From positions 1-41,184 of IMG/VR virus record IMGVR_UViG_3300010334_000008: a stretch of 41,184 nt of DNA. One strand, 5' to 3'. The position numbers and the translations under genes are program-made. The notes beneath the pieces are model-generated. The model saw nothing but the letters and a program-made list of their open reading frames with translations. It was not told the DNA's origin and ran no database searches. How positions within the stretch are numbered: position 1 is the stretch's first letter; the number at the start of each line of letters is the position of its first letter. Shown here one piece after another: positions 1 through 41,184 of this stretch. The stretch is from a virus.

Positions 1-10
1 GGCCGGTCAA

Positions 11-49
11 CTCCCTCCTCCGTGCTCTCTGTGTCCTCTGTGGTCAAAT
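11..49 (-). repeat. Dispersed ACCACAGAGGACACAGAG repeat, inverted copy
   Basis: Read on the minus strand this holds ACCACAGAGGACACAGAG followed by a purine-rich GCACGGAGGAGGGAG tail. It is the same element as at 33453, 33650 and 37837, but here it is noncoding and inverted. It recurs at 41072-41110 in the terminal repeat. I recall this sequence as a common interspersed repeat in environmental bacterial genomes. Confidence 0.8.
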
Positions 50-53
50 CTTT

Positions 54-102
54 TTAGCGCCCGTTAGCGCCCATTTAGTCCCGTTAGCACCCGTTGCGCC
101 CG
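54..102 (+). repeat. Five 10-bp iterons upstream of the virion operon
   Basis: Five consecutive near-copies of TTAGCGCCCG start at 54, 64, 74, 84 and 94, giving a period of one helical turn. The third and fifth copies are the most diverged. They lie in the noncoding junction between the terminase/SSB-tail genes and the scaffold gene. Tandem in-phase repeats there could bind terminase (pac/cos-like), a replication initiator or a late activator. The sequence alone does not decide. From 103 to 242 I see only a small hairpin, GCGAGT (149-154) with ACTCGC (163-168), before the scaffold start. Confidence 0.6.
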
Positions 103-242
103 CAGCCTCTTCCGCTCTGCAAATTTGGCGGGCAGATTCCGATTCAAAGCGAGTGCTGAACTACTCGCCGCCTGCGCGTGGAACCCGTGCGTGCTGGCAA
201 CCACCTTAGTTCTGACACCGCGACTTGGACGCAACACAAACC

Positions 243-1283
243 ATGGAACAGACAGAAACAGCATTCAGCATCGGCGAAGTCATCGACGCGCTGGGAGTCA
301 AGCTCCCGACCATTGATGAGACTCCGGCGACCGAAGAGGCCGCACAGGAAGCAGTCGCGGATGAGACCAACACTGACATAAACCCCGAGGACCAGACCGA
401 GGAAACCGACGCGCCGGAAACGGACGCCGATTCCACGGACGATCCCGAACAACCCGAAGACGCCACCGAGGACGAAGACGACGCCGCGGAGGAAGACCCC
501 GAAGCCGCCGAAGCACCCGGCTTGAAGAAGCTCGCCAAGCGAGTGGACAAGCTTACCGCCCGCGCTAAGAGCGCCGAGGAGCAAGCCACCAGCCTGCAAG
601 CCGAACTCGCTGCCGCCAAGGATGCGCTCACCCGCGCCCAGCCTATCGTGGTGCAAGATGCCGCCGACCCATTGGCGGATGTCACCACGCCCGAAGCCCT
701 CGAAAGCCGCCTCGCTGCCGCCAATACCGTGCTCGACAATGTGCCCGATCTCATTGCGAAAGCCGACTACGAAGGCGGCGAAGTGGAAGTGCCTATGGGA
801 GACGGCAGCACGCGCAAGTTCACGAAGCAAGAGCTCCAAGAACGCTTGCGAATCGCCCGCCAGATTCTCAAGGCCGAGCCCGCCCGCCGGAACTACCTCG
901 CCCAGCGCGAGAGTTTCCAGCACGAAGCCCGGCAGGCTTACCCCGAGTTGTTTCAGGAAGAATCCCAAGCTAGGCAGATGATGATGGCTACGCTGCAAGC
1001 GTATCCCGGCATCGCCAAGCTGCCGAACCTCGAACTTGTGATTGGAGACGCCATTCGTGGCCAAGCCCTCCGATTCCAACAAGCCGAAGCTCTCCAAAAG
1101 AAAGCCGCCACAGCCAAGGCCAAACCTGCCGCACCGGCAGCCGCCAAGCCAGCCGTAGCCCCGAAAGTTGTCAGTCCCTCAGCCGCACCCAAGACCAAAT
1201 CCCAAGCCGACCCGCTCGAAGCGTTGAAGAAGTCTGGAAACCGTGACGCCGCCGAAAATTTCGTCGCATCACTTTTCAACTAA
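243..1283 (+). CDS. Putative capsid scaffolding protein
   Basis: The product is 346 aa from the ATG at 243; an in-frame TTG at 225 is a less likely start. The N-terminal ~100 residues are extremely acidic (runs of E, D, T and P). A charged, helical coiled-coil-like segment follows (about 100-140), then a helical middle, and an Ala/Lys/Pro-rich stretch before the C-terminus. Composition, size and position just before the major capsid gene fit a scaffolding protein that templates procapsid assembly and is then lost or cleaved. No protease motif is visible. The function is inferred from context and composition, since scaffold sequences are poorly conserved. No Shine-Dalgarno precedes the start. 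Confidence 0.7.
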   Translation: MEQTETAFSIGEVIDALGVKLPTIDETPATEEAAQEAVADETNTDINPEDQTEETDAPETDADSTDDPEQPEDATEDEDDAAEEDPEAAEAPGLKKLAKRVDKLTARAKSAEEQATSLQAELAAAKDALTRAQPIVVQDAADPLADVTTPEALESRLAAANTVLDNVPDLIAKADYEGGEVEVPMGDGSTRKFTKQELQERLRIARQILKAEPARRNYLAQRESFQHEARQAYPELFQEESQARQMMMATLQAYPGIAKLPNLELVIGDAIRGQALRFQQAEALQKKAATAKAKPAAPAAAKPAVAPKVVSPSAAPKTKSQADPLEALKKSGNRDAAENFVASLFN

Positions 1284-1318
1284 CCAACCCCAAAACCTAA
1301 TCCCCCCAAAATACTACT

Positions 1319-2329
1319 ATGGCAGCAACCCCCATCACTACAGTTAAAGGCCAACGCGAGGATCTTTCCGACGCGATGGTGCTCATCGAACCCGGCGACA
1401 CACCGCTTTTCTCCATGTGCAAAAAAGCCAAGGAGCCAACAAATGTGCTCTTCCAATGGCCCGCCGACCGCTACAACGACCCGCAGACCGCAGGCGTCCT
1501 TGCTAACGATGACGTGACCAGCTTCGACGACGAGCACGCTAACCGCGTTCTCCTTAGTGGCCGTATTCAGAAGGTGCGCCGTTCGTTCCAGGTGGACGAC
1601 CTTGTTGAGAATGTCGCCGACCTCGCAGGCGTTGGCCGCAAGCAGGCTTTCAACAAATCCGCTGCCAAAGCCCTCGTTGAGCTGAAGATCGACATCGAGG
1701 CCATCATGGGCTCCGACAACGACAGCCAAGTGCAGTCCGGCGCAGCTCCCTACAAGACCCGTGGCGTTGGCTCATGGATCAGCTCGACAGCGCAATCCGA
1801 CACAGCCACCGCAGTGGATGCCGCGTTCCGCACCCCAGCGGCTTCGATCAACACGACTGCCACGGCTTCTCTCACCGAGAACAATGTCATCGACGTGCTT
1901 CAGTCCATCTACGGCGTGCGCCGCGCTCGTCGCAATTACGACCTTGTTTGCGGCACCAGCCTCAAGCGTGCGTTCACTAACTTCATCCGCACCCAGACTG
2001 GCTCGACCAATGTCATGTCCAGCGTCCGTGCTTTCAACAGCAATGTTGAGGACAAGAAGATCGTGAACACCATCGACATCTACGAAGGCGACTTCGGCAT
2101 CTTGTCGCTGCATGTGTCCACCTACCTCGCTCATGGCGCGGCACCGGCCGTCTCGGCAGCCCGTGGCTATGTGCTCGATATGGACCTCCTCTCCATCGGC
2201 TTCAATCGCAAGCCTCGCATGGAAGAGCTCGAAGACCGTGGCGGTGGCCGCCGTGGTTTCTGCGACGCCATCTTTGGCGTAGCGGTCTCGAACCCGCAGG
2301 TTCTCGGAAAATTCGCAGCAACTGCGTAA
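1319..2329 (+). CDS. Major capsid protein, SU10 (DUF5309)-like
   Basis: This 336-aa protein resembles the SU10-type HK97-fold major capsid family. The early residues around GDTPLFSM, a KVRRSFQVDD-like segment around residue 85, and the Ala/Gly-rich middle with a conserved C-terminal LGKF region match that family's layout. It would form the icosahedral head and bind the scaffold encoded just upstream. Codon use is uniform and typical of a strongly expressed late gene. The start has no Shine-Dalgarno; it follows a C/A-rich leader. A strong hairpin lies 17 nt after the stop. Confidence in capsid identity is high, and in the precise family moderate. Confidence 0.85.
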   Translation: MAATPITTVKGQREDLSDAMVLIEPGDTPLFSMCKKAKEPTNVLFQWPADRYNDPQTAGVLANDDVTSFDDEHANRVLLSGRIQKVRRSFQVDDLVENVADLAGVGRKQAFNKSAAKALVELKIDIEAIMGSDNDSQVQSGAAPYKTRGVGSWISSTAQSDTATAVDAAFRTPAASINTTATASLTENNVIDVLQSIYGVRRARRNYDLVCGTSLKRAFTNFIRTQTGSTNVMSSVRAFNSNVEDKKIVNTIDIYEGDFGILSLHVSTYLAHGAAPAVSAARGYVLDMDLLSIGFNRKPRMEELEDRGGGRRGFCDAIFGVAVSNPQVLGKFAATA

Positions 2330-2345
2330 TCCCGCCCCCCAGCCC

Positions 2346-2384
2346 TTGCCGGTGGCCCCTCGTCTTAGGACAGGCCACCGGCAA
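2346..2384 (+). terminator. Hairpin after the major capsid gene
   Basis: A perfect 12-bp inverted repeat pairs TTGCCGGTGGCC (2346-2357) with GGCCACCGGCAA (2373-2384) around a 15-nt loop. A short GGGG-CT-CCCC-TTTT element follows at 2387-2400. It would give partial termination or 3' stabilisation of the capsid message, so that capsid outproduces the downstream portal. The main stem has no long U-tract of its own. Confidence 0.65.
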
Positions 2385-2405
2385 CCGGGGCTCCCCTTTT
2401 CAATA

Positions 2406-2753
2406 ATGGAAATACTCAAAGAAGCGTTAAGCGACATCCCTGGCGAAGTGGCCGAGGGCGTAAAGAACGAGCTCCTCGCCCAGTGGAACTCCAAGGCCGT
2501 GCAGGCCGACGCCCGCCAGCACCTCATCGCCGCCGACCACGCCAAGCAAGACCTCCGCTCCATCGAGGGCGTAGGCGCTTTGACGCTTTCTGTGGACCCA
2601 CAGATCTATCACTTCTGGAACTGGAAATTGCCCGGTTGCTGGAACGATCCCGATTTCATTCTCTGGTTCAAACGCAATTTCCCGCAATGCACCGTGCGGT
2701 GCGGCGGCACAGGCAAGACCATGATCCTCATGCCGGGCCTCAAAGCAGCATGA
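2406..2753 (+). CDS. Hypothetical head-region protein
   Basis: The product is 116 aa from the ATG at 2406; an in-frame TTG at 2346 would lie inside the upstream hairpin and is rejected. The first half is helical and charged. The second half is rich in Trp, Phe and Pro (a WNWKLPGCWNDP-like segment) with two Cys near the end. I do not recognise a family. Its place between capsid and portal suggests a head accessory, decoration or connector role, which is inference from position only. Confidence 0.65.
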   Translation: MEILKEALSDIPGEVAEGVKNELLAQWNSKAVQADARQHLIAADHAKQDLRSIEGVGALTLSVDPQIYHFWNWKLPGCWNDPDFILWFKRNFPQCTVRCGGTGKTMILMPGLKAA

Positions 2754-2768
2754 TTCCAATTTTTACAT

Positions 2769-2842
2769 TGCAGGCGAGAGAAACGGCAACTCGCAAGGCC
2801 CATACCCTTGAGAACACGGTTCAATTCCGTGGCCTGCTACCA
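2769..2842 (+). tRNA. tRNA-Met(CAT)-like gene, initiator-like features
   Basis: A cloverleaf folds here. The acceptor 5' strand is TGCAGGC (2769-2775) and the 3' strand GCCTGCT (2832-2838), with discriminator A and an encoded CCA. The D-stem is GAG/CTC with a GG-containing loop. The anticodon stem CAAGG/CCTTG holds loop CCCATAC with anticodon CAT at 2801-2803. The variable region is 4 nt, and the T-arm is CACGG/CCGTG with loop TTCAATT. Position 1:72 is a T-T mismatch and pair 11:24 is A-T, both features of bacterial initiator tRNAs. However, position 33 is C instead of T and position 8 is G instead of T. The anticodon stem also lacks the initiator's three G-C pairs. It could be a functional phage tRNA, a degenerate one or a processing signal. 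Confidence 0.7.
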
Positions 2843-2949
2843 CATTTTGCCAGCATACGCATTGCGGCGGGGTTATGTTTTTCCCTGGTTATTCCTTTCG
2901 CGCTGGCCGTAACCGCATCAAAAGCGGCCTCTGGCAACTCTTTCCTCGC

Positions 2950-5046
2950 ATGATGCACGACGACGACGACAAGATTGATCGAGACCCGAAATACTGGATT
3001 GGCCAACTTACGACGGCTTCTCGTGATGGTTCGTGGTTTTCCTCAAAACGTGCTCGAAACTACGACACGCGAATGGCTCTATGGGATGGGCAATCGATTG
3101 ACGGTAAAAAGTGGGCAACCAATTACGGAAAGAATGTTTTTCCATGGGAAGGTTCGAGCGATTGCCGCATACGCCTTGCTGATTTGGTTTGCAACCGTGA
3201 GATGCAGCTTTGCCTGACATCAACTTTTGCTGCCCGCTTGCAAATGATGCCGGTGGAGTCCACCGACGCCATGACGCGCACGGCCGCTGAGAGCGTGTTA
3301 AAATGGATGCTCTTTACTCACTGCGCTTCCGACCTGCGGCGTGAGCTGGAAATCGCCCTGAATATCCGCGCCACCTATGGCCTGGCTGTGATGGGGGTTT
3401 TTTGGAAAACCACGACGCGGATTGAGCAGAAGTCTGTGAGCCTCGAAGACATCATCCTCACGGCTCAAGAGCAGGGCGACCCAAACTCGCCGATGGCCAT
3501 GTTTATTGGCGCAATCCTTGATCCGCTGCAAGAAGAAGTGGCTATTGAAATGGCAGAGCAGTATGCGCCCGGCACTGGCACGGCAGCAAATATCCGCAAA
3601 CTCCGCGAAGGCGGCACGGTGGAATATACGGAGCCTTATGTTTTTGAAAGCAAGCCCGAGTGGACCGCATTGGAGCCGTTCAATGATGTGATCTGGCCCA
3701 CGGCCACATACGACCTACAGCGTGCCCCGTGGATCGCCCGCCGCGAAATGATCACATGCGAGGAGCTGGAGGAACGCACTCTCACCGATGGCTACCCTGA
3801 GGAATTTTACGAGAAAGCCGAGAACTATAAAGGCGCAAGCCTTTGGCCGGTTTACATGCAGCAGAACCACAATCGGCACGATAATATCCTTTTCCAAGAT
3901 TACCGAGACCTCATCGAAATCTGGCATGTTTACAGCAAAGAGACCGATGAGGAGACCGGCGCGACAAAAGTCATGTGCCGCGTCATGCACCCCAATGTGG
4001 ACATCTTTGCCAAGGAGGAAATATCCCCCTACTCGCACGGAGAATATCCTTTCATCGAGCTGCCCCGCGAGCGTGTAACGCGGTGCCTCGTGGAAAGTCG
4101 TGGCATCCCTGAGATTGTCTCGACCATGCAGGCGGAGATTAAAACCCAGCGCGACTACAGAACAGACCGCGCCGGAATAGCCATACTCCCACCCATGCGC
4201 GTGCCTGCCAATCGTGGCAAGCTCGACATCATCCTCGGCCCCGCCGTGCAAATCCCAGAACGCCGCCCAAATGAGTTTGGCTGGATGCAGCCGCCGCCGT
4301 TTGACCAGGGCACCATCGAGATCGAACGCGCCGTGCGCCGCGATGTGAACGAATACTTCGGCATGGCAGGCGAGGGGGTCGATCCCAACTATGTCGCTTT
4401 GGTCACCCAGCACACGGTGGACCGCTGGCTGCGCGACTTCAAGGCCATCATTACTCAGACCTACCAGCTCATGCAGCAATACATGCTGCCGGTGCAAATT
4501 CTCCGCGTTTCCGGCGGGCAGGCTCTCCCCTTCCAAGCCGACCGCGAAAGCATCCAAGGCAAGTTTGACCTCATCATTGATTGGGACGCCAAGAACCTCG
4601 ACGCCGAAGCCCTCGGCGTAAAGCTGAACTACATCAGCCAAGCCATCGTGCCTATGGATGTGGCCGGGGTCATCGACCGCGCCGGGCTCGTCAAATTTGT
4701 GATGGCCGCAGTGGATCCAAACCTCGCCGAGCTCCTCGTCCGAGACCCCGGCCCCGCCGCCGCCATCGAGTCCAACGAAGAGCAACTCGCTTTCACAAAG
4801 ATTGCCGCAGGCACCGAGCCAGATCTACCCGCCGAGGGACAAAACCACCAGCTTCGTGCTCAAGTCCTCCAAGGCATCATCCAAGCCAACCCTGCCGTGC
4901 AGCAGCGCTACCAGCAGGATGAGATTTTCCGCAACATGATCGACGCCCGCATGAAGGGTTTCAATTTCCAACTCCAGCAGCAACAAAACGCCCAGATCGG
5001 CCGCCAAGGCACACTACCAGCGTTGCAACAAAGAGGCGCACAATGA
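2950..5046 (+). CDS. Portal protein
   Basis: The product is 698 aa from the paired ATGs at 2950/2953. An ATG at 2875 would add 25 atypical basic/aromatic residues directly after the tRNA and is less likely. The protein is large, as podovirus portals are. An acidic start is followed by a helical core and a DVIWPTATYDLQRAPWIARR-like segment near residue 255. A beta-rich middle and a Gln-rich C-terminal tail (QLQQQQN) complete the layout. It forms the dodecameric ring at the head vertex through which DNA is packaged by the terminase at 38593. The gene sits between the head and connector genes, and its stop overlaps the next start (ATGA). The family call rests on size, order and general resemblance. 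Confidence 0.8.
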   Translation: MMHDDDDKIDRDPKYWIGQLTTASRDGSWFSSKRARNYDTRMALWDGQSIDGKKWATNYGKNVFPWEGSSDCRIRLADLVCNREMQLCLTSTFAARLQMMPVESTDAMTRTAAESVLKWMLFTHCASDLRRELEIALNIRATYGLAVMGVFWKTTTRIEQKSVSLEDIILTAQEQGDPNSPMAMFIGAILDPLQEEVAIEMAEQYAPGTGTAANIRKLREGGTVEYTEPYVFESKPEWTALEPFNDVIWPTATYDLQRAPWIARREMITCEELEERTLTDGYPEEFYEKAENYKGASLWPVYMQQNHNRHDNILFQDYRDLIEIWHVYSKETDEETGATKVMCRVMHPNVDIFAKEEISPYSHGEYPFIELPRERVTRCLVESRGIPEIVSTMQAEIKTQRDYRTDRAGIAILPPMRVPANRGKLDIILGPAVQIPERRPNEFGWMQPPPFDQGTIEIERAVRRDVNEYFGMAGEGVDPNYVALVTQHTVDRWLRDFKAIITQTYQLMQQYMLPVQILRVSGGQALPFQADRESIQGKFDLIIDWDAKNLDAEALGVKLNYISQAIVPMDVAGVIDRAGLVKFVMAAVDPNLAELLVRDPGPAAAIESNEEQLAFTKIAAGTEPDLPAEGQNHQLRAQVLQGIIQANPAVQQRYQQDEIFRNMIDARMKGFNFQLQQQQNAQIGRQGTLPALQQRGAQ

Positions 5047-5990
5047 AGTCCACGCCCTACCGCACCGTCCGCGATGGCGTGATTTCCCGCATGGGCATCG
5101 ACCCCGCTCAGCCGCTCATGGATTCTCAAGCCACGGCGCTGGCGGAGTATTTGACGACCGCCGCCGCGACGGCTTGGACTTTCTTTGACTGGCCGGAGAC
5201 AAACTACACGGAGCAGCGCGTTGTGCTGGGCACAGGTTTTTCCGAAGGCGGATACACCTACGAGCACGACTACCAGGGCACCACTTCCTACATTGGCCGC
5301 GCTGTGCAGGGCTCCGAATTTTCCGAGTTTGTGTGGCGCATCAAGCGGGTAAGCACGACGACAAGCGGCGAGGTTTCCAATATCGACACCGCGCTGAATG
5401 TGGCGTGGAACGACCGCACTACGGCAAGCTATGTGGAGGATTCCGGCAACGAAGCTGCCGAAGATGCGTTGCCATACATTCCGCTCATCCAGACAGGGCA
5501 GACGCCTATCGGGCACGTTGTCGCGGTTTACGCCGACAAGCCAAGCGAGTATGCGATGACGCAGAAATTTGAATTTGTTGTCACCGGCGACAGCCTCGTC
5601 ATCATCGACGAAAACTATGTCTCGGGCCCGGTGTATGTGGAGTTCTCGCTGCCGCAGCCCCGCTTCACGGCAACTGCTTTCAACTCCTCCAACACCTACT
5701 CCGCTGGCGACCTCGTTTTCTACAACACCACCGGCGATTGCTACGAGGCTATCGCTGACACGACTGGCAATTTCCCGACGAATGAGGAGTTCTGGCTACG
5801 CCACCGCATTCCAGCTTTCCTCGCCGATTACCTCAAGTTCTACGCGCTCGCTGAGACGCTTTCGGAGGACGGCCAGATGGACAAAGCTAACTACCAGTTC
5901 TCTCGCGCCGAAGGCATCCTGCAACAACGCATGGACGACGCCTGGCTTCGCCGAGGCGAGGTGCGCCGCTACTCCGCCAGCTTCCAATAA
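5043..5990 (+). CDS. Putative head-tail connector/tail protein with carbohydrate-binding-like insert
   Basis: This 315-aa protein has an N-terminal part (MKSTPYRTVRDGVISRMG) that resembles small head-completion proteins of podoviruses. A middle segment near residues 215-250 (FNSSNTYSAGDLVFYNTTGDC... then EEFW) has the spacing of chitinase-type CBM5/12 modules, with conserved Y, GD, V and W positions. The C-terminal 70 residues are helical and Arg-rich. Its ATG overlaps the portal stop by 4 nt, so translation is probably coupled. I infer an adaptor or tail-tube role below the portal. The carbohydrate-binding-like segment might instead be a structural Ig-like insert. Confidence 0.6.
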   Translation: MKSTPYRTVRDGVISRMGIDPAQPLMDSQATALAEYLTTAAATAWTFFDWPETNYTEQRVVLGTGFSEGGYTYEHDYQGTTSYIGRAVQGSEFSEFVWRIKRVSTTTSGEVSNIDTALNVAWNDRTTASYVEDSGNEAAEDALPYIPLIQTGQTPIGHVVAVYADKPSEYAMTQKFEFVVTGDSLVIIDENYVSGPVYVEFSLPQPRFTATAFNSSNTYSAGDLVFYNTTGDCYEAIADTTGNFPTNEEFWLRHRIPAFLADYLKFYALAETLSEDGQMDKANYQFSRAEGILQQRMDDAWLRRGEVRRYSASFQ

Positions 5991-5997
5991 CCACCTA

Positions 5998-6018
5998 TTG
6001 ACACGCTACCCCTATACT
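5998..6018 (+). promoter_or_regulatory. TTGACA-N9-TATACT start-proximal motif, copy 1
   Basis: The sequence TTGACACGCTACCCCTATAC matches motifs at 12516 and 40299. The TTGACA-like and TATAAT-like hexamers are 9 nt apart, and the second ends 10 nt before the ATG at 6029. A 9-nt gap is too short for a standard sigma70 promoter. If it is a promoter, transcripts would be almost leaderless. Confidence 0.5.
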
Positions 6019-6028
6019 TAAATTAGAC

Positions 6029-6316
6029 ATGAGCAACCCCACAATTCAGATCGCCGCTCGATCATCATCGGGCATCGTGCAACCCGTGCAAGCCACTCCT
6101 GATGGGGCTCTGCGGGTAACCACAGGTTTCGCCGTTCCTCTCTACGACAAGTTTGAGGTCTTCAAAGTCGGGGCCACGAACAATACCGACTACACCGAAT
6201 ACAGCTTTAGCGGAACCGCAGTCGCCCGGATTAGGATGACCTATTTCGGTGGCGTTCCCGCGACCGACAACGCCCAGCTTAAAACTTCCTTCATTCAGTA
6301 TCCTCCATTTGCGTAA
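6029..6316 (+). CDS. Hypothetical virion-operon protein
   Basis: This 95-aa protein has a predicted all-beta character: alternating hydrophobic residues, a Gly/Thr-rich C-terminal half, and no membrane segment or Cys cluster. I do not recognise a family. It follows a shared TTGACA-N9-TATACT motif, has no Shine-Dalgarno, and lies 3 nt before the next small gene. The two probably form a unit of small tail or fibre-base proteins. This is a positional inference. Confidence 0.65.
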   Translation: MSNPTIQIAARSSSGIVQPVQATPDGALRVTTGFAVPLYDKFEVFKVGATNNTDYTEYSFSGTAVARIRMTYFGGVPATDNAQLKTSFIQYPPFA

Positions 6317-6319
6317 ACC

Positions 6320-6592
6320 ATGTCGCAAGTTAACTTCGACCCGCTAACCGGAAACATGATCTCGACGACCGCTCAGGTCGCGCAGCTCGACTCGTCGGGC
6401 CAAGTGTCGGGCACGATGATCCCAGATGAGTTTGACGACGTGCAGACTTTTCAAACCGTGTCCGATTTTCCAAGTCCAGGCTTAATCGGGCGGATTTATT
6501 TTCCAAATGATACCCACATCCCACACCGCTGGGAGCCAGGCACACTTTCCTACACGCCCATCGTCGCCGACTCGGACGGCGGTGAGTTTTAG
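6320..6592 (+). CDS. Hypothetical small tail-region protein
   Basis: This 90-aa acidic protein has residues around FQTVSDFPSPGLIGRIYFPNDT that resemble a short beta domain seen in phage fibre-base and receptor-binding proteins. The rest is unrecognised. It sits 3 nt after the preceding gene and before two fibre genes, which fits a fibre-associated role. No signal peptide or membrane helix is visible. Confidence 0.65.
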   Translation: MSQVNFDPLTGNMISTTAQVAQLDSSGQVSGTMIPDEFDDVQTFQTVSDFPSPGLIGRIYFPNDTHIPHRWEPGTLSYTPIVADSDGGEF

Positions 6593-6636
6593 GACTAACC
6601 CCGCAGTAACAACAACCCCCTCCATAAAATAATACC

Positions 6637-7488
6637 ATGGCAAATACCCTCCGCATCAAACGCCGTTTGACAGGTGCCTCCGGCGCCCCTACCGGCCTCG
6701 CCCTCGGCGAACTCGCACACAGCTTCGTTGACAATAAACTTTGGATCGGCAACGGCACCACATCGGTCGTCCTCGCCGGTGAAGGCCACTTCGCCACCAA
6801 CGCCCAGCTCTCGAGCGAGCAATCCGCCCGCGTCGCCGCTGACAGCACGCTGACCACAAACCTCGCCAGCGAGATTTCGCGTGCGACAGCAGCCGAAGGC
6901 GTCGTAGCCGCCAACCTGGCAACTGAGATCAGCGACAGAGCCGCAGCCGTCTCAGCGGAAGCCTCATCGCGCGTTTCTGGCGACAACGCTCTTGACGCCA
7001 AAATCACAACCGAGAAGAACCGCGTTGACGCGATCCTCTCCGCTTCCCAGGCTGACAAAGACAGCTTCGCGGAAATCGTCACCCTCATCAACAGCGTTGA
7101 CGTAGAGAATGACTCGGTTTTCGCCGGTTACGTCTCCAGCAACAACGCTGCCCTCGCAGCCGAAGTGTCGGCCCGCACAAGCGCGGATTCCACGCTGCAA
7201 AGCAACATCAATTCGGAGGCATCGACACGGGCTTCTGCTATCACGACCGTCACCGGTCTTGTCACCAGCGAGGCATCCACTCGTGCCGCAGCGGACTCCA
7301 CCCTGCAAAGCAACATCGACGCAGAGGCATCCACTCGTAGTTCCGCTGACTCAGCCCTCTCCGGTCGCGTCACGAGCCTCGAAAGCACGGCAGCCTCCCT
7401 CGGCACGATGTCCACTCAGAATGCTAACAACGTCGCCATCACCGGCGGCAGCATCGACGGGATCAGCTTCGACGGCGGTTCATTCTAA
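6637..7488 (+). CDS. Tail fibre protein with trimeric coiled-coil repeats
   Basis: The product is 283 aa. Residues 1-50 form a small virion-attachment module (IKRRLTGASGAPTGLALGEL...LWIGNG) that is paralogous to the start of the protein at 7546. From about residue 60 come heptad-like repeats such as EASTRAAADSTLQSNI, repeated several times, typical of a trimeric fibre shaft. The C-terminus (NAMNVAITGG-like, ending IDGISFDGGSF) is a short cap typical of such fibres. It should form a homotrimeric shaft. No Shine-Dalgarno is visible; the start follows an A-rich CATAAAATAATACC leader. Confidence 0.8.
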   Translation: MANTLRIKRRLTGASGAPTGLALGELAHSFVDNKLWIGNGTTSVVLAGEGHFATNAQLSSEQSARVAADSTLTTNLASEISRATAAEGVVAANLATEISDRAAAVSAEASSRVSGDNALDAKITTEKNRVDAILSASQADKDSFAEIVTLINSVDVENDSVFAGYVSSNNAALAAEVSARTSADSTLQSNINSEASTRASAITTVTGLVTSEASTRAAADSTLQSNIDAEASTRSSADSALSGRVTSLESTAASLGTMSTQNANNVAITGGSIDGISFDGGSF

Positions 7489-7501
7489 ACCCCACCCACA
7501 A

Positions 7502-7533
7502 TCTGCGTCGGAGGTCCATTCCTCCGGCGCAGA
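7502..7533 (+). promoter_or_regulatory. Intercistronic hairpin between fibre genes
   Basis: TCTGCGTCGGAGG (7502-7514) pairs with CCTCCGGCGCAGA (7521-7533) over 13 bp with one G-T wobble and a 6-nt loop. No U-tract follows. It is more likely an mRNA-stabilising or processing element, or a partial attenuator, than a full terminator. It ends 12 nt before the next ATG. Confidence 0.55.
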
Positions 7534-7545
7534 ACCCACTGGCCC

Positions 7546-7911
7546 ATGCCAACCACCATTCAAGTCAAACGCTCGTCTGTATCGGGACGCGCTCCAGCAG
7601 CTAACCAGCTTGCCGTAGGAGAGCTCGCTCTCAACACCGCCGACCGGAAACTTTACTCCAAAGACTCCGCGGGCACCGTCTTTCGAATCGGCCAGCCAGA
7701 CCCTGGTACGCACCTTTTTCTTTCAGCGGCTACAGCCTCCGAACTCTATCTCGGCCGTCTAGCCTGGGACGACTACCCCGCCACTGGCCCCGCCGAGGAT
7801 TCCACGGCATGGGTCATATACAAAATCATCACCAACTCCGCAGGCGATGTCATTTTGGAGCAATCTGCCACCGGCGCGTGGTCGAACAAGGGAAACCTTT
7901 CTTACCAGTGA
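7546..7911 (+). CDS. Short fibre/adaptor protein, paralogous N-terminal module
   Basis: This 121-aa protein begins with IQVKRSSVSGRAPAANQLAVGELA...DRKLYSKDSAG, closely parallel to the first 50 residues of the fibre at 6637. It looks like a duplicated attachment module. The remaining residues form a beta-rich tail ending in GAWSNKGNLSYQ. Its last codons overlap a GTG start of the LamG-type protein (GTGA), so it may be the adaptor that docks that protein on the tail. Function is inferred from position and internal similarity. Confidence 0.7.
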   Translation: MPTTIQVKRSSVSGRAPAANQLAVGELALNTADRKLYSKDSAGTVFRIGQPDPGTHLFLSAATASELYLGRLAWDDYPATGPAEDSTAWVIYKIITNSAGDVILEQSATGAWSNKGNLSYQ

Positions 7912-8711
7912 TCACACCACTTTACGGACAACTATCACCACTAAAGTTGGGAAGCATATTGCCTATTCCAATGCGCACATCCGGTTTACAACTTTGGCTA
8001 GACGCAGCTGATGTTTCTACAATTTTTGATGCAACGTCTGGCGGCTCTTTAGTCACTGCTGATGGATCTGCTGTTGCACGGTGGCAAGATAAATCTGGAA
8101 ATGGCAGGCATGCTACGCAATCAACGGCTAATGCAAGACCAGTGTTAAAAACGTCAATTAAAAATGGAAAAAACGTACTAAGATTTGACGGATCTAACGA
8201 TTGGTTGCAAAGCAATTTTACATCTGTTTCTCAATACAGCATGTTTATTGTTTGTAAAAGAAATAATTCTGCATCAAACATATACGGAAACTATACTTGG
8301 ATTTTTGGTATTGGAAAAAATCTTGATGTAAGCACTGCAAGCAGATTAACGCAACTTGGATTTACTAGCTCTCCTGATTCATTTACTTGGGACCCTAGAT
8401 CAGGAACTGGAACAATTTCAATAACTAGAACCGATAATTTCAATATTCACTCTTGCATAGCTCCATTAGGATCAGGCACGGCTCGGTATTTGTTAAATGG
8501 CGCAAATGAGCAAACTTTGAATGTGTCGGCATTTAATGCAACAACTAATACTCCCTTAGTTGCGTCCATTGGAACAACTACATGGGACAAATCATTTCCG
8601 TTTTTTCTAAATGGAGACGTTTCTGAAATACTAGTTTATGATAAGGCTTTAACAACAAATCAGCGTCAATCTATTGAATCATATTTGAATGCAAAATGGG
8701 CTTTATATTAA
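7908..8711 (+). CDS. LamG/concanavalin-like receptor-binding protein
   Basis: The product is 267 aa from the GTG at 7908, which overlaps the previous stop; an ATG at 7971 is the alternative and keeps the whole domain. Hallmarks of the LamG_3/ConA-like lectin fold are clear: LQLWLDAADVSTIFDA, ARWQDKSGNGRHATQ, VLRFDGSNDWLQ, and near the end FLNGDVSEILVYDKAL. The domain binds glycans or displays a jelly-roll surface, so this is a likely host-receptor binder. The gene is strikingly AT-rich, with Lys and Asn codons in AAA/AAT, unlike the GC-rich neighbours. This suggests recent acquisition of a host-range cassette. Confidence 0.8.
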   Translation: MITPLYGQLSPLKLGSILPIPMRTSGLQLWLDAADVSTIFDATSGGSLVTADGSAVARWQDKSGNGRHATQSTANARPVLKTSIKNGKNVLRFDGSNDWLQSNFTSVSQYSMFIVCKRNNSASNIYGNYTWIFGIGKNLDVSTASRLTQLGFTSSPDSFTWDPRSGTGTISITRTDNFNIHSCIAPLGSGTARYLLNGANEQTLNVSAFNATTNTPLVASIGTTTWDKSFPFFLNGDVSEILVYDKALTTNQRQSIESYLNAKWALY

Positions 8712-8987
8712 ATGAATAAATATTTCAAAACTGATTTAGTAACTTACGAGACAATTAGAGCAATTATGGATAAAACTTCTGGTTATCCGTCAAACGCCGC
8801 ACAAACATGGTTTGCTCCAGCAAATGAAGCCCCTACTGACAATAATGGAAATATTTTAATTGCAGCAATGCCATTGATTGCTAATGAGTTTATTAAAGCT
8901 AATGTCCTTGAAATTTCAGAAAAACAATATCAAGAATTTCTTGTAAACAAACAAATAACAAACAACTATGATCGAACAAGTATCTAA
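8712..8987 (+). CDS. Hypothetical AT-rich cassette protein, fibre-associated
   Basis: This 91-aa protein starts directly after the LamG gene's stop codon and shares its AT-rich composition, so both came in together or evolve together. It is helical, with no membrane segment. Its last 20 bases overlap the next gene. Size and place right after a receptor-binding gene resemble tail-fibre assembly chaperones, but I see no diagnostic motif. Confidence 0.65.
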   Translation: MNKYFKTDLVTYETIRAIMDKTSGYPSNAAQTWFAPANEAPTDNNGNILIAAMPLIANEFIKANVLEISEKQYQEFLVNKQITNNYDRTSI

Positions 8988-9834
8988 CTCAGTAAAATTT
9001 GTTGCTTTTTTTACAGCAAATAAAACAGGCACGACTGGTTTAACCGTAACCGTAGATGTCTACAATCCAAGCGGAACGCAAATTGTTACCGGCGGCAGCG
9101 CCACAGCAATAGGCGGAGGCCTTTATGGCTACACGTTGTCGTCAAACAATTCAGCAGAGGGAGAGTATGCGGCAATTTTCAAAACAACTGATTCAACGGT
9201 TGACGCGCAACACATCCCCTCGCTATGGGTGCTAGGTCGTGCCGGGGTTGAAAATCTTGACGCAACGGTCTCTAGCCGACTTGCAACAAGTGGCTACACA
9301 GCGCCGAGCACCGCGCCAACCGCAGCACAGAACGCGACAGCAGTGTGGGGAGCCGCAACCAAGGAGATCACCGGAGGAACGGTCACCACGCTTACGAATG
9401 CGCCCACCGTCCCAACCGCAGCAGCTATTGCCAGCCAAGTTCGTACCGAGCTCGCCACCGAACTTGCTCGCGTAGATGTCGCCACCAGCACACGCCTCGC
9501 CACTTCCGGCTACACCGCCCCGAGCACAGCGCCAACCGCAGCGGCAACCGCCAGCGCAGTCCGCGCCGAGCTCGCCACCGAACTTGCTCGAGTCGATGCA
9601 GCTGTGAGCACCCGCCTTGCCGCCAGCGCCTATACAGCGCCAAGCAACTCGGATATCGCCGCAATCAAGGCTAAAACCGACAACCTTCCCGCATCGCCAG
9701 CAGCGACCGGCGACATCCCATCGGCCAACATCACCGCCATAAAAGCCAAGACGGATCTGCTCAACACAGACCGCCTCGCGCAGGTTTCAACCGTCAGCAC
9801 AACCGGAGCGCAGCTGGCAGCCGCCCTCAGCTAA
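8968..9834 (+). CDS. Repetitive tail protein
   Basis: The product is 288 aa. The N-terminal ~90 residues are a beta-sandwich-like domain (VTVDVYNPSGTQIVTGG...GLYGYTLSS...EGEYAAIFKT). Three degenerate repeats follow, built on SRLATSGYTAPSTAPTAA plus AVRAELATELARVD. The protein ends with two AIKAKTD units and a short tail. Repeats of this type occur in tail and baseplate-associated proteins of many phages. GC content switches abruptly from low in the first ~120 nt to high, so the AT-rich island ends inside this gene, which suggests a recombination joint. Confidence 0.7.
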   Translation: MIEQVSNSVKFVAFFTANKTGTTGLTVTVDVYNPSGTQIVTGGSATAIGGGLYGYTLSSNNSAEGEYAAIFKTTDSTVDAQHIPSLWVLGRAGVENLDATVSSRLATSGYTAPSTAPTAAQNATAVWGAATKEITGGTVTTLTNAPTVPTAAAIASQVRTELATELARVDVATSTRLATSGYTAPSTAPTAAATASAVRAELATELARVDAAVSTRLAASAYTAPSNSDIAAIKAKTDNLPASPAATGDIPSANITAIKAKTDLLNTDRLAQVSTVSTTGAQLAAALS

Positions 9835-9836
9835 CA

Positions 9837-10019
9837 ATGGACACGCACCAAGCCACAGCCTCCTTCACCGGCCTGCTTGCTACGGCGAGCGGCATCACGC
9901 TTTCAATGCTGCCGGAGCTGGAAGCGTGGCTGCGTGTGGCCTCGCTCGTCATCGGCTGTGCGGTGGGGCTCGCCTCCCTCTACGCCATTCTCCGCAACAA
10001 AAAGCACCCCCATGAATAA
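9837..10019 (+). CDS. Holin-like small membrane protein
   Basis: This 60-aa protein has a hydrophobic stretch about residues 10-25, a stronger one at 31-52 (VASLVIGCAVGLASLYAIL), and a basic C-terminus RNKKHPHE. It opens a four-gene overlapping lysis cassette ending in the endolysin. A holin role, forming inner-membrane lesions that time lysis, is inferred from topology and context. The gene's end overlaps the next start. Confidence 0.65.
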   Translation: MDTHQATASFTGLLATASGITLSMLPELEAWLRVASLVIGCAVGLASLYAILRNKKHPHE

Positions 10020-10176
10020 CATCCTCGCTCGCCTCAAAGAACCCTCGACATTTCGCGGCCTTGCCATTCTGGCCGGTCTCGGTGGCATCGCAGTAGATCC
10101 CGCCCAGGTCAACGCCATCGCTGCCGCAGTGGCCGCCGTGATTGGCTTGATCGAAGTCTTCCGAAAGGAAAAATGA
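10012..10176 (+). CDS. Second small holin-like membrane protein
   Basis: The product is 54 aa from the ATG at 10012, overlapping the upstream gene by 8 nt. It has a Gly/Ala/Ile-rich hydrophobic centre and end (GLAILAGLGGIAVDP, then VAAVIGLIEVF) and a charged FRKEK tail, resembling small phage holins. Two holin-like genes in tandem may form a holin/antiholin pair. The ATGA overlap with the next gene supports translational coupling. Confidence 0.65.
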   Translation: MNNILARLKEPSTFRGLAILAGLGGIAVDPAQVNAIAAAVAAVIGLIEVFRKEK

Positions 10177-10340
10177 TCCCTCCCGCCCAGATCGTAACCG
10201 GCTTGATTGCCGCCGCCTTTGCCGTAGGAGCGCTCCTGCTCTTCGGCGGGTGCAGCACGATAGGCATCTCGCTACAGACGGACTATGGGCAATTTTCCTA
10301 CACGTTGCCTGAGCTTCCTAAGCCGACTTCCAGCAAATGA
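10173..10340 (+). CDS. Small lipoprotein, possible outer-membrane spanin
   Basis: The product is 55 aa from the ATG at 10173 (ATGA overlap). A hydrophobic N-terminus (VTGLIAAAFAVGALLLFGGC) ends in a lipobox-like LFGG-Cys27. A short periplasmic tail follows, rich in Pro, Thr and Ser. A tiny lipoprotein just before an endolysin resembles Rz1-type o-spanins, which help disrupt the outer membrane. No partner i-spanin is obvious unless one of the two upstream membrane proteins serves. It supports a Gram-negative host. Confidence 0.65.
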   Translation: MIPPAQIVTGLIAAAFAVGALLLFGGCSTIGISLQTDYGQFSYTLPELPKPTSSK

Positions 10341-10849
10341 TTCACCGTCTCGCCGAGATTGCCGCCGAGCAAATCGGCGTGAGAGAAGAGGGCGGCAACA
10401 ACAACGGCACGGCTGTACGCACCTACCAAAAAGCCACCGACTTGAAGCCTGCTTCATGGCCATGGTGCGCGGCGTTTGTGGACTGGTGCATTTCAAAATG
10501 GCTTGCCGAGCCTGGTGTACTGGGCTGGCTAAATACCTCCCGCCCGCTCGATGAGTGGCGTCCCAAGACTGCGCTGGCCTATGGCTTTCTCGCTTGGTCC
10601 AAAGCCCGTCCAAAGACGACCACCATCCTGCCCGAAGATGTCCGCGCCCAACCTGGCGATCTTGTCGTCTTTGATTTCTCGCATGTCGGCATAGTGGAGT
10701 TCGACGCTGGTTCGCAGCTCATCACGGTGGAAGGGAACACCAACGGACGCGGCGACCGCGACAGCGCGACAGGAGACGGAGTGTGGCGCAAGACGCGAGC
10801 AAAATCCCTCGCCCGAAATTTTATCCGAATACACCCAAAAACCGCATGA
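10337..10849 (+). CDS. Endolysin, CHAP-type peptidoglycan hydrolase
   Basis: The 170-aa product has a CHAP (NlpC/P60-like) fold signature. The catalytic Cys44 lies in WPWCAAFVDWC, the His116 in FSHVGIVEF, and the polar EGN triad near 132-134. PGDLVVF just before the His strand is typical. There is no signal peptide, so export through the holin encoded upstream is expected. CHAP enzymes cut as amidase or endopeptidase; which bond cannot be told here. Both ends overlap neighbouring genes by ATGA. Confidence 0.85.
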   Translation: MIHRLAEIAAEQIGVREEGGNNNGTAVRTYQKATDLKPASWPWCAAFVDWCISKWLAEPGVLGWLNTSRPLDEWRPKTALAYGFLAWSKARPKTTTILPEDVRAQPGDLVVFDFSHVGIVEFDAGSQLITVEGNTNGRGDRDSATGDGVWRKTRAKSLARNFIRIHPKTA

Positions 10850-11079
10850 GCGCCAAACGCAAGCCCGCCACCCGCAAAGCCGTGCTCGAGCGCATCCGCA
10901 CGGAGCTCGTCGAGCAATTTGATGTCGGTCTCTTGGTGGTGAGCTGGGAGGAAGGCGGAGAAACATTCCACATGGATTTTAAATTCGGAAACCACTACGC
11001 CGTTGAGTCCCTTGCCGACAAGACGAGCGACATATTGTTCCCAATCGAAGACGACGAAGAAGAGGAGGAAGAGGTATGA
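10846..11079 (+). CDS. Hypothetical acidic-tail protein
   Basis: The product is 77 aa from the ATG at 10846, overlapping the endolysin stop. A basic N-terminal 20 residues (MSAKRKPATRKAVLERI) are followed by a small domain and an acidic tail (EDDEEEEEE). I do not recognise a family. Its place between endolysin and metallophosphoesterase, coupled by overlaps at both ends, suggests co-expression in the late operon. Confidence 0.7.
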   Translation: MSAKRKPATRKAVLERIRTELVEQFDVGLLVVSWEEGGETFHMDFKFGNHYAVESLADKTSDILFPIEDDEEEEEEV

Positions 11080-12083
11080 AAACATCTTGGAGTTCCATCG
11101 CCCGCGAGCAAGCGGACAAATCTCACAAGACCGAAGTGGACGCGCTCAAAGCCAAGCTCGCCCAATACCAAGTCGCCACCGAAAGGCTGGAGAAACAACT
11201 CGGCATCGCGCTCTCGCTCGGCAAGACACGCATCCGCCCTCAGCCGCTCTCGGTCAACATGAACGACAAAGCCGAGACTGTGGCCATTGCGCTGGCCAGC
11301 GATTGGCATGTTGAAGAGACGGTTGAAGCGGCATCGGTCAACGGGCTCAACGAATACCGGTTGCCTATCGCCAAGACTCGCATCGAGAAATTTTTCTCCA
11401 CCATCTGCCGCCTCACCGAGATCGAGCGCACAGGTGCCAAGATCGACGACCTCATTTTGTGGCTGGGCGGCGACCTGATGACCGGCATGATCCATGAGGA
11501 GCTTGCCGAGTCAAACAGCAAGACGCCCACGCAAGTCATCCTCTGGCTGCAAGACCGCCTCGCCGACGGCCTCGCCACGCTCAAGCCGCACTTCAAGCGC
11601 ATCCTCATTCCCACCAGCTACGGCAACCACGGCCGCACAACCATCAAGCCTCGCCACGCCACCGGTGCCGCGCATAGCTACGAGTGGCTCCTCTACCGCA
11701 TTCTCGAGGGTCGGTTCCACGGTGACCAGCAAATCAAGTGGCAGATTGCCGACAGCTACTTTAACTTCATGGAAGTGTATGGCCGCCGCCTGCGCTTCCA
11801 TCATGGCGACTCGCTGAAATTTTTTGGCGGAATCGGCGGACTCTCCGTTCCCGTAGAAAAATCCATCGCCTCCTGGAACAAGTCGCCAAACCGCGCGGAC
11901 CTAGACCTTTTCGGACACTGGCACCAATACCAGCAAAACCGGCACTGGCTCTGCAATGGCAGCCTCATCGGCTACAACGCCTACGCCCTGTCGATCAAGG
12001 CCAGCTTCGAGCCGCCGACGCAGACCTATTTCCTCCTCGACAAGAAACGCGGACGCACCATGACAGCCCCCATCTACCTATGA
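11076..12083 (+). CDS. Calcineurin-like metallophosphoesterase
   Basis: The 335-aa product starts with a coiled-coil segment of about 55 residues, followed by the dinuclear-metal phosphoesterase core. Its motifs are SDWH (D76, H78), GGD (D133), SYGNHGR (N184, H185), HHGD (H243) and GHWH (H281, H283). This full set predicts activity on phosphomonoesters, phosphodiesters or nucleic acid, in the Mre11/SbcD-like superfamily. The gene is within the late operon, not near replication genes, so it may act in the virion or on injected or host DNA. The substrate is not deducible. Confidence 0.85.
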   Translation: MKTSWSSIAREQADKSHKTEVDALKAKLAQYQVATERLEKQLGIALSLGKTRIRPQPLSVNMNDKAETVAIALASDWHVEETVEAASVNGLNEYRLPIAKTRIEKFFSTICRLTEIERTGAKIDDLILWLGGDLMTGMIHEELAESNSKTPTQVILWLQDRLADGLATLKPHFKRILIPTSYGNHGRTTIKPRHATGAAHSYEWLLYRILEGRFHGDQQIKWQIADSYFNFMEVYGRRLRFHHGDSLKFFGGIGGLSVPVEKSIASWNKSPNRADLDLFGHWHQYQQNRHWLCNGSLIGYNAYALSIKASFEPPTQTYFLLDKKRGRTMTAPIYL

Positions 12084-12535
12084 GCACCTGGAAATCCCTT
12101 GCCAAAAAGTCCAACTCGCTCCCGCCCGGCTGGAGCACCACCGACGAAATCGCCGCAGACCTCGATTGCGAGCCAGGCGAAGTCGCCAAAATCCTGGCTG
12201 CCTCGATCCGAGAGGGCCTTGTCGAGAAACAAACATTCCCTCACTGGCAGGAAGGCAGCCGCCAACTTCTCTACCAAACAGGCTACCGGCAAGCAGGCAA
12301 AACCAAGCAAGTTTCTGACAAAACCCAGCCAGCTAAATCCAAACCGCTCACCAAGCCGCCCAGCACGCAGGCGGTCCCTGGCATCCCCGCCCACCTCCTC
12401 GACCGAGTGCGGCAGACGTGCGTTCGGTATCGACATCTGCGCCCAAGCGAAATCGCCGCCCGCTGCCGCTGGAGTGGAGAGTCAAAATTATCATCGCAAG
12501 CCATCCGGGCCATGCTTGACACGGTCACCCTATAA
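12080..12535 (+). CDS. Small winged-helix-like DNA-binding protein
   Basis: The 151-aa product overlaps the upstream stop by ATGA. Residues 18-52 (WSTTDEIAADLDCEPGEVAKILAASIREGLVEK) have a clear winged-helix pattern. A basic Lys/Pro/Ser linker (about 75-100) leads to a second HTH-like stretch (LRPSEIAARCRWSGES...SSQAIRAML). Two HTH units suggest a regulator or DNA-packaging accessory. Its position before the nozzle gene suggests late expression. The exact role is unknown. Confidence 0.65.
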   Translation: MSTWKSLAKKSNSLPPGWSTTDEIAADLDCEPGEVAKILAASIREGLVEKQTFPHWQEGSRQLLYQTGYRQAGKTKQVSDKTQPAKSKPLTKPPSTQAVPGIPAHLLDRVRQTCVRYRHLRPSEIAARCRWSGESKLSSQAIRAMLDTVTL

Positions 12536-12536
12536 T
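12516..12536 (+). promoter_or_regulatory. TTGACA-N9-TATAAT start-proximal motif, copy 2
   Basis: TTGACACGGTCACCCTATAA is nearly identical to the copy at 40299. The TATAAT ends 8 nt before the ATG at 12545, and no Shine-Dalgarno lies between them. The motif overlaps the 3' end of the preceding gene, so conservation there is unlikely to be coding-driven in all three contexts. Confidence 0.55.
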
Positions 12537-12544
12537 CAAAGTAG

Positions 12545-14425
12545 ATGCCCGACGACCAAACCATAGTCGAAGGCGATGCCGGATTCCTCGGCATGGCCTC
12601 CCGCTTGAACCCGCTGCAACTGCAACCGGGTATGGTCCAGTATGCCGAAAACATGCGCCTTGACCGAGGCGTGGCGCAGACGCGCAAAGGTGCGAAGCGG
12701 TTGGGCGATGGTATTTCCGTAGGCACGCAACCGCTAACTCTGCCCTTCGTGCTGGATGCTAAGGCCATCGTGCGCACGATCTACAGCGGCGGCATCTTTG
12801 CCTCGGGCGTTTTCAGCTCGCCGAACTACGACGACGAGAATGAATACATCGTCCTTTGCGGGCCGACCTCAGCTTTTCTGTACCGGCAGAACGAGCCTAT
12901 CGAGGAGATCAACTATCCGTCTGGGGAAATTATCGAGCCCACGGATAGCGTCTCAACGATCCAGGCATTTAACCGTTTTTACCTCCTGCGCGAAGCAGAC
13001 ATGACGCTCCCGGCCTACGATTGGAAATACACCGACCCAAGTGGCATTGCGGTCTCTGGCACCATGGCTACCGTTTTCATTACCGCCCATGGACTCGCTG
13101 CGGGGCAGCGCGTGCGGATCGAGTATGGGAATGTGGCGGCATTCCAAGGCCATGAGTTCGACATTCTCACCGCGACCACAAATTCTTTTACCATCTCAGT
13201 GCCTGCTGGCACACTGCCGGATATCGCCGCCGACATTGCAATCCGCCGCGTCAAGGCTCCTTTGTGGTTTGATTCATCAGGGTTCTACCGCGCCGACTCA
13301 GGCGTGCCTGCCGAGGGGGTAACATTCAAAACCCTGCGCTCCACCGGTTGGGCCAGCTACATCGGAAACAGACTCTGGATTCCCGACGGCCGAGACACCG
13401 TGGCCATCTCGGATGTTCTGGACCCCGACCTCTACGATCCGTTTTTTCAAAGCTTCCGCGCTAACCAGGGAAGCAACGACTACCTCATCGCCATTCACCC
13501 ATGGGTCGAAGGCCAAGCGCTGGTTTTTATGCGTAATAGCATCTGGCTTGCCAACCTCACTGACACCAGTAATGCAACAGGCGACACCTTTACGGTGGAC
13601 TCCGCCGTTTCCCGCCTCACGCTCCTCACCGACGAGATCGGATGCGTAGCCCGCCGCTCGATCCAGACGGCTGGGCAATTTGTTTTCTTTCTTTCTGACG
13701 CCGGAGTTTACCGCCTCGACACCCAGCTCGACCTCAAGCTCCGGGCCAACACCCAGCCTCTCTCGGACTCCATTGCCGACCAGATCGACGAAATTAATAG
13801 CGACTACGCATACCTTGCCGTAGGCCGTTGGTGGAACAATCGCTATTACCTCGCCGTGCCCATCGGTGAGAACGCCACGGCCAACAATACTCTTTTCCTT
13901 TGGAACGCTCTGAACCAGCAATGGGAGAGCCGCGATACCTACGCTATTAACCTTGACGAGCTACTGGTCGCCACTTACGACAGCCAGCGCCGCCTCTTTG
14001 TTGCCAGCCGCGCAGGCACACTCTTTCTCCTTGATGAGCTCGACTACGGCGACGAGGTGCCATTCGCCAACGCGCAAAACCTTTACACCGAAATCCAAGC
14101 CCAACTCATCACTCGCCGCTACGGGTGGGGGAGCCTCAACACAAAGCGTCTGACCCGCGCTAAGGCCAGCGTGCTCCTACCAGACGCCTCAGCTTGCACG
14201 CTTGATGCCATAACAACTGACTACGATGCTGATTTTCAAGTCGCCTCCCTGGAGAACACCACCGGCGACGAGGAGGATTACACGCTCAAAGCCCCCCTGC
14301 GCTGTAAAGCCACCGGGCTCGACCTCCGTTTTGCAACGCAAAGCGGCCGCCCCATATTGCGTCAAATCAGCGCCGAAGCCACTCGCTCCCCTCTCGACCC
14401 CACCGAAACCCGCACCCTCAACTAA
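12545..14425 (+). CDS. Tail nozzle-like structural protein
   Basis: This 626-aa, largely beta-stranded protein has an N-terminus (GFLGMASRLNPLQLQPGMVQYAENMRLDRG) that matches the start typical of large podovirus tail proteins. That start is a short conserved loop, then an N-M-R-x-D-R-G segment leading into a beta-propeller-like body. Repeated blade-like segments include LWIPDGRDTVAISDVLDPD, SIWLANLTDT, FFLSDAGVYRLDTQ and RYYLAVPIGEN. Such proteins (T7 gp12-like nozzle or equivalents) cap the short tail. It has its own start-proximal motif, and the S74 fibre gene follows after 2 nt. No enzymatic motif is visible. Confidence 0.7.
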   Translation: MPDDQTIVEGDAGFLGMASRLNPLQLQPGMVQYAENMRLDRGVAQTRKGAKRLGDGISVGTQPLTLPFVLDAKAIVRTIYSGGIFASGVFSSPNYDDENEYIVLCGPTSAFLYRQNEPIEEINYPSGEIIEPTDSVSTIQAFNRFYLLREADMTLPAYDWKYTDPSGIAVSGTMATVFITAHGLAAGQRVRIEYGNVAAFQGHEFDILTATTNSFTISVPAGTLPDIAADIAIRRVKAPLWFDSSGFYRADSGVPAEGVTFKTLRSTGWASYIGNRLWIPDGRDTVAISDVLDPDLYDPFFQSFRANQGSNDYLIAIHPWVEGQALVFMRNSIWLANLTDTSNATGDTFTVDSAVSRLTLLTDEIGCVARRSIQTAGQFVFFLSDAGVYRLDTQLDLKLRANTQPLSDSIADQIDEINSDYAYLAVGRWWNNRYYLAVPIGENATANNTLFLWNALNQQWESRDTYAINLDELLVATYDSQRRLFVASRAGTLFLLDELDYGDEVPFANAQNLYTEIQAQLITRRYGWGSLNTKRLTRAKASVLLPDASACTLDAITTDYDADFQVASLENTTGDEEDYTLKAPLRCKATGLDLRFATQSGRPILRQISAEATRSPLDPTETRTLN

Positions 14426-14427
14426 AT

Positions 14428-15327
14428 ATGGCAACTCTTACTAAAGGCAAAACATTCAGAGACGGAGAACTTGTTACCCCTGGCAGCCTCCACTCGTTGG
14501 TGGAAGCCGCCACCGTCATCAACATTGTCAACGCCGACATCTCTGCCAGTGCTGCCATCGCCGACACCAAACTTGCACAAATTACTACGGCCAACAAAGT
14601 TGCGCAATCTGCGGTGACCAATCTCACAAGCGACCTAGCAGGAAAACAACCACTTGGAAGCTATGCGCCAGCCACGGGTATTGCACCGAGCGCCATCACC
14701 GGCACTGCGGTCATCACAAACGACTTCCGCCTGTCGGATGCAAGGACGCCGACCACGCACACGCACGACGCCGCAGCCATAACCACGGGAACTCTCGCTA
14801 ATGCCCGCACTACCGCCACCAATGCCAACACGGCTAACACTATCGTCGCCCGAGACAGCAGTGGAGGTTTTAGTGCCCAAAAAGGATCATTCGGAACCAT
14901 AAATGGATTTAGAGTAGGGATAAATGAAAATGATAATTTCCCAAATGCTTTTTTGATTTTTTGGGGCGACACCATAGCCGCTGGCTCTATTGTAAAAGGT
15001 ACAGGTAATTCTGTTTCCTACAACACGTCCTCCGATTATCGCCTCAAAACCAACATCGAGCCACTGACAGACGCCGTAGCTCGCTTGTTACAAATACCAG
15101 TCCGCCGGTTTAACTGGCTGACCGACCCTGCCGCATCTAAGGTAGACGGCTTCCTTGCCCACGAAGCGCAATCCGTCGTGCCCGAATCAGTCACCGGCAC
15201 CAAAGATGAAGTAGATTCTGATGGCAAGCCAATCCACCAAGGCATCGACCAAAGCAAACTCGTCCCGCTCCTCGTTGCCGCCGTCCAAGAACTTGCCGCC
15301 CGCGTCGCCTCCCTCGAATCCCGATGA
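14428..15327 (+). CDS. Tail fibre with C-terminal S74 intramolecular chaperone
   Basis: The product is 299 aa. The first ~170 residues are a shaft rich in Ala, Thr and Asn. The C-terminal ~130 residues are a peptidase-S74 auto-cleaving chaperone: SSDYRLKTNIEPL contains the Ser/Lys dyad, then RFNW, VDGFLAHEAQ, GIDQSKLVPLLVAAVQEL and a final coiled coil AARVASLESR. This domain trimerises the fibre and is then cleaved off. The shaft tip before it (about residues 155-195) is slightly AT-rich and may be the receptor-binding part. The stop overlaps the SET gene start (ATGA). Confidence 0.88.
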   Translation: MATLTKGKTFRDGELVTPGSLHSLVEAATVINIVNADISASAAIADTKLAQITTANKVAQSAVTNLTSDLAGKQPLGSYAPATGIAPSAITGTAVITNDFRLSDARTPTTHTHDAAAITTGTLANARTTATNANTANTIVARDSSGGFSAQKGSFGTINGFRVGINENDNFPNAFLIFWGDTIAAGSIVKGTGNSVSYNTSSDYRLKTNIEPLTDAVARLLQIPVRRFNWLTDPAASKVDGFLAHEAQSVVPESVTGTKDEVDSDGKPIHQGIDQSKLVPLLVAAVQELAARVASLESR

Positions 15328-15722
15328 CCCCCGCCCCCACCATGCTCCGCCCCGAGCCCTACCACGCGACCAAGCTCGCCGTGCGCCGCTCCCCTTTGCA
15401 CCGGTGGGGTGTCTTTGCCGCGGCCCCTATTGCCAAGCACGAAGTGCTCGAGGAGGCCCCCTACGCCTGCGTGCCGAAGAAGCAACTTGCCAAAGCCCCC
15501 GCCTGCGAGACCTACAGTTACTATCTTGACGACGCGACCAGCATCATCGGCTTCGGACTCGCGCCGCTCTACAACCACCACGACACCCCCAATGCCTGCC
15601 ATGAGATCGACCAGGTGAACGAACTCATGCGGCACTACGCCCTGCGCGACATCGCCGCAGGCGAAGAGATCACCCTCAACTACGGCGCAGATAACGCCAA
15701 ACACTTTTTAGAAAAGGAATAA
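15324..15722 (+). CDS. SET-domain protein, putative protein lysine methyltransferase
   Basis: The product is 132 aa, a minimal SET domain. RWGVFA (27-32) opens the fold, YNHHDTPNA (83-91) corresponds to the cofactor-binding N-H-S-x-x-P-N motif with H replacing S, and GEEITLNYG (113-121) is the catalytic Tyr motif. There is no pre- or post-SET Cys cluster. SET enzymes transfer methyl from SAM to protein lysines. The gene is coupled to the S74 fibre by ATGA and sits 4 nt before the 779-aa virion protein, with YcaO/TfuA just beyond, so a virion protein is a plausible substrate. The substrate itself is inference. Confidence 0.85.
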   Translation: MTPAPTMLRPEPYHATKLAVRRSPLHRWGVFAAAPIAKHEVLEEAPYACVPKKQLAKAPACETYSYYLDDATSIIGFGLAPLYNHHDTPNACHEIDQVNELMRHYALRDIAAGEEITLNYGADNAKHFLEKE

Positions 15723-15726
15723 TCCT

Positions 15727-18066
15727 ATGGCAATGAACATGAGCAACAGCGGCGGAGGAGGGGGAATGTCCGGCGGCGGCGGCGGCGCGATGAGCGCAGC
15801 CCCCGCAATGAGCGCCCCCGCAATGAGTGCAGCAATGTCCGGCGGAGGAATGTCCACCGGCGGCATGGGCATGGGTGGTATGAGTGCCCCTCCAGCCCCA
15901 CAGCAGCGCAGCCTCGCCGACGAGATGGCCGCAATCTCTGGCTATGCCCAAGCAAACGCCCAGGCGCAGGCCAACACTACCGTGGATACCGCAGGCCGCC
16001 TGAGCGACCAAGCCATTGAGAACACTGGCGACATTGCCAAGAAGCTACAAGACAGCCCATACACGGCCGCCGCCAACCAAAACATCCGCGACGCCGGAAC
16101 ATCCGCCGCCCAGCTCGGCCAAAGCTACAACCAAGTCGGCCAGACTGCCGACCGCGTAGCGGCCTACAACGACCCCGCCCAAGCCCGGCTAAACCAGATG
16201 GCCCTCGGCCAGCTCTACCGGCCCGACCAGGTTTCTTCCCAAAATGTCTCAGCCGACCAGGCACAAGGTGCTCGCGTAGCCAATGTCGGCAACACGCAAA
16301 CCGCCCAAGCCGGATCGGTTAATGATGTCCAAGCGCAGCGTGTCCGCGCCGCCCAAGGCTACGCCTCGCAGATGGGCCCGGTTGATAATGTCCAAGCCGC
16401 TACCACCGGCTCAATCGAACGCGTCGGTGCAACGCAAGTCGGTGCGGTCGATCCCATGGAAGCCGCCCGCGTCCGCCGAGTCCAAGACATCCAAGCGCAG
16501 AATGTCCGCGCCAGCGCCGCCGAGCGTGGCCTCATGAATGAAGCCCGAGGCAATGGACTCCTCGGCCAACTTGAAGGCCAAGCCAGCAACGACCTCGCCC
16601 TCGGCCGCTCCCTCTCAGCCGAACAGAGCCGCGACGCCATCCAATCTTCCCGTGCCGCATCATCCGCCCGTGGCCTCGGCCTCGGCCAATCCGCCATGGC
16701 TGCCGAGCTTCTTAACCGCGACCGCTTCGCCACCGCCAGGGAAAACGAACGCCGCACATTTGCTGGCAATGTCCTCGGCCAAGGCACTGCCCTTCGCACA
16801 TCCGCAAATCAAGCCTACGCGCAGCGGCAGGACGCCAACGCAGGCCGAGCCCTCCAAGCCGACAGCGCAAACCAATCTGTGGCTCAAGCCCGAGCCATGC
16901 AAAATGCGCAGTTTGCCCAACAGGCCCGGCTCACCGATAATCAAAACGCCCAGCAGCGCGTCCTCGCCGAGGCCGGTTACGCCCAGCAGGCCGGACTCTC
17001 GAACCAAGATTTCAGCTTCCGCGCCAATTCCCAAGACGCGCAATTTGCGCAGCAAACCAACCTTGCCAACCAGCAGGCCGCACTTCAACAAGGGCAATAC
17101 AACGCCAGCAACCAGCAAGCCATGGAATTGGCCAATCTCCAAAACCGCCAGCAGGCCAACCTTTCTAACCAAGACGCCTTCCTGCGCGCCGGTCTCGCCA
17201 ACCAAGCCACAGCACTCCAGCTCGGCCAGACCAACGCGCAGCTCCGGCAACAAGGCTACCTCACCGATAATTCCAACGCCCAGCAAGCCGCCATGGCCGA
17301 TGCAGGCTACGCCCAACAGGCCAACCTAGCCAACCAATCGGCCAACCTCAACGCCGCCCAATACAACAGCAGCCAAAACCTCGCCGCCCAGCAGGCGAAC
17401 CAATCGGCAAACTACAACGCCAACTACGCGAACCAAAATTTCCTGCAAGGCGTCGCCAGCCAGAACTTCAACCAATTCCAAGGCCAGCAAAGCATGCTCG
17501 GCTCCCTCTACGGCCAGCAAGCAGGCATCGCCCAAAACCAATACGCAAACAATCTCGGCCTCGCCCAGGCGAATGTCGCCCTCGACCCCTACCAACGCGC
17601 CCTCGGCAGTAACATCCCCATAGCCAGCCAAGGCAACGCCGCCAACATGATCGGCCAGAGCTTCACCGGCACCATGGGCTACGGCAGCGACCTCTACAAC
17701 ACCAACACCAACATGCAGGCCAGCTTGTATAACAGCTACTACAACAACAGGACCGCACTTAAATCTGCTAATATCCAAGCGGATGCCTCACGCGACGCTG
17801 CTGGTATGGGACTACAAGGGGCAACCATGGGAGCCAGCGCCGTCATAGGAGCCGCCGCTGCCGCCTGCTGGGTAGCCCGCGCCGCCTTCGGCACGACCAC
17901 TACTCGTTGGGTGGAATACCGCCGCGCCATGCTCCGCCATGCCAGCGACCGCACGATCCGCCTCTACTGCCAGCACGGCCAATCCATCGCCGCCGCCATC
18001 ACCACGCCATTCCGCCGCCTCGTTGCCCGCCTCACACTCCGCACCCTTCAATGGTCCTGGAACTAA
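15727..18066 (+). CDS. Repetitive internal/tail virion protein with C-terminal Cys-Trp-Val-Ala-Arg domain
   Basis: The product is 779 aa. Residues 1-60 are Gly/Met/Ser-rich. A helical region (about 60-320) has repeated QAQRVRAAQG- and NVQA-like units. From about 380 to 620 there are degenerate Gln/Asn repeats of the form QQANLANQ-A-LQ-GQ-N. An Ala/Gly-rich hydrophobic stretch (about 695-713) leads to a distinct basic C-terminal domain. It begins CWVARAAFG (714-722), then RWVEYRRAML, IRLYCQHG, and ends in aromatic residues. I recall similar C-terminal domains on unrelated phage proteins, but cannot check this here. The last 16 bases overlap ycaO. It is probably an ejection or tail protein and the best candidate substrate of the adjacent modifying enzymes. 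Confidence 0.75.
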   Translation: MAMNMSNSGGGGGMSGGGGGAMSAAPAMSAPAMSAAMSGGGMSTGGMGMGGMSAPPAPQQRSLADEMAAISGYAQANAQAQANTTVDTAGRLSDQAIENTGDIAKKLQDSPYTAAANQNIRDAGTSAAQLGQSYNQVGQTADRVAAYNDPAQARLNQMALGQLYRPDQVSSQNVSADQAQGARVANVGNTQTAQAGSVNDVQAQRVRAAQGYASQMGPVDNVQAATTGSIERVGATQVGAVDPMEAARVRRVQDIQAQNVRASAAERGLMNEARGNGLLGQLEGQASNDLALGRSLSAEQSRDAIQSSRAASSARGLGLGQSAMAAELLNRDRFATARENERRTFAGNVLGQGTALRTSANQAYAQRQDANAGRALQADSANQSVAQARAMQNAQFAQQARLTDNQNAQQRVLAEAGYAQQAGLSNQDFSFRANSQDAQFAQQTNLANQQAALQQGQYNASNQQAMELANLQNRQQANLSNQDAFLRAGLANQATALQLGQTNAQLRQQGYLTDNSNAQQAAMADAGYAQQANLANQSANLNAAQYNSSQNLAAQQANQSANYNANYANQNFLQGVASQNFNQFQGQQSMLGSLYGQQAGIAQNQYANNLGLAQANVALDPYQRALGSNIPIASQGNAANMIGQSFTGTMGYGSDLYNTNTNMQASLYNSYYNNRTALKSANIQADASRDAAGMGLQGATMGASAVIGAAAAACWVARAAFGTTTTRWVEYRRAMLRHASDRTIRLYCQHGQSIAAAITTPFRRLVARLTLRTLQWSWN

Positions 18067-19226
18067 CAGAGAAAATCCGCCTCGAAGGAGCCCACCGCGC
18101 CTGCACTCCAGAGCAAACGCTGGAGCGCATGCGGCCGCATTTTCACGCGGCAGGTATTACCCGCCTTGCCGAGATTACCGGGCTCGACCGCATCGGTATC
18201 TGTGTTGCCCAGTGCATCCGGCCAGATGCCATAGTGCTGGCTGTAGATTCTGGCAAAGGAGCTACGCCCGCCGCAGCGAAATGCTCGGCCGTGATGGAAG
18301 GCTTTGAGCGCCATGTCGGCGAGACCAGTCGCCCTCGGCACATCCTCGCCACCGCAGCGCAGCTTGGCGACAAAGCTGAGACACGCCTGCCGCTTTCCAA
18401 GGGAGCTGTCTTCCACCTCACCGCTCTTATGCCTTGGACCGAGGTGCGTGGCATGAAGAGTGGATCCGCCCGCATGGTGCCCACCGACACCGTGCGCCTC
18501 CTCGCCCGTCCAGACCCCGCCCCGCTTACCAGCCTGCCCTTTGCCTACACAAGCAACGGCCTCTCCTCCGGCAATACCTACGCCGAAGCCGTCGCCGGGG
18601 GCCTCTACGAGTGCATCGAACGCGACGCAACAGCCATCGCCCAGCACAGGCTGCAAGATTTCCCTCGTGTTGATCTTGACACCATCACCGACCCAACCTT
18701 AGCCCGCCTCGTCCGCACACTGCGCGATGCCGACATCACCCCCGTGCTCCTCGATGTCACCAGCGATATCGGCCTGCCCACCTACATAGCCTACCTTATC
18801 GACTGCGAGAGCGGCTGCGGAGTCAATAAAGGCTACGCCGCCCACCTTGATCCAGCAGTAGCCCAAGCCCGCGCCCTCACCGAGACCATCCAAGCCCGCG
18901 CCGTATGGATTGCTGGGAGCCGCGACGACTTCCTCCACGCCCGCTACGAAAAGGTCAAAGCCACCGACTCATCTGCCATCCTCGCCCGCCTCTACAAGCA
19001 CGCCACCACCAGCGCAAACGCCCACCCCGACCGATCCGGCGACACCTTTGAGGCAGACATAGATACCCTCCTCGATCTCCTCGATGCCGCCGGTATCCCC
19101 GAGCCGCTCGTCTATGAGTTCACCCACGACTACCCATGCAGCGTCGTGCGAGTCATAACCCCCACGCTGGAAGGCTACACCTTCGACTACTCGCAACCAG
19201 GCCACCGCGCCAAGAGGGCAAAATGA
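18051..19226 (+). CDS. ycaO: YcaO-domain ATP-dependent backbone-modifying enzyme (thioamidation type)
   Basis: The product is 391 aa from the ATG at 18051, overlapping the upstream gene by 16 nt. YcaO ATP/Mg motifs are intact: DSGKG (66-70), KCSAVMEGFERHVGE (77-91, with the conserved Glu and Arg), SNGLSSGN (168-175) and LYECIERD (185-192). A later conserved stretch is GYAAHLDPAVAQARALTE. YcaO enzymes phosphorylate a backbone amide oxygen, allowing attack by a side chain or sulfide. There is no C-terminal PxPxP motif or E1-like partner as in azoline synthetases. The next gene is tfuA, matching the thioamide-forming type seen in thioviridamide clusters and methanogen McrA modification. The substrate is not shown by the sequence. 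Confidence 0.92.
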   Translation: MVLELTEKIRLEGAHRACTPEQTLERMRPHFHAAGITRLAEITGLDRIGICVAQCIRPDAIVLAVDSGKGATPAAAKCSAVMEGFERHVGETSRPRHILATAAQLGDKAETRLPLSKGAVFHLTALMPWTEVRGMKSGSARMVPTDTVRLLARPDPAPLTSLPFAYTSNGLSSGNTYAEAVAGGLYECIERDATAIAQHRLQDFPRVDLDTITDPTLARLVRTLRDADITPVLLDVTSDIGLPTYIAYLIDCESGCGVNKGYAAHLDPAVAQARALTETIQARAVWIAGSRDDFLHARYEKVKATDSSAILARLYKHATTSANAHPDRSGDTFEADIDTLLDLLDAAGIPEPLVYEFTHDYPCSVVRVITPTLEGYTFDYSQPGHRAKRAK

Positions 19227-20239
19227 AAATCTTCCTCGGCCCCACACGCCCCGCAAATATCCCCGCCGATGCCGACCTCCGCCCCCCGGCACAGCAAGGC
19301 GACATCGCCGCCGCCGCTCTTGAAGGTCCAGATACCATCATCCTCATCGACGGCCTATTTCACCAAAGCCTTGCCCCATGGCATAAGGAAATCCTCTTCG
19401 CCATCGAGCAGGGATGCCGCATCATCGGGGCAGGTAGCCTCGGCGCACTCCGCGCCGTCGAGTGCGCCCGCTACGGAGCCGAGCCCGTCGGCATCATCGC
19501 CGGGTGGTATGCCGATGAATCCTGCACCGACGATGCCGATGTAGCCCTCGCCCACGGCCATGCCGAAGACGGCTACCGTGGCCTCTCCATCCCTCTCGTC
19601 AACCTCCGCGCCACCGCCGAGTGCCTCGTCGCCGACGGCATCCTGCCCGCAGCCGACCTCGCAGGCATCCTCGCCACCGCACGCAGCATCTACTATGTCG
19701 AGCGCAGTTGGCCTTGCCTACGCCAAGCCATCGGCCCTGTAGCAGACCTCCTCCGCGAGAACTACCGCGACCAGAAAGCCCTCGACGCAGAGGAAGCCAT
19801 CCGCCACGCCCAGCATGTCGCCGCGCCCCTCCAGCGCGACACGCCCCACCACACTCACAGCGCCTATTTCCTCGCCCTCCTCGCCAACGACCTTCCGATT
19901 GGCAACGGTCAACGCCAGCACCACCTCACCAGCGAAGCCGACCGCACCCTTGCCACCGACCGCCACCTCGTCTCCGAGTTGGCCCAACTCCTCGGCATCG
20001 TCACCACGCCTGAAGACATCTTCGCCGCCAGCACCCGCATGTGGCATCGCCTCGGCATCACCGACCCAACCGCCGCGCAAGCCTGGCTCTCGGACCACGC
20101 CTGGACCAACGAGCAATGGTATGCCCACGCCCAGCGGGAAGCCCTCCGCCAAGCCGCCCGCGATTGGCACAACGCCAGCGGTGCCTGCCTCGACATCGTT
20201 CCACTCACCCTCGCCCACAACCTACTCAACCCTGCCTAA
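19223..20239 (+). CDS. tfuA: TfuA-like thioamidation partner
   Basis: The product is 338 aa from the ATG at 19223 (ATGA overlap with ycaO). The TfuA core is clear: FLGPTRP (4-10), PPAQQGDIAAA (21-31), IILIDGLFHQ (39-48), WHKEILFAI (53-61), GAGSLGALRAVEC (69-81) and LVNLRAT (125-131). The canonical S-M-G-A-L-R is S-L-G-A-L-R here. A helical C-terminal half follows. TfuA proteins are thought to recruit a sulfur donor or allosterically activate YcaO for thioamide formation. The tight coupling makes the pair a functional unit. No sulfur-donor gene is nearby, so host sulfur carriers would be needed. Confidence 0.92.
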   Translation: MKIFLGPTRPANIPADADLRPPAQQGDIAAAALEGPDTIILIDGLFHQSLAPWHKEILFAIEQGCRIIGAGSLGALRAVECARYGAEPVGIIAGWYADESCTDDADVALAHGHAEDGYRGLSIPLVNLRATAECLVADGILPAADLAGILATARSIYYVERSWPCLRQAIGPVADLLRENYRDQKALDAEEAIRHAQHVAAPLQRDTPHHTHSAYFLALLANDLPIGNGQRQHHLTSEADRTLATDRHLVSELAQLLGIVTTPEDIFAASTRMWHRLGITDPTAAQAWLSDHAWTNEQWYAHAQREALRQAARDWHNASGACLDIVPLTLAHNLLNPA

Positions 20240-20244
20240 TACCT

Positions 20245-20853
20245 ATGCCATACAACCCCTCCGTCAACGACAACTCAGGCCAGATATTGGGCCAAGCCAC
20301 AGCAAACGCCGCTGCTATACAAGCGCAAGGCACAGCTCAATTTTCACAAAATTTAACAGACTCGTTCAACACCGTCATGGGCATGGTGAATAAGCGCGTC
20401 GAGAAAAACCAGGCAGACAACGCCAAGATGCAGCAATCCATGGCAGCCGGCCAAGCCATGATGAGCCTCTCCGACAATTACGGAGATCAAGGCCAGAAAT
20501 TCAAAACCTCCCTGGCTAAAGCCCTCGAAGACACCAAGGGAAACCCCGACAAAATGTCCGGCGCAGTCATGGCCCACGCCGCTGAGTTTGAAAACATGCA
20601 GAAGCAGCAGACTGCTGCGAAAACATACGAAGCCCTCGGCAACGCATACGCAGGCAAGGCCGCTGCGACCGCAGCCGCGAAAGCAGCGCAGCCCGACAAG
20701 ATGAACGCCGAGACGATCCGCTCCTATGCGCGGGACGCGGCTGCCCAAGGTGCGACGCAAGATCAGATCAAGGCCGGGCTTTTAAATGGTTTTGGCCAAT
20801 GGGCCGTCGATGCTGTGTTTCCACAACCGAAATCAAACTTTTGGGGGCCGTAG
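20245..20853 (+). CDS. Putative small internal virion protein
   Basis: The product is 202 aa from the ATG at 20245, 5 nt after tfuA. It is helical and Ala/Gln/Lys-rich with Met-rich heptads (MQQSMAAGQAMMSL) and Ala-rich stretches (AAATAAAKAAQ). Composition resembles small internal ejection proteins of podoviruses. It lies between the 779-aa and 2091-aa proteins, so the three likely form the ejectosome-like set, with ycaO-tfuA inserted among them. The last 14 bp before the next ATG hold a TATAAT. Confidence 0.65.
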   Translation: MPYNPSVNDNSGQILGQATANAAAIQAQGTAQFSQNLTDSFNTVMGMVNKRVEKNQADNAKMQQSMAAGQAMMSLSDNYGDQGQKFKTSLAKALEDTKGNPDKMSGAVMAHAAEFENMQKQQTAAKTYEALGNAYAGKAAATAAAKAAQPDKMNAETIRSYARDAAAQGATQDQIKAGLLNGFGQWAVDAVFPQPKSNFWGP

Positions 20854-20859
20854 TATAAT
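20854..20859 (+). promoter_or_regulatory. TATAAT box 8 nt before the ATG of the large internal protein
   Basis: TATAAT lies 8 nt upstream of the ATG at 20868, the same placement as in copies 2 and 3 of the TTGACA-N9-TATAAT motif, but no TTGACA is 9 nt upstream here. No Shine-Dalgarno precedes the start. It may be a solitary extended -10 type element or simply an AT-rich start context. Confidence 0.35.
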
Positions 20860-20867
20860 ACACGGCC

Positions 20868-23800
20868 ATGGCTCTAAACCCCCTTCTGGACATCATCCGT
20901 TCCTCTGGCTCGTCTCCACGCTCAGAGGCACTCGCTATCGCCAACTCCACCCCGCTGCCTGAGCAGGGAGAGGTGCCGTATCCGCAATCCGATCTCGTCG
21001 GTGCGTTGGATAGCATGGACCTCACGGGAGACGCGCCGCAGGATGTTGCCGCCAATGAAGCGCCTGCCGAGCCAGCGCCGCTACCGAAGAGTAATCCCCT
21101 CATGGACATCATCAGAGGCAACGCGCCTACTGCGCCGACATTACCGAAGGGCAATCCCCTCCTCGATGTGATCCAGGCAAACGAAGCCGCCACCCAGCAA
21201 GCTGTCGCCGAAGCCACCACACCGACCGAGAATCTCCCTGTCCTTAAGTCCGACCTCGCCAATGCCCTCGGCGTGCTCGATTACCGCGACCCCGAGGAGG
21301 GCCAGCGTCGCCAGCAAGCCGCCGCCATGGGCGAGATTCTCGGCCTGCCGGAATACGAGAAGGTCCAACTCGGAGCCGCCCCGGTGAACACAGACGGCAC
21401 CGTCACCATCCGCCGCGCCCAGGCTGTAAGCCCCGAGGCAAATGCCGCCGCTGCCGCAAAGCTCCAAGAATCCCAAGCCGCCGCCGCCTCCCTCTACAAA
21501 GCCGAGCAATCTGCGCTGAATCCCTCCTTCCTCGACAAGCTCCAGCAACGCTGGCGTGTCGGCCGCGAGCAAGCCGTCGATGACCAACTCGCCTACCGCG
21601 CCATGATGGGTGAGGTGGACTACGAACAAGTCAAAGGCCAGCTCGACCCCTCCACCGCACCGCTCAAAGGCGGCAACTGGCTTTCCGAAGGCGTCCTCAC
21701 CGCTGCGCAAATGCTCCCCGCCATGGTCGATGGCATTATCTCCGGTAACAGCCTCGGCCTCCAGGTAGCCATGGCCGGTGGCACTGCCGCCGCCATTGCC
21801 GGGCAAGTCGGCCCGCAAGTCGTCACCCCCGAGGAGATCGTCACCGTCCCTGCCGCAGCCGCTCTCGGCTACACCGCAGGCACCGCCGCAGGCAGTGCCG
21901 ACTACTGGTATAAACAAGGCGCAGGTTCCATGTATCACCAGCTCCGCAAGGAAGGCGTGCCGCATAATGTCTCCAGCACCGTCGCTGCCAGCTTCGGCGC
22001 ACCCTATGCCGCCATCGAGCTCGCCCAAGTCAGCAAGCTTGTCCCAGGCGTCAAGCAAACCGCAGCGCAAGCCGTGGCCGGTGGCATCAAGTCTCGTCTA
22101 ACCGCACTCGCCAAGGAGAAAGGCGTCGAGTATCTCGAGCAGATAGGCCAAGAGACCACCCAAGAACTCCTCAGCATCTCCGGCGAGAAGCTCGCCGAGT
22201 GGTCCGCCGGAGTCACCCCGCCCAAGGATAAAGCCTCAGCCTGGGACCGCATCGCTAACACGATCCAACAAACAGCCACATCGATCCCATTCCTCATGGC
22301 CCCCAAAGCCGCCGTGGATACCTACCAGACCGTGCGCGGCAACGAGCAAGCTGCCACCGACGCACCTCCCGCCGCAGCCGCCCCCGCCGAAGTCCCTCAA
22401 ACCTTCACACCCATCTCCACTCCCGCCACCGCACCGGCCACCACTCGCCCGCGCTCCCTCGGCGAAGTCCGCGCCCCACAGATCGCCGTGGACCAAGCCG
22501 CCGTCGATGAAGCCTTCGGCTCCCCATTTGCACCACCAGCAGAAGTTAACCCACAGGTTAACCCTGCCGAGGTATCAAATGATACCTTTGCCCCGCCCGC
22601 AACCGCTCCGGTGAACGCCGCATTACCAACGGATGCTCTCCCTACCGAGACACCTGGCGCAACCTATGGCCGCGAAGCAGAAATCTACGACGCCTTTTCC
22701 AATCTTCGCCGCGCCCCGTTTACCGATCTTTCCCCTGCCGCCTCTGCCCCAGTGGCAAGCGCACCCATAGCGCCTGAAGCAACAGGCTCACCCGAACTGA
22801 TCGCCGGGGAGGGGACATCTGTTTCGGATATTGCAGGAATGCCTGCCGTGGATTTCCCAGTAGCGCAGCTCAAGCTCTCAAAGGATGTGCCGAACTTTAA
22901 GGAAAATGCCGATCCGAAGACGGGAGTGGTGCAAGGCGAAGCCCTCCAAGGCAAAGTCGATAGGCGTGGCCTCGCGCCGATCATTGCCTGGCAAAGACTC
23001 AATGGAGATGTCGAAGTCATTAGTGGCCGCCACCGGCTCGACCTTTTTCGCAGAAATCAAGAGGAGACAATACCTACCCAGATTTTCAATGAAGCCGATG
23101 GCTTTACCAAACAAGACGCCCTAACATTAGATGCAGAACTCAATATCCGCGATGGACAAGGAACTACCAAAGACTACTCCAGCTACTTTCGAAACGCCGG
23201 ACTCACCTATGACCAAGCAACAGAGAGAAGCCTTCTTTCAAGGGCTAAAGGCCGTGCCGGATTCTCAATCGGGTCGTTGGGCACGGATGATCTCTACGCG
23301 CTACATCAATCAGGAAAAATCTCTGACGCCAAAGCCGATGCCATAGCTGTCGCCGCTCCACGGGATGTGGAACTGCAACGGGTGGGCATGACCTTTGCAA
23401 AGGATTTTACCCCCGAAGCACTCACTCAACTCATCACCCTCAGCGCCCGCGCTAAGTCTCCAACAGCCAAGCAAGGCGATCTTTTTGGAAACTCTGATGA
23501 GAACTTGAACAGGGCCGTTGCCCTGGTAAAGGCCAGCCAGAAACGGATCGAGGAAATCGACAACCAAATCCTCTCCGTAAAAGGTGCGCTAAAACGCCCT
23601 GATGCCGCCCGCAAAATGGGCGTGGACATAAAGAATCCAGAAGCAATTCAAAACAAAATCGCTCAACTCCAGCTTCGCAGGGAGAAGTATGTCAACTTCC
23701 TCGACGACCCGGCCACACTGGCCGAGGTGCGCGTGCTGGCATTTGGCGAGGAGCAAGCGCCGCTCTTCTCCGCGACGCAAGACCCCTTCAACCTCACCAG

Positions 23801-26800
23801 CGAAACGGTGCAGCCTTCAACTCCTCCAAGCGCCGAAAACACAGAAGCCGCCCGCCGCGCCGCCGCAATCAAAGATGGCTACGACAGCACGCCCTCGATG
23901 TTTAGCGATGAACCGCCCCGCCCGTTCTCCGACCTTATGGCAGAGAACATGAAGCGCAAGGGGCAGTCTGGCTATATCGACCTCGGCGTGGTGCAGGATT
24001 TTGGCCAAAGCATTTACAAGGCAGGCATGGATTTTGCCGCATGGGCGGGGAGCATGGTGCAGAAGTTTGGGGAAGCCGTGCGCGATGTGCTCTCATCCCT
24101 TTGGCAATCCGTCTCCGGCGGGCAATACCTGCCCCAAGCCCGCGAGCGTGGCAGCGTAAACATTTCCCCAAGCACTGGACCCAAGCCCCGCAAGTTCACC
24201 CAATCTGTGCAAGCCGCCGAAGGCGTCATGCCGGAGGTGAAAGCGCATCTCAACTCTTTTGAATACGATCCGGTCAGCAACGCCGAGACTGTGGCCTCCG
24301 CCCGTGCGGGCATTGATGCCGCAGGCAGCATCGATGCCGCATTCACCGGCCTCATGGGAAAAACGGCCGCGACAGAGTGGCAACCCACCGCCGTGGACTA
24401 CGCCACCGGCATAGAACTCCTCGGCCAACTCCAAAACCGAGGCCGCCATGAGGATGCCGGAGCCATTGCCAACATGATGGCCAACCGCGCCACCGACCAA
24501 GGCCGCGCCATCCAAGCCCTCTCTATGATCTCCCGCCTCGGGCCGCAAGGCATCGAAGTCTTCGCCCAGCGGCAACTCACGCAGGCCGCCACCTCGGGCA
24601 AGACCGAGAAGCAACGCACGGCCATCCAAGGTAAGATCGACGAGGCCGACCAACTGCGCGGCGAAGTGGGCAAGGTGCGCCACGGGGCCGCCACCGCAGC
24701 CATCGTCGGCAATAAAGACATCATCAAAGGCGAGCTCCCCGCCGGAGTGGACCCCGTGAAAGTGAACCTCGCCATCCGCGATGCGATCATGGGCTCGCCC
24801 ACACCGCTTGCTGCCGAGGCCGCTACCCATACGATCCTCACCGCTGAAGGACTCTCGCATAAAGGAGCCGTGCGCATCAGCAAAAGCATCGTCAAAGATT
24901 TCCTCAAGACCTCGCAGGATGCCCGAGCCAAAGTCCTCCAAGACCTGCAAGCCGCCGCCGAGAATGACCGTCGCCTGGACAAATCCAAACTCGGCGGGCT
25001 CATGCGCCTCAATCGCGAGGGCAAGCTCACCGATACCAGCCTGCACGCAGGCATGGCCAAGATGCTCGGCATCCCGCATTGGGGGGCAGAGCAAAGCGCC
25101 AAAGTGCAACGCATCCTCGCCCAGCGCGACCGCGCCACCGATCCCCGCATCAAGCTGGTCAAGGCCGCCGAAGCCCTCGATGTCGTTTACCGCGAATTCA
25201 TGCCGCCGGGCCTGCTCGCCAAGATCGACACATTTCAGACGCTTTCGATGCTGCTCAACACCAAGACGGTGACCCGAAATGTGCTGGGCAACACGCTCAT
25301 GTTTGCAGGCGACCTCGCTGCCGACACCGCCGCCGTGCCTATGGATGCCCTCATGGGCCTCGGCACCGGCGAGCGCACACGCACTGGGCTCTCGCTCGGT
25401 GAGCGCCTCGTCGGCCTTGGCGCAGGCGTGGGCGATGTGCAGGCAGGCTACCGCTTTGCCCGCTCTGAAGGCAAAGGCGTGCTGCCAAGTCTTGCAGCGG
25501 GCGTCGATACCCTGGTGCGCCTCGGCCGACTGCAATCCAGCGGCAAGTATGACTCGCAGCAGATCAGCGCCTACAGCGGCGGCACATTCACCGATCCCAT
25601 CCTCCGCCACCTCGAATCCACCCTCGGCGCAGTGCTCTCCGTAGCCGACCGAGGATTTTACGAAAGCGCCTTCCGCGCCAGCCTGGACAACCGCATGAAG
25701 GCCGCCCGCGCCAATGGCACGCCCATGCTCGCGCCCGATGCCGACATGATCACCGCCGCCCGCATGGACGCTGGCCGCGCTGTTTACCAAGATGACAACG
25801 CCACCAGCCGCACGCTCGGCGGCATCCGCCGTGTGCTGAATGCCGGTCAACGCTGGGGCCTCGGCTCCATGCTTTTCAAATTCACCCAAGTGCCGGGATC
25901 CATCCTCACGCGGGCCATCGAGTTTTCCCCGCTGGGATTCATTGGCAACGCCTACGAAGGCATCGCCCCGCTCCTCAGTAAGAATAAGGAATTTGACCAA
26001 AAGGCGTTTGTGGATTCCTTCACCCGCGCCCTCGTCGGCACGACCGGCCTTGTCGCTACCGGCTACTGGCTCGCGCAACTCGGCATCATCTCCGCAGGTA
26101 GCGACGCCAAGGATGAGGACAAGCGCAACCTCGACAAAGCCCGAGGCTGGGGAAACTACAAACTCAATGTGGATGCCCTCAAGCGTGCCCTCATGACCGG
26201 CAACTTCTGGACCCGCCAACCGCAACAGAAAGGCGACATGGTGGTAAGCTACGATTGGGCGCAGCCGCTCTCCATTGGCGTCGCCATGGGAGCCTACGCC
26301 AGGGAAAACCAAGACGCCGTGCGCGAAGACATCCTACGCGGCAAACGGCAAAGCCTCCTTGCCACCGGCATGAACTGGCTCGCCTACGCAGGAGGAGCCG
26401 CCACCGGGGCCATGAACTCCCTTGTCGAGCAACCCCTCCTCAGCGGCATCAACTCCTTCATGCGCAACGCAGGCTACGACGGCCTCATTGGAGCCGTGGT
26501 GCAGACCGCCGCCGACATACCCGGCAGCTTCGTCCCCACCAGCGCCCGCCAGTGGATGCAGCTCGACGACAACGCCGCCCGAGAGACCCGCGACAGCTCG
26601 CCCTTCCGCGAGTATGTCAACCAACTTAAAGCTCAACTCCCTGGCCTGAGCAGAACTCTCCCGCAGAAATACGACATTGCCGGGCAACCTGTGGAACGCT
26701 GGGCGCAAGACAGCAACACCATTTTCAATGTCATGTTCAACCCCGGCATGGTCACCTACATCAAAGGCAGCCCCGTGCTCACCGAAATGGGCGAAATCTA

Positions 26801-27143
26801 CCGCCGCACCGCCGACGGCCGCGCCGTGGCCAACCAGGTAAAGCCCGAGTTCACCCTCGAAGGCGTCAAGGTCCGCCTCACCGACGAGGAAATCAGCGCC
26901 ATGCAGAAAGATATGGGAGCCCTCAGCGTCGCCGCCGTGGAGAAATTCGTCCTCGAAGACCCGCGCTACGCCAAGGCCACCTGGGACATCAAAGCCAAAG
27001 CCTTCACCCGAGCCCTGGAGAAAGCCGCCACGGCCGCCAAATACCGCATCCTACTTGCCCGCCCCAACCTCACCGCCCGCGCCAAGCAAGAGTTCCTCGA
27101 CCTCCGCGCCGCCCGCTCCGAACAGCAAGCACTCATGGAATAA
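20868..27143 (+). CDS. Giant internal virion protein / polyvalent protein with ParB-like domain
   Basis: The product is 2091 aa. The N-terminus has three NPLLDIIR-like repeats (about residues 3, 80 and 98). Gly/Ala-rich hydrophobic segments (about 275-345) could insert in membranes. At about 650-770 there is a ParB/sulfiredoxin-like domain (DFPVAQLKLSKDVPNFKE, then VEVISGRHRLDLF). The middle has many helical segments (about 1090-1500). The C-terminal third has further hydrophobic stretches (VTRNVLGNTLMFAGDLA, GLVATGYWLAQLGI) and a charged tail. This matches the polyvalent proteins that phages inject with their DNA. It is presumably part of the ejection channel. ParB-like domains can bind DNA, hydrolyse CTP or act as nucleases; which applies here is unknown. 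Confidence 0.8.
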   Translation: MALNPLLDIIRSSGSSPRSEALAIANSTPLPEQGEVPYPQSDLVGALDSMDLTGDAPQDVAANEAPAEPAPLPKSNPLMDIIRGNAPTAPTLPKGNPLLDVIQANEAATQQAVAEATTPTENLPVLKSDLANALGVLDYRDPEEGQRRQQAAAMGEILGLPEYEKVQLGAAPVNTDGTVTIRRAQAVSPEANAAAAAKLQESQAAAASLYKAEQSALNPSFLDKLQQRWRVGREQAVDDQLAYRAMMGEVDYEQVKGQLDPSTAPLKGGNWLSEGVLTAAQMLPAMVDGIISGNSLGLQVAMAGGTAAAIAGQVGPQVVTPEEIVTVPAAAALGYTAGTAAGSADYWYKQGAGSMYHQLRKEGVPHNVSSTVAASFGAPYAAIELAQVSKLVPGVKQTAAQAVAGGIKSRLTALAKEKGVEYLEQIGQETTQELLSISGEKLAEWSAGVTPPKDKASAWDRIANTIQQTATSIPFLMAPKAAVDTYQTVRGNEQAATDAPPAAAAPAEVPQTFTPISTPATAPATTRPRSLGEVRAPQIAVDQAAVDEAFGSPFAPPAEVNPQVNPAEVSNDTFAPPATAPVNAALPTDALPTETPGATYGREAEIYDAFSNLRRAPFTDLSPAASAPVASAPIAPEATGSPELIAGEGTSVSDIAGMPAVDFPVAQLKLSKDVPNFKENADPKTGVVQGEALQGKVDRRGLAPIIAWQRLNGDVEVISGRHRLDLFRRNQEETIPTQIFNEADGFTKQDALTLDAELNIRDGQGTTKDYSSYFRNAGLTYDQATERSLLSRAKGRAGFSIGSLGTDDLYALHQSGKISDAKADAIAVAAPRDVELQRVGMTFAKDFTPEALTQLITLSARAKSPTAKQGDLFGNSDENLNRAVALVKASQKRIEEIDNQILSVKGALKRPDAARKMGVDIKNPEAIQNKIAQLQLRREKYVNFLDDPATLAEVRVLAFGEEQAPLFSATQDPFNLTSETVQPSTPPSAENTEAARRAAAIKDGYDSTPSMFSDEPPRPFSDLMAENMKRKGQSGYIDLGVVQDFGQSIYKAGMDFAAWAGSMVQKFGEAVRDVLSSLWQSVSGGQYLPQARERGSVNISPSTGPKPRKFTQSVQAAEGVMPEVKAHLNSFEYDPVSNAETVASARAGIDAAGSIDAAFTGLMGKTAATEWQPTAVDYATGIELLGQLQNRGRHEDAGAIANMMANRATDQGRAIQALSMISRLGPQGIEVFAQRQLTQAATSGKTEKQRTAIQGKIDEADQLRGEVGKVRHGAATAAIVGNKDIIKGELPAGVDPVKVNLAIRDAIMGSPTPLAAEAATHTILTAEGLSHKGAVRISKSIVKDFLKTSQDARAKVLQDLQAAAENDRRLDKSKLGGLMRLNREGKLTDTSLHAGMAKMLGIPHWGAEQSAKVQRILAQRDRATDPRIKLVKAAEALDVVYREFMPPGLLAKIDTFQTLSMLLNTKTVTRNVLGNTLMFAGDLAADTAAVPMDALMGLGTGERTRTGLSLGERLVGLGAGVGDVQAGYRFARSEGKGVLPSLAAGVDTLVRLGRLQSSGKYDSQQISAYSGGTFTDPILRHLESTLGAVLSVADRGFYESAFRASLDNRMKAARANGTPMLAPDADMITAARMDAGRAVYQDDNATSRTLGGIRRVLNAGQRWGLGSMLFKFTQVPGSILTRAIEFSPLGFIGNAYEGIAPLLSKNKEFDQKAFVDSFTRALVGTTGLVATGYWLAQLGIISAGSDAKDEDKRNLDKARGWGNYKLNVDALKRALMTGNFWTRQPQQKGDMVVSYDWAQPLSIGVAMGAYARENQDAVREDILRGKRQSLLATGMNWLAYAGGAATGAMNSLVEQPLLSGINSFMRNAGYDGLIGAVVQTAADIPGSFVPTSARQWMQLDDNAARETRDSSPFREYVNQLKAQLPGLSRTLPQKYDIAGQPVERWAQDSNTIFNVMFNPGMVTYIKGSPVLTEMGEIYRRTADGRAVANQVKPEFTLEGVKVRLTDEEISAMQKDMGALSVAAVEKFVLEDPRYAKATWDIKAKAFTRALEKAATAAKYRILLARPNLTARAKQEFLDLRAARSEQQALME

Positions 27144-27148
27144 GCAAA

Positions 27149-27178
27149 GCGGGGGCAGCTTTTTCAAGCCACCCCCGC
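27149..27178. terminator. Bidirectional terminator between convergent operons
   Basis: GCGGGGG (27149-27155) pairs with CCCCCGC (27172-27178), with inner GCTT/AAGC and a TTTC loop. It lies between the late rightward operon and the leftward integrase gene, only 5 nt after the giant gene's stop. There is no long U-run after it on either side, so efficiency is uncertain. Confidence 0.7.
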
Positions 27179-27206
27179 CAGTGAATCCAAACAAGCCCGC
27201 GGGGAA

Positions 27207-28301
27207 TTACAGCGGCTTCGGGCGGTTGATGAGATTGTGGTAGTGATTAAATGTAGTCTGGATGTCTCTGTGCCGCAGCAACCGGCTCGCCACCTCAATG
27301 CCATCCCTCGCCGCAATTTGTGCGCCGTATTCTTTGCGCAGGTTGTAGGCTCCCTTCTCACCGTCGGGAATGTAGAGCCGCACAAATTCATTAATGCCGT
27401 AGTGCGTGACATTGTAGGCATCCGTTGGGCTGGTCCGTGGCAGAACATATTCGCCCTCGCCTCCCAATGCCGCCTGGATGAGCCTCAGCAACCGAGCCCT
27501 CACCGGCACGCGGCCACTTCGCCCCTTCGGTTGCCAGTCATCCCGCTTGATGAGCACCAGGTCAGCCGTCCCGTCAGGCTGCCAATCCACCCAGCTCCAC
27601 TTGAGAGACTCCACCTCCTCATTTCGCAGGCCCGCTTTGCGCATGAGCCAGTAAACCGCCCAGGCCCGCGCATCCCGCCGCCGCAGCGGGATCCTCGCCG
27701 CCCGATCCATACGCCGCAGCGCGGTGCGGTCAATAGGCTGATAACCCTCCGTCGTCGCCGAGCCCCCCGACACCGCCCAAAAATCAGCCAAGTCCGGCAG
27801 CTTCAAATCTTCAAATAGGTAAAATCTTTTTCGAGCCACGATACTCTTCACCGTCTGAACATCCGTGTGAATGCCGCTCTCGGAACGACCCGCCTTTTTC
27901 TGCGTGGCAATCCATCCTCGCATAGCCGAGGACGTCAGCACCAAGTGAGTGCTCTGCTCCTCCCAATCATTCCGTCCAGTAACCGCACGCACATAGGCAA
28001 CAAAGCGACTCAAACTCTTCGTCACCGAAGCCGCCGGTCCATTCTGTCGGTAAATCTCGGCAACCTCCCCGCATTTCGCAAAGCCTGGTCGCTTTACCAC
28101 CGCCGCAATTTTAAGATCGTCGGCCGTCGCTAGCGCCCCAGCGATAGCCTTGGCCTTTAGCAACGCCGCTGCCCGCCCGCTCGCAGATGGGATCCGCACG
28201 CCAGTGGATTTCGCCACGCGCTTGCCATTCTCCTGCACGCGGAAATACCAAGCATTCTTTGCCGCCCGCCACTCCACCGTAATCTCGCCATGTTTTCTCA
28301 T
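27207..28301 (-). CDS. int: Tyrosine-recombinase integrase
   Basis: The product is 364 aa. An N-terminal arm-binding-like beta region (residues 5-35) precedes a SAM-like core-binding domain (about 75-170) and the catalytic domain. Active-site positions are Arg226 in KAGLRNEEV, a Lys near 259, Arg322 in YNLRKEYG, His344 in LLRHRDIQTT and nucleophile Tyr354 in FNHYHNL. The usual box-II His (H-x-L-R) is Asn320, a known natural variation but worth noting. The gene ends facing the late operon terminator, and its start is about 190 bp from the attP core. It integrates the genome into the host tRNA-Arg. Confidence 0.92.
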   Translation of the reverse strand: MRKHGEITVEWRAAKNAWYFRVQENGKRVAKSTGVRIPSASGRAAALLKAKAIAGALATADDLKIAAVVKRPGFAKCGEVAEIYRQNGPAASVTKSLSRFVAYVRAVTGRNDWEEQSTHLVLTSSAMRGWIATQKKAGRSESGIHTDVQTVKSIVARKRFYLFEDLKLPDLADFWAVSGGSATTEGYQPIDRTALRRMDRAARIPLRRRDARAWAVYWLMRKAGLRNEEVESLKWSWVDWQPDGTADLVLIKRDDWQPKGRSGRVPVRARLLRLIQAALGGEGEYVLPRTSPTDAYNVTHYGINEFVRLYIPDGEKGAYNLRKEYGAQIAARDGIEVASRLLRHRDIQTTFNHYHNLINRPKPL

Positions 28302-28341
28302 TATATTGTTTCCTCAGTCAGAAAGGTAAAATTCGCCATCC

Positions 28342-28594
28342 GGGTCGCCACTATGGGTCGCCACTTGGACGTAATAAACAAAGTAATTCCCGCAAACATT
28401 GCAAGCCCTCAAAATCCAATAAACAGCAATCTTCTGAGTGCTACAGACGGAAAACGGCACAAGGATGCCACTTTAAAAGAAGAGGGGGAGTGCAGCCATG
28501 AGGAGTCGAACCTCAAACCTTCTGATCCGTAGTTTGTGGATGGTGCGTTCATTATTAGTGAGTTGTGTTTAAGGTCACCACTTTGGAGGCCACT
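28342..28594 (+). repeat. Putative integrase arm-type sites around attP
   Basis: Five same-strand copies of (G/A)CCACT flank the attP core. They occur in GGGTCGCCACT at 28342 and 28355 (13-bp period), GATGCCACT ending 28472, GGTCACCACT ending 28582, and GAGGCCACT ending 28594. Integrases of this type use short repeated arm sites beside the core. The span 28302-28596 has no gene; apart from attP and these sites I see nothing else. Confidence 0.5.
28491..28532 (-). other. attP: attP core: 3' part of tRNA-Arg(ACG)
   Basis: Read on the minus strand, these 42 bases run CTACGGATCAGAAGG...TGGCTGCA. They equal the anticodon loop (CT-ACG-GA), 3' anticodon stem TCAGA, variable loop, T-arm TGAGG-TTCGACT-CCTCA and the acceptor 3' strand of tRNA-Arg(ACG). 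The 5' half is absent (preceding CACAA does not pair with TCAGA), so this is not a tRNA gene. It is the attachment core that restores a host tRNA-Arg upon integration. No CCA follows (CTCC). Confidence 0.85.
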
Positions 28595-28596
28595 TG

Positions 28597-28839
28597 CTAC
28601 TTTCGGATTTGACGCCATTCTTCGGGGTCGGGGCGTTCGGGGCGGCCGGTGGCGGTGTTGAGTTGGCGGCGGATCCAGGCGCTGAGTTTTTCGGGCTTGG
28701 CGGCTCGGACCCAGGCGGATTTTTCTTCGGGGTAGCAGAAGAAGAGAATTTTGCTGGTCATGTTTTCGGCTCCTTCGGGGTCGCGGGCGTTGTTGCGGTT
28801 GCCGGTGTTGCCGTGGGGTTCGTTGAGGTCGGGTGTCAT
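28597..28839 (-). CDS. Small CopG-like or regulatory protein
   Basis: This 80-aa protein overlaps the upstream gene's stop by ATGA, supporting the start at 28839. The middle (PEEKSAWVRAAKPEKLSAWIRRQLN) resembles the helical part of small CopG/Arc-like proteins, but no clear DNA-binding beta strand is seen. It directly precedes attP. A role as excision or integration co-factor is possible but speculative. Confidence 0.7.
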   Translation of the reverse strand: MTPDLNEPHGNTGNRNNARDPEGAENMTSKILFFCYPEEKSAWVRAAKPEKLSAWIRRQLNTATGRPERPDPEEWRQIRK

Positions 28840-29009
28840 TGGTTTATTGGAATAGGATATTGTAACAAGATTTTCTCGGCGCTGGCGATGGCTTGAGCGA
28901 GGTAATCAAGGTTTGCGGCGAGGGTGTCGGGGTTCTGCATGTCGCGCAATACGAGCTTGGCTGTGTCGGTAAGCAATGCCAGGGCGTTGTAGATTTTTAA
29001 GGTTTCCAT
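28836..29009 (-). CDS. Hypothetical small helical protein
   Basis: The product is 57 aa, wholly helical and amphipathic (METLKIYNALALLTDTAKLV...LDYLAQAIASAEKIL). The start at 29009 is the only good one. Its stop overlaps the next start by ATGA. I see no known family. It is part of the leftward lysogeny operon. Confidence 0.65.
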   Translation of the reverse strand: METLKIYNALALLTDTAKLVLRDMQNPDTLAANLDYLAQAIASAEKILLQYPIPINQ

Positions 29010-29072
29010 TGATGGGGTGCCGGAAATCGTCCGGCGCGGGTTGAGTTTTTATGGGGTGGGGTGAGTTTGGGT

Positions 29073-29267
29073 TTAAATTTCGCGCCCTTCAGACATGCCG
29101 GAATTAAGCTCGGGGCTAATTACCGGCTGGCCATCCACCAGGGCGGGCAGAATTTCGGCGTCGTCGTCGGCCAGCTCGGCCGCCGTGGTGATGTTTGGCT
29201 GGATGTCGAGACGGGTAAGCGCCGCCTCCATCGAGGAGGCGGCGCGGGTGAGTTGTTCGGGGGTCAT
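29073..29267 (-). CDS. Hypothetical acidic protein
   Basis: The product is 64 aa, acidic, with no membrane segment or Cys. Its start overlaps the preceding gene's stop by ATGA, which supports a real gene. The C-terminal half (ADDDAEILPALVDGQPVISPEL) is loop-rich. No family is recognised. Confidence 0.6.
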   Translation of the reverse strand: MTPEQLTRAASSMEAALTRLDIQPNITTAAELADDDAEILPALVDGQPVISPELNSGMSEGREI

Positions 29268-29497
29268 GGCTTAGAAATCAAATGGTATTTTCCAGCTTCG
29301 TCGGTTTTGTAGAGCTGCCCTGTAGCATGATCTAGCGCAAAGGGGTGCATGGTGTCCCTTGGGTAATAACCGGCGGGCGTGTCAACCTGGGTAATGTTTG
29401 GGTTTTTCTGCATGATTTCGGCGGCCTGCTCGGGGGTAATTTTCTTCGAGACGACAGTCCGCGTGCCGATGGTTTGGAATTTGATTTCGGTCTTCAT
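29264..29497 (-). CDS. Hypothetical protein with small beta domain
   Basis: The product is 77 aa from the ATG at 29497; an upstream start at 29536 would add a Lys/Thr-rich tail and is not preferred. Residues alternate strands and turns (EIKFQTIGTRTVVSKKITPEQAAEIMQ), ending YHLISKP. No known domain. It is coupled to the next gene by ATGA. Confidence 0.6.
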   Translation of the reverse strand: MKTEIKFQTIGTRTVVSKKITPEQAAEIMQKNPNITQVDTPAGYYPRDTMHPFALDHATGQLYKTDEAGKYHLISKP

Positions 29498-29550
29498 TTT
29501 GTGCGTTGGTTTGGTTGGTTTTTTGGTTTGTGTCAATAGTCGGCTGAAAT

Positions 29551-30162
29551 TTAAATTACTCCGGCTTCTTTGAAGGAAAATGTCGGGGATCTGCCGCCGG
29601 TTGAGTCACCGACAATGAGGTGGTCAATTAATGTCACGCCAAGAATATCGGCGCTTTCTTTGAGTCTGCGGGTGACGCGAAAATCTGCATTGCTCGGGCT
29701 GGGGTCTCCACTGGGGTGGTTGTGCATGACAAGGATGGCGTAGGCGTTTAGCGCAATGGCGGGCCTGAATACCTCGCGGGAGTGGCAAATGGTTTCATTG
29801 ATAGTGCCGACGCTGACGAGAGCGTGGGCTGTGACTGCAAGGCGCACGTTCAGAATGAGCACTACAATGTTCTCGCGTTCTCCGCTGAACCAATCGGCTG
29901 TGGTGATGGACTCGTTCCAGTATTGGAGCGCGTTTTCTGCCTGGTCGCAGATAACGCCTGGGCATTCTCGGACGCGGTTGATTTTGACCTCGTAGCTGGG
30001 ACCGTCAAACATTGACGGGGTGTGCTCGTAGCCGCCAGCCCGCACGGTGGCAGAGCGGACCGCTTCCTCTTCCTGCGGGGAGAGAATTTTGACGGGGGCC
30101 GCGATGGTTTGAGAAATGAGGTTGAAGGGCATTTCGGCCTCGGTGAATAGATCGTTATTCAT
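29551..30162 (-). CDS. radC: RadC-like JAB/MPN protein
   Basis: The product is 203 aa. The JAMM metal-binding signature is HNHPSGDPSPSNAD (near residue 150-165) in an alpha/beta MPN fold. An upstream acidic residue pairs with it, and the C-terminus LIDHLIVGDSTGGRSPTFSFKEAGVI matches RadC. The usual N-terminal helix-hairpin-helix part is replaced by about 70 other residues. RadC-type genes are frequent in mobile elements and phages; the activity is unclear, possibly DNA repair or anti-restriction. It lies in the leftward accessory operon and overlaps the upstream gene by ATGA. Confidence 0.88.
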   Translation of the reverse strand: MNNDLFTEAEMPFNLISQTIAAPVKILSPQEEEAVRSATVRAGGYEHTPSMFDGPSYEVKINRVRECPGVICDQAENALQYWNESITTADWFSGERENIVVLILNVRLAVTAHALVSVGTINETICHSREVFRPAIALNAYAILVMHNHPSGDPSPSNADFRVTRRLKESADILGVTLIDHLIVGDSTGGRSPTFSFKEAGVI

Positions 30163-30359
30163 AGGTCGGCGCTTAAAATTTCGACTTGATAAACGCGGCG
30201 CACGGTTTCGCGGCCTGTTTCGGGGCATTCGTCTGTAAATTGCTTGTTTAGAAAATAGGCGTTTGCGGTGTCTGGCGTGCCGTTGATTTTAGTTGTCCAG
30301 GTTGTGCCGTCGTTGCATGTAACGCAAACAACGGTTTCCAGTGTGCTGTTAATTTGCAT
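30159..30359 (-). CDS. Hypothetical beta-rich protein
   Basis: The product is 66 aa, beta-rich, with two Cys (VVCVTCNDG) near the N-terminus and one later (ECPETG). It has no membrane segment. Its stop overlaps the radC start. No family is recognised; its coupling suggests co-function with radC. Confidence 0.65.
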   Translation of the reverse strand: MQINSTLETVVCVTCNDGTTWTTKINGTPDTANAYFLNKQFTDECPETGRETVRRVYQVEILSADL

Positions 30360-30368
30360 GGTTAGTCC

Positions 30369-30542
30369 TTAGATGGTGGGGTCAATAATGCTGGCGGTGA
30401 TTGCCAGGGCGACGAATGCCGCGATGCCGGTAAGAAATGCGGCGGGGCCGTGGGTGAGGGTGAAAGCGACGCCGAGGGCGAGGCTGAGGACTGAGGCGGT
30501 GGCAAGTGCGACCGCTGCGGCTTTTTCGATTTTTTGGATCAT
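30369..30542 (-). CDS. Two-TM small membrane protein
   Basis: The product is 57 aa, highly hydrophobic, with segments AAVALATASVLSLALGVAFTL (about 9-29) and PAAFLTGIAAFVALAITASII (about 33-53) and a basic N-terminus (MIQKIEK). It could be a superinfection-related membrane protein or a lysogenic-conversion factor. Its start lies 9 nt from the covarying hairpin pair at 30551-30595, which likely regulates it. Confidence 0.65.
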   Translation of the reverse strand: MIQKIEKAAAVALATASVLSLALGVAFTLTHGPAAFLTGIAAFVALAITASIIDPTI

Positions 30543-30550
30543 TTGTGGTT

Positions 30551-30595
30551 TCCGGATTCGCCGGACCGAGGTTTTTATTTTCCAGATTCGCTGGA
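30551..30595 (-). promoter_or_regulatory. Pair of covarying 15-bp palindromic hairpins
   Basis: TCCGG-ATTCG-CCGGA (30551-30565) and TCCAG-ATTCG-CTGGA (30581-30595) are spaced 30 bp apart (three helical turns). The stem's fourth base pair changes from G-C to A-T in step, keeping pairing, while the 5-nt loop is identical. They lie upstream of the ATG at 30542 on the minus strand. They are likely operators or mRNA hairpins controlling the leftward operon. A TATAGA (30632-30637) and TTCTTG 17 nt apart may be the promoter. Confidence 0.55.
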
Positions 30596-30670
30596 CCGTG
30601 GCGGGCCTGTGGTGGCTCGCTGGGGATTGAATCTATAAAGAATCAAATAGAGCGCAAGAATTATTTTTAT

Positions 30671-30697
30671 TTTTCTCGAAAATATATTTTCAGAAAA
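30671..30697. promoter_or_regulatory. AT-rich palindrome upstream of leftward operon
   Basis: GAAAATATATTTTC (30678-30691) is a perfect 14-bp palindrome. TTTTCT and AGAAAA flank it and extend the symmetry with one bulged C. A further smaller palindrome CTGAT-AAA-ATCAG lies at 30716-30728. The whole 30543-30739 intergenic stretch is AT-rich and looks like a promoter/operator region. Confidence 0.5.
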
Positions 30698-30739
30698 TGC
30701 TTGACACTCGCGGAGGCTGATAAAATCAGGCGTTGCGGG

Positions 30740-31156
30740 TCATGGGGTTTTCTTTTGCGTGAGCTTTTTATTTTCGGCGGCGATAATTTCGAGGAGGGGA
30801 TTTCGAGCTGCGGGGCAGATGATGGCGATGTGTTGGGGAGGTAATTCGTCGTCCATGAACATCTCGGCGGCGTGGGCTCCGTTGGGCCAGCGGGCTCGGA
30901 AAATGTGGGCGTTTGCGCCGGTGTTTGGCCAGCGCGGATGGCCAGCAAAATTGAGCTCGGGACGGATTTTTAGGGTTACGGGTGAGGCTCCTAGCACGTT
31001 TCCATTCCAATCGACAACGCCGCCAGGTGGATCTGTTTCGATGAGGATTTCCATAGGCTGCGCGACCGGCTGGGCTCGCGGGGCGTAGGTCTCGGGGGGC
31101 TCAGGGCTGGCGCATCCGGCAAGGAGGAGGGCAAGCAGGGCAAGGAGTGGTTTCAT
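30740..31156 (-). CDS. Lipoprotein with PEGA-like region
   Basis: The product is 138 aa. A classic signal peptide and lipobox (MKPLLALLALLLAGCAS, Cys15) predict a membrane-anchored lipoprotein. Residues about 35-70 (MEILIETDPPGGVVDWNGNVLGASPVTLKI) match the PEGA-domain pattern. The C-terminal part is charged and helical. It is encoded in the lysogenic region, so it might alter the host surface (lysogenic conversion or superinfection exclusion). This is inference. A 7-bp tandem repeat lies directly upstream of its start. Confidence 0.75.
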   Translation of the reverse strand: MKPLLALLALLLAGCASPEPPETYAPRAQPVAQPMEILIETDPPGGVVDWNGNVLGASPVTLKIRPELNFAGHPRWPNTGANAHIFRARWPNGAHAAEMFMDDELPPQHIAIICPAARNPLLEIIAAENKKLTQKKTP

Positions 31157-31190
31157 GGCTGGTGGCTGGTGGCTGGTGGCTGGTGGCTGG
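31156..31190. repeat. Five tandem copies of TGGCTGG (7 bp)
   Basis: Units at 31156, 31163, 31170, 31177 and 31184 are identical. The repeat touches the first base of the lipoprotein start codon at 31156 and lies in its 5' leader. Slippage in copy number would change the spacing to the promoter, which could allow phase-variable expression. A hypothesis only. Confidence 0.8.
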
Positions 31191-31208
31191 AAAGGTCGTG
31201 AATTTGTC

Positions 31209-31502
31209 CTATCCAGCCTGGGGGAAGTTTTTCTTCGTAGCTATTGAGGACATAGAATCTAAACTCCTGGACGCTTTCAGGGTCTTGACACCAGCACGCT
31301 CTGGGGTTGTGTCGTTTCCCTGGGTAAGGGGATCATCTGCCACGGGCCGCCCGAATAACTGCAACAATGCTCTTTCTACGACTTGGCCGCGACTAAGCCG
31401 AGAAGCTTGCGCGTAGTTGTCAACCAAATCGAAAAGGTCTTGATCTAATCGAACGTCGATTTTTTTAGTTTTATTCAATTTCACACTGACACTGTCGGAC
31501 AT
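31209..31502 (-). CDS. Ribbon-helix-helix (CopG-type) transcriptional regulator
   Basis: The product is 97 aa. A typical RHH N-terminal domain KKIDVRLDQDLFDLVDNYAQASRLSRGQVVERALLQLFG (about residues 13-51) gives the beta strand and two helices. A disordered tail follows. It faces the gene at 31572 across a 69-bp region with TGTCGGACA repeats. It is probably a phage repressor or switch regulator with a divergent partner. Its own start codon is overlapped by one of the repeats. Confidence 0.8.
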   Translation of the reverse strand: MSDSVSVKLNKTKKIDVRLDQDLFDLVDNYAQASRLSRGQVVERALLQLFGRPVADDPLTQGNDTTPERAGVKTLKASRSLDSMSSIATKKNFPQAG

Positions 31503-31562
31503 GAACAGACAGTTTGCAAATGAGTATTATTCCCCACTTGACAACACCGACAATGTCGGACA
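31493..31562. promoter_or_regulatory. Divergent operator region with TGTCGGACA repeats
   Basis: TGTCGGACA occurs at 31493-31501 and 31554-31562, 61 bp apart. The second is fused to the 13-bp palindrome CCGACA-A-TGTCGG (31547-31559). A TTGACA lies at 31539-31544. These sites overlap both start regions, so an RHH protein bound here could control both divergent genes. This is the likely lysis-lysogeny switch. Confidence 0.6.
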
Positions 31563-31571
31563 AGGTCGGCA

Positions 31572-31766
31572 ATGATGAAAACATCAAGTAAAGAAATGAA
31601 ACTCTCTGCGCGGCTTCCTGAGCCGCTTGGCGGGCTGCTGGTCGATGAGGCCCGGCGGCGGTTGTGCAGCAACTCTGACGTGGTGCGCGAAGCATTGCTT
31701 CGTTTTTTGCGTCCTGGAGGTCAGACAAAGTCTGATGTTGTCGGGAATCAGGAGGGCCAATTATGA
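31572..31766 (+). CDS. Small ribbon-helix-helix protein
   Basis: The product is 64 aa (Met also at residue 2). Residues about 9-45 (MKLSARLPEPLGGLLVDEARRRLCSNSDVVREALLRFL) fit the RHH pattern. It starts the rightward early operon, so it may act like a Cro-type counterpart of the regulator at 31209. Its stop overlaps the next start by ATGA. Confidence 0.75.
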   Translation: MMKTSSKEMKLSARLPEPLGGLLVDEARRRLCSNSDVVREALLRFLRPGGQTKSDVVGNQEGQL

Positions 31767-31909
31767 GCCGCCTATTTTATTGCCGGGCAACTGATCCGCT
31801 GCGCGGTCCGTTTGGCGATTATGTGCGGGCGGCGAGCCGGGAGGCTGCGCGGGCTGCGTTTTTTAAAATTTTCGGGCTTCGGCCGCATTCCGTGGAGGTG
31901 GACAAATGA
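31763..31909 (+). CDS. Small basic protein
   Basis: The product is 48 aa, starting in ATGA overlap with the RHH gene. It is rich in Arg and Ala (VRAASREAARAAFFKIFGLRPHSVEV) and amphipathic helical. No family is recognised. The overlaps at both ends and reading-frame maintenance support a real gene. Confidence 0.55.
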   Translation: MSRLFYCRATDPLRGPFGDYVRAASREAARAAFFKIFGLRPHSVEVDK

Positions 31910-32013
31910 TCACCCCGGATGCGATTCATTGGATTTCCTGGACCTGGGAAGCGGTTTGCGCCCTCGGGCCTTCGGTTTTTTTGGCATTTGCAGCCTGGAG
32001 GATGGGCGAATGA
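31906..32013 (+). CDS. Single-TM micro-protein
   Basis: The product is 35 aa with a hydrophobic Trp-rich segment (IHWISWTWEAVCALGPSVFLAFAAW). It overlaps both neighbours by ATGA. Could be an inner-membrane micro-protein, for example in superinfection exclusion. No motif supports more. Confidence 0.5.
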   Translation: MITPDAIHWISWTWEAVCALGPSVFLAFAAWRMGE

Positions 32014-32234
32014 TCGAGCAACACTATTCTCCGGCGCAGCTCGTCAAGCTCTTGAGCCTGTCGAGATCGGCAGTGCAGTCGCGCCTCTACGATGGGACAT
32101 TCCCTCATGTCCGCCTCGGGGATCGCATTTTAATTCCGGAATCCAGCATCAAACGAGTGCTCGAGGAGGGCCGCATCGGTGGCTCTGTGTATCTGCGACC
32201 CGGCCGCAAGCCGTGGGTTGCGTCGATCACGTAG
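32010..32234 (+). CDS. Excisionase-like helix-turn-helix protein
   Basis: The product is 74 aa from the ATG at 32010. YSPAQLVKLLSLSRSAVQSRLYDGTFPHVRLGDRILIPESSIKRVLEEG has the MerR/Xis-like winged-HTH pattern (an LxLSRSxVxxRL recognition helix, then a G-x-R-x-x-I-P wing). It could be an excisionase or an early regulator. It is followed by a poly-T stretch (32241-32254) that precedes the next gene. Confidence 0.75.
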   Translation: MIEQHYSPAQLVKLLSLSRSAVQSRLYDGTFPHVRLGDRILIPESSIKRVLEEGRIGGSVYLRPGRKPWVASIT

Positions 32235-32254
32235 CGCCGCCTTTTTTGTTTTTT

Positions 32255-33082
32255 ATGGAATCTACCCCGTTGCAATCCATGCAAGCCGCCGCCGCTGCCG
32301 CGCCGTTTCTTTTTAATTTTGAGGAATTGAGTGCGGAGAAGCTGGAAGGCGTCGGGGAATTTACGGGCGAGCGGTTGCTTGCCCGCCGGCCGGAAGCATA
32401 CCAAGCAATAATCCGCATGAGCGCGGAGTGCCTTAGTATTTCCGCTCAGGCTCGAGCGCTGGGGGTATCTCGAAACACGATTTGTGCCGTGAGAGACCGC
32501 GAAGGGTTTACTATAGAGCAGGATAAAAAGGATTTACTGCGGGATGTGCGTCGGGCGGCTCGGCTTTCGGTGGAGAGGGCCATCGAGCTGGTGCCGGGAA
32601 TCCAGAGCGCCAAGGACGCGGCCATCGTGGCTGCCGTCATGATCGACAAGATGCAACTCCTGAGCGGCGAGGCTACGGCCCGGGTCGAGCGCGTCGAGGT
32701 TAGCCAGGACAAACTCTCTGAGATGCTGGCCAGCCTGCCGGTCCTCGAGGCTGAGGTGGTCCCTGTAACCGGTCCACACGGGAGCGGGTCGGGACAAAAG
32801 GGGCCGGGTGCTGGGTCGCTGCCGGGCGTCGCTGGGCCGGTCTCTGATACCGAATCAGAAGGCTTATACTACGCAGGCAGGCAGCGGGACGCCACTTTGG
32901 ATGCCACCTGCGCCGTCGAGCCGGTCGAGGCCGACGCCCGGCGGGTCGATCAGGAGGGGGGGAGGGGGTCTGGATTTTCGGGCACCCCCCCTATGACACC
33001 CACTGATTTGGGTGAGCAGAAAATTTTATGCAAAGGGGCCTCTTCGTCGCAGGAGGCCGCTGAGGAGCTTTCAACTAACTAA
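32255..33082 (+). CDS. HTH protein, possible terminase small subunit
   Basis: The product is 275 aa from the ATG at 32255. Residues about 50-75 (CLSISAQARALGVSRNTICAVRDREG) form an HTH. The following helices (about 88-130) end DKMQLLSGEATARVERVEV, resembling small terminase or regulator proteins that bind DNA as oligomers. The C-terminal half is Gly/Ser/Pro-rich and probably disordered. If it is the small terminase, it is far from the large subunit at 38593, which is less usual. A DNA-binding early regulator is the alternative. Confidence 0.6.
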   Translation: MESTPLQSMQAAAAAAPFLFNFEELSAEKLEGVGEFTGERLLARRPEAYQAIIRMSAECLSISAQARALGVSRNTICAVRDREGFTIEQDKKDLLRDVRRAARLSVERAIELVPGIQSAKDAAIVAAVMIDKMQLLSGEATARVERVEVSQDKLSEMLASLPVLEAEVVPVTGPHGSGSGQKGPGAGSLPGVAGPVSDTESEGLYYAGRQRDATLDATCAVEPVEADARRVDQEGGRGSGFSGTPPMTPTDLGEQKILCKGASSSQEAAEELSTN

Positions 33083-33085
33083 CCT

Positions 33086-33358
33086 ATGGATCAGTCAAAA
33101 AATAAAAAAAACGCGGCGGAGGCCGCTGCTGTGACGCCGGAGGCGGTGAAGGTGAAGGTGTGGCGCGCTACGCCGAACCGCTACCTGATGCAAGTCCACA
33201 TTCCTACGGGCGAGGCTGGAACGATGCGCGTGGCGCTCATGCGCGTGAAGGACAGCCGGTTCTATCGCCCTGGCGAGATGATCCCGGCGATGCCTGGAGA
33301 GCGGGACATCTGGCAGCCTCTTAAACAACGATTTTCCCCTCAAATTGGCACTTTATGA
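33086..33358 (+). CDS. Hypothetical early protein
   Basis: The product is 90 aa with a basic, Ala-rich N-terminus and a beta-rich body (VWRATPNRYLMQVHIPTGEAG...). No family is recognised. It sits 3 nt after the previous gene and overlaps the next by ATGA. Confidence 0.6.
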   Translation: MDQSKNKKNAAEAAAVTPEAVKVKVWRATPNRYLMQVHIPTGEAGTMRVALMRVKDSRFYRPGEMIPAMPGERDIWQPLKQRFSPQIGTL

Positions 33359-33450
33359 AAAAAACAATAACCCTGTATCAAAATGCGGCTGTGAGCGTTG
33401 CGCTTTATCGCCGTTTTCTTGAGCAAAAAAAAACAAGCCCGAAAAAATGA
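33355..33450 (+). CDS. Basic micro-protein
   Basis: The product is 31 aa, overlapping both neighbours by ATGA. It is Lys/Arg-rich with one amphipathic stretch (LYQNAAVSVALYRRFLEQKK). Nothing more can be said. Confidence 0.45.
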   Translation: MKKTITLYQNAAVSVALYRRFLEQKKTSPKK

Positions 33451-33647
33451 AATTAACCACAGAGGACACAGAGGACACGGAGGTGGTGATGGCAAGGATC
33501 AAGCTGCCGGTTTCCGTGAAGGATTTTGCCGACATTGCAGAAGCCTTGAGCAAAAGCGCAAAAGCTGATGGAAGGAATGCGTTTACGCGCCAAGTCGGAG
33601 ATTGCGTTGAGATTTATTCGGTTCCTGACGCGAAGGAGGCGAAATGA
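33447..33647 (+). CDS. Small protein with repeat-derived N-terminus
   Basis: The product is 66 aa. Its start (ATGA overlap) is followed at once by the dispersed repeat read in frame as KLTTEDTEDTEV. The rest (RIKLPVSVKDFADIAEALSKSAKADGRN...) is helical, with no family. The next gene follows with a GGAGG Shine-Dalgarno and ATGA overlap. The repeat has probably been inserted at the start of a pre-existing ORF. Confidence 0.6.
   Translation: MKLTTEDTEDTEVVMARIKLPVSVKDFADIAEALSKSAKADGRNAFTRQVGDCVEIYSVPDAKEAK
33453..33483 (+). repeat. Dispersed repeat copy at gene start
   Basis: The longest copy: TTAACCACAGAGGACACAGAG plus GACACGGAGG. It lies in frame at the start of the 33447 gene. Confidence 0.85.
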
Positions 33648-33865
33648 AATTAACCACAGAGGACACAGAGATGGAGTGGCGGGATGCTTCAGTGACGCTT
33701 CCTGACGATGGCTACACGGTCATCATCCACACGCTGGGTGGTGAGGTTTGGACGGGGTTCATTGATGGCGATGTCTGGCGCAATGTTCTTGGGAATCGCA
33801 TTCACGAGGAGGAGGCGGTTTTGCATTGGATGCCGCTGCCGTGGCCCCCGAAGGAGGCAAAATGA
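33644..33865 (+). CDS. DUF551-like protein with repeat-derived N-terminus
   Basis: The product is 73 aa. Residues 1-9 (MKLTTEDTE) come from the dispersed repeat. The remainder (WRDASVTLPDDGYTVIIHTLGGEVWTGFI...AVLHWMPLPWPP) matches the DUF551 family, common in phages and of unknown function, including the C-terminal HWMPLP-x-PP. A Met at residue 10 could be the original start. A GGAGG Shine-Dalgarno lies 7 nt upstream. Confidence 0.8.
   Translation: MKLTTEDTEMEWRDASVTLPDDGYTVIIHTLGGEVWTGFIDGDVWRNVLGNRIHEEEAVLHWMPLPWPPKEAK
33650..33670 (+). repeat. Dispersed repeat copy at DUF551 gene start
   Basis: TTAACCACAGAGGACACAGAG is identical to the first 21 bases of the copy at 33453. It lies directly after the ATGAAA of the DUF551 gene. 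Confidence 0.85.
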
Positions 33866-34446
33866 AATCACGATTGATTGTTATCGACACGGAGACGGGG
33901 GGCTTTGACCCCTCGAAGAATGCGCTTCTTAGCGTGGCGGCGGTGGATTCCATGGATAACGAGGCTTTTACTGCGATTATCCGGCCTAATCCTGAGTGGA
34001 TTTGTGAGCCCGAGGCGCTAGCGAAGAATGGCTTTACGCTGGATTTTCTAGAAAAAAACGGACGGGCGGAGCTGGATGTGATGCAGGACCTCGCCTTGTG
34101 GCTGGGCACGCGCCGGTTCTCGGTGATGGCTGGCTGCAATGTCGCCTTCGACCGTGACTTCCTGCGGGCAGCCTTTGCTCGCAATTTCCTGACTTGGCCT
34201 ATGGGCAAGATGGTGGACCTGCAAGCGGCGGCGTGGCTCGCCTACGAGGCGGACGCTCTTGCCTTGCCGGTGGGCAAGGATGGGCAGCCTCGCCTGTCTC
34301 TGGACCATATTGCAGCGTCGCTCGGGTTCTCACGATCAGGAAAGACGCACAACGCGCTGGAGGATGCGATCATGACGTTGGCGTGCTTCCACCGCCTGCG
34401 GAGGCTTGTCGAGATGTCTCCGCGCACACAGGAGGTCTCTGCATGA
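33862..34446 (+). CDS. DEDDh 3'-5' exonuclease
   Basis: The product is 194 aa from the ATG at 33862, behind a GGAGG. Exo I is DTETGGFDP (residues 9-17), Exo II is NVAFDRDFLRAAF (about 94-106), and Exo III is SLDHIAASLGF...THNALEDA (His and Asp of DEDDh). It resembles RNase T / DnaQ epsilon. It may proofread, degrade host or foreign nucleic acid, or help recombination in the phage early pathway. The stop overlaps the next start. Confidence 0.88.
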   Translation: MKSRLIVIDTETGGFDPSKNALLSVAAVDSMDNEAFTAIIRPNPEWICEPEALAKNGFTLDFLEKNGRAELDVMQDLALWLGTRRFSVMAGCNVAFDRDFLRAAFARNFLTWPMGKMVDLQAAAWLAYEADALALPVGKDGQPRLSLDHIAASLGFSRSGKTHNALEDAIMTLACFHRLRRLVEMSPRTQEVSA

Positions 34447-34655
34447 AAGGCGTGGACTACGACCAGCACCAGACTCAGAGAACGCAGTCAAACTCCGTGC
34501 AATCTTTATCGCAGGGCGATGCGCGGGTTGGCTGGATCTCGGTGAGCGACAGCCGAGCGATCTCGGCTGCCTGCGACCGCTGGTTGGAAAGTCGCGGGGT
34601 CCGGACGCGTAGCGTCTGGTGGAAAAATAGGTTTCAATTTGGAAATAATAAATAA
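34443..34655 (+). CDS. Small basic early protein
   Basis: The product is 70 aa from the ATG at 34443, overlapping the exonuclease stop, with a GGAGG Shine-Dalgarno. It is basic with a Gln/Thr-rich N-terminus and Trp/Arg-rich C-terminus (WLESRGVRTRSVWWKNRFQFGNNK). No family. It is 2 nt ahead of the replisome-organiser gene. Confidence 0.55.
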   Translation: MKGVDYDQHQTQRTQSNSVQSLSQGDARVGWISVSDSRAISAACDRWLESRGVRTRSVWWKNRFQFGNNK

Positions 34656-34657
34656 GT

Positions 34658-35560
34658 ATGTCAAACTGGATAAAAATGCGTAGCAACCTTTGGGATGATC
34701 CTCGGATCGCCAAGATTTGCGACATGACAAACAAGCCCGAGCGCGAGGTCATCGGAGGGCTGTATTGGATATGGTCAATGGCCGACGATCAGAGCACGGA
34801 TGGACGACTGGAAGGACTCTCCCTCGGAGCTATCGACCGCAAGACGGGCTTGAAGGGACTTGGAGCCGCCTTGGTAAAGGTCGGTTGGATTTTGGAAAGT
34901 GAAGACGGCGTGGAGATTGCACGATTCGATGAGCATAATGGAGTGTCTGCAAAAAGACGCGCTGTGATGGCCAAAGCGTCATCAAAATACAGGAGCACGT
35001 CATCAGACCGTCATACAACCAATATGACGGATGTATCACGGGGCGATGACCTAGATAAGAATAGAATAGATAATACCCCTATAGTCCCCCAAGGGGACAT
35101 GGAGTTGGTCATCGAAGAAACTCCAAAGCCAGAAACAACGCATCCTGCCCTGACCCGATTCCGAAACCTCTTCAACCATCGAGACTCGACACCTCTTGAC
35201 TCGTCCTCGAGCCGTGCTTGGGAGAAAAATAAAAAAGCGGCGGCGGCCGTGAGTGAAGAGGATTGGCGGTTTCTGGAGTGGGCTTATCGGCAAAAAGAAG
35301 GCGCGGCGGCGCAGTTTCGCCGCAAGGACTTAGCTACGCTTTTGAATAACATTCTCACCGAGGTCAGCCGGGCGAGGGATTGGGCAGGGCGCAGCGGGGC
35401 GAGCGTGAGCGCGACGGCTCCTGTCTCTACGGAACCCGATGGCTGGCGTGATCTTATCGAGACGGAATTTCCCGAAGTGAACCTCACCACCTGGGCGCTT
35501 CTTCCCGACAGCATGAAATTTTGGGTTCGTGAAAAACAACGCGAACTGGCAGCAGCATAA
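34658..35560 (+). CDS. Replisome organiser / replication-initiation-like protein
   Basis: The product is 300 aa. The N-terminal 100 residues (WIKMRSNLWDDPRIAKICDM...VGGLYWIWSMADD) resemble the winged-helix domain of phage replication-initiator proteins, which often act with DnaB. The middle is a linker rich in Ser, Thr and Pro. The C-terminal part (EEDWRFLEWAYRQKEGAAAQFRRKDLATLLNNIL) resembles helicase-loader or DnaD-like helices. It precedes the DnaB gene by 337 bp. It probably loads the helicase at the phage origin, which I could not locate. Confidence 0.7.
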   Translation: MSNWIKMRSNLWDDPRIAKICDMTNKPEREVIGGLYWIWSMADDQSTDGRLEGLSLGAIDRKTGLKGLGAALVKVGWILESEDGVEIARFDEHNGVSAKRRAVMAKASSKYRSTSSDRHTTNMTDVSRGDDLDKNRIDNTPIVPQGDMELVIEETPKPETTHPALTRFRNLFNHRDSTPLDSSSSRAWEKNKKAAAAVSEEDWRFLEWAYRQKEGAAAQFRRKDLATLLNNILTEVSRARDWAGRSGASVSATAPVSTEPDGWRDLIETEFPEVNLTTWALLPDSMKFWVREKQRELAAA

Positions 35561-35571
35561 TAAAAACCAAC

Positions 35572-35901
35572 ATGATAAACGTAATCGAAACGATTGAAAC
35601 AAAATACACCGCGACCGGTGACATCTGTTTCGTGACCCGACACAACGAGGAATCCGTCAATGACTTCCTCCGCTGGCAAGTCGGCACTTACGAGAGCCGC
35701 CCGCTTGAAGATCCCATCTACACCCCAATGACCCACCCCGACGGATCGCCTGTGGTGAGCGACGACGGTGCCGAGCAATTCCGCCTCATCGGGTATGAGG
35801 CCAACCCCACCGTGTGCTGCAAGGTTTTTCGCCTCTTCGGCTTCGGATCTTCGCTCCGTAAGGCCAACTCGATGGCGGCACCTAAGATTCACAAAAAATG
35901 A
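35572..35901 (+). CDS. Hypothetical protein upstream of helicase
   Basis: The product is 109 aa, an alpha-beta mix with a Thr/Glu-rich N-terminus and two adjacent Cys (TVCCKVF). No family is recognised. It lies between two replication genes, and its stop overlaps the DnaB start (ATGA). Confidence 0.6.
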   Translation: MINVIETIETKYTATGDICFVTRHNEESVNDFLRWQVGTYESRPLEDPIYTPMTHPDGSPVVSDDGAEQFRLIGYEANPTVCCKVFRLFGFGSSLRKANSMAAPKIHKK

Positions 35902-37265
35902 AAAATACCCTTCCCGAAAATCAAATCGCCGAAAAAGCCGTAGTCGGCGCGGCGATCACCGACGGCCGCACGGCCGATAGCGTGCTCGAGGCGCTTACTC
36001 CGGAGCAGTTTGTTTCGTCCGCGCACCAGACGATCATGGGCATCGTCGCCACCATGCGGCAGGCCGCCCGGCCGGTGGATCTTATCCTGGTCACGACCGA
36101 GTTGGAGAAAGTCGGCCAGCTTGAGGAGTGCGGCGGCTATGCCTATCTCACTGATCTGGTGCAGGAAGTAGCCATCACCATGAACTGGCGGCACTACGCT
36201 GCCGAGGTCCTCGATGTCTGGAAACGCCGCGCCATGCGCCAAGCGGCCCTCGCCATGGCCGAGGCTGCAAACGACTATGCACTCACCACAGAAGATGCCC
36301 AGGAACGCTGCGAGCAGGCCCTGTACGCTCTCCGCGACCACTCGACAAGGGAAAACCCCGTCTCGCATTGCAAAAGCGCCGTACTGGCCGCCGTAGAGCA
36401 TATCGAGAAGGTCTATCACAGCCGTGGGGAGACCGTGGGGCTCGAGACCGGCATCCACGATCTGGACCGCTCCACCGGCGGGTTGCTTGGCGGGCAGTTA
36501 ATCATCATCGCCGCTCGCCCTGCCTGTGGCAAATCAGCCCTTGGCATGCAGATAGCCCTCCACGCATCCATGCAGAATGCCGTACCGACGCTGGTCTTTT
36601 CTGTTGAAATGCCCAGCACCGAGCTCATGACTCGAGCCATCTGCTCCGAGGCAGGCTTGGACCTCCAGCGCACACGCGACGGGTTTTTTGACGGCAGAGC
36701 CATGGGCAACGTCTCCGGCGCAGCCACCCGGTTGGTGAAGAGCAAGCTCTACCTCGACGACACGCCCGGCCTCACCGTGGCGCAGTTTCGCAGCCGGGCG
36801 AGGCGGGCCAAGTCGCAGCACGGCCTCGGCCTGATCGTAGTCGATTACCTGCAATTCATGCACGGCAGCTCCAAGCGAGCAAGCGAGAGCCGGGCGCTCG
36901 AGGTCAGCGAGATTTCCAAGGCGCTTAAGACCACGGCCAAGGAGCTCAACGTCCCCATCATCGCCCTGGCGCAGCTCAACCGCGACGCCGACGAAGGATC
37001 CAAGCCGAAGCTCTCCAACCTCCGCGAATCCGGCAGCATCGAGCAAGACGCCGACACCGTGCTCCTCATCCACCGCCTGGACAAAAACAAGAAAAAATCC
37101 GACGCCGACGACGAGCCGATGGATCACAACACCTTGCTCATCTTGGCAAAACAAAGAAACGGCCCGACGCCGGAGATCAAACTCAATTTTATCGGCCAGC
37201 ACACCCTTTTTAAAAATGTGACCGAGAAGGCGTATAGCAACAACCACAACGAAAGACAGAAATGA
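35898..37265 (+). CDS. dnaB: Replicative DNA helicase, DnaB-type
   Basis: The product is 455 aa. A DnaB N-terminal helical domain (residues ~5-105) precedes a RecA-like C-terminal domain. The Walker A motif is AARPACGKSALG (~205-216), Walker B is LIVVDYLQFMHG (~313-324), and the later motif SNLRESGSIEQDADTVLLIHR is intact. It forms a hexamer unwinding DNA at the phage fork. Primase activity is not seen, so the host primase is likely used. An A-rich leader separates it from the next gene. Confidence 0.93.
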   Translation: MKNTLPENQIAEKAVVGAAITDGRTADSVLEALTPEQFVSSAHQTIMGIVATMRQAARPVDLILVTTELEKVGQLEECGGYAYLTDLVQEVAITMNWRHYAAEVLDVWKRRAMRQAALAMAEAANDYALTTEDAQERCEQALYALRDHSTRENPVSHCKSAVLAAVEHIEKVYHSRGETVGLETGIHDLDRSTGGLLGGQLIIIAARPACGKSALGMQIALHASMQNAVPTLVFSVEMPSTELMTRAICSEAGLDLQRTRDGFFDGRAMGNVSGAATRLVKSKLYLDDTPGLTVAQFRSRARRAKSQHGLGLIVVDYLQFMHGSSKRASESRALEVSEISKALKTTAKELNVPIIALAQLNRDADEGSKPKLSNLRESGSIEQDADTVLLIHRLDKNKKKSDADDEPMDHNTLLILAKQRNGPTPEIKLNFIGQHTLFKNVTEKAYSNNHNERQK

Positions 37266-37309
37266 ATAGAATTAAAAAAAACTAAAACAAAAAATATAAA
37301 ACTAACACC

Positions 37310-37603
37310 ATGAACATCATCCACAAATCCACACGCAACATCACGGAATATCATTTCGACTTATTTCCAAGCATGCCTGAACCATTGGGGCCATTTCGCA
37401 CTGCGGACACTATAGGCAAAGTTTTGATTACCTTCGAGAACGGCAAATTTTCTAAGTGTTCGTTTCCGTTTTCAGGCACCTACACCCGCGAGCAGTGGTC
37501 GATGCTGGCGGAGATCGAGAGTGAGATTCGCGACATTGAGCTGAGTCTTTCTCAAATGAATCAAAAACCCTCCGAGCACCCTAATTATGTCAATACTATC
37601 TGA
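37310..37603 (+). CDS. Hypothetical early protein
   Basis: The product is 97 aa. The N-terminal half is loop/beta rich (ITEYHFDLFPSMPEPLGPF...). The C-terminal half is helical (WSMLAEIESEIRDIELSLSQMNQ). No family. It overlaps the next gene by 17 nt, and its leader (37266-37309) is A-rich. Confidence 0.6.
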   Translation: MNIIHKSTRNITEYHFDLFPSMPEPLGPFRTADTIGKVLITFENGKFSKCSFPFSGTYTREQWSMLAEIESEIRDIELSLSQMNQKPSEHPNYVNTI

Positions 37604-37832
37604 TTCCGCAATCTCATGCCCGGCCTGCCATCGTGAATGGCAGGATCACCCAGGAGTGCAGCATTGTTGCAAACTCTCCGTAGATCTGGCGGCCAACCTT
37701 CGCGCCGTCCTGACCTACGCAAAACCACCGGAATACACCCGAGACATCGGCGAGCAGGAGGTCTTCTACGACCTGATGGAAAATGCGCGGCGGCTCATAG
37801 TGAAAGCACGGACTTTTGAAAGCGATTTATGA
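37587..37832 (+). CDS. Hypothetical Cys-containing protein
   Basis: The product is 81 aa. It has CPACHREW and QHCCKLS, which could be a zinc site (CxxC...HCC). The rest is helical. The start lies within the previous gene, and the stop overlaps the next start by ATGA. Confidence 0.6.
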   Translation: MSILSDSAISCPACHREWQDHPGVQHCCKLSVDLAANLRAVLTYAKPPEYTRDIGEQEVFYDLMENARRLIVKARTFESDL

Positions 37833-38275
37833 AGAATTTAACCACAGAGGACACAGAGAACACAGAGAGGGAGAATGATTTGCAGTGCGAACTCGCTGCA
37901 TGGGAGCTTTTGCGCGAGGCAACGCGCGAGCGCGACGAGGCGCGGGAGCGTGAGCGTGTTGCCATTGCGTCTTGGGACGAAGAACGCCAGCGAGCATTAA
38001 GGGAGGGCGAACGTGTTCTGGAAGCAAGGCGCGAGCGCGACGAGGCGAGAGAGGCAATTCGCAGTGCGTTGGAAGAACGTGACAGGGAATGGTTTCAGAT
38101 AATTGAGTCAATTGCAGGCTTCCACCCTGTCTCAATAACAGATGCGTTGCAGCAGGGTATTGCACGGGCAAAAAATTTGAGGGCGTTGAACAATACCAAG
38201 TTAGGGTTAGACAGCATCCAAAGAGAAAACCAACTCCGCGCCGAACTCGACCAACTCAAGGAGGGCGCGAAATGA
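37829..38275 (+). CDS. Coiled-coil protein with repeat-derived N-terminus
   Basis: The product is 148 aa. Residues 3-11 read LTTEDTENT from the dispersed repeat. A long Arg/Glu-rich coiled coil (REATRERDEARERERVAIASWDEER...) fills the middle. The C-terminus is helical (LRAELDQLKEGAK). The family is unknown. The stop overlaps the next start (ATGA) behind a GGAGG. Confidence 0.6.
   Translation: MKNLTTEDTENTERENDLQCELAAWELLREATRERDEARERERVAIASWDEERQRALREGERVLEARRERDEAREAIRSALEERDREWFQIIESIAGFHPVSITDALQQGIARAKNLRALNNTKLGLDSIQRENQLRAELDQLKEGAK
37837..37873 (+). repeat. Dispersed repeat copy at coiled-coil gene start
   Basis: TTTAACCACAGAGGACACAG, then AGAACACAGAGAGGGAG: a longer, slightly diverged copy of the element, in frame after ATGAAGAA. 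Confidence 0.8.
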
Positions 38276-38412
38276 GTTTCACTATTTTTGGCTATCGGGT
38301 GCGTTATTATTGGCGTAAATTCGTAAACTTCATTGGGTTTTGTTACCGATGTGGATCGTCGGTCAATTACACCTCATACGGGAAAGCGATATGTCCCAAC
38401 TGCGGGAAATAA
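38272..38412 (+). CDS. Zinc-ribbon micro-protein
   Basis: The product is 46 aa. It has two CxxC pairs, CYRC and CPNC, spaced as a rubredoxin-like zinc ribbon (FCYRCGSS...KAICPNCGK). The N-terminus is aromatic and basic. It overlaps the previous stop by ATGA and lies 1 nt from the next gene. Confidence 0.6.
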   Translation: MSFTIFGYRVRYYWRKFVNFIGFCYRCGSSVNYTSYGKAICPNCGK

Positions 38413-38413
38413 C

Positions 38414-38596
38414 ATGAACTCCCTCCGCGACTACATTGCCCTTCGACGAATCGACGCTACGCATGCGCTGAACCTCCTGCAAGACGCCGGAGTTATCTCC
38501 GACCTTTGTGTGACGGTCGATGATGTCGGCGATGCTGGCAAAGCAGTCGCCTGGTTAAACCTCCATGAACATGAACTCAAGCCTGCCCGCCCATGA
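38414..38596 (+). CDS. Hypothetical helical protein
   Basis: The product is 60 aa from the ATG at 38414. It is a small helical domain (DYIALRRIDATHALNLLQDAGVISDLCVTVDDVGDAGKAVAWL). It overlaps the terminase start by ATGA. No family. Confidence 0.6.
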   Translation: MNSLRDYIALRRIDATHALNLLQDAGVISDLCVTVDDVGDAGKAVAWLNLHEHELKPARP

Positions 38597-40302
38597 TTCC
38601 TCAAACTAAAAGCCCGGTCATTCCAGAGATCGTCATCGAGGGCCGACGACCGGATGGCACCTTTGTCGTGCAGTATCAGGGGCGACGCCTGGGAGCCACT
38701 GAGGCGCAGTTGCTCGCCATCCACCGCGAGCGGGAGGAGCAGATTGCTCGTATGGTGGAGGATCCTTGGCGCTACGGGTGGGAGAATCCGGCTTGGGCGC
38801 GGGCGGATGCGGGGTTTTCGGAATTGCGTGCGCTTTTTCCCAAGGGCGTCACCGAGCTACTTATCCTCGGCGGCAACCGATCCGGCAAGTCGCGCTACTA
38901 TGCGCGGCGGGCCATGCAACATCTGGTCAATAAGCCCGGTGCAAAGGTGTGGTGCCTGCAAAGCACGGAGGCCGCTTCGATCCAGAGCCAGCAGCCTTAT
39001 TTGTGGGAGTATCTGCCGAAAGAATGGAAACCCTCCGCCAGCGGGAAGCTCAAGAAGGGCGCGGTGGCGAATATCACCTACTCGCAGAAAGGCGGGTTTA
39101 CCGAAAATAGCTTCGTTCTGCCAAATGGCTCGCAGTGTTGGTTCAAATTCTACTCGATGGATGTCACTAGCATTGAAGGCTCGGAGTTGGATTTCGTATG
39201 GGCGGATGAATTGGTAACGCCGGATTGGCTGGAGGCGCTGCGCTTCCGTTTGCTCACGCGAGATGGCGAGCTTGGCATTGGCTTCACGCCTATCGAAGGC
39301 TACACCACCACCGTCAAAGAATACCTCGACGGGGCAAAGACCTTGGAGGAATGCGATGCGCCGCTCCTGCCGCGCTACCGCGAGGGCGGTCTGATCGGCC
39401 TCGAGAAAGTGCCGCGCATCCAGCAATGCACCCGCGAGAAAGCCCGCGTCGTTTATTTCCACACCTCGGACAACCCCTACGGAAACCCCGAGGCGATGGA
39501 GACGGAGCTACGCGGCAGCAACCGCGAGCGCATTCTCATGCGTGCCTACGGCGTGCCGACCAAGGCGAGGATGTCGATGTTTCCAAAATTCCGCGAGAAT
39601 GTGCATGTCGTCCCGCACGACAAAATTCCCAAGGAGGGAACCGTTTTCCATTTTGTCGATCCCGGCGAAGGCAAAGCGTGGGCCATGCTGTGGATTCGAT
39701 TCACTCCAGACAACCGTTGCTGGATTTACCGCGAATGGCCAAACCAACTGGAATACATCGAAGGCGTCGGCTACCCCGGCCCGTGGGCTGAGGCCGATGG
39801 CAAGCTCGAAGACGGCCGCCCTGGTCCTGCACAAAAAGCCTGCTGCTGGTTTGGATTCAAAGAATACAAAGCCGTCATCGAAGCTGCTGAGAAAGCTGAT
39901 GAAATCGCCAAGGTCGAAGAGCGCTGGATGGATTCTCGCTACGGCAATACGCCCACCATGACGGAGGAAGGCGTTCGCACCCTCATCGAACAATGCGACG
40001 ACCGTATGGGCTTAGACTTCAAAGCCACCTCCGGCAAAGCCATCACCGAAGGCGTCGGCATCATCAACGATTGGCTCGCCTTTGACGAGGAGCGCCCGCT
40101 TGGGTCTGATAACTCCCCGAAGCTCTACATCAGCGAGCGATGCAAAAACCTCATCTACTCGCTTAAAACTTGGACCGGCAAAGACGGCAAGCACGGCGCA
40201 ACCAAAGACTGGATCGATGTTCTCCGCTACATCGTTCTCGCCAGAGATGTCGAATATGTGGATCCAGAATCCCTCCGCACCCGAGGAGGCGGGTGCTATT
40301 GA
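38593..40302 (+). CDS. Terminase large subunit
   Basis: The product is 569 aa. The ATPase has a Walker A-like LILGGNRSGKSR (about 90-101), an adenine-binding-type Gln region before it, and Walker B at LDFVWADEL (about 197-205). The nuclease half has FHFVDPGEGKAWAM (Asp near 355) and a later acidic cluster typical of the RNase H fold. It packages phage DNA through the portal. It lies beside noncoding DNA with iterons, which could contain the packaging site. The overlap with the preceding gene is ATGA. Confidence 0.9.
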   Translation: MIPQTKSPVIPEIVIEGRRPDGTFVVQYQGRRLGATEAQLLAIHREREEQIARMVEDPWRYGWENPAWARADAGFSELRALFPKGVTELLILGGNRSGKSRYYARRAMQHLVNKPGAKVWCLQSTEAASIQSQQPYLWEYLPKEWKPSASGKLKKGAVANITYSQKGGFTENSFVLPNGSQCWFKFYSMDVTSIEGSELDFVWADELVTPDWLEALRFRLLTRDGELGIGFTPIEGYTTTVKEYLDGAKTLEECDAPLLPRYREGGLIGLEKVPRIQQCTREKARVVYFHTSDNPYGNPEAMETELRGSNRERILMRAYGVPTKARMSMFPKFRENVHVVPHDKIPKEGTVFHFVDPGEGKAWAMLWIRFTPDNRCWIYREWPNQLEYIEGVGYPGPWAEADGKLEDGRPGPAQKACCWFGFKEYKAVIEAAEKADEIAKVEERWMDSRYGNTPTMTEEGVRTLIEQCDDRMGLDFKATSGKAITEGVGIINDWLAFDEERPLGSDNSPKLYISERCKNLIYSLKTWTGKDGKHGATKDWIDVLRYIVLARDVEYVDPESLRTRGGGCY

Positions 40303-40319
40303 CACCCTCACCCTATAAT
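40299..40319 (+). promoter_or_regulatory. TTGACA-N9-TATAAT start-proximal motif, copy 3
   Basis: TTGACACCCTCACCCTATAA, ending 9 nt before the ATG at 40329. It overlaps the terminase stop. It matches the copy at 12516 in 19 of 21 positions. Confidence 0.55.
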
Positions 40320-40328
40320 CAAAACAGC

Positions 40329-40481
40329 ATGAAACTTCTCCGCCGCCGCGATGTCATGGCCCGCCTGGGCGTAACTGCCAAACAAATTACCAAACTCATC
40401 GACTCGGGCATTCTACGCCCGATCTGCAAACGCGGTTGCCGCGCCTGGTATCGCGCCGCCGATCTCGAAAAACTCGCATGA
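40329..40481 (+). CDS. Small MerR/Xis-like HTH protein
   Basis: The product is 50 aa. RRRDVMARLGVTAKQITKLIDSGILRPICKRGCRAWYRAADLEKL has the excisionase-like winged-HTH pattern. It follows the shared start-proximal motif. It might regulate the junction region or act in excision. The stop overlaps the next gene by ATGA. Confidence 0.7.
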   Translation: MKLLRRRDVMARLGVTAKQITKLIDSGILRPICKRGCRAWYRAADLEKLA

Positions 40482-40744
40482 ACGAAAAACGAATCCGATT
40501 TGATGGCACCCTGAGCCGAAACAAAAAACAGGAAAAGCCAACGCAGCCTTCGCATAAAGGCTCCTGCACCATTGAGGGCGTTGCCTACTGGATCAGCGGC
40601 TATGTCAACGAGAACCGCGACAACGGTGAAAAGTATTTCAAGCTCTACTTCGAACCAAAGAAAACCGAAGCAGCAAGCGAAGCCGCGCCCGCCGCAGAGC
40701 CAGTCGCCGTGCCGCTCTCCGAGTCTCCCGACATTCCCTTTTGA
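40478..40744 (+). CDS. Small protein with SSB-like C-terminal tip
   Basis: The product is 88 aa. A short beta domain with aromatic residues (VAYWISGYVNENRDNGEKYFKLYFEP) is followed by an Ala/Glu/Pro linker and the end SESPDIPF. Bacterial SSB ends in DDDIPF, the docking tip for RecQ, PriA, RecO and others. This could be a truncated SSB-like protein or a mimic that recruits SSB-binding host proteins. The OB fold is not complete enough to be called SSB. Confidence 0.6.
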   Translation: MNEKRIRFDGTLSRNKKQEKPTQPSHKGSCTIEGVAYWISGYVNENRDNGEKYFKLYFEPKKTEAASEAAPAAEPVAVPLSESPDIPF

Positions 40745-40980
40745 TGAGTGCAGAAGACCTACAAGCCGCATGGTGCGTGCCGCCCGAGGAACTTTGGTTT
40801 CGCAGCGTTATCGCAAAAATAAACGACGCCATCGAAGACGCTGCCGAAATTACCTGCATGCCGCAAACCGCACAGAACCCCGGCCTGCTCGCCCACAGCG
40901 CAGGCGGCTTGGAAGCCCTTCGCACCTTGCGCGAAGAGATCGAGCGCACCCGCGCCGAGGCATTCGATTCGAAGAAATAA
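40744..40980 (+). CDS. Hypothetical helical protein
   Basis: The product is 78 aa from the ATG at 40744, overlapping the previous stop by one base; the TTG at 40741 is an alternative. It is mainly helical and Ala/Glu-rich, with two Cys. No family is recognised. It is the last gene before the noncoding junction. Confidence 0.55.
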   Translation: MSAEDLQAAWCVPPEELWFRSVIAKINDAIEDAAEITCMPQTAQNPGLLAHSAGGLEALRTLREEIERTRAEAFDSKK

Positions 40981-40983
40981 ATA

Positions 40984-41003
40984 TTTTCCTGACGCCAGGA
41001 AAA
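40984..41003. terminator. Small perfect hairpin after the last gene
   Basis: TTTTCCTG-ACGC-CAGGAAAA forms an 8-bp stem with a 4-nt loop, 3 nt after the stop at 40980. U-runs on the opposite strand make it bidirectional-capable. It may end the early/terminase transcript. Confidence 0.6.
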
Positions 41004-41004
41004 C

Positions 41005-41069
41005 GACCGGCCTAAGTGGGGGAGGTGTGCTGTGCCTCCCTTAAACCGCTCACCACCTCTAGGCCGGTC
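41005..41069 (+). other. Nested inverted repeats in the junction region
   Basis: GACCGGCCTA (41005-41014) pairs with TAGGCCGGTC (41060-41069), a perfect 10-bp outer stem. Inside, GGGAGG (41020-41025) pairs with CCTCCC (41035-41040); GAGGTG and CACCACCTC offer an alternative. The structure abuts the terminal repeat. It could be a packaging or replication element, or a small structured RNA. The right arm spans the contig join. Confidence 0.5.
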
Positions 41070-41184
41070 AACTCCCTCCTCCGTGCTCTCTGTGTCCTCT
41101 GTGGTCAAATCTTTTTAGCGCCCGTTAGCGCCCATTTAGTCCCGTTAGCACCCGTTGCGCCCGCAGCCTCTTCCGCTCTGCAAA
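41062..41184. repeat. Direct terminal repeat, right copy
   Basis: Identical to 1-123; includes another copy of the inverted dispersed repeat and the iterons. See the left copy for interpretation. Confidence 0.97.

Follow-up and report, generated by a model that had tools for sequence, protein, structure and literature searches.

The window, by which we mean the whole stretch of DNA analysed (a virus record of 41,184 bases), carries a ycaO and a tfuA gene behind a gene for a long protein, denoted F2, and raises the question of which protein this enzyme pair would act upon and at which residues. A sequence-only reading had placed the answer in the C-terminal domain of F2, with its CWVARAAFG block as candidate thioamidation site. 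Our comparison across phages points instead to the segment just before that domain. We consider it probable, at roughly 0.6, that the phage YcaO and TfuA thioamidate F2 within an Ala-rich stretch at approximately residues 699-713, the CWVARAAFG domain being separate. The features of the locus are listed below.

15727..18066, + strand: open reading frame of F2, a Q/N/A-rich virion-type protein of 779 aa and putative YcaO-TfuA substrate; its family is found directly 5' of ycaO in 26 of 28 phage loci.
17821..17865, + strand: residues 699-713 (ATMGASAVIGAAAAA), a hydrophobic stretch rich in Ala and without charge, the proposed thioamidation core; the most Ala-rich 15-mer, with Ala that tracks YcaO and a resemblance to Nif11 RiPP cores.
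17866..18063, + strand: C-terminal CWVAR domain, predicted helical, residues 714-779; mostly in phages without YcaO and distantly like CFI-box-CTERM.
17866..17892, + strand: CWVARAAFG block, C714 to G722; conserved equally or more in YcaO-negative phages.
18051..19226, + strand: ycaO, 391 aa, putative ATP-dependent amide-activating enzyme (PF02624, MJ1094 relative, ATP-site residues).
19223..20239, + strand: tfuA, 338 aa, putative sulfide-donating partner (PF07812, relative of TfuA 6xp8).

The N-terminus of F2 is rich in Gly and Met and is followed by a long Q/N/A-rich body, then by the Ala-rich stretch and lastly by a basic domain at the C-terminus. The sequence-only reading described the last of these accurately as a basic, aromatic domain following the Ala-rich stretch: residues 714-779 contain 11 Lys or Arg versus 2 Asp or Glu, together with 8 aromatic residues, and the CWVARAAFG block lies where it had been placed (C714 codon at 17866-17868 and G722 codon at 17890-17892). 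The reported 16-nt overlap with ycaO was also confirmed, with the ATG of ycaO at 18051 and the F2 stop codon TAA at 18064-18066; the tfuA start and the ycaO stop share a further 4 nt (ATGA). Gene order suggests that F2 is a virion component, and its counterpart in HMO-2011, which gives no YcaO match, is gp25. Two neighbouring genes may be mentioned here. An ORF directly 5' of the F2 gene, at 15324-15722 (+), encodes a SET-domain protein (PF00856, 6e-13), possibly a protein methyltransferase within the virion gene block, and another 5' ORF, at 14428-15327 (+), encodes a Peptidase_S74 chaperone-type tail fibre.

Judged by Pfam, the downstream pair is a true YcaO (PF02624, 6e-65, 220 bits against a cut-off of 25.7) and a true TfuA (PF07812, 1.5e-33, 115.5 bits against a cut-off of 30), and the adjoining tfuA with its domain above cut-off matches the arrangement of a YcaO-TfuA thioamidation pair. 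The nearest solved relatives are archaeal MJ1094 (6pe3, 2.7e-23) for YcaO and TfuA 6xp8 (1.5e-20) for TfuA, and E, N and R residues characteristic of the ATP site are invariant across the alignment of phage YcaOs. For both enzymes the best NCBIfam matches are the models of McrA-glycine thioamidation (TIGR03266 and NF033432), but neither score reaches its equivalog cut-off (197.5 of 365 and 127.9 of 235.2 bits, respectively). The window YcaO also scores under the cut-off of the SagD-type azoline-forming model (TIGR03604, 103.8 of 219.25 bits) and reaches 47.7 of 700 bits with the E. coli YcaO model. A C-terminal PxPxP was sought in the window YcaO and is absent, the C-terminus reading TLEGYTFDYSQPGHRAKRAK, nor was an azoline partner protein recognised next to ycaO. 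The divergent phage YcaOs were aligned and the alignment was then used for a YcaO-centred scan; TfuA occurs in nearly all scanned loci that extend well beyond ycaO. In a quick YcaO tree with several long branches, the phage enzymes split into two clades among bacterial sequences, at approximately 30% identity, and the clade of the window joins enzymes of Synergistota and Actinomycetota with a support of 91. The INPHARED phages yielded no relative of the window's YcaO other than one record's enzyme of the E. coli housekeeping type.

The position of F2 relative to this pair is conserved. Of 28 phage ycaO-tfuA loci taken as representatives, 26 have a member of the F2 family directly 5' of ycaO; these 26 span two YcaO clades, and the other neighbours varied. 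Single-linkage phmmer was used to group the family, whose proteins are compositionally biased, and membership therefore rests on position and architecture besides score. Since F2 adjoins ycaO in 26 of 28 divergent loci, the upstream protein is well supported as the putative substrate. The earlier expectation that the substrate would lie beside the enzyme gene is thus borne out by position, but not with CWVARAAFG as the site. In L394 and L409 ycaO-tfuA is found apart from F2, and in two related contigs it lies off the F2 gene, amid other phage genes (L495:15962-18081, -, and L498:8307-10444, -). The contigs surveyed are fragments. Five of them (L057, L063, L079, L082 and L085) end exactly 3 nt past the F2 stop, probably through provirus trimming that treated ycaO as a host gene, and because of this appearance they were scored as unknown and not as absent.

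The CWVAR domain has a wide distribution. AlphaFold predicts a small helical domain with per-10-residue pLDDT of 81-90, and the domain recurs in dozens of contigs from phages of various kinds; this recurrence together with the predicted helical fold argues against a chance product. It is found upstream in 43 of the 44 viral loci recovered with the window's YcaO and also in the remaining one (L040), 420 nt upstream. The C-terminus of HMO-2011 gp25 is the same kind of domain with the block CWVAREVYG, and a pattern survey gave, among the matches listed, many further phages in which CWVARE or CWVARA occurs with no ycaO close by. When whole records were searched for TfuA in 48 cases chosen for having no ycaO beside the domain, L299 was the only positive. 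A fold search of the domain gave no significant solved structure. The best two viral structure matches of a CWVAR-like domain (E about 0.1-0.3) are an uncharacterised protein and an S74-type phage protein (A0A6J5QZ65, E 0.34). On this distribution the domain is a common phage module independent of YcaO.

What varies together with YcaO in the sequences compared is the uncharged, Ala-rich segment that immediately precedes Cys714. Residues 699-713 are the most Ala-rich 15-mer of the window's F2 (8 Ala, no charge) and fall in its most hydrophobic 19-mer. Counted over the 15 residues that precede the Cys, or over the C-terminal 15 where a protein lacks the domain, each of the 26 F2 proteins has 4-10 Ala and not one charged residue, and the domain-less proteins of YcaO-positive phages stop exactly in the Ala stretch, where the domain would start (L400 ends in GGATIAAAAAVVAAL and L358 in SALSAAGSAATAAAV). 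After dereplication at 80%, the fraction of Ala among these 15 residues (Ala15) was 0.48 in the 23 sequences with YcaO and 0.16 in the 75 lacking it (Mann-Whitney p=2e-12). Part of the YcaO-positive set came from a pattern favouring Ala before Cys; the second YcaO clade did not. Ala in the remainder of the protein was equal (0.15 and 0.16, respectively). GC content was ruled out as a source of the enrichment: corrected for GC, the difference is still +0.30, and low-GC phages show it as well. The stretch is not sufficient in itself, as 5 of the 75 YcaO-negative sequences qualify (12 of 84 once AAA-chosen loci are added) and L507 has an Ala-rich stretch but no TfuA in its 25-kb record.

A pattern that is blind to YcaO, AAAxCWVARE, was also run over the viral collection; Ala content was tabulated and whole records were searched for TfuA. 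Among the matches listed there were 26 loci, three of them with Ala15 of 0.60 (L506, L299 and L507). L506 has an adjoining, previously unseen ycaO-tfuA at 8237-10790 (+), a divergent pair that the YcaO scans had missed, and L299 has ycaO-tfuA in trans, on the opposite strand. TfuA was found in 2 of the 3 loci with Ala15 of 0.60 versus none of the 23 others (Fisher p=0.009), and because the 0.60 split was picked after the values had been seen and L299 was known beforehand, we regard this result as supportive rather than as a strict pre-registered test. With a looser preset cut (Ala15 >=0.4), TfuA was present in 2 of 10 predicted records.

Related bacterial ycaO-tfuA clusters have precursors with Ala-rich uncharged tails, such as GAASWVSATGSAAAGAIGAAAAAI; the L485 precursor ends in AVAGGGAASWVSATGSAAAGAIGAAAAAI, that of L432 in GAVVGAIAAAAAA, and L424 has four tandem precursors. 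The curated cut-off for Nif11-leader RiPP precursors is exceeded by those of L485, L479, L429 and L432 and by two from L424, the L446 precursor lies below it, and TfuA was not detected within the L424 stretch examined. Taken together, L424, L429, L431, L432, L446, L479 and L485 are bacterial ycaO clusters, most with tfuA, that have Ala-rich precursor cores, and they may represent a group of thioamidated RiPPs that has yet to be characterised. The window likewise has an Ala-rich hydrophobic core beside ycaO-tfuA, and it is this analogy with Ala-rich RiPP cores that makes residues 699-713 the most likely site.

The sequence-only reading had proposed Gly722, as a thioamide, or Cys714 as the modified residue, and a comparison of the domain across phages with and without YcaO. 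Such a site would suit the Gly of the block, which is invariant throughout the surveyed set, the block itself, which is intact in most YcaO-adjacent proteins directly after the Ala stretch, and McrA, which is thioamidated on glycine according to the family names of TIGR03266 and NF033432. The comparison went against it, however, since the domain is widespread without YcaO and its block is at least as conserved there: C, W, A, R and G are retained in all 75 sequences of the non-redundant YcaO-negative set. Furthermore, the domain is missing from five representative YcaO-positive phages (L358, L359, L360, L362 and L400), the block is degenerate in YcaO-positive L361 (CIVAREVYG) and L363 (CTAGRGVKG), and the position after CWVAR varies freely in YcaO-positive phages (A, E, T, R, G). 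With domain-less YcaO-positive phages on one side and conservation without YcaO on the other, we set the block aside as the best explanation and consider it very unlikely to be the substrate. An Ala instead of a Glu after CWVAR had looked like a perfect YcaO marker in the first survey; it was abandoned because the YcaO-centred scan showed Glu, Arg and Thr types with YcaO, and Ala types without YcaO occurred in the pattern survey. The Ala stretch might also be a mere membrane-spanning or packing segment that differs by phage clade, in which case its link with YcaO would reflect shared ancestry. Membrane-active proteins often have Ala-rich hydrophobic segments, and the stretch is the hydrophobic peak of F2. 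The domain tree is poorly resolved, the YcaO state needs approximately 4 changes on it, and the independent contrasts, which all point the expected way, are few (2-4, or 1 on starred branches of the larger tree); in a phylogenetic sign test the direction was consistent with contrasts too few for significance. We nevertheless consider shared ancestry an unlikely explanation, as the L299 and L506 domains are nearest to YcaO-negative relatives and yet both phages have the stretch and the pair, as Ala is not enriched elsewhere in the protein, and as a similar tail is seen on unrelated bacterial RiPP precursors.

Another possibility is that the pair acts on some other host or phage protein and that the slot behind F2 is an insertion hot spot. 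The target of E. coli YcaO is ribosomal protein uL16 (PMC13063428), and the pairs of L394 and L409 apart from F2 would fit such a role. The recurrence of the same neighbour in divergent phages with two YcaO clades speaks against it, as do the Ala stretch that tracks YcaO even in trans (L299) and the window, in which no Nif11-type precursor was found (no TIGR03798 match at E<=10), so that another target seems quite improbable. F2 could also be the substrate of a different reaction, for instance one that forms an azoline or an amidine or cleaves the backbone, or be modified in its Q/N-rich body. Azolines, amidines and thioamides are all products of YcaO enzymes, and certain members of the superfamily carry out proteolysis (PMC13063428); the weak match to the general SagD model points in the same direction. 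This too is highly unlikely in our judgement, given TfuA in nearly all loci reaching well past ycaO, a YcaO C-terminus without PxPxP and no azoline partner recognised adjacent to it, and a stretch in the window that is rich in Ala and not in Cys, Ser or Thr.

Thioamidation of F2 at the Ala-rich stretch would proceed as follows. The phage would make its own YcaO and TfuA, translated with F2 by means of the overlapping stop and start codons. YcaO would spend ATP to activate backbone carbonyls and TfuA would supply sulfide, turning one or more amides of F2 into thioamides. The site would be the Ala-rich stretch, acting as a RiPP core inside a phage protein, and the CWVARAAFG domain past it would be a separate, YcaO-independent module. 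We infer a virion role in which the thioamides would stiffen the Ala segment and shield it from proteolysis, plausibly during ejection into or through the host envelope. In the thiostreptamide core, Val2-Met3 and Ala5-Ile6 thioamidation requires YcaO-TfuA, and thioamides in a core of this type withstand proteolysis (PMC8153245). We would give about even odds to the broader view that phages of at least two separate YcaO lineages have incorporated an Ala-rich core of RiPP type into an ejection-type virion protein and thioamidate it with their own YcaO-TfuA, which would be the first virus-encoded backbone-thioamidated protein. Only two thioamidated proteins, McrA and uL16, are characterised (PMC13063428). 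If the proposal is true, F2 would be the third and the first in a virus, and RiPP enzymology would be tied to virion assembly or genome delivery; F2 is a directly testable candidate substrate. A literature search, which was not exhaustive, gave no paper on a phage YcaO-TfuA modifying phage proteins.

Among known systems, CFI-box-CTERM (NF041770) resembles the CWVAR domain in that 19 of 30 aligned domain members match it weakly (best 3.4e-5). Whole-record matches in related phages, however, reach 12.7-23.5 bits against a cut-off of 40, and the window's own domain gives no match, and for these reasons we did not file the domain under that family. As in thioviridamide-like peptides and thiovarsolins, ycaO and tfuA adjoin the putative substrate gene and the target is hydrophobic and contains Ala (PMC8153245, PMC6511847). 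Unlike them, the putative phage substrate is a protein of approximately 240-980 aa in which no leader is recognisable, rather than a short secreted peptide, and no further tailoring genes were recognised in the phage. As in archaeal McrA-glycine thioamidation, whose models match both enzymes best, the target would be a whole protein, although the locus is in a phage without McrA and the scores lie under the equivalog cut-offs. E. coli YcaO with uL16 is similarly a case of a YcaO acting on an intact protein, whereas the phage enzyme is paired with TfuA and its similarity to E. coli YcaO is weak. By analogy, F2 would work like a Nif11-leader RiPP system as a non-member: the Nif11 precursors have a leader that the window lacks, whereas the clusters in Synergistota (L485 and L479) and Actinomycetota (L424, L429 and L432) share with the window a related YcaO and a similar Ala-rich C-terminal tail.
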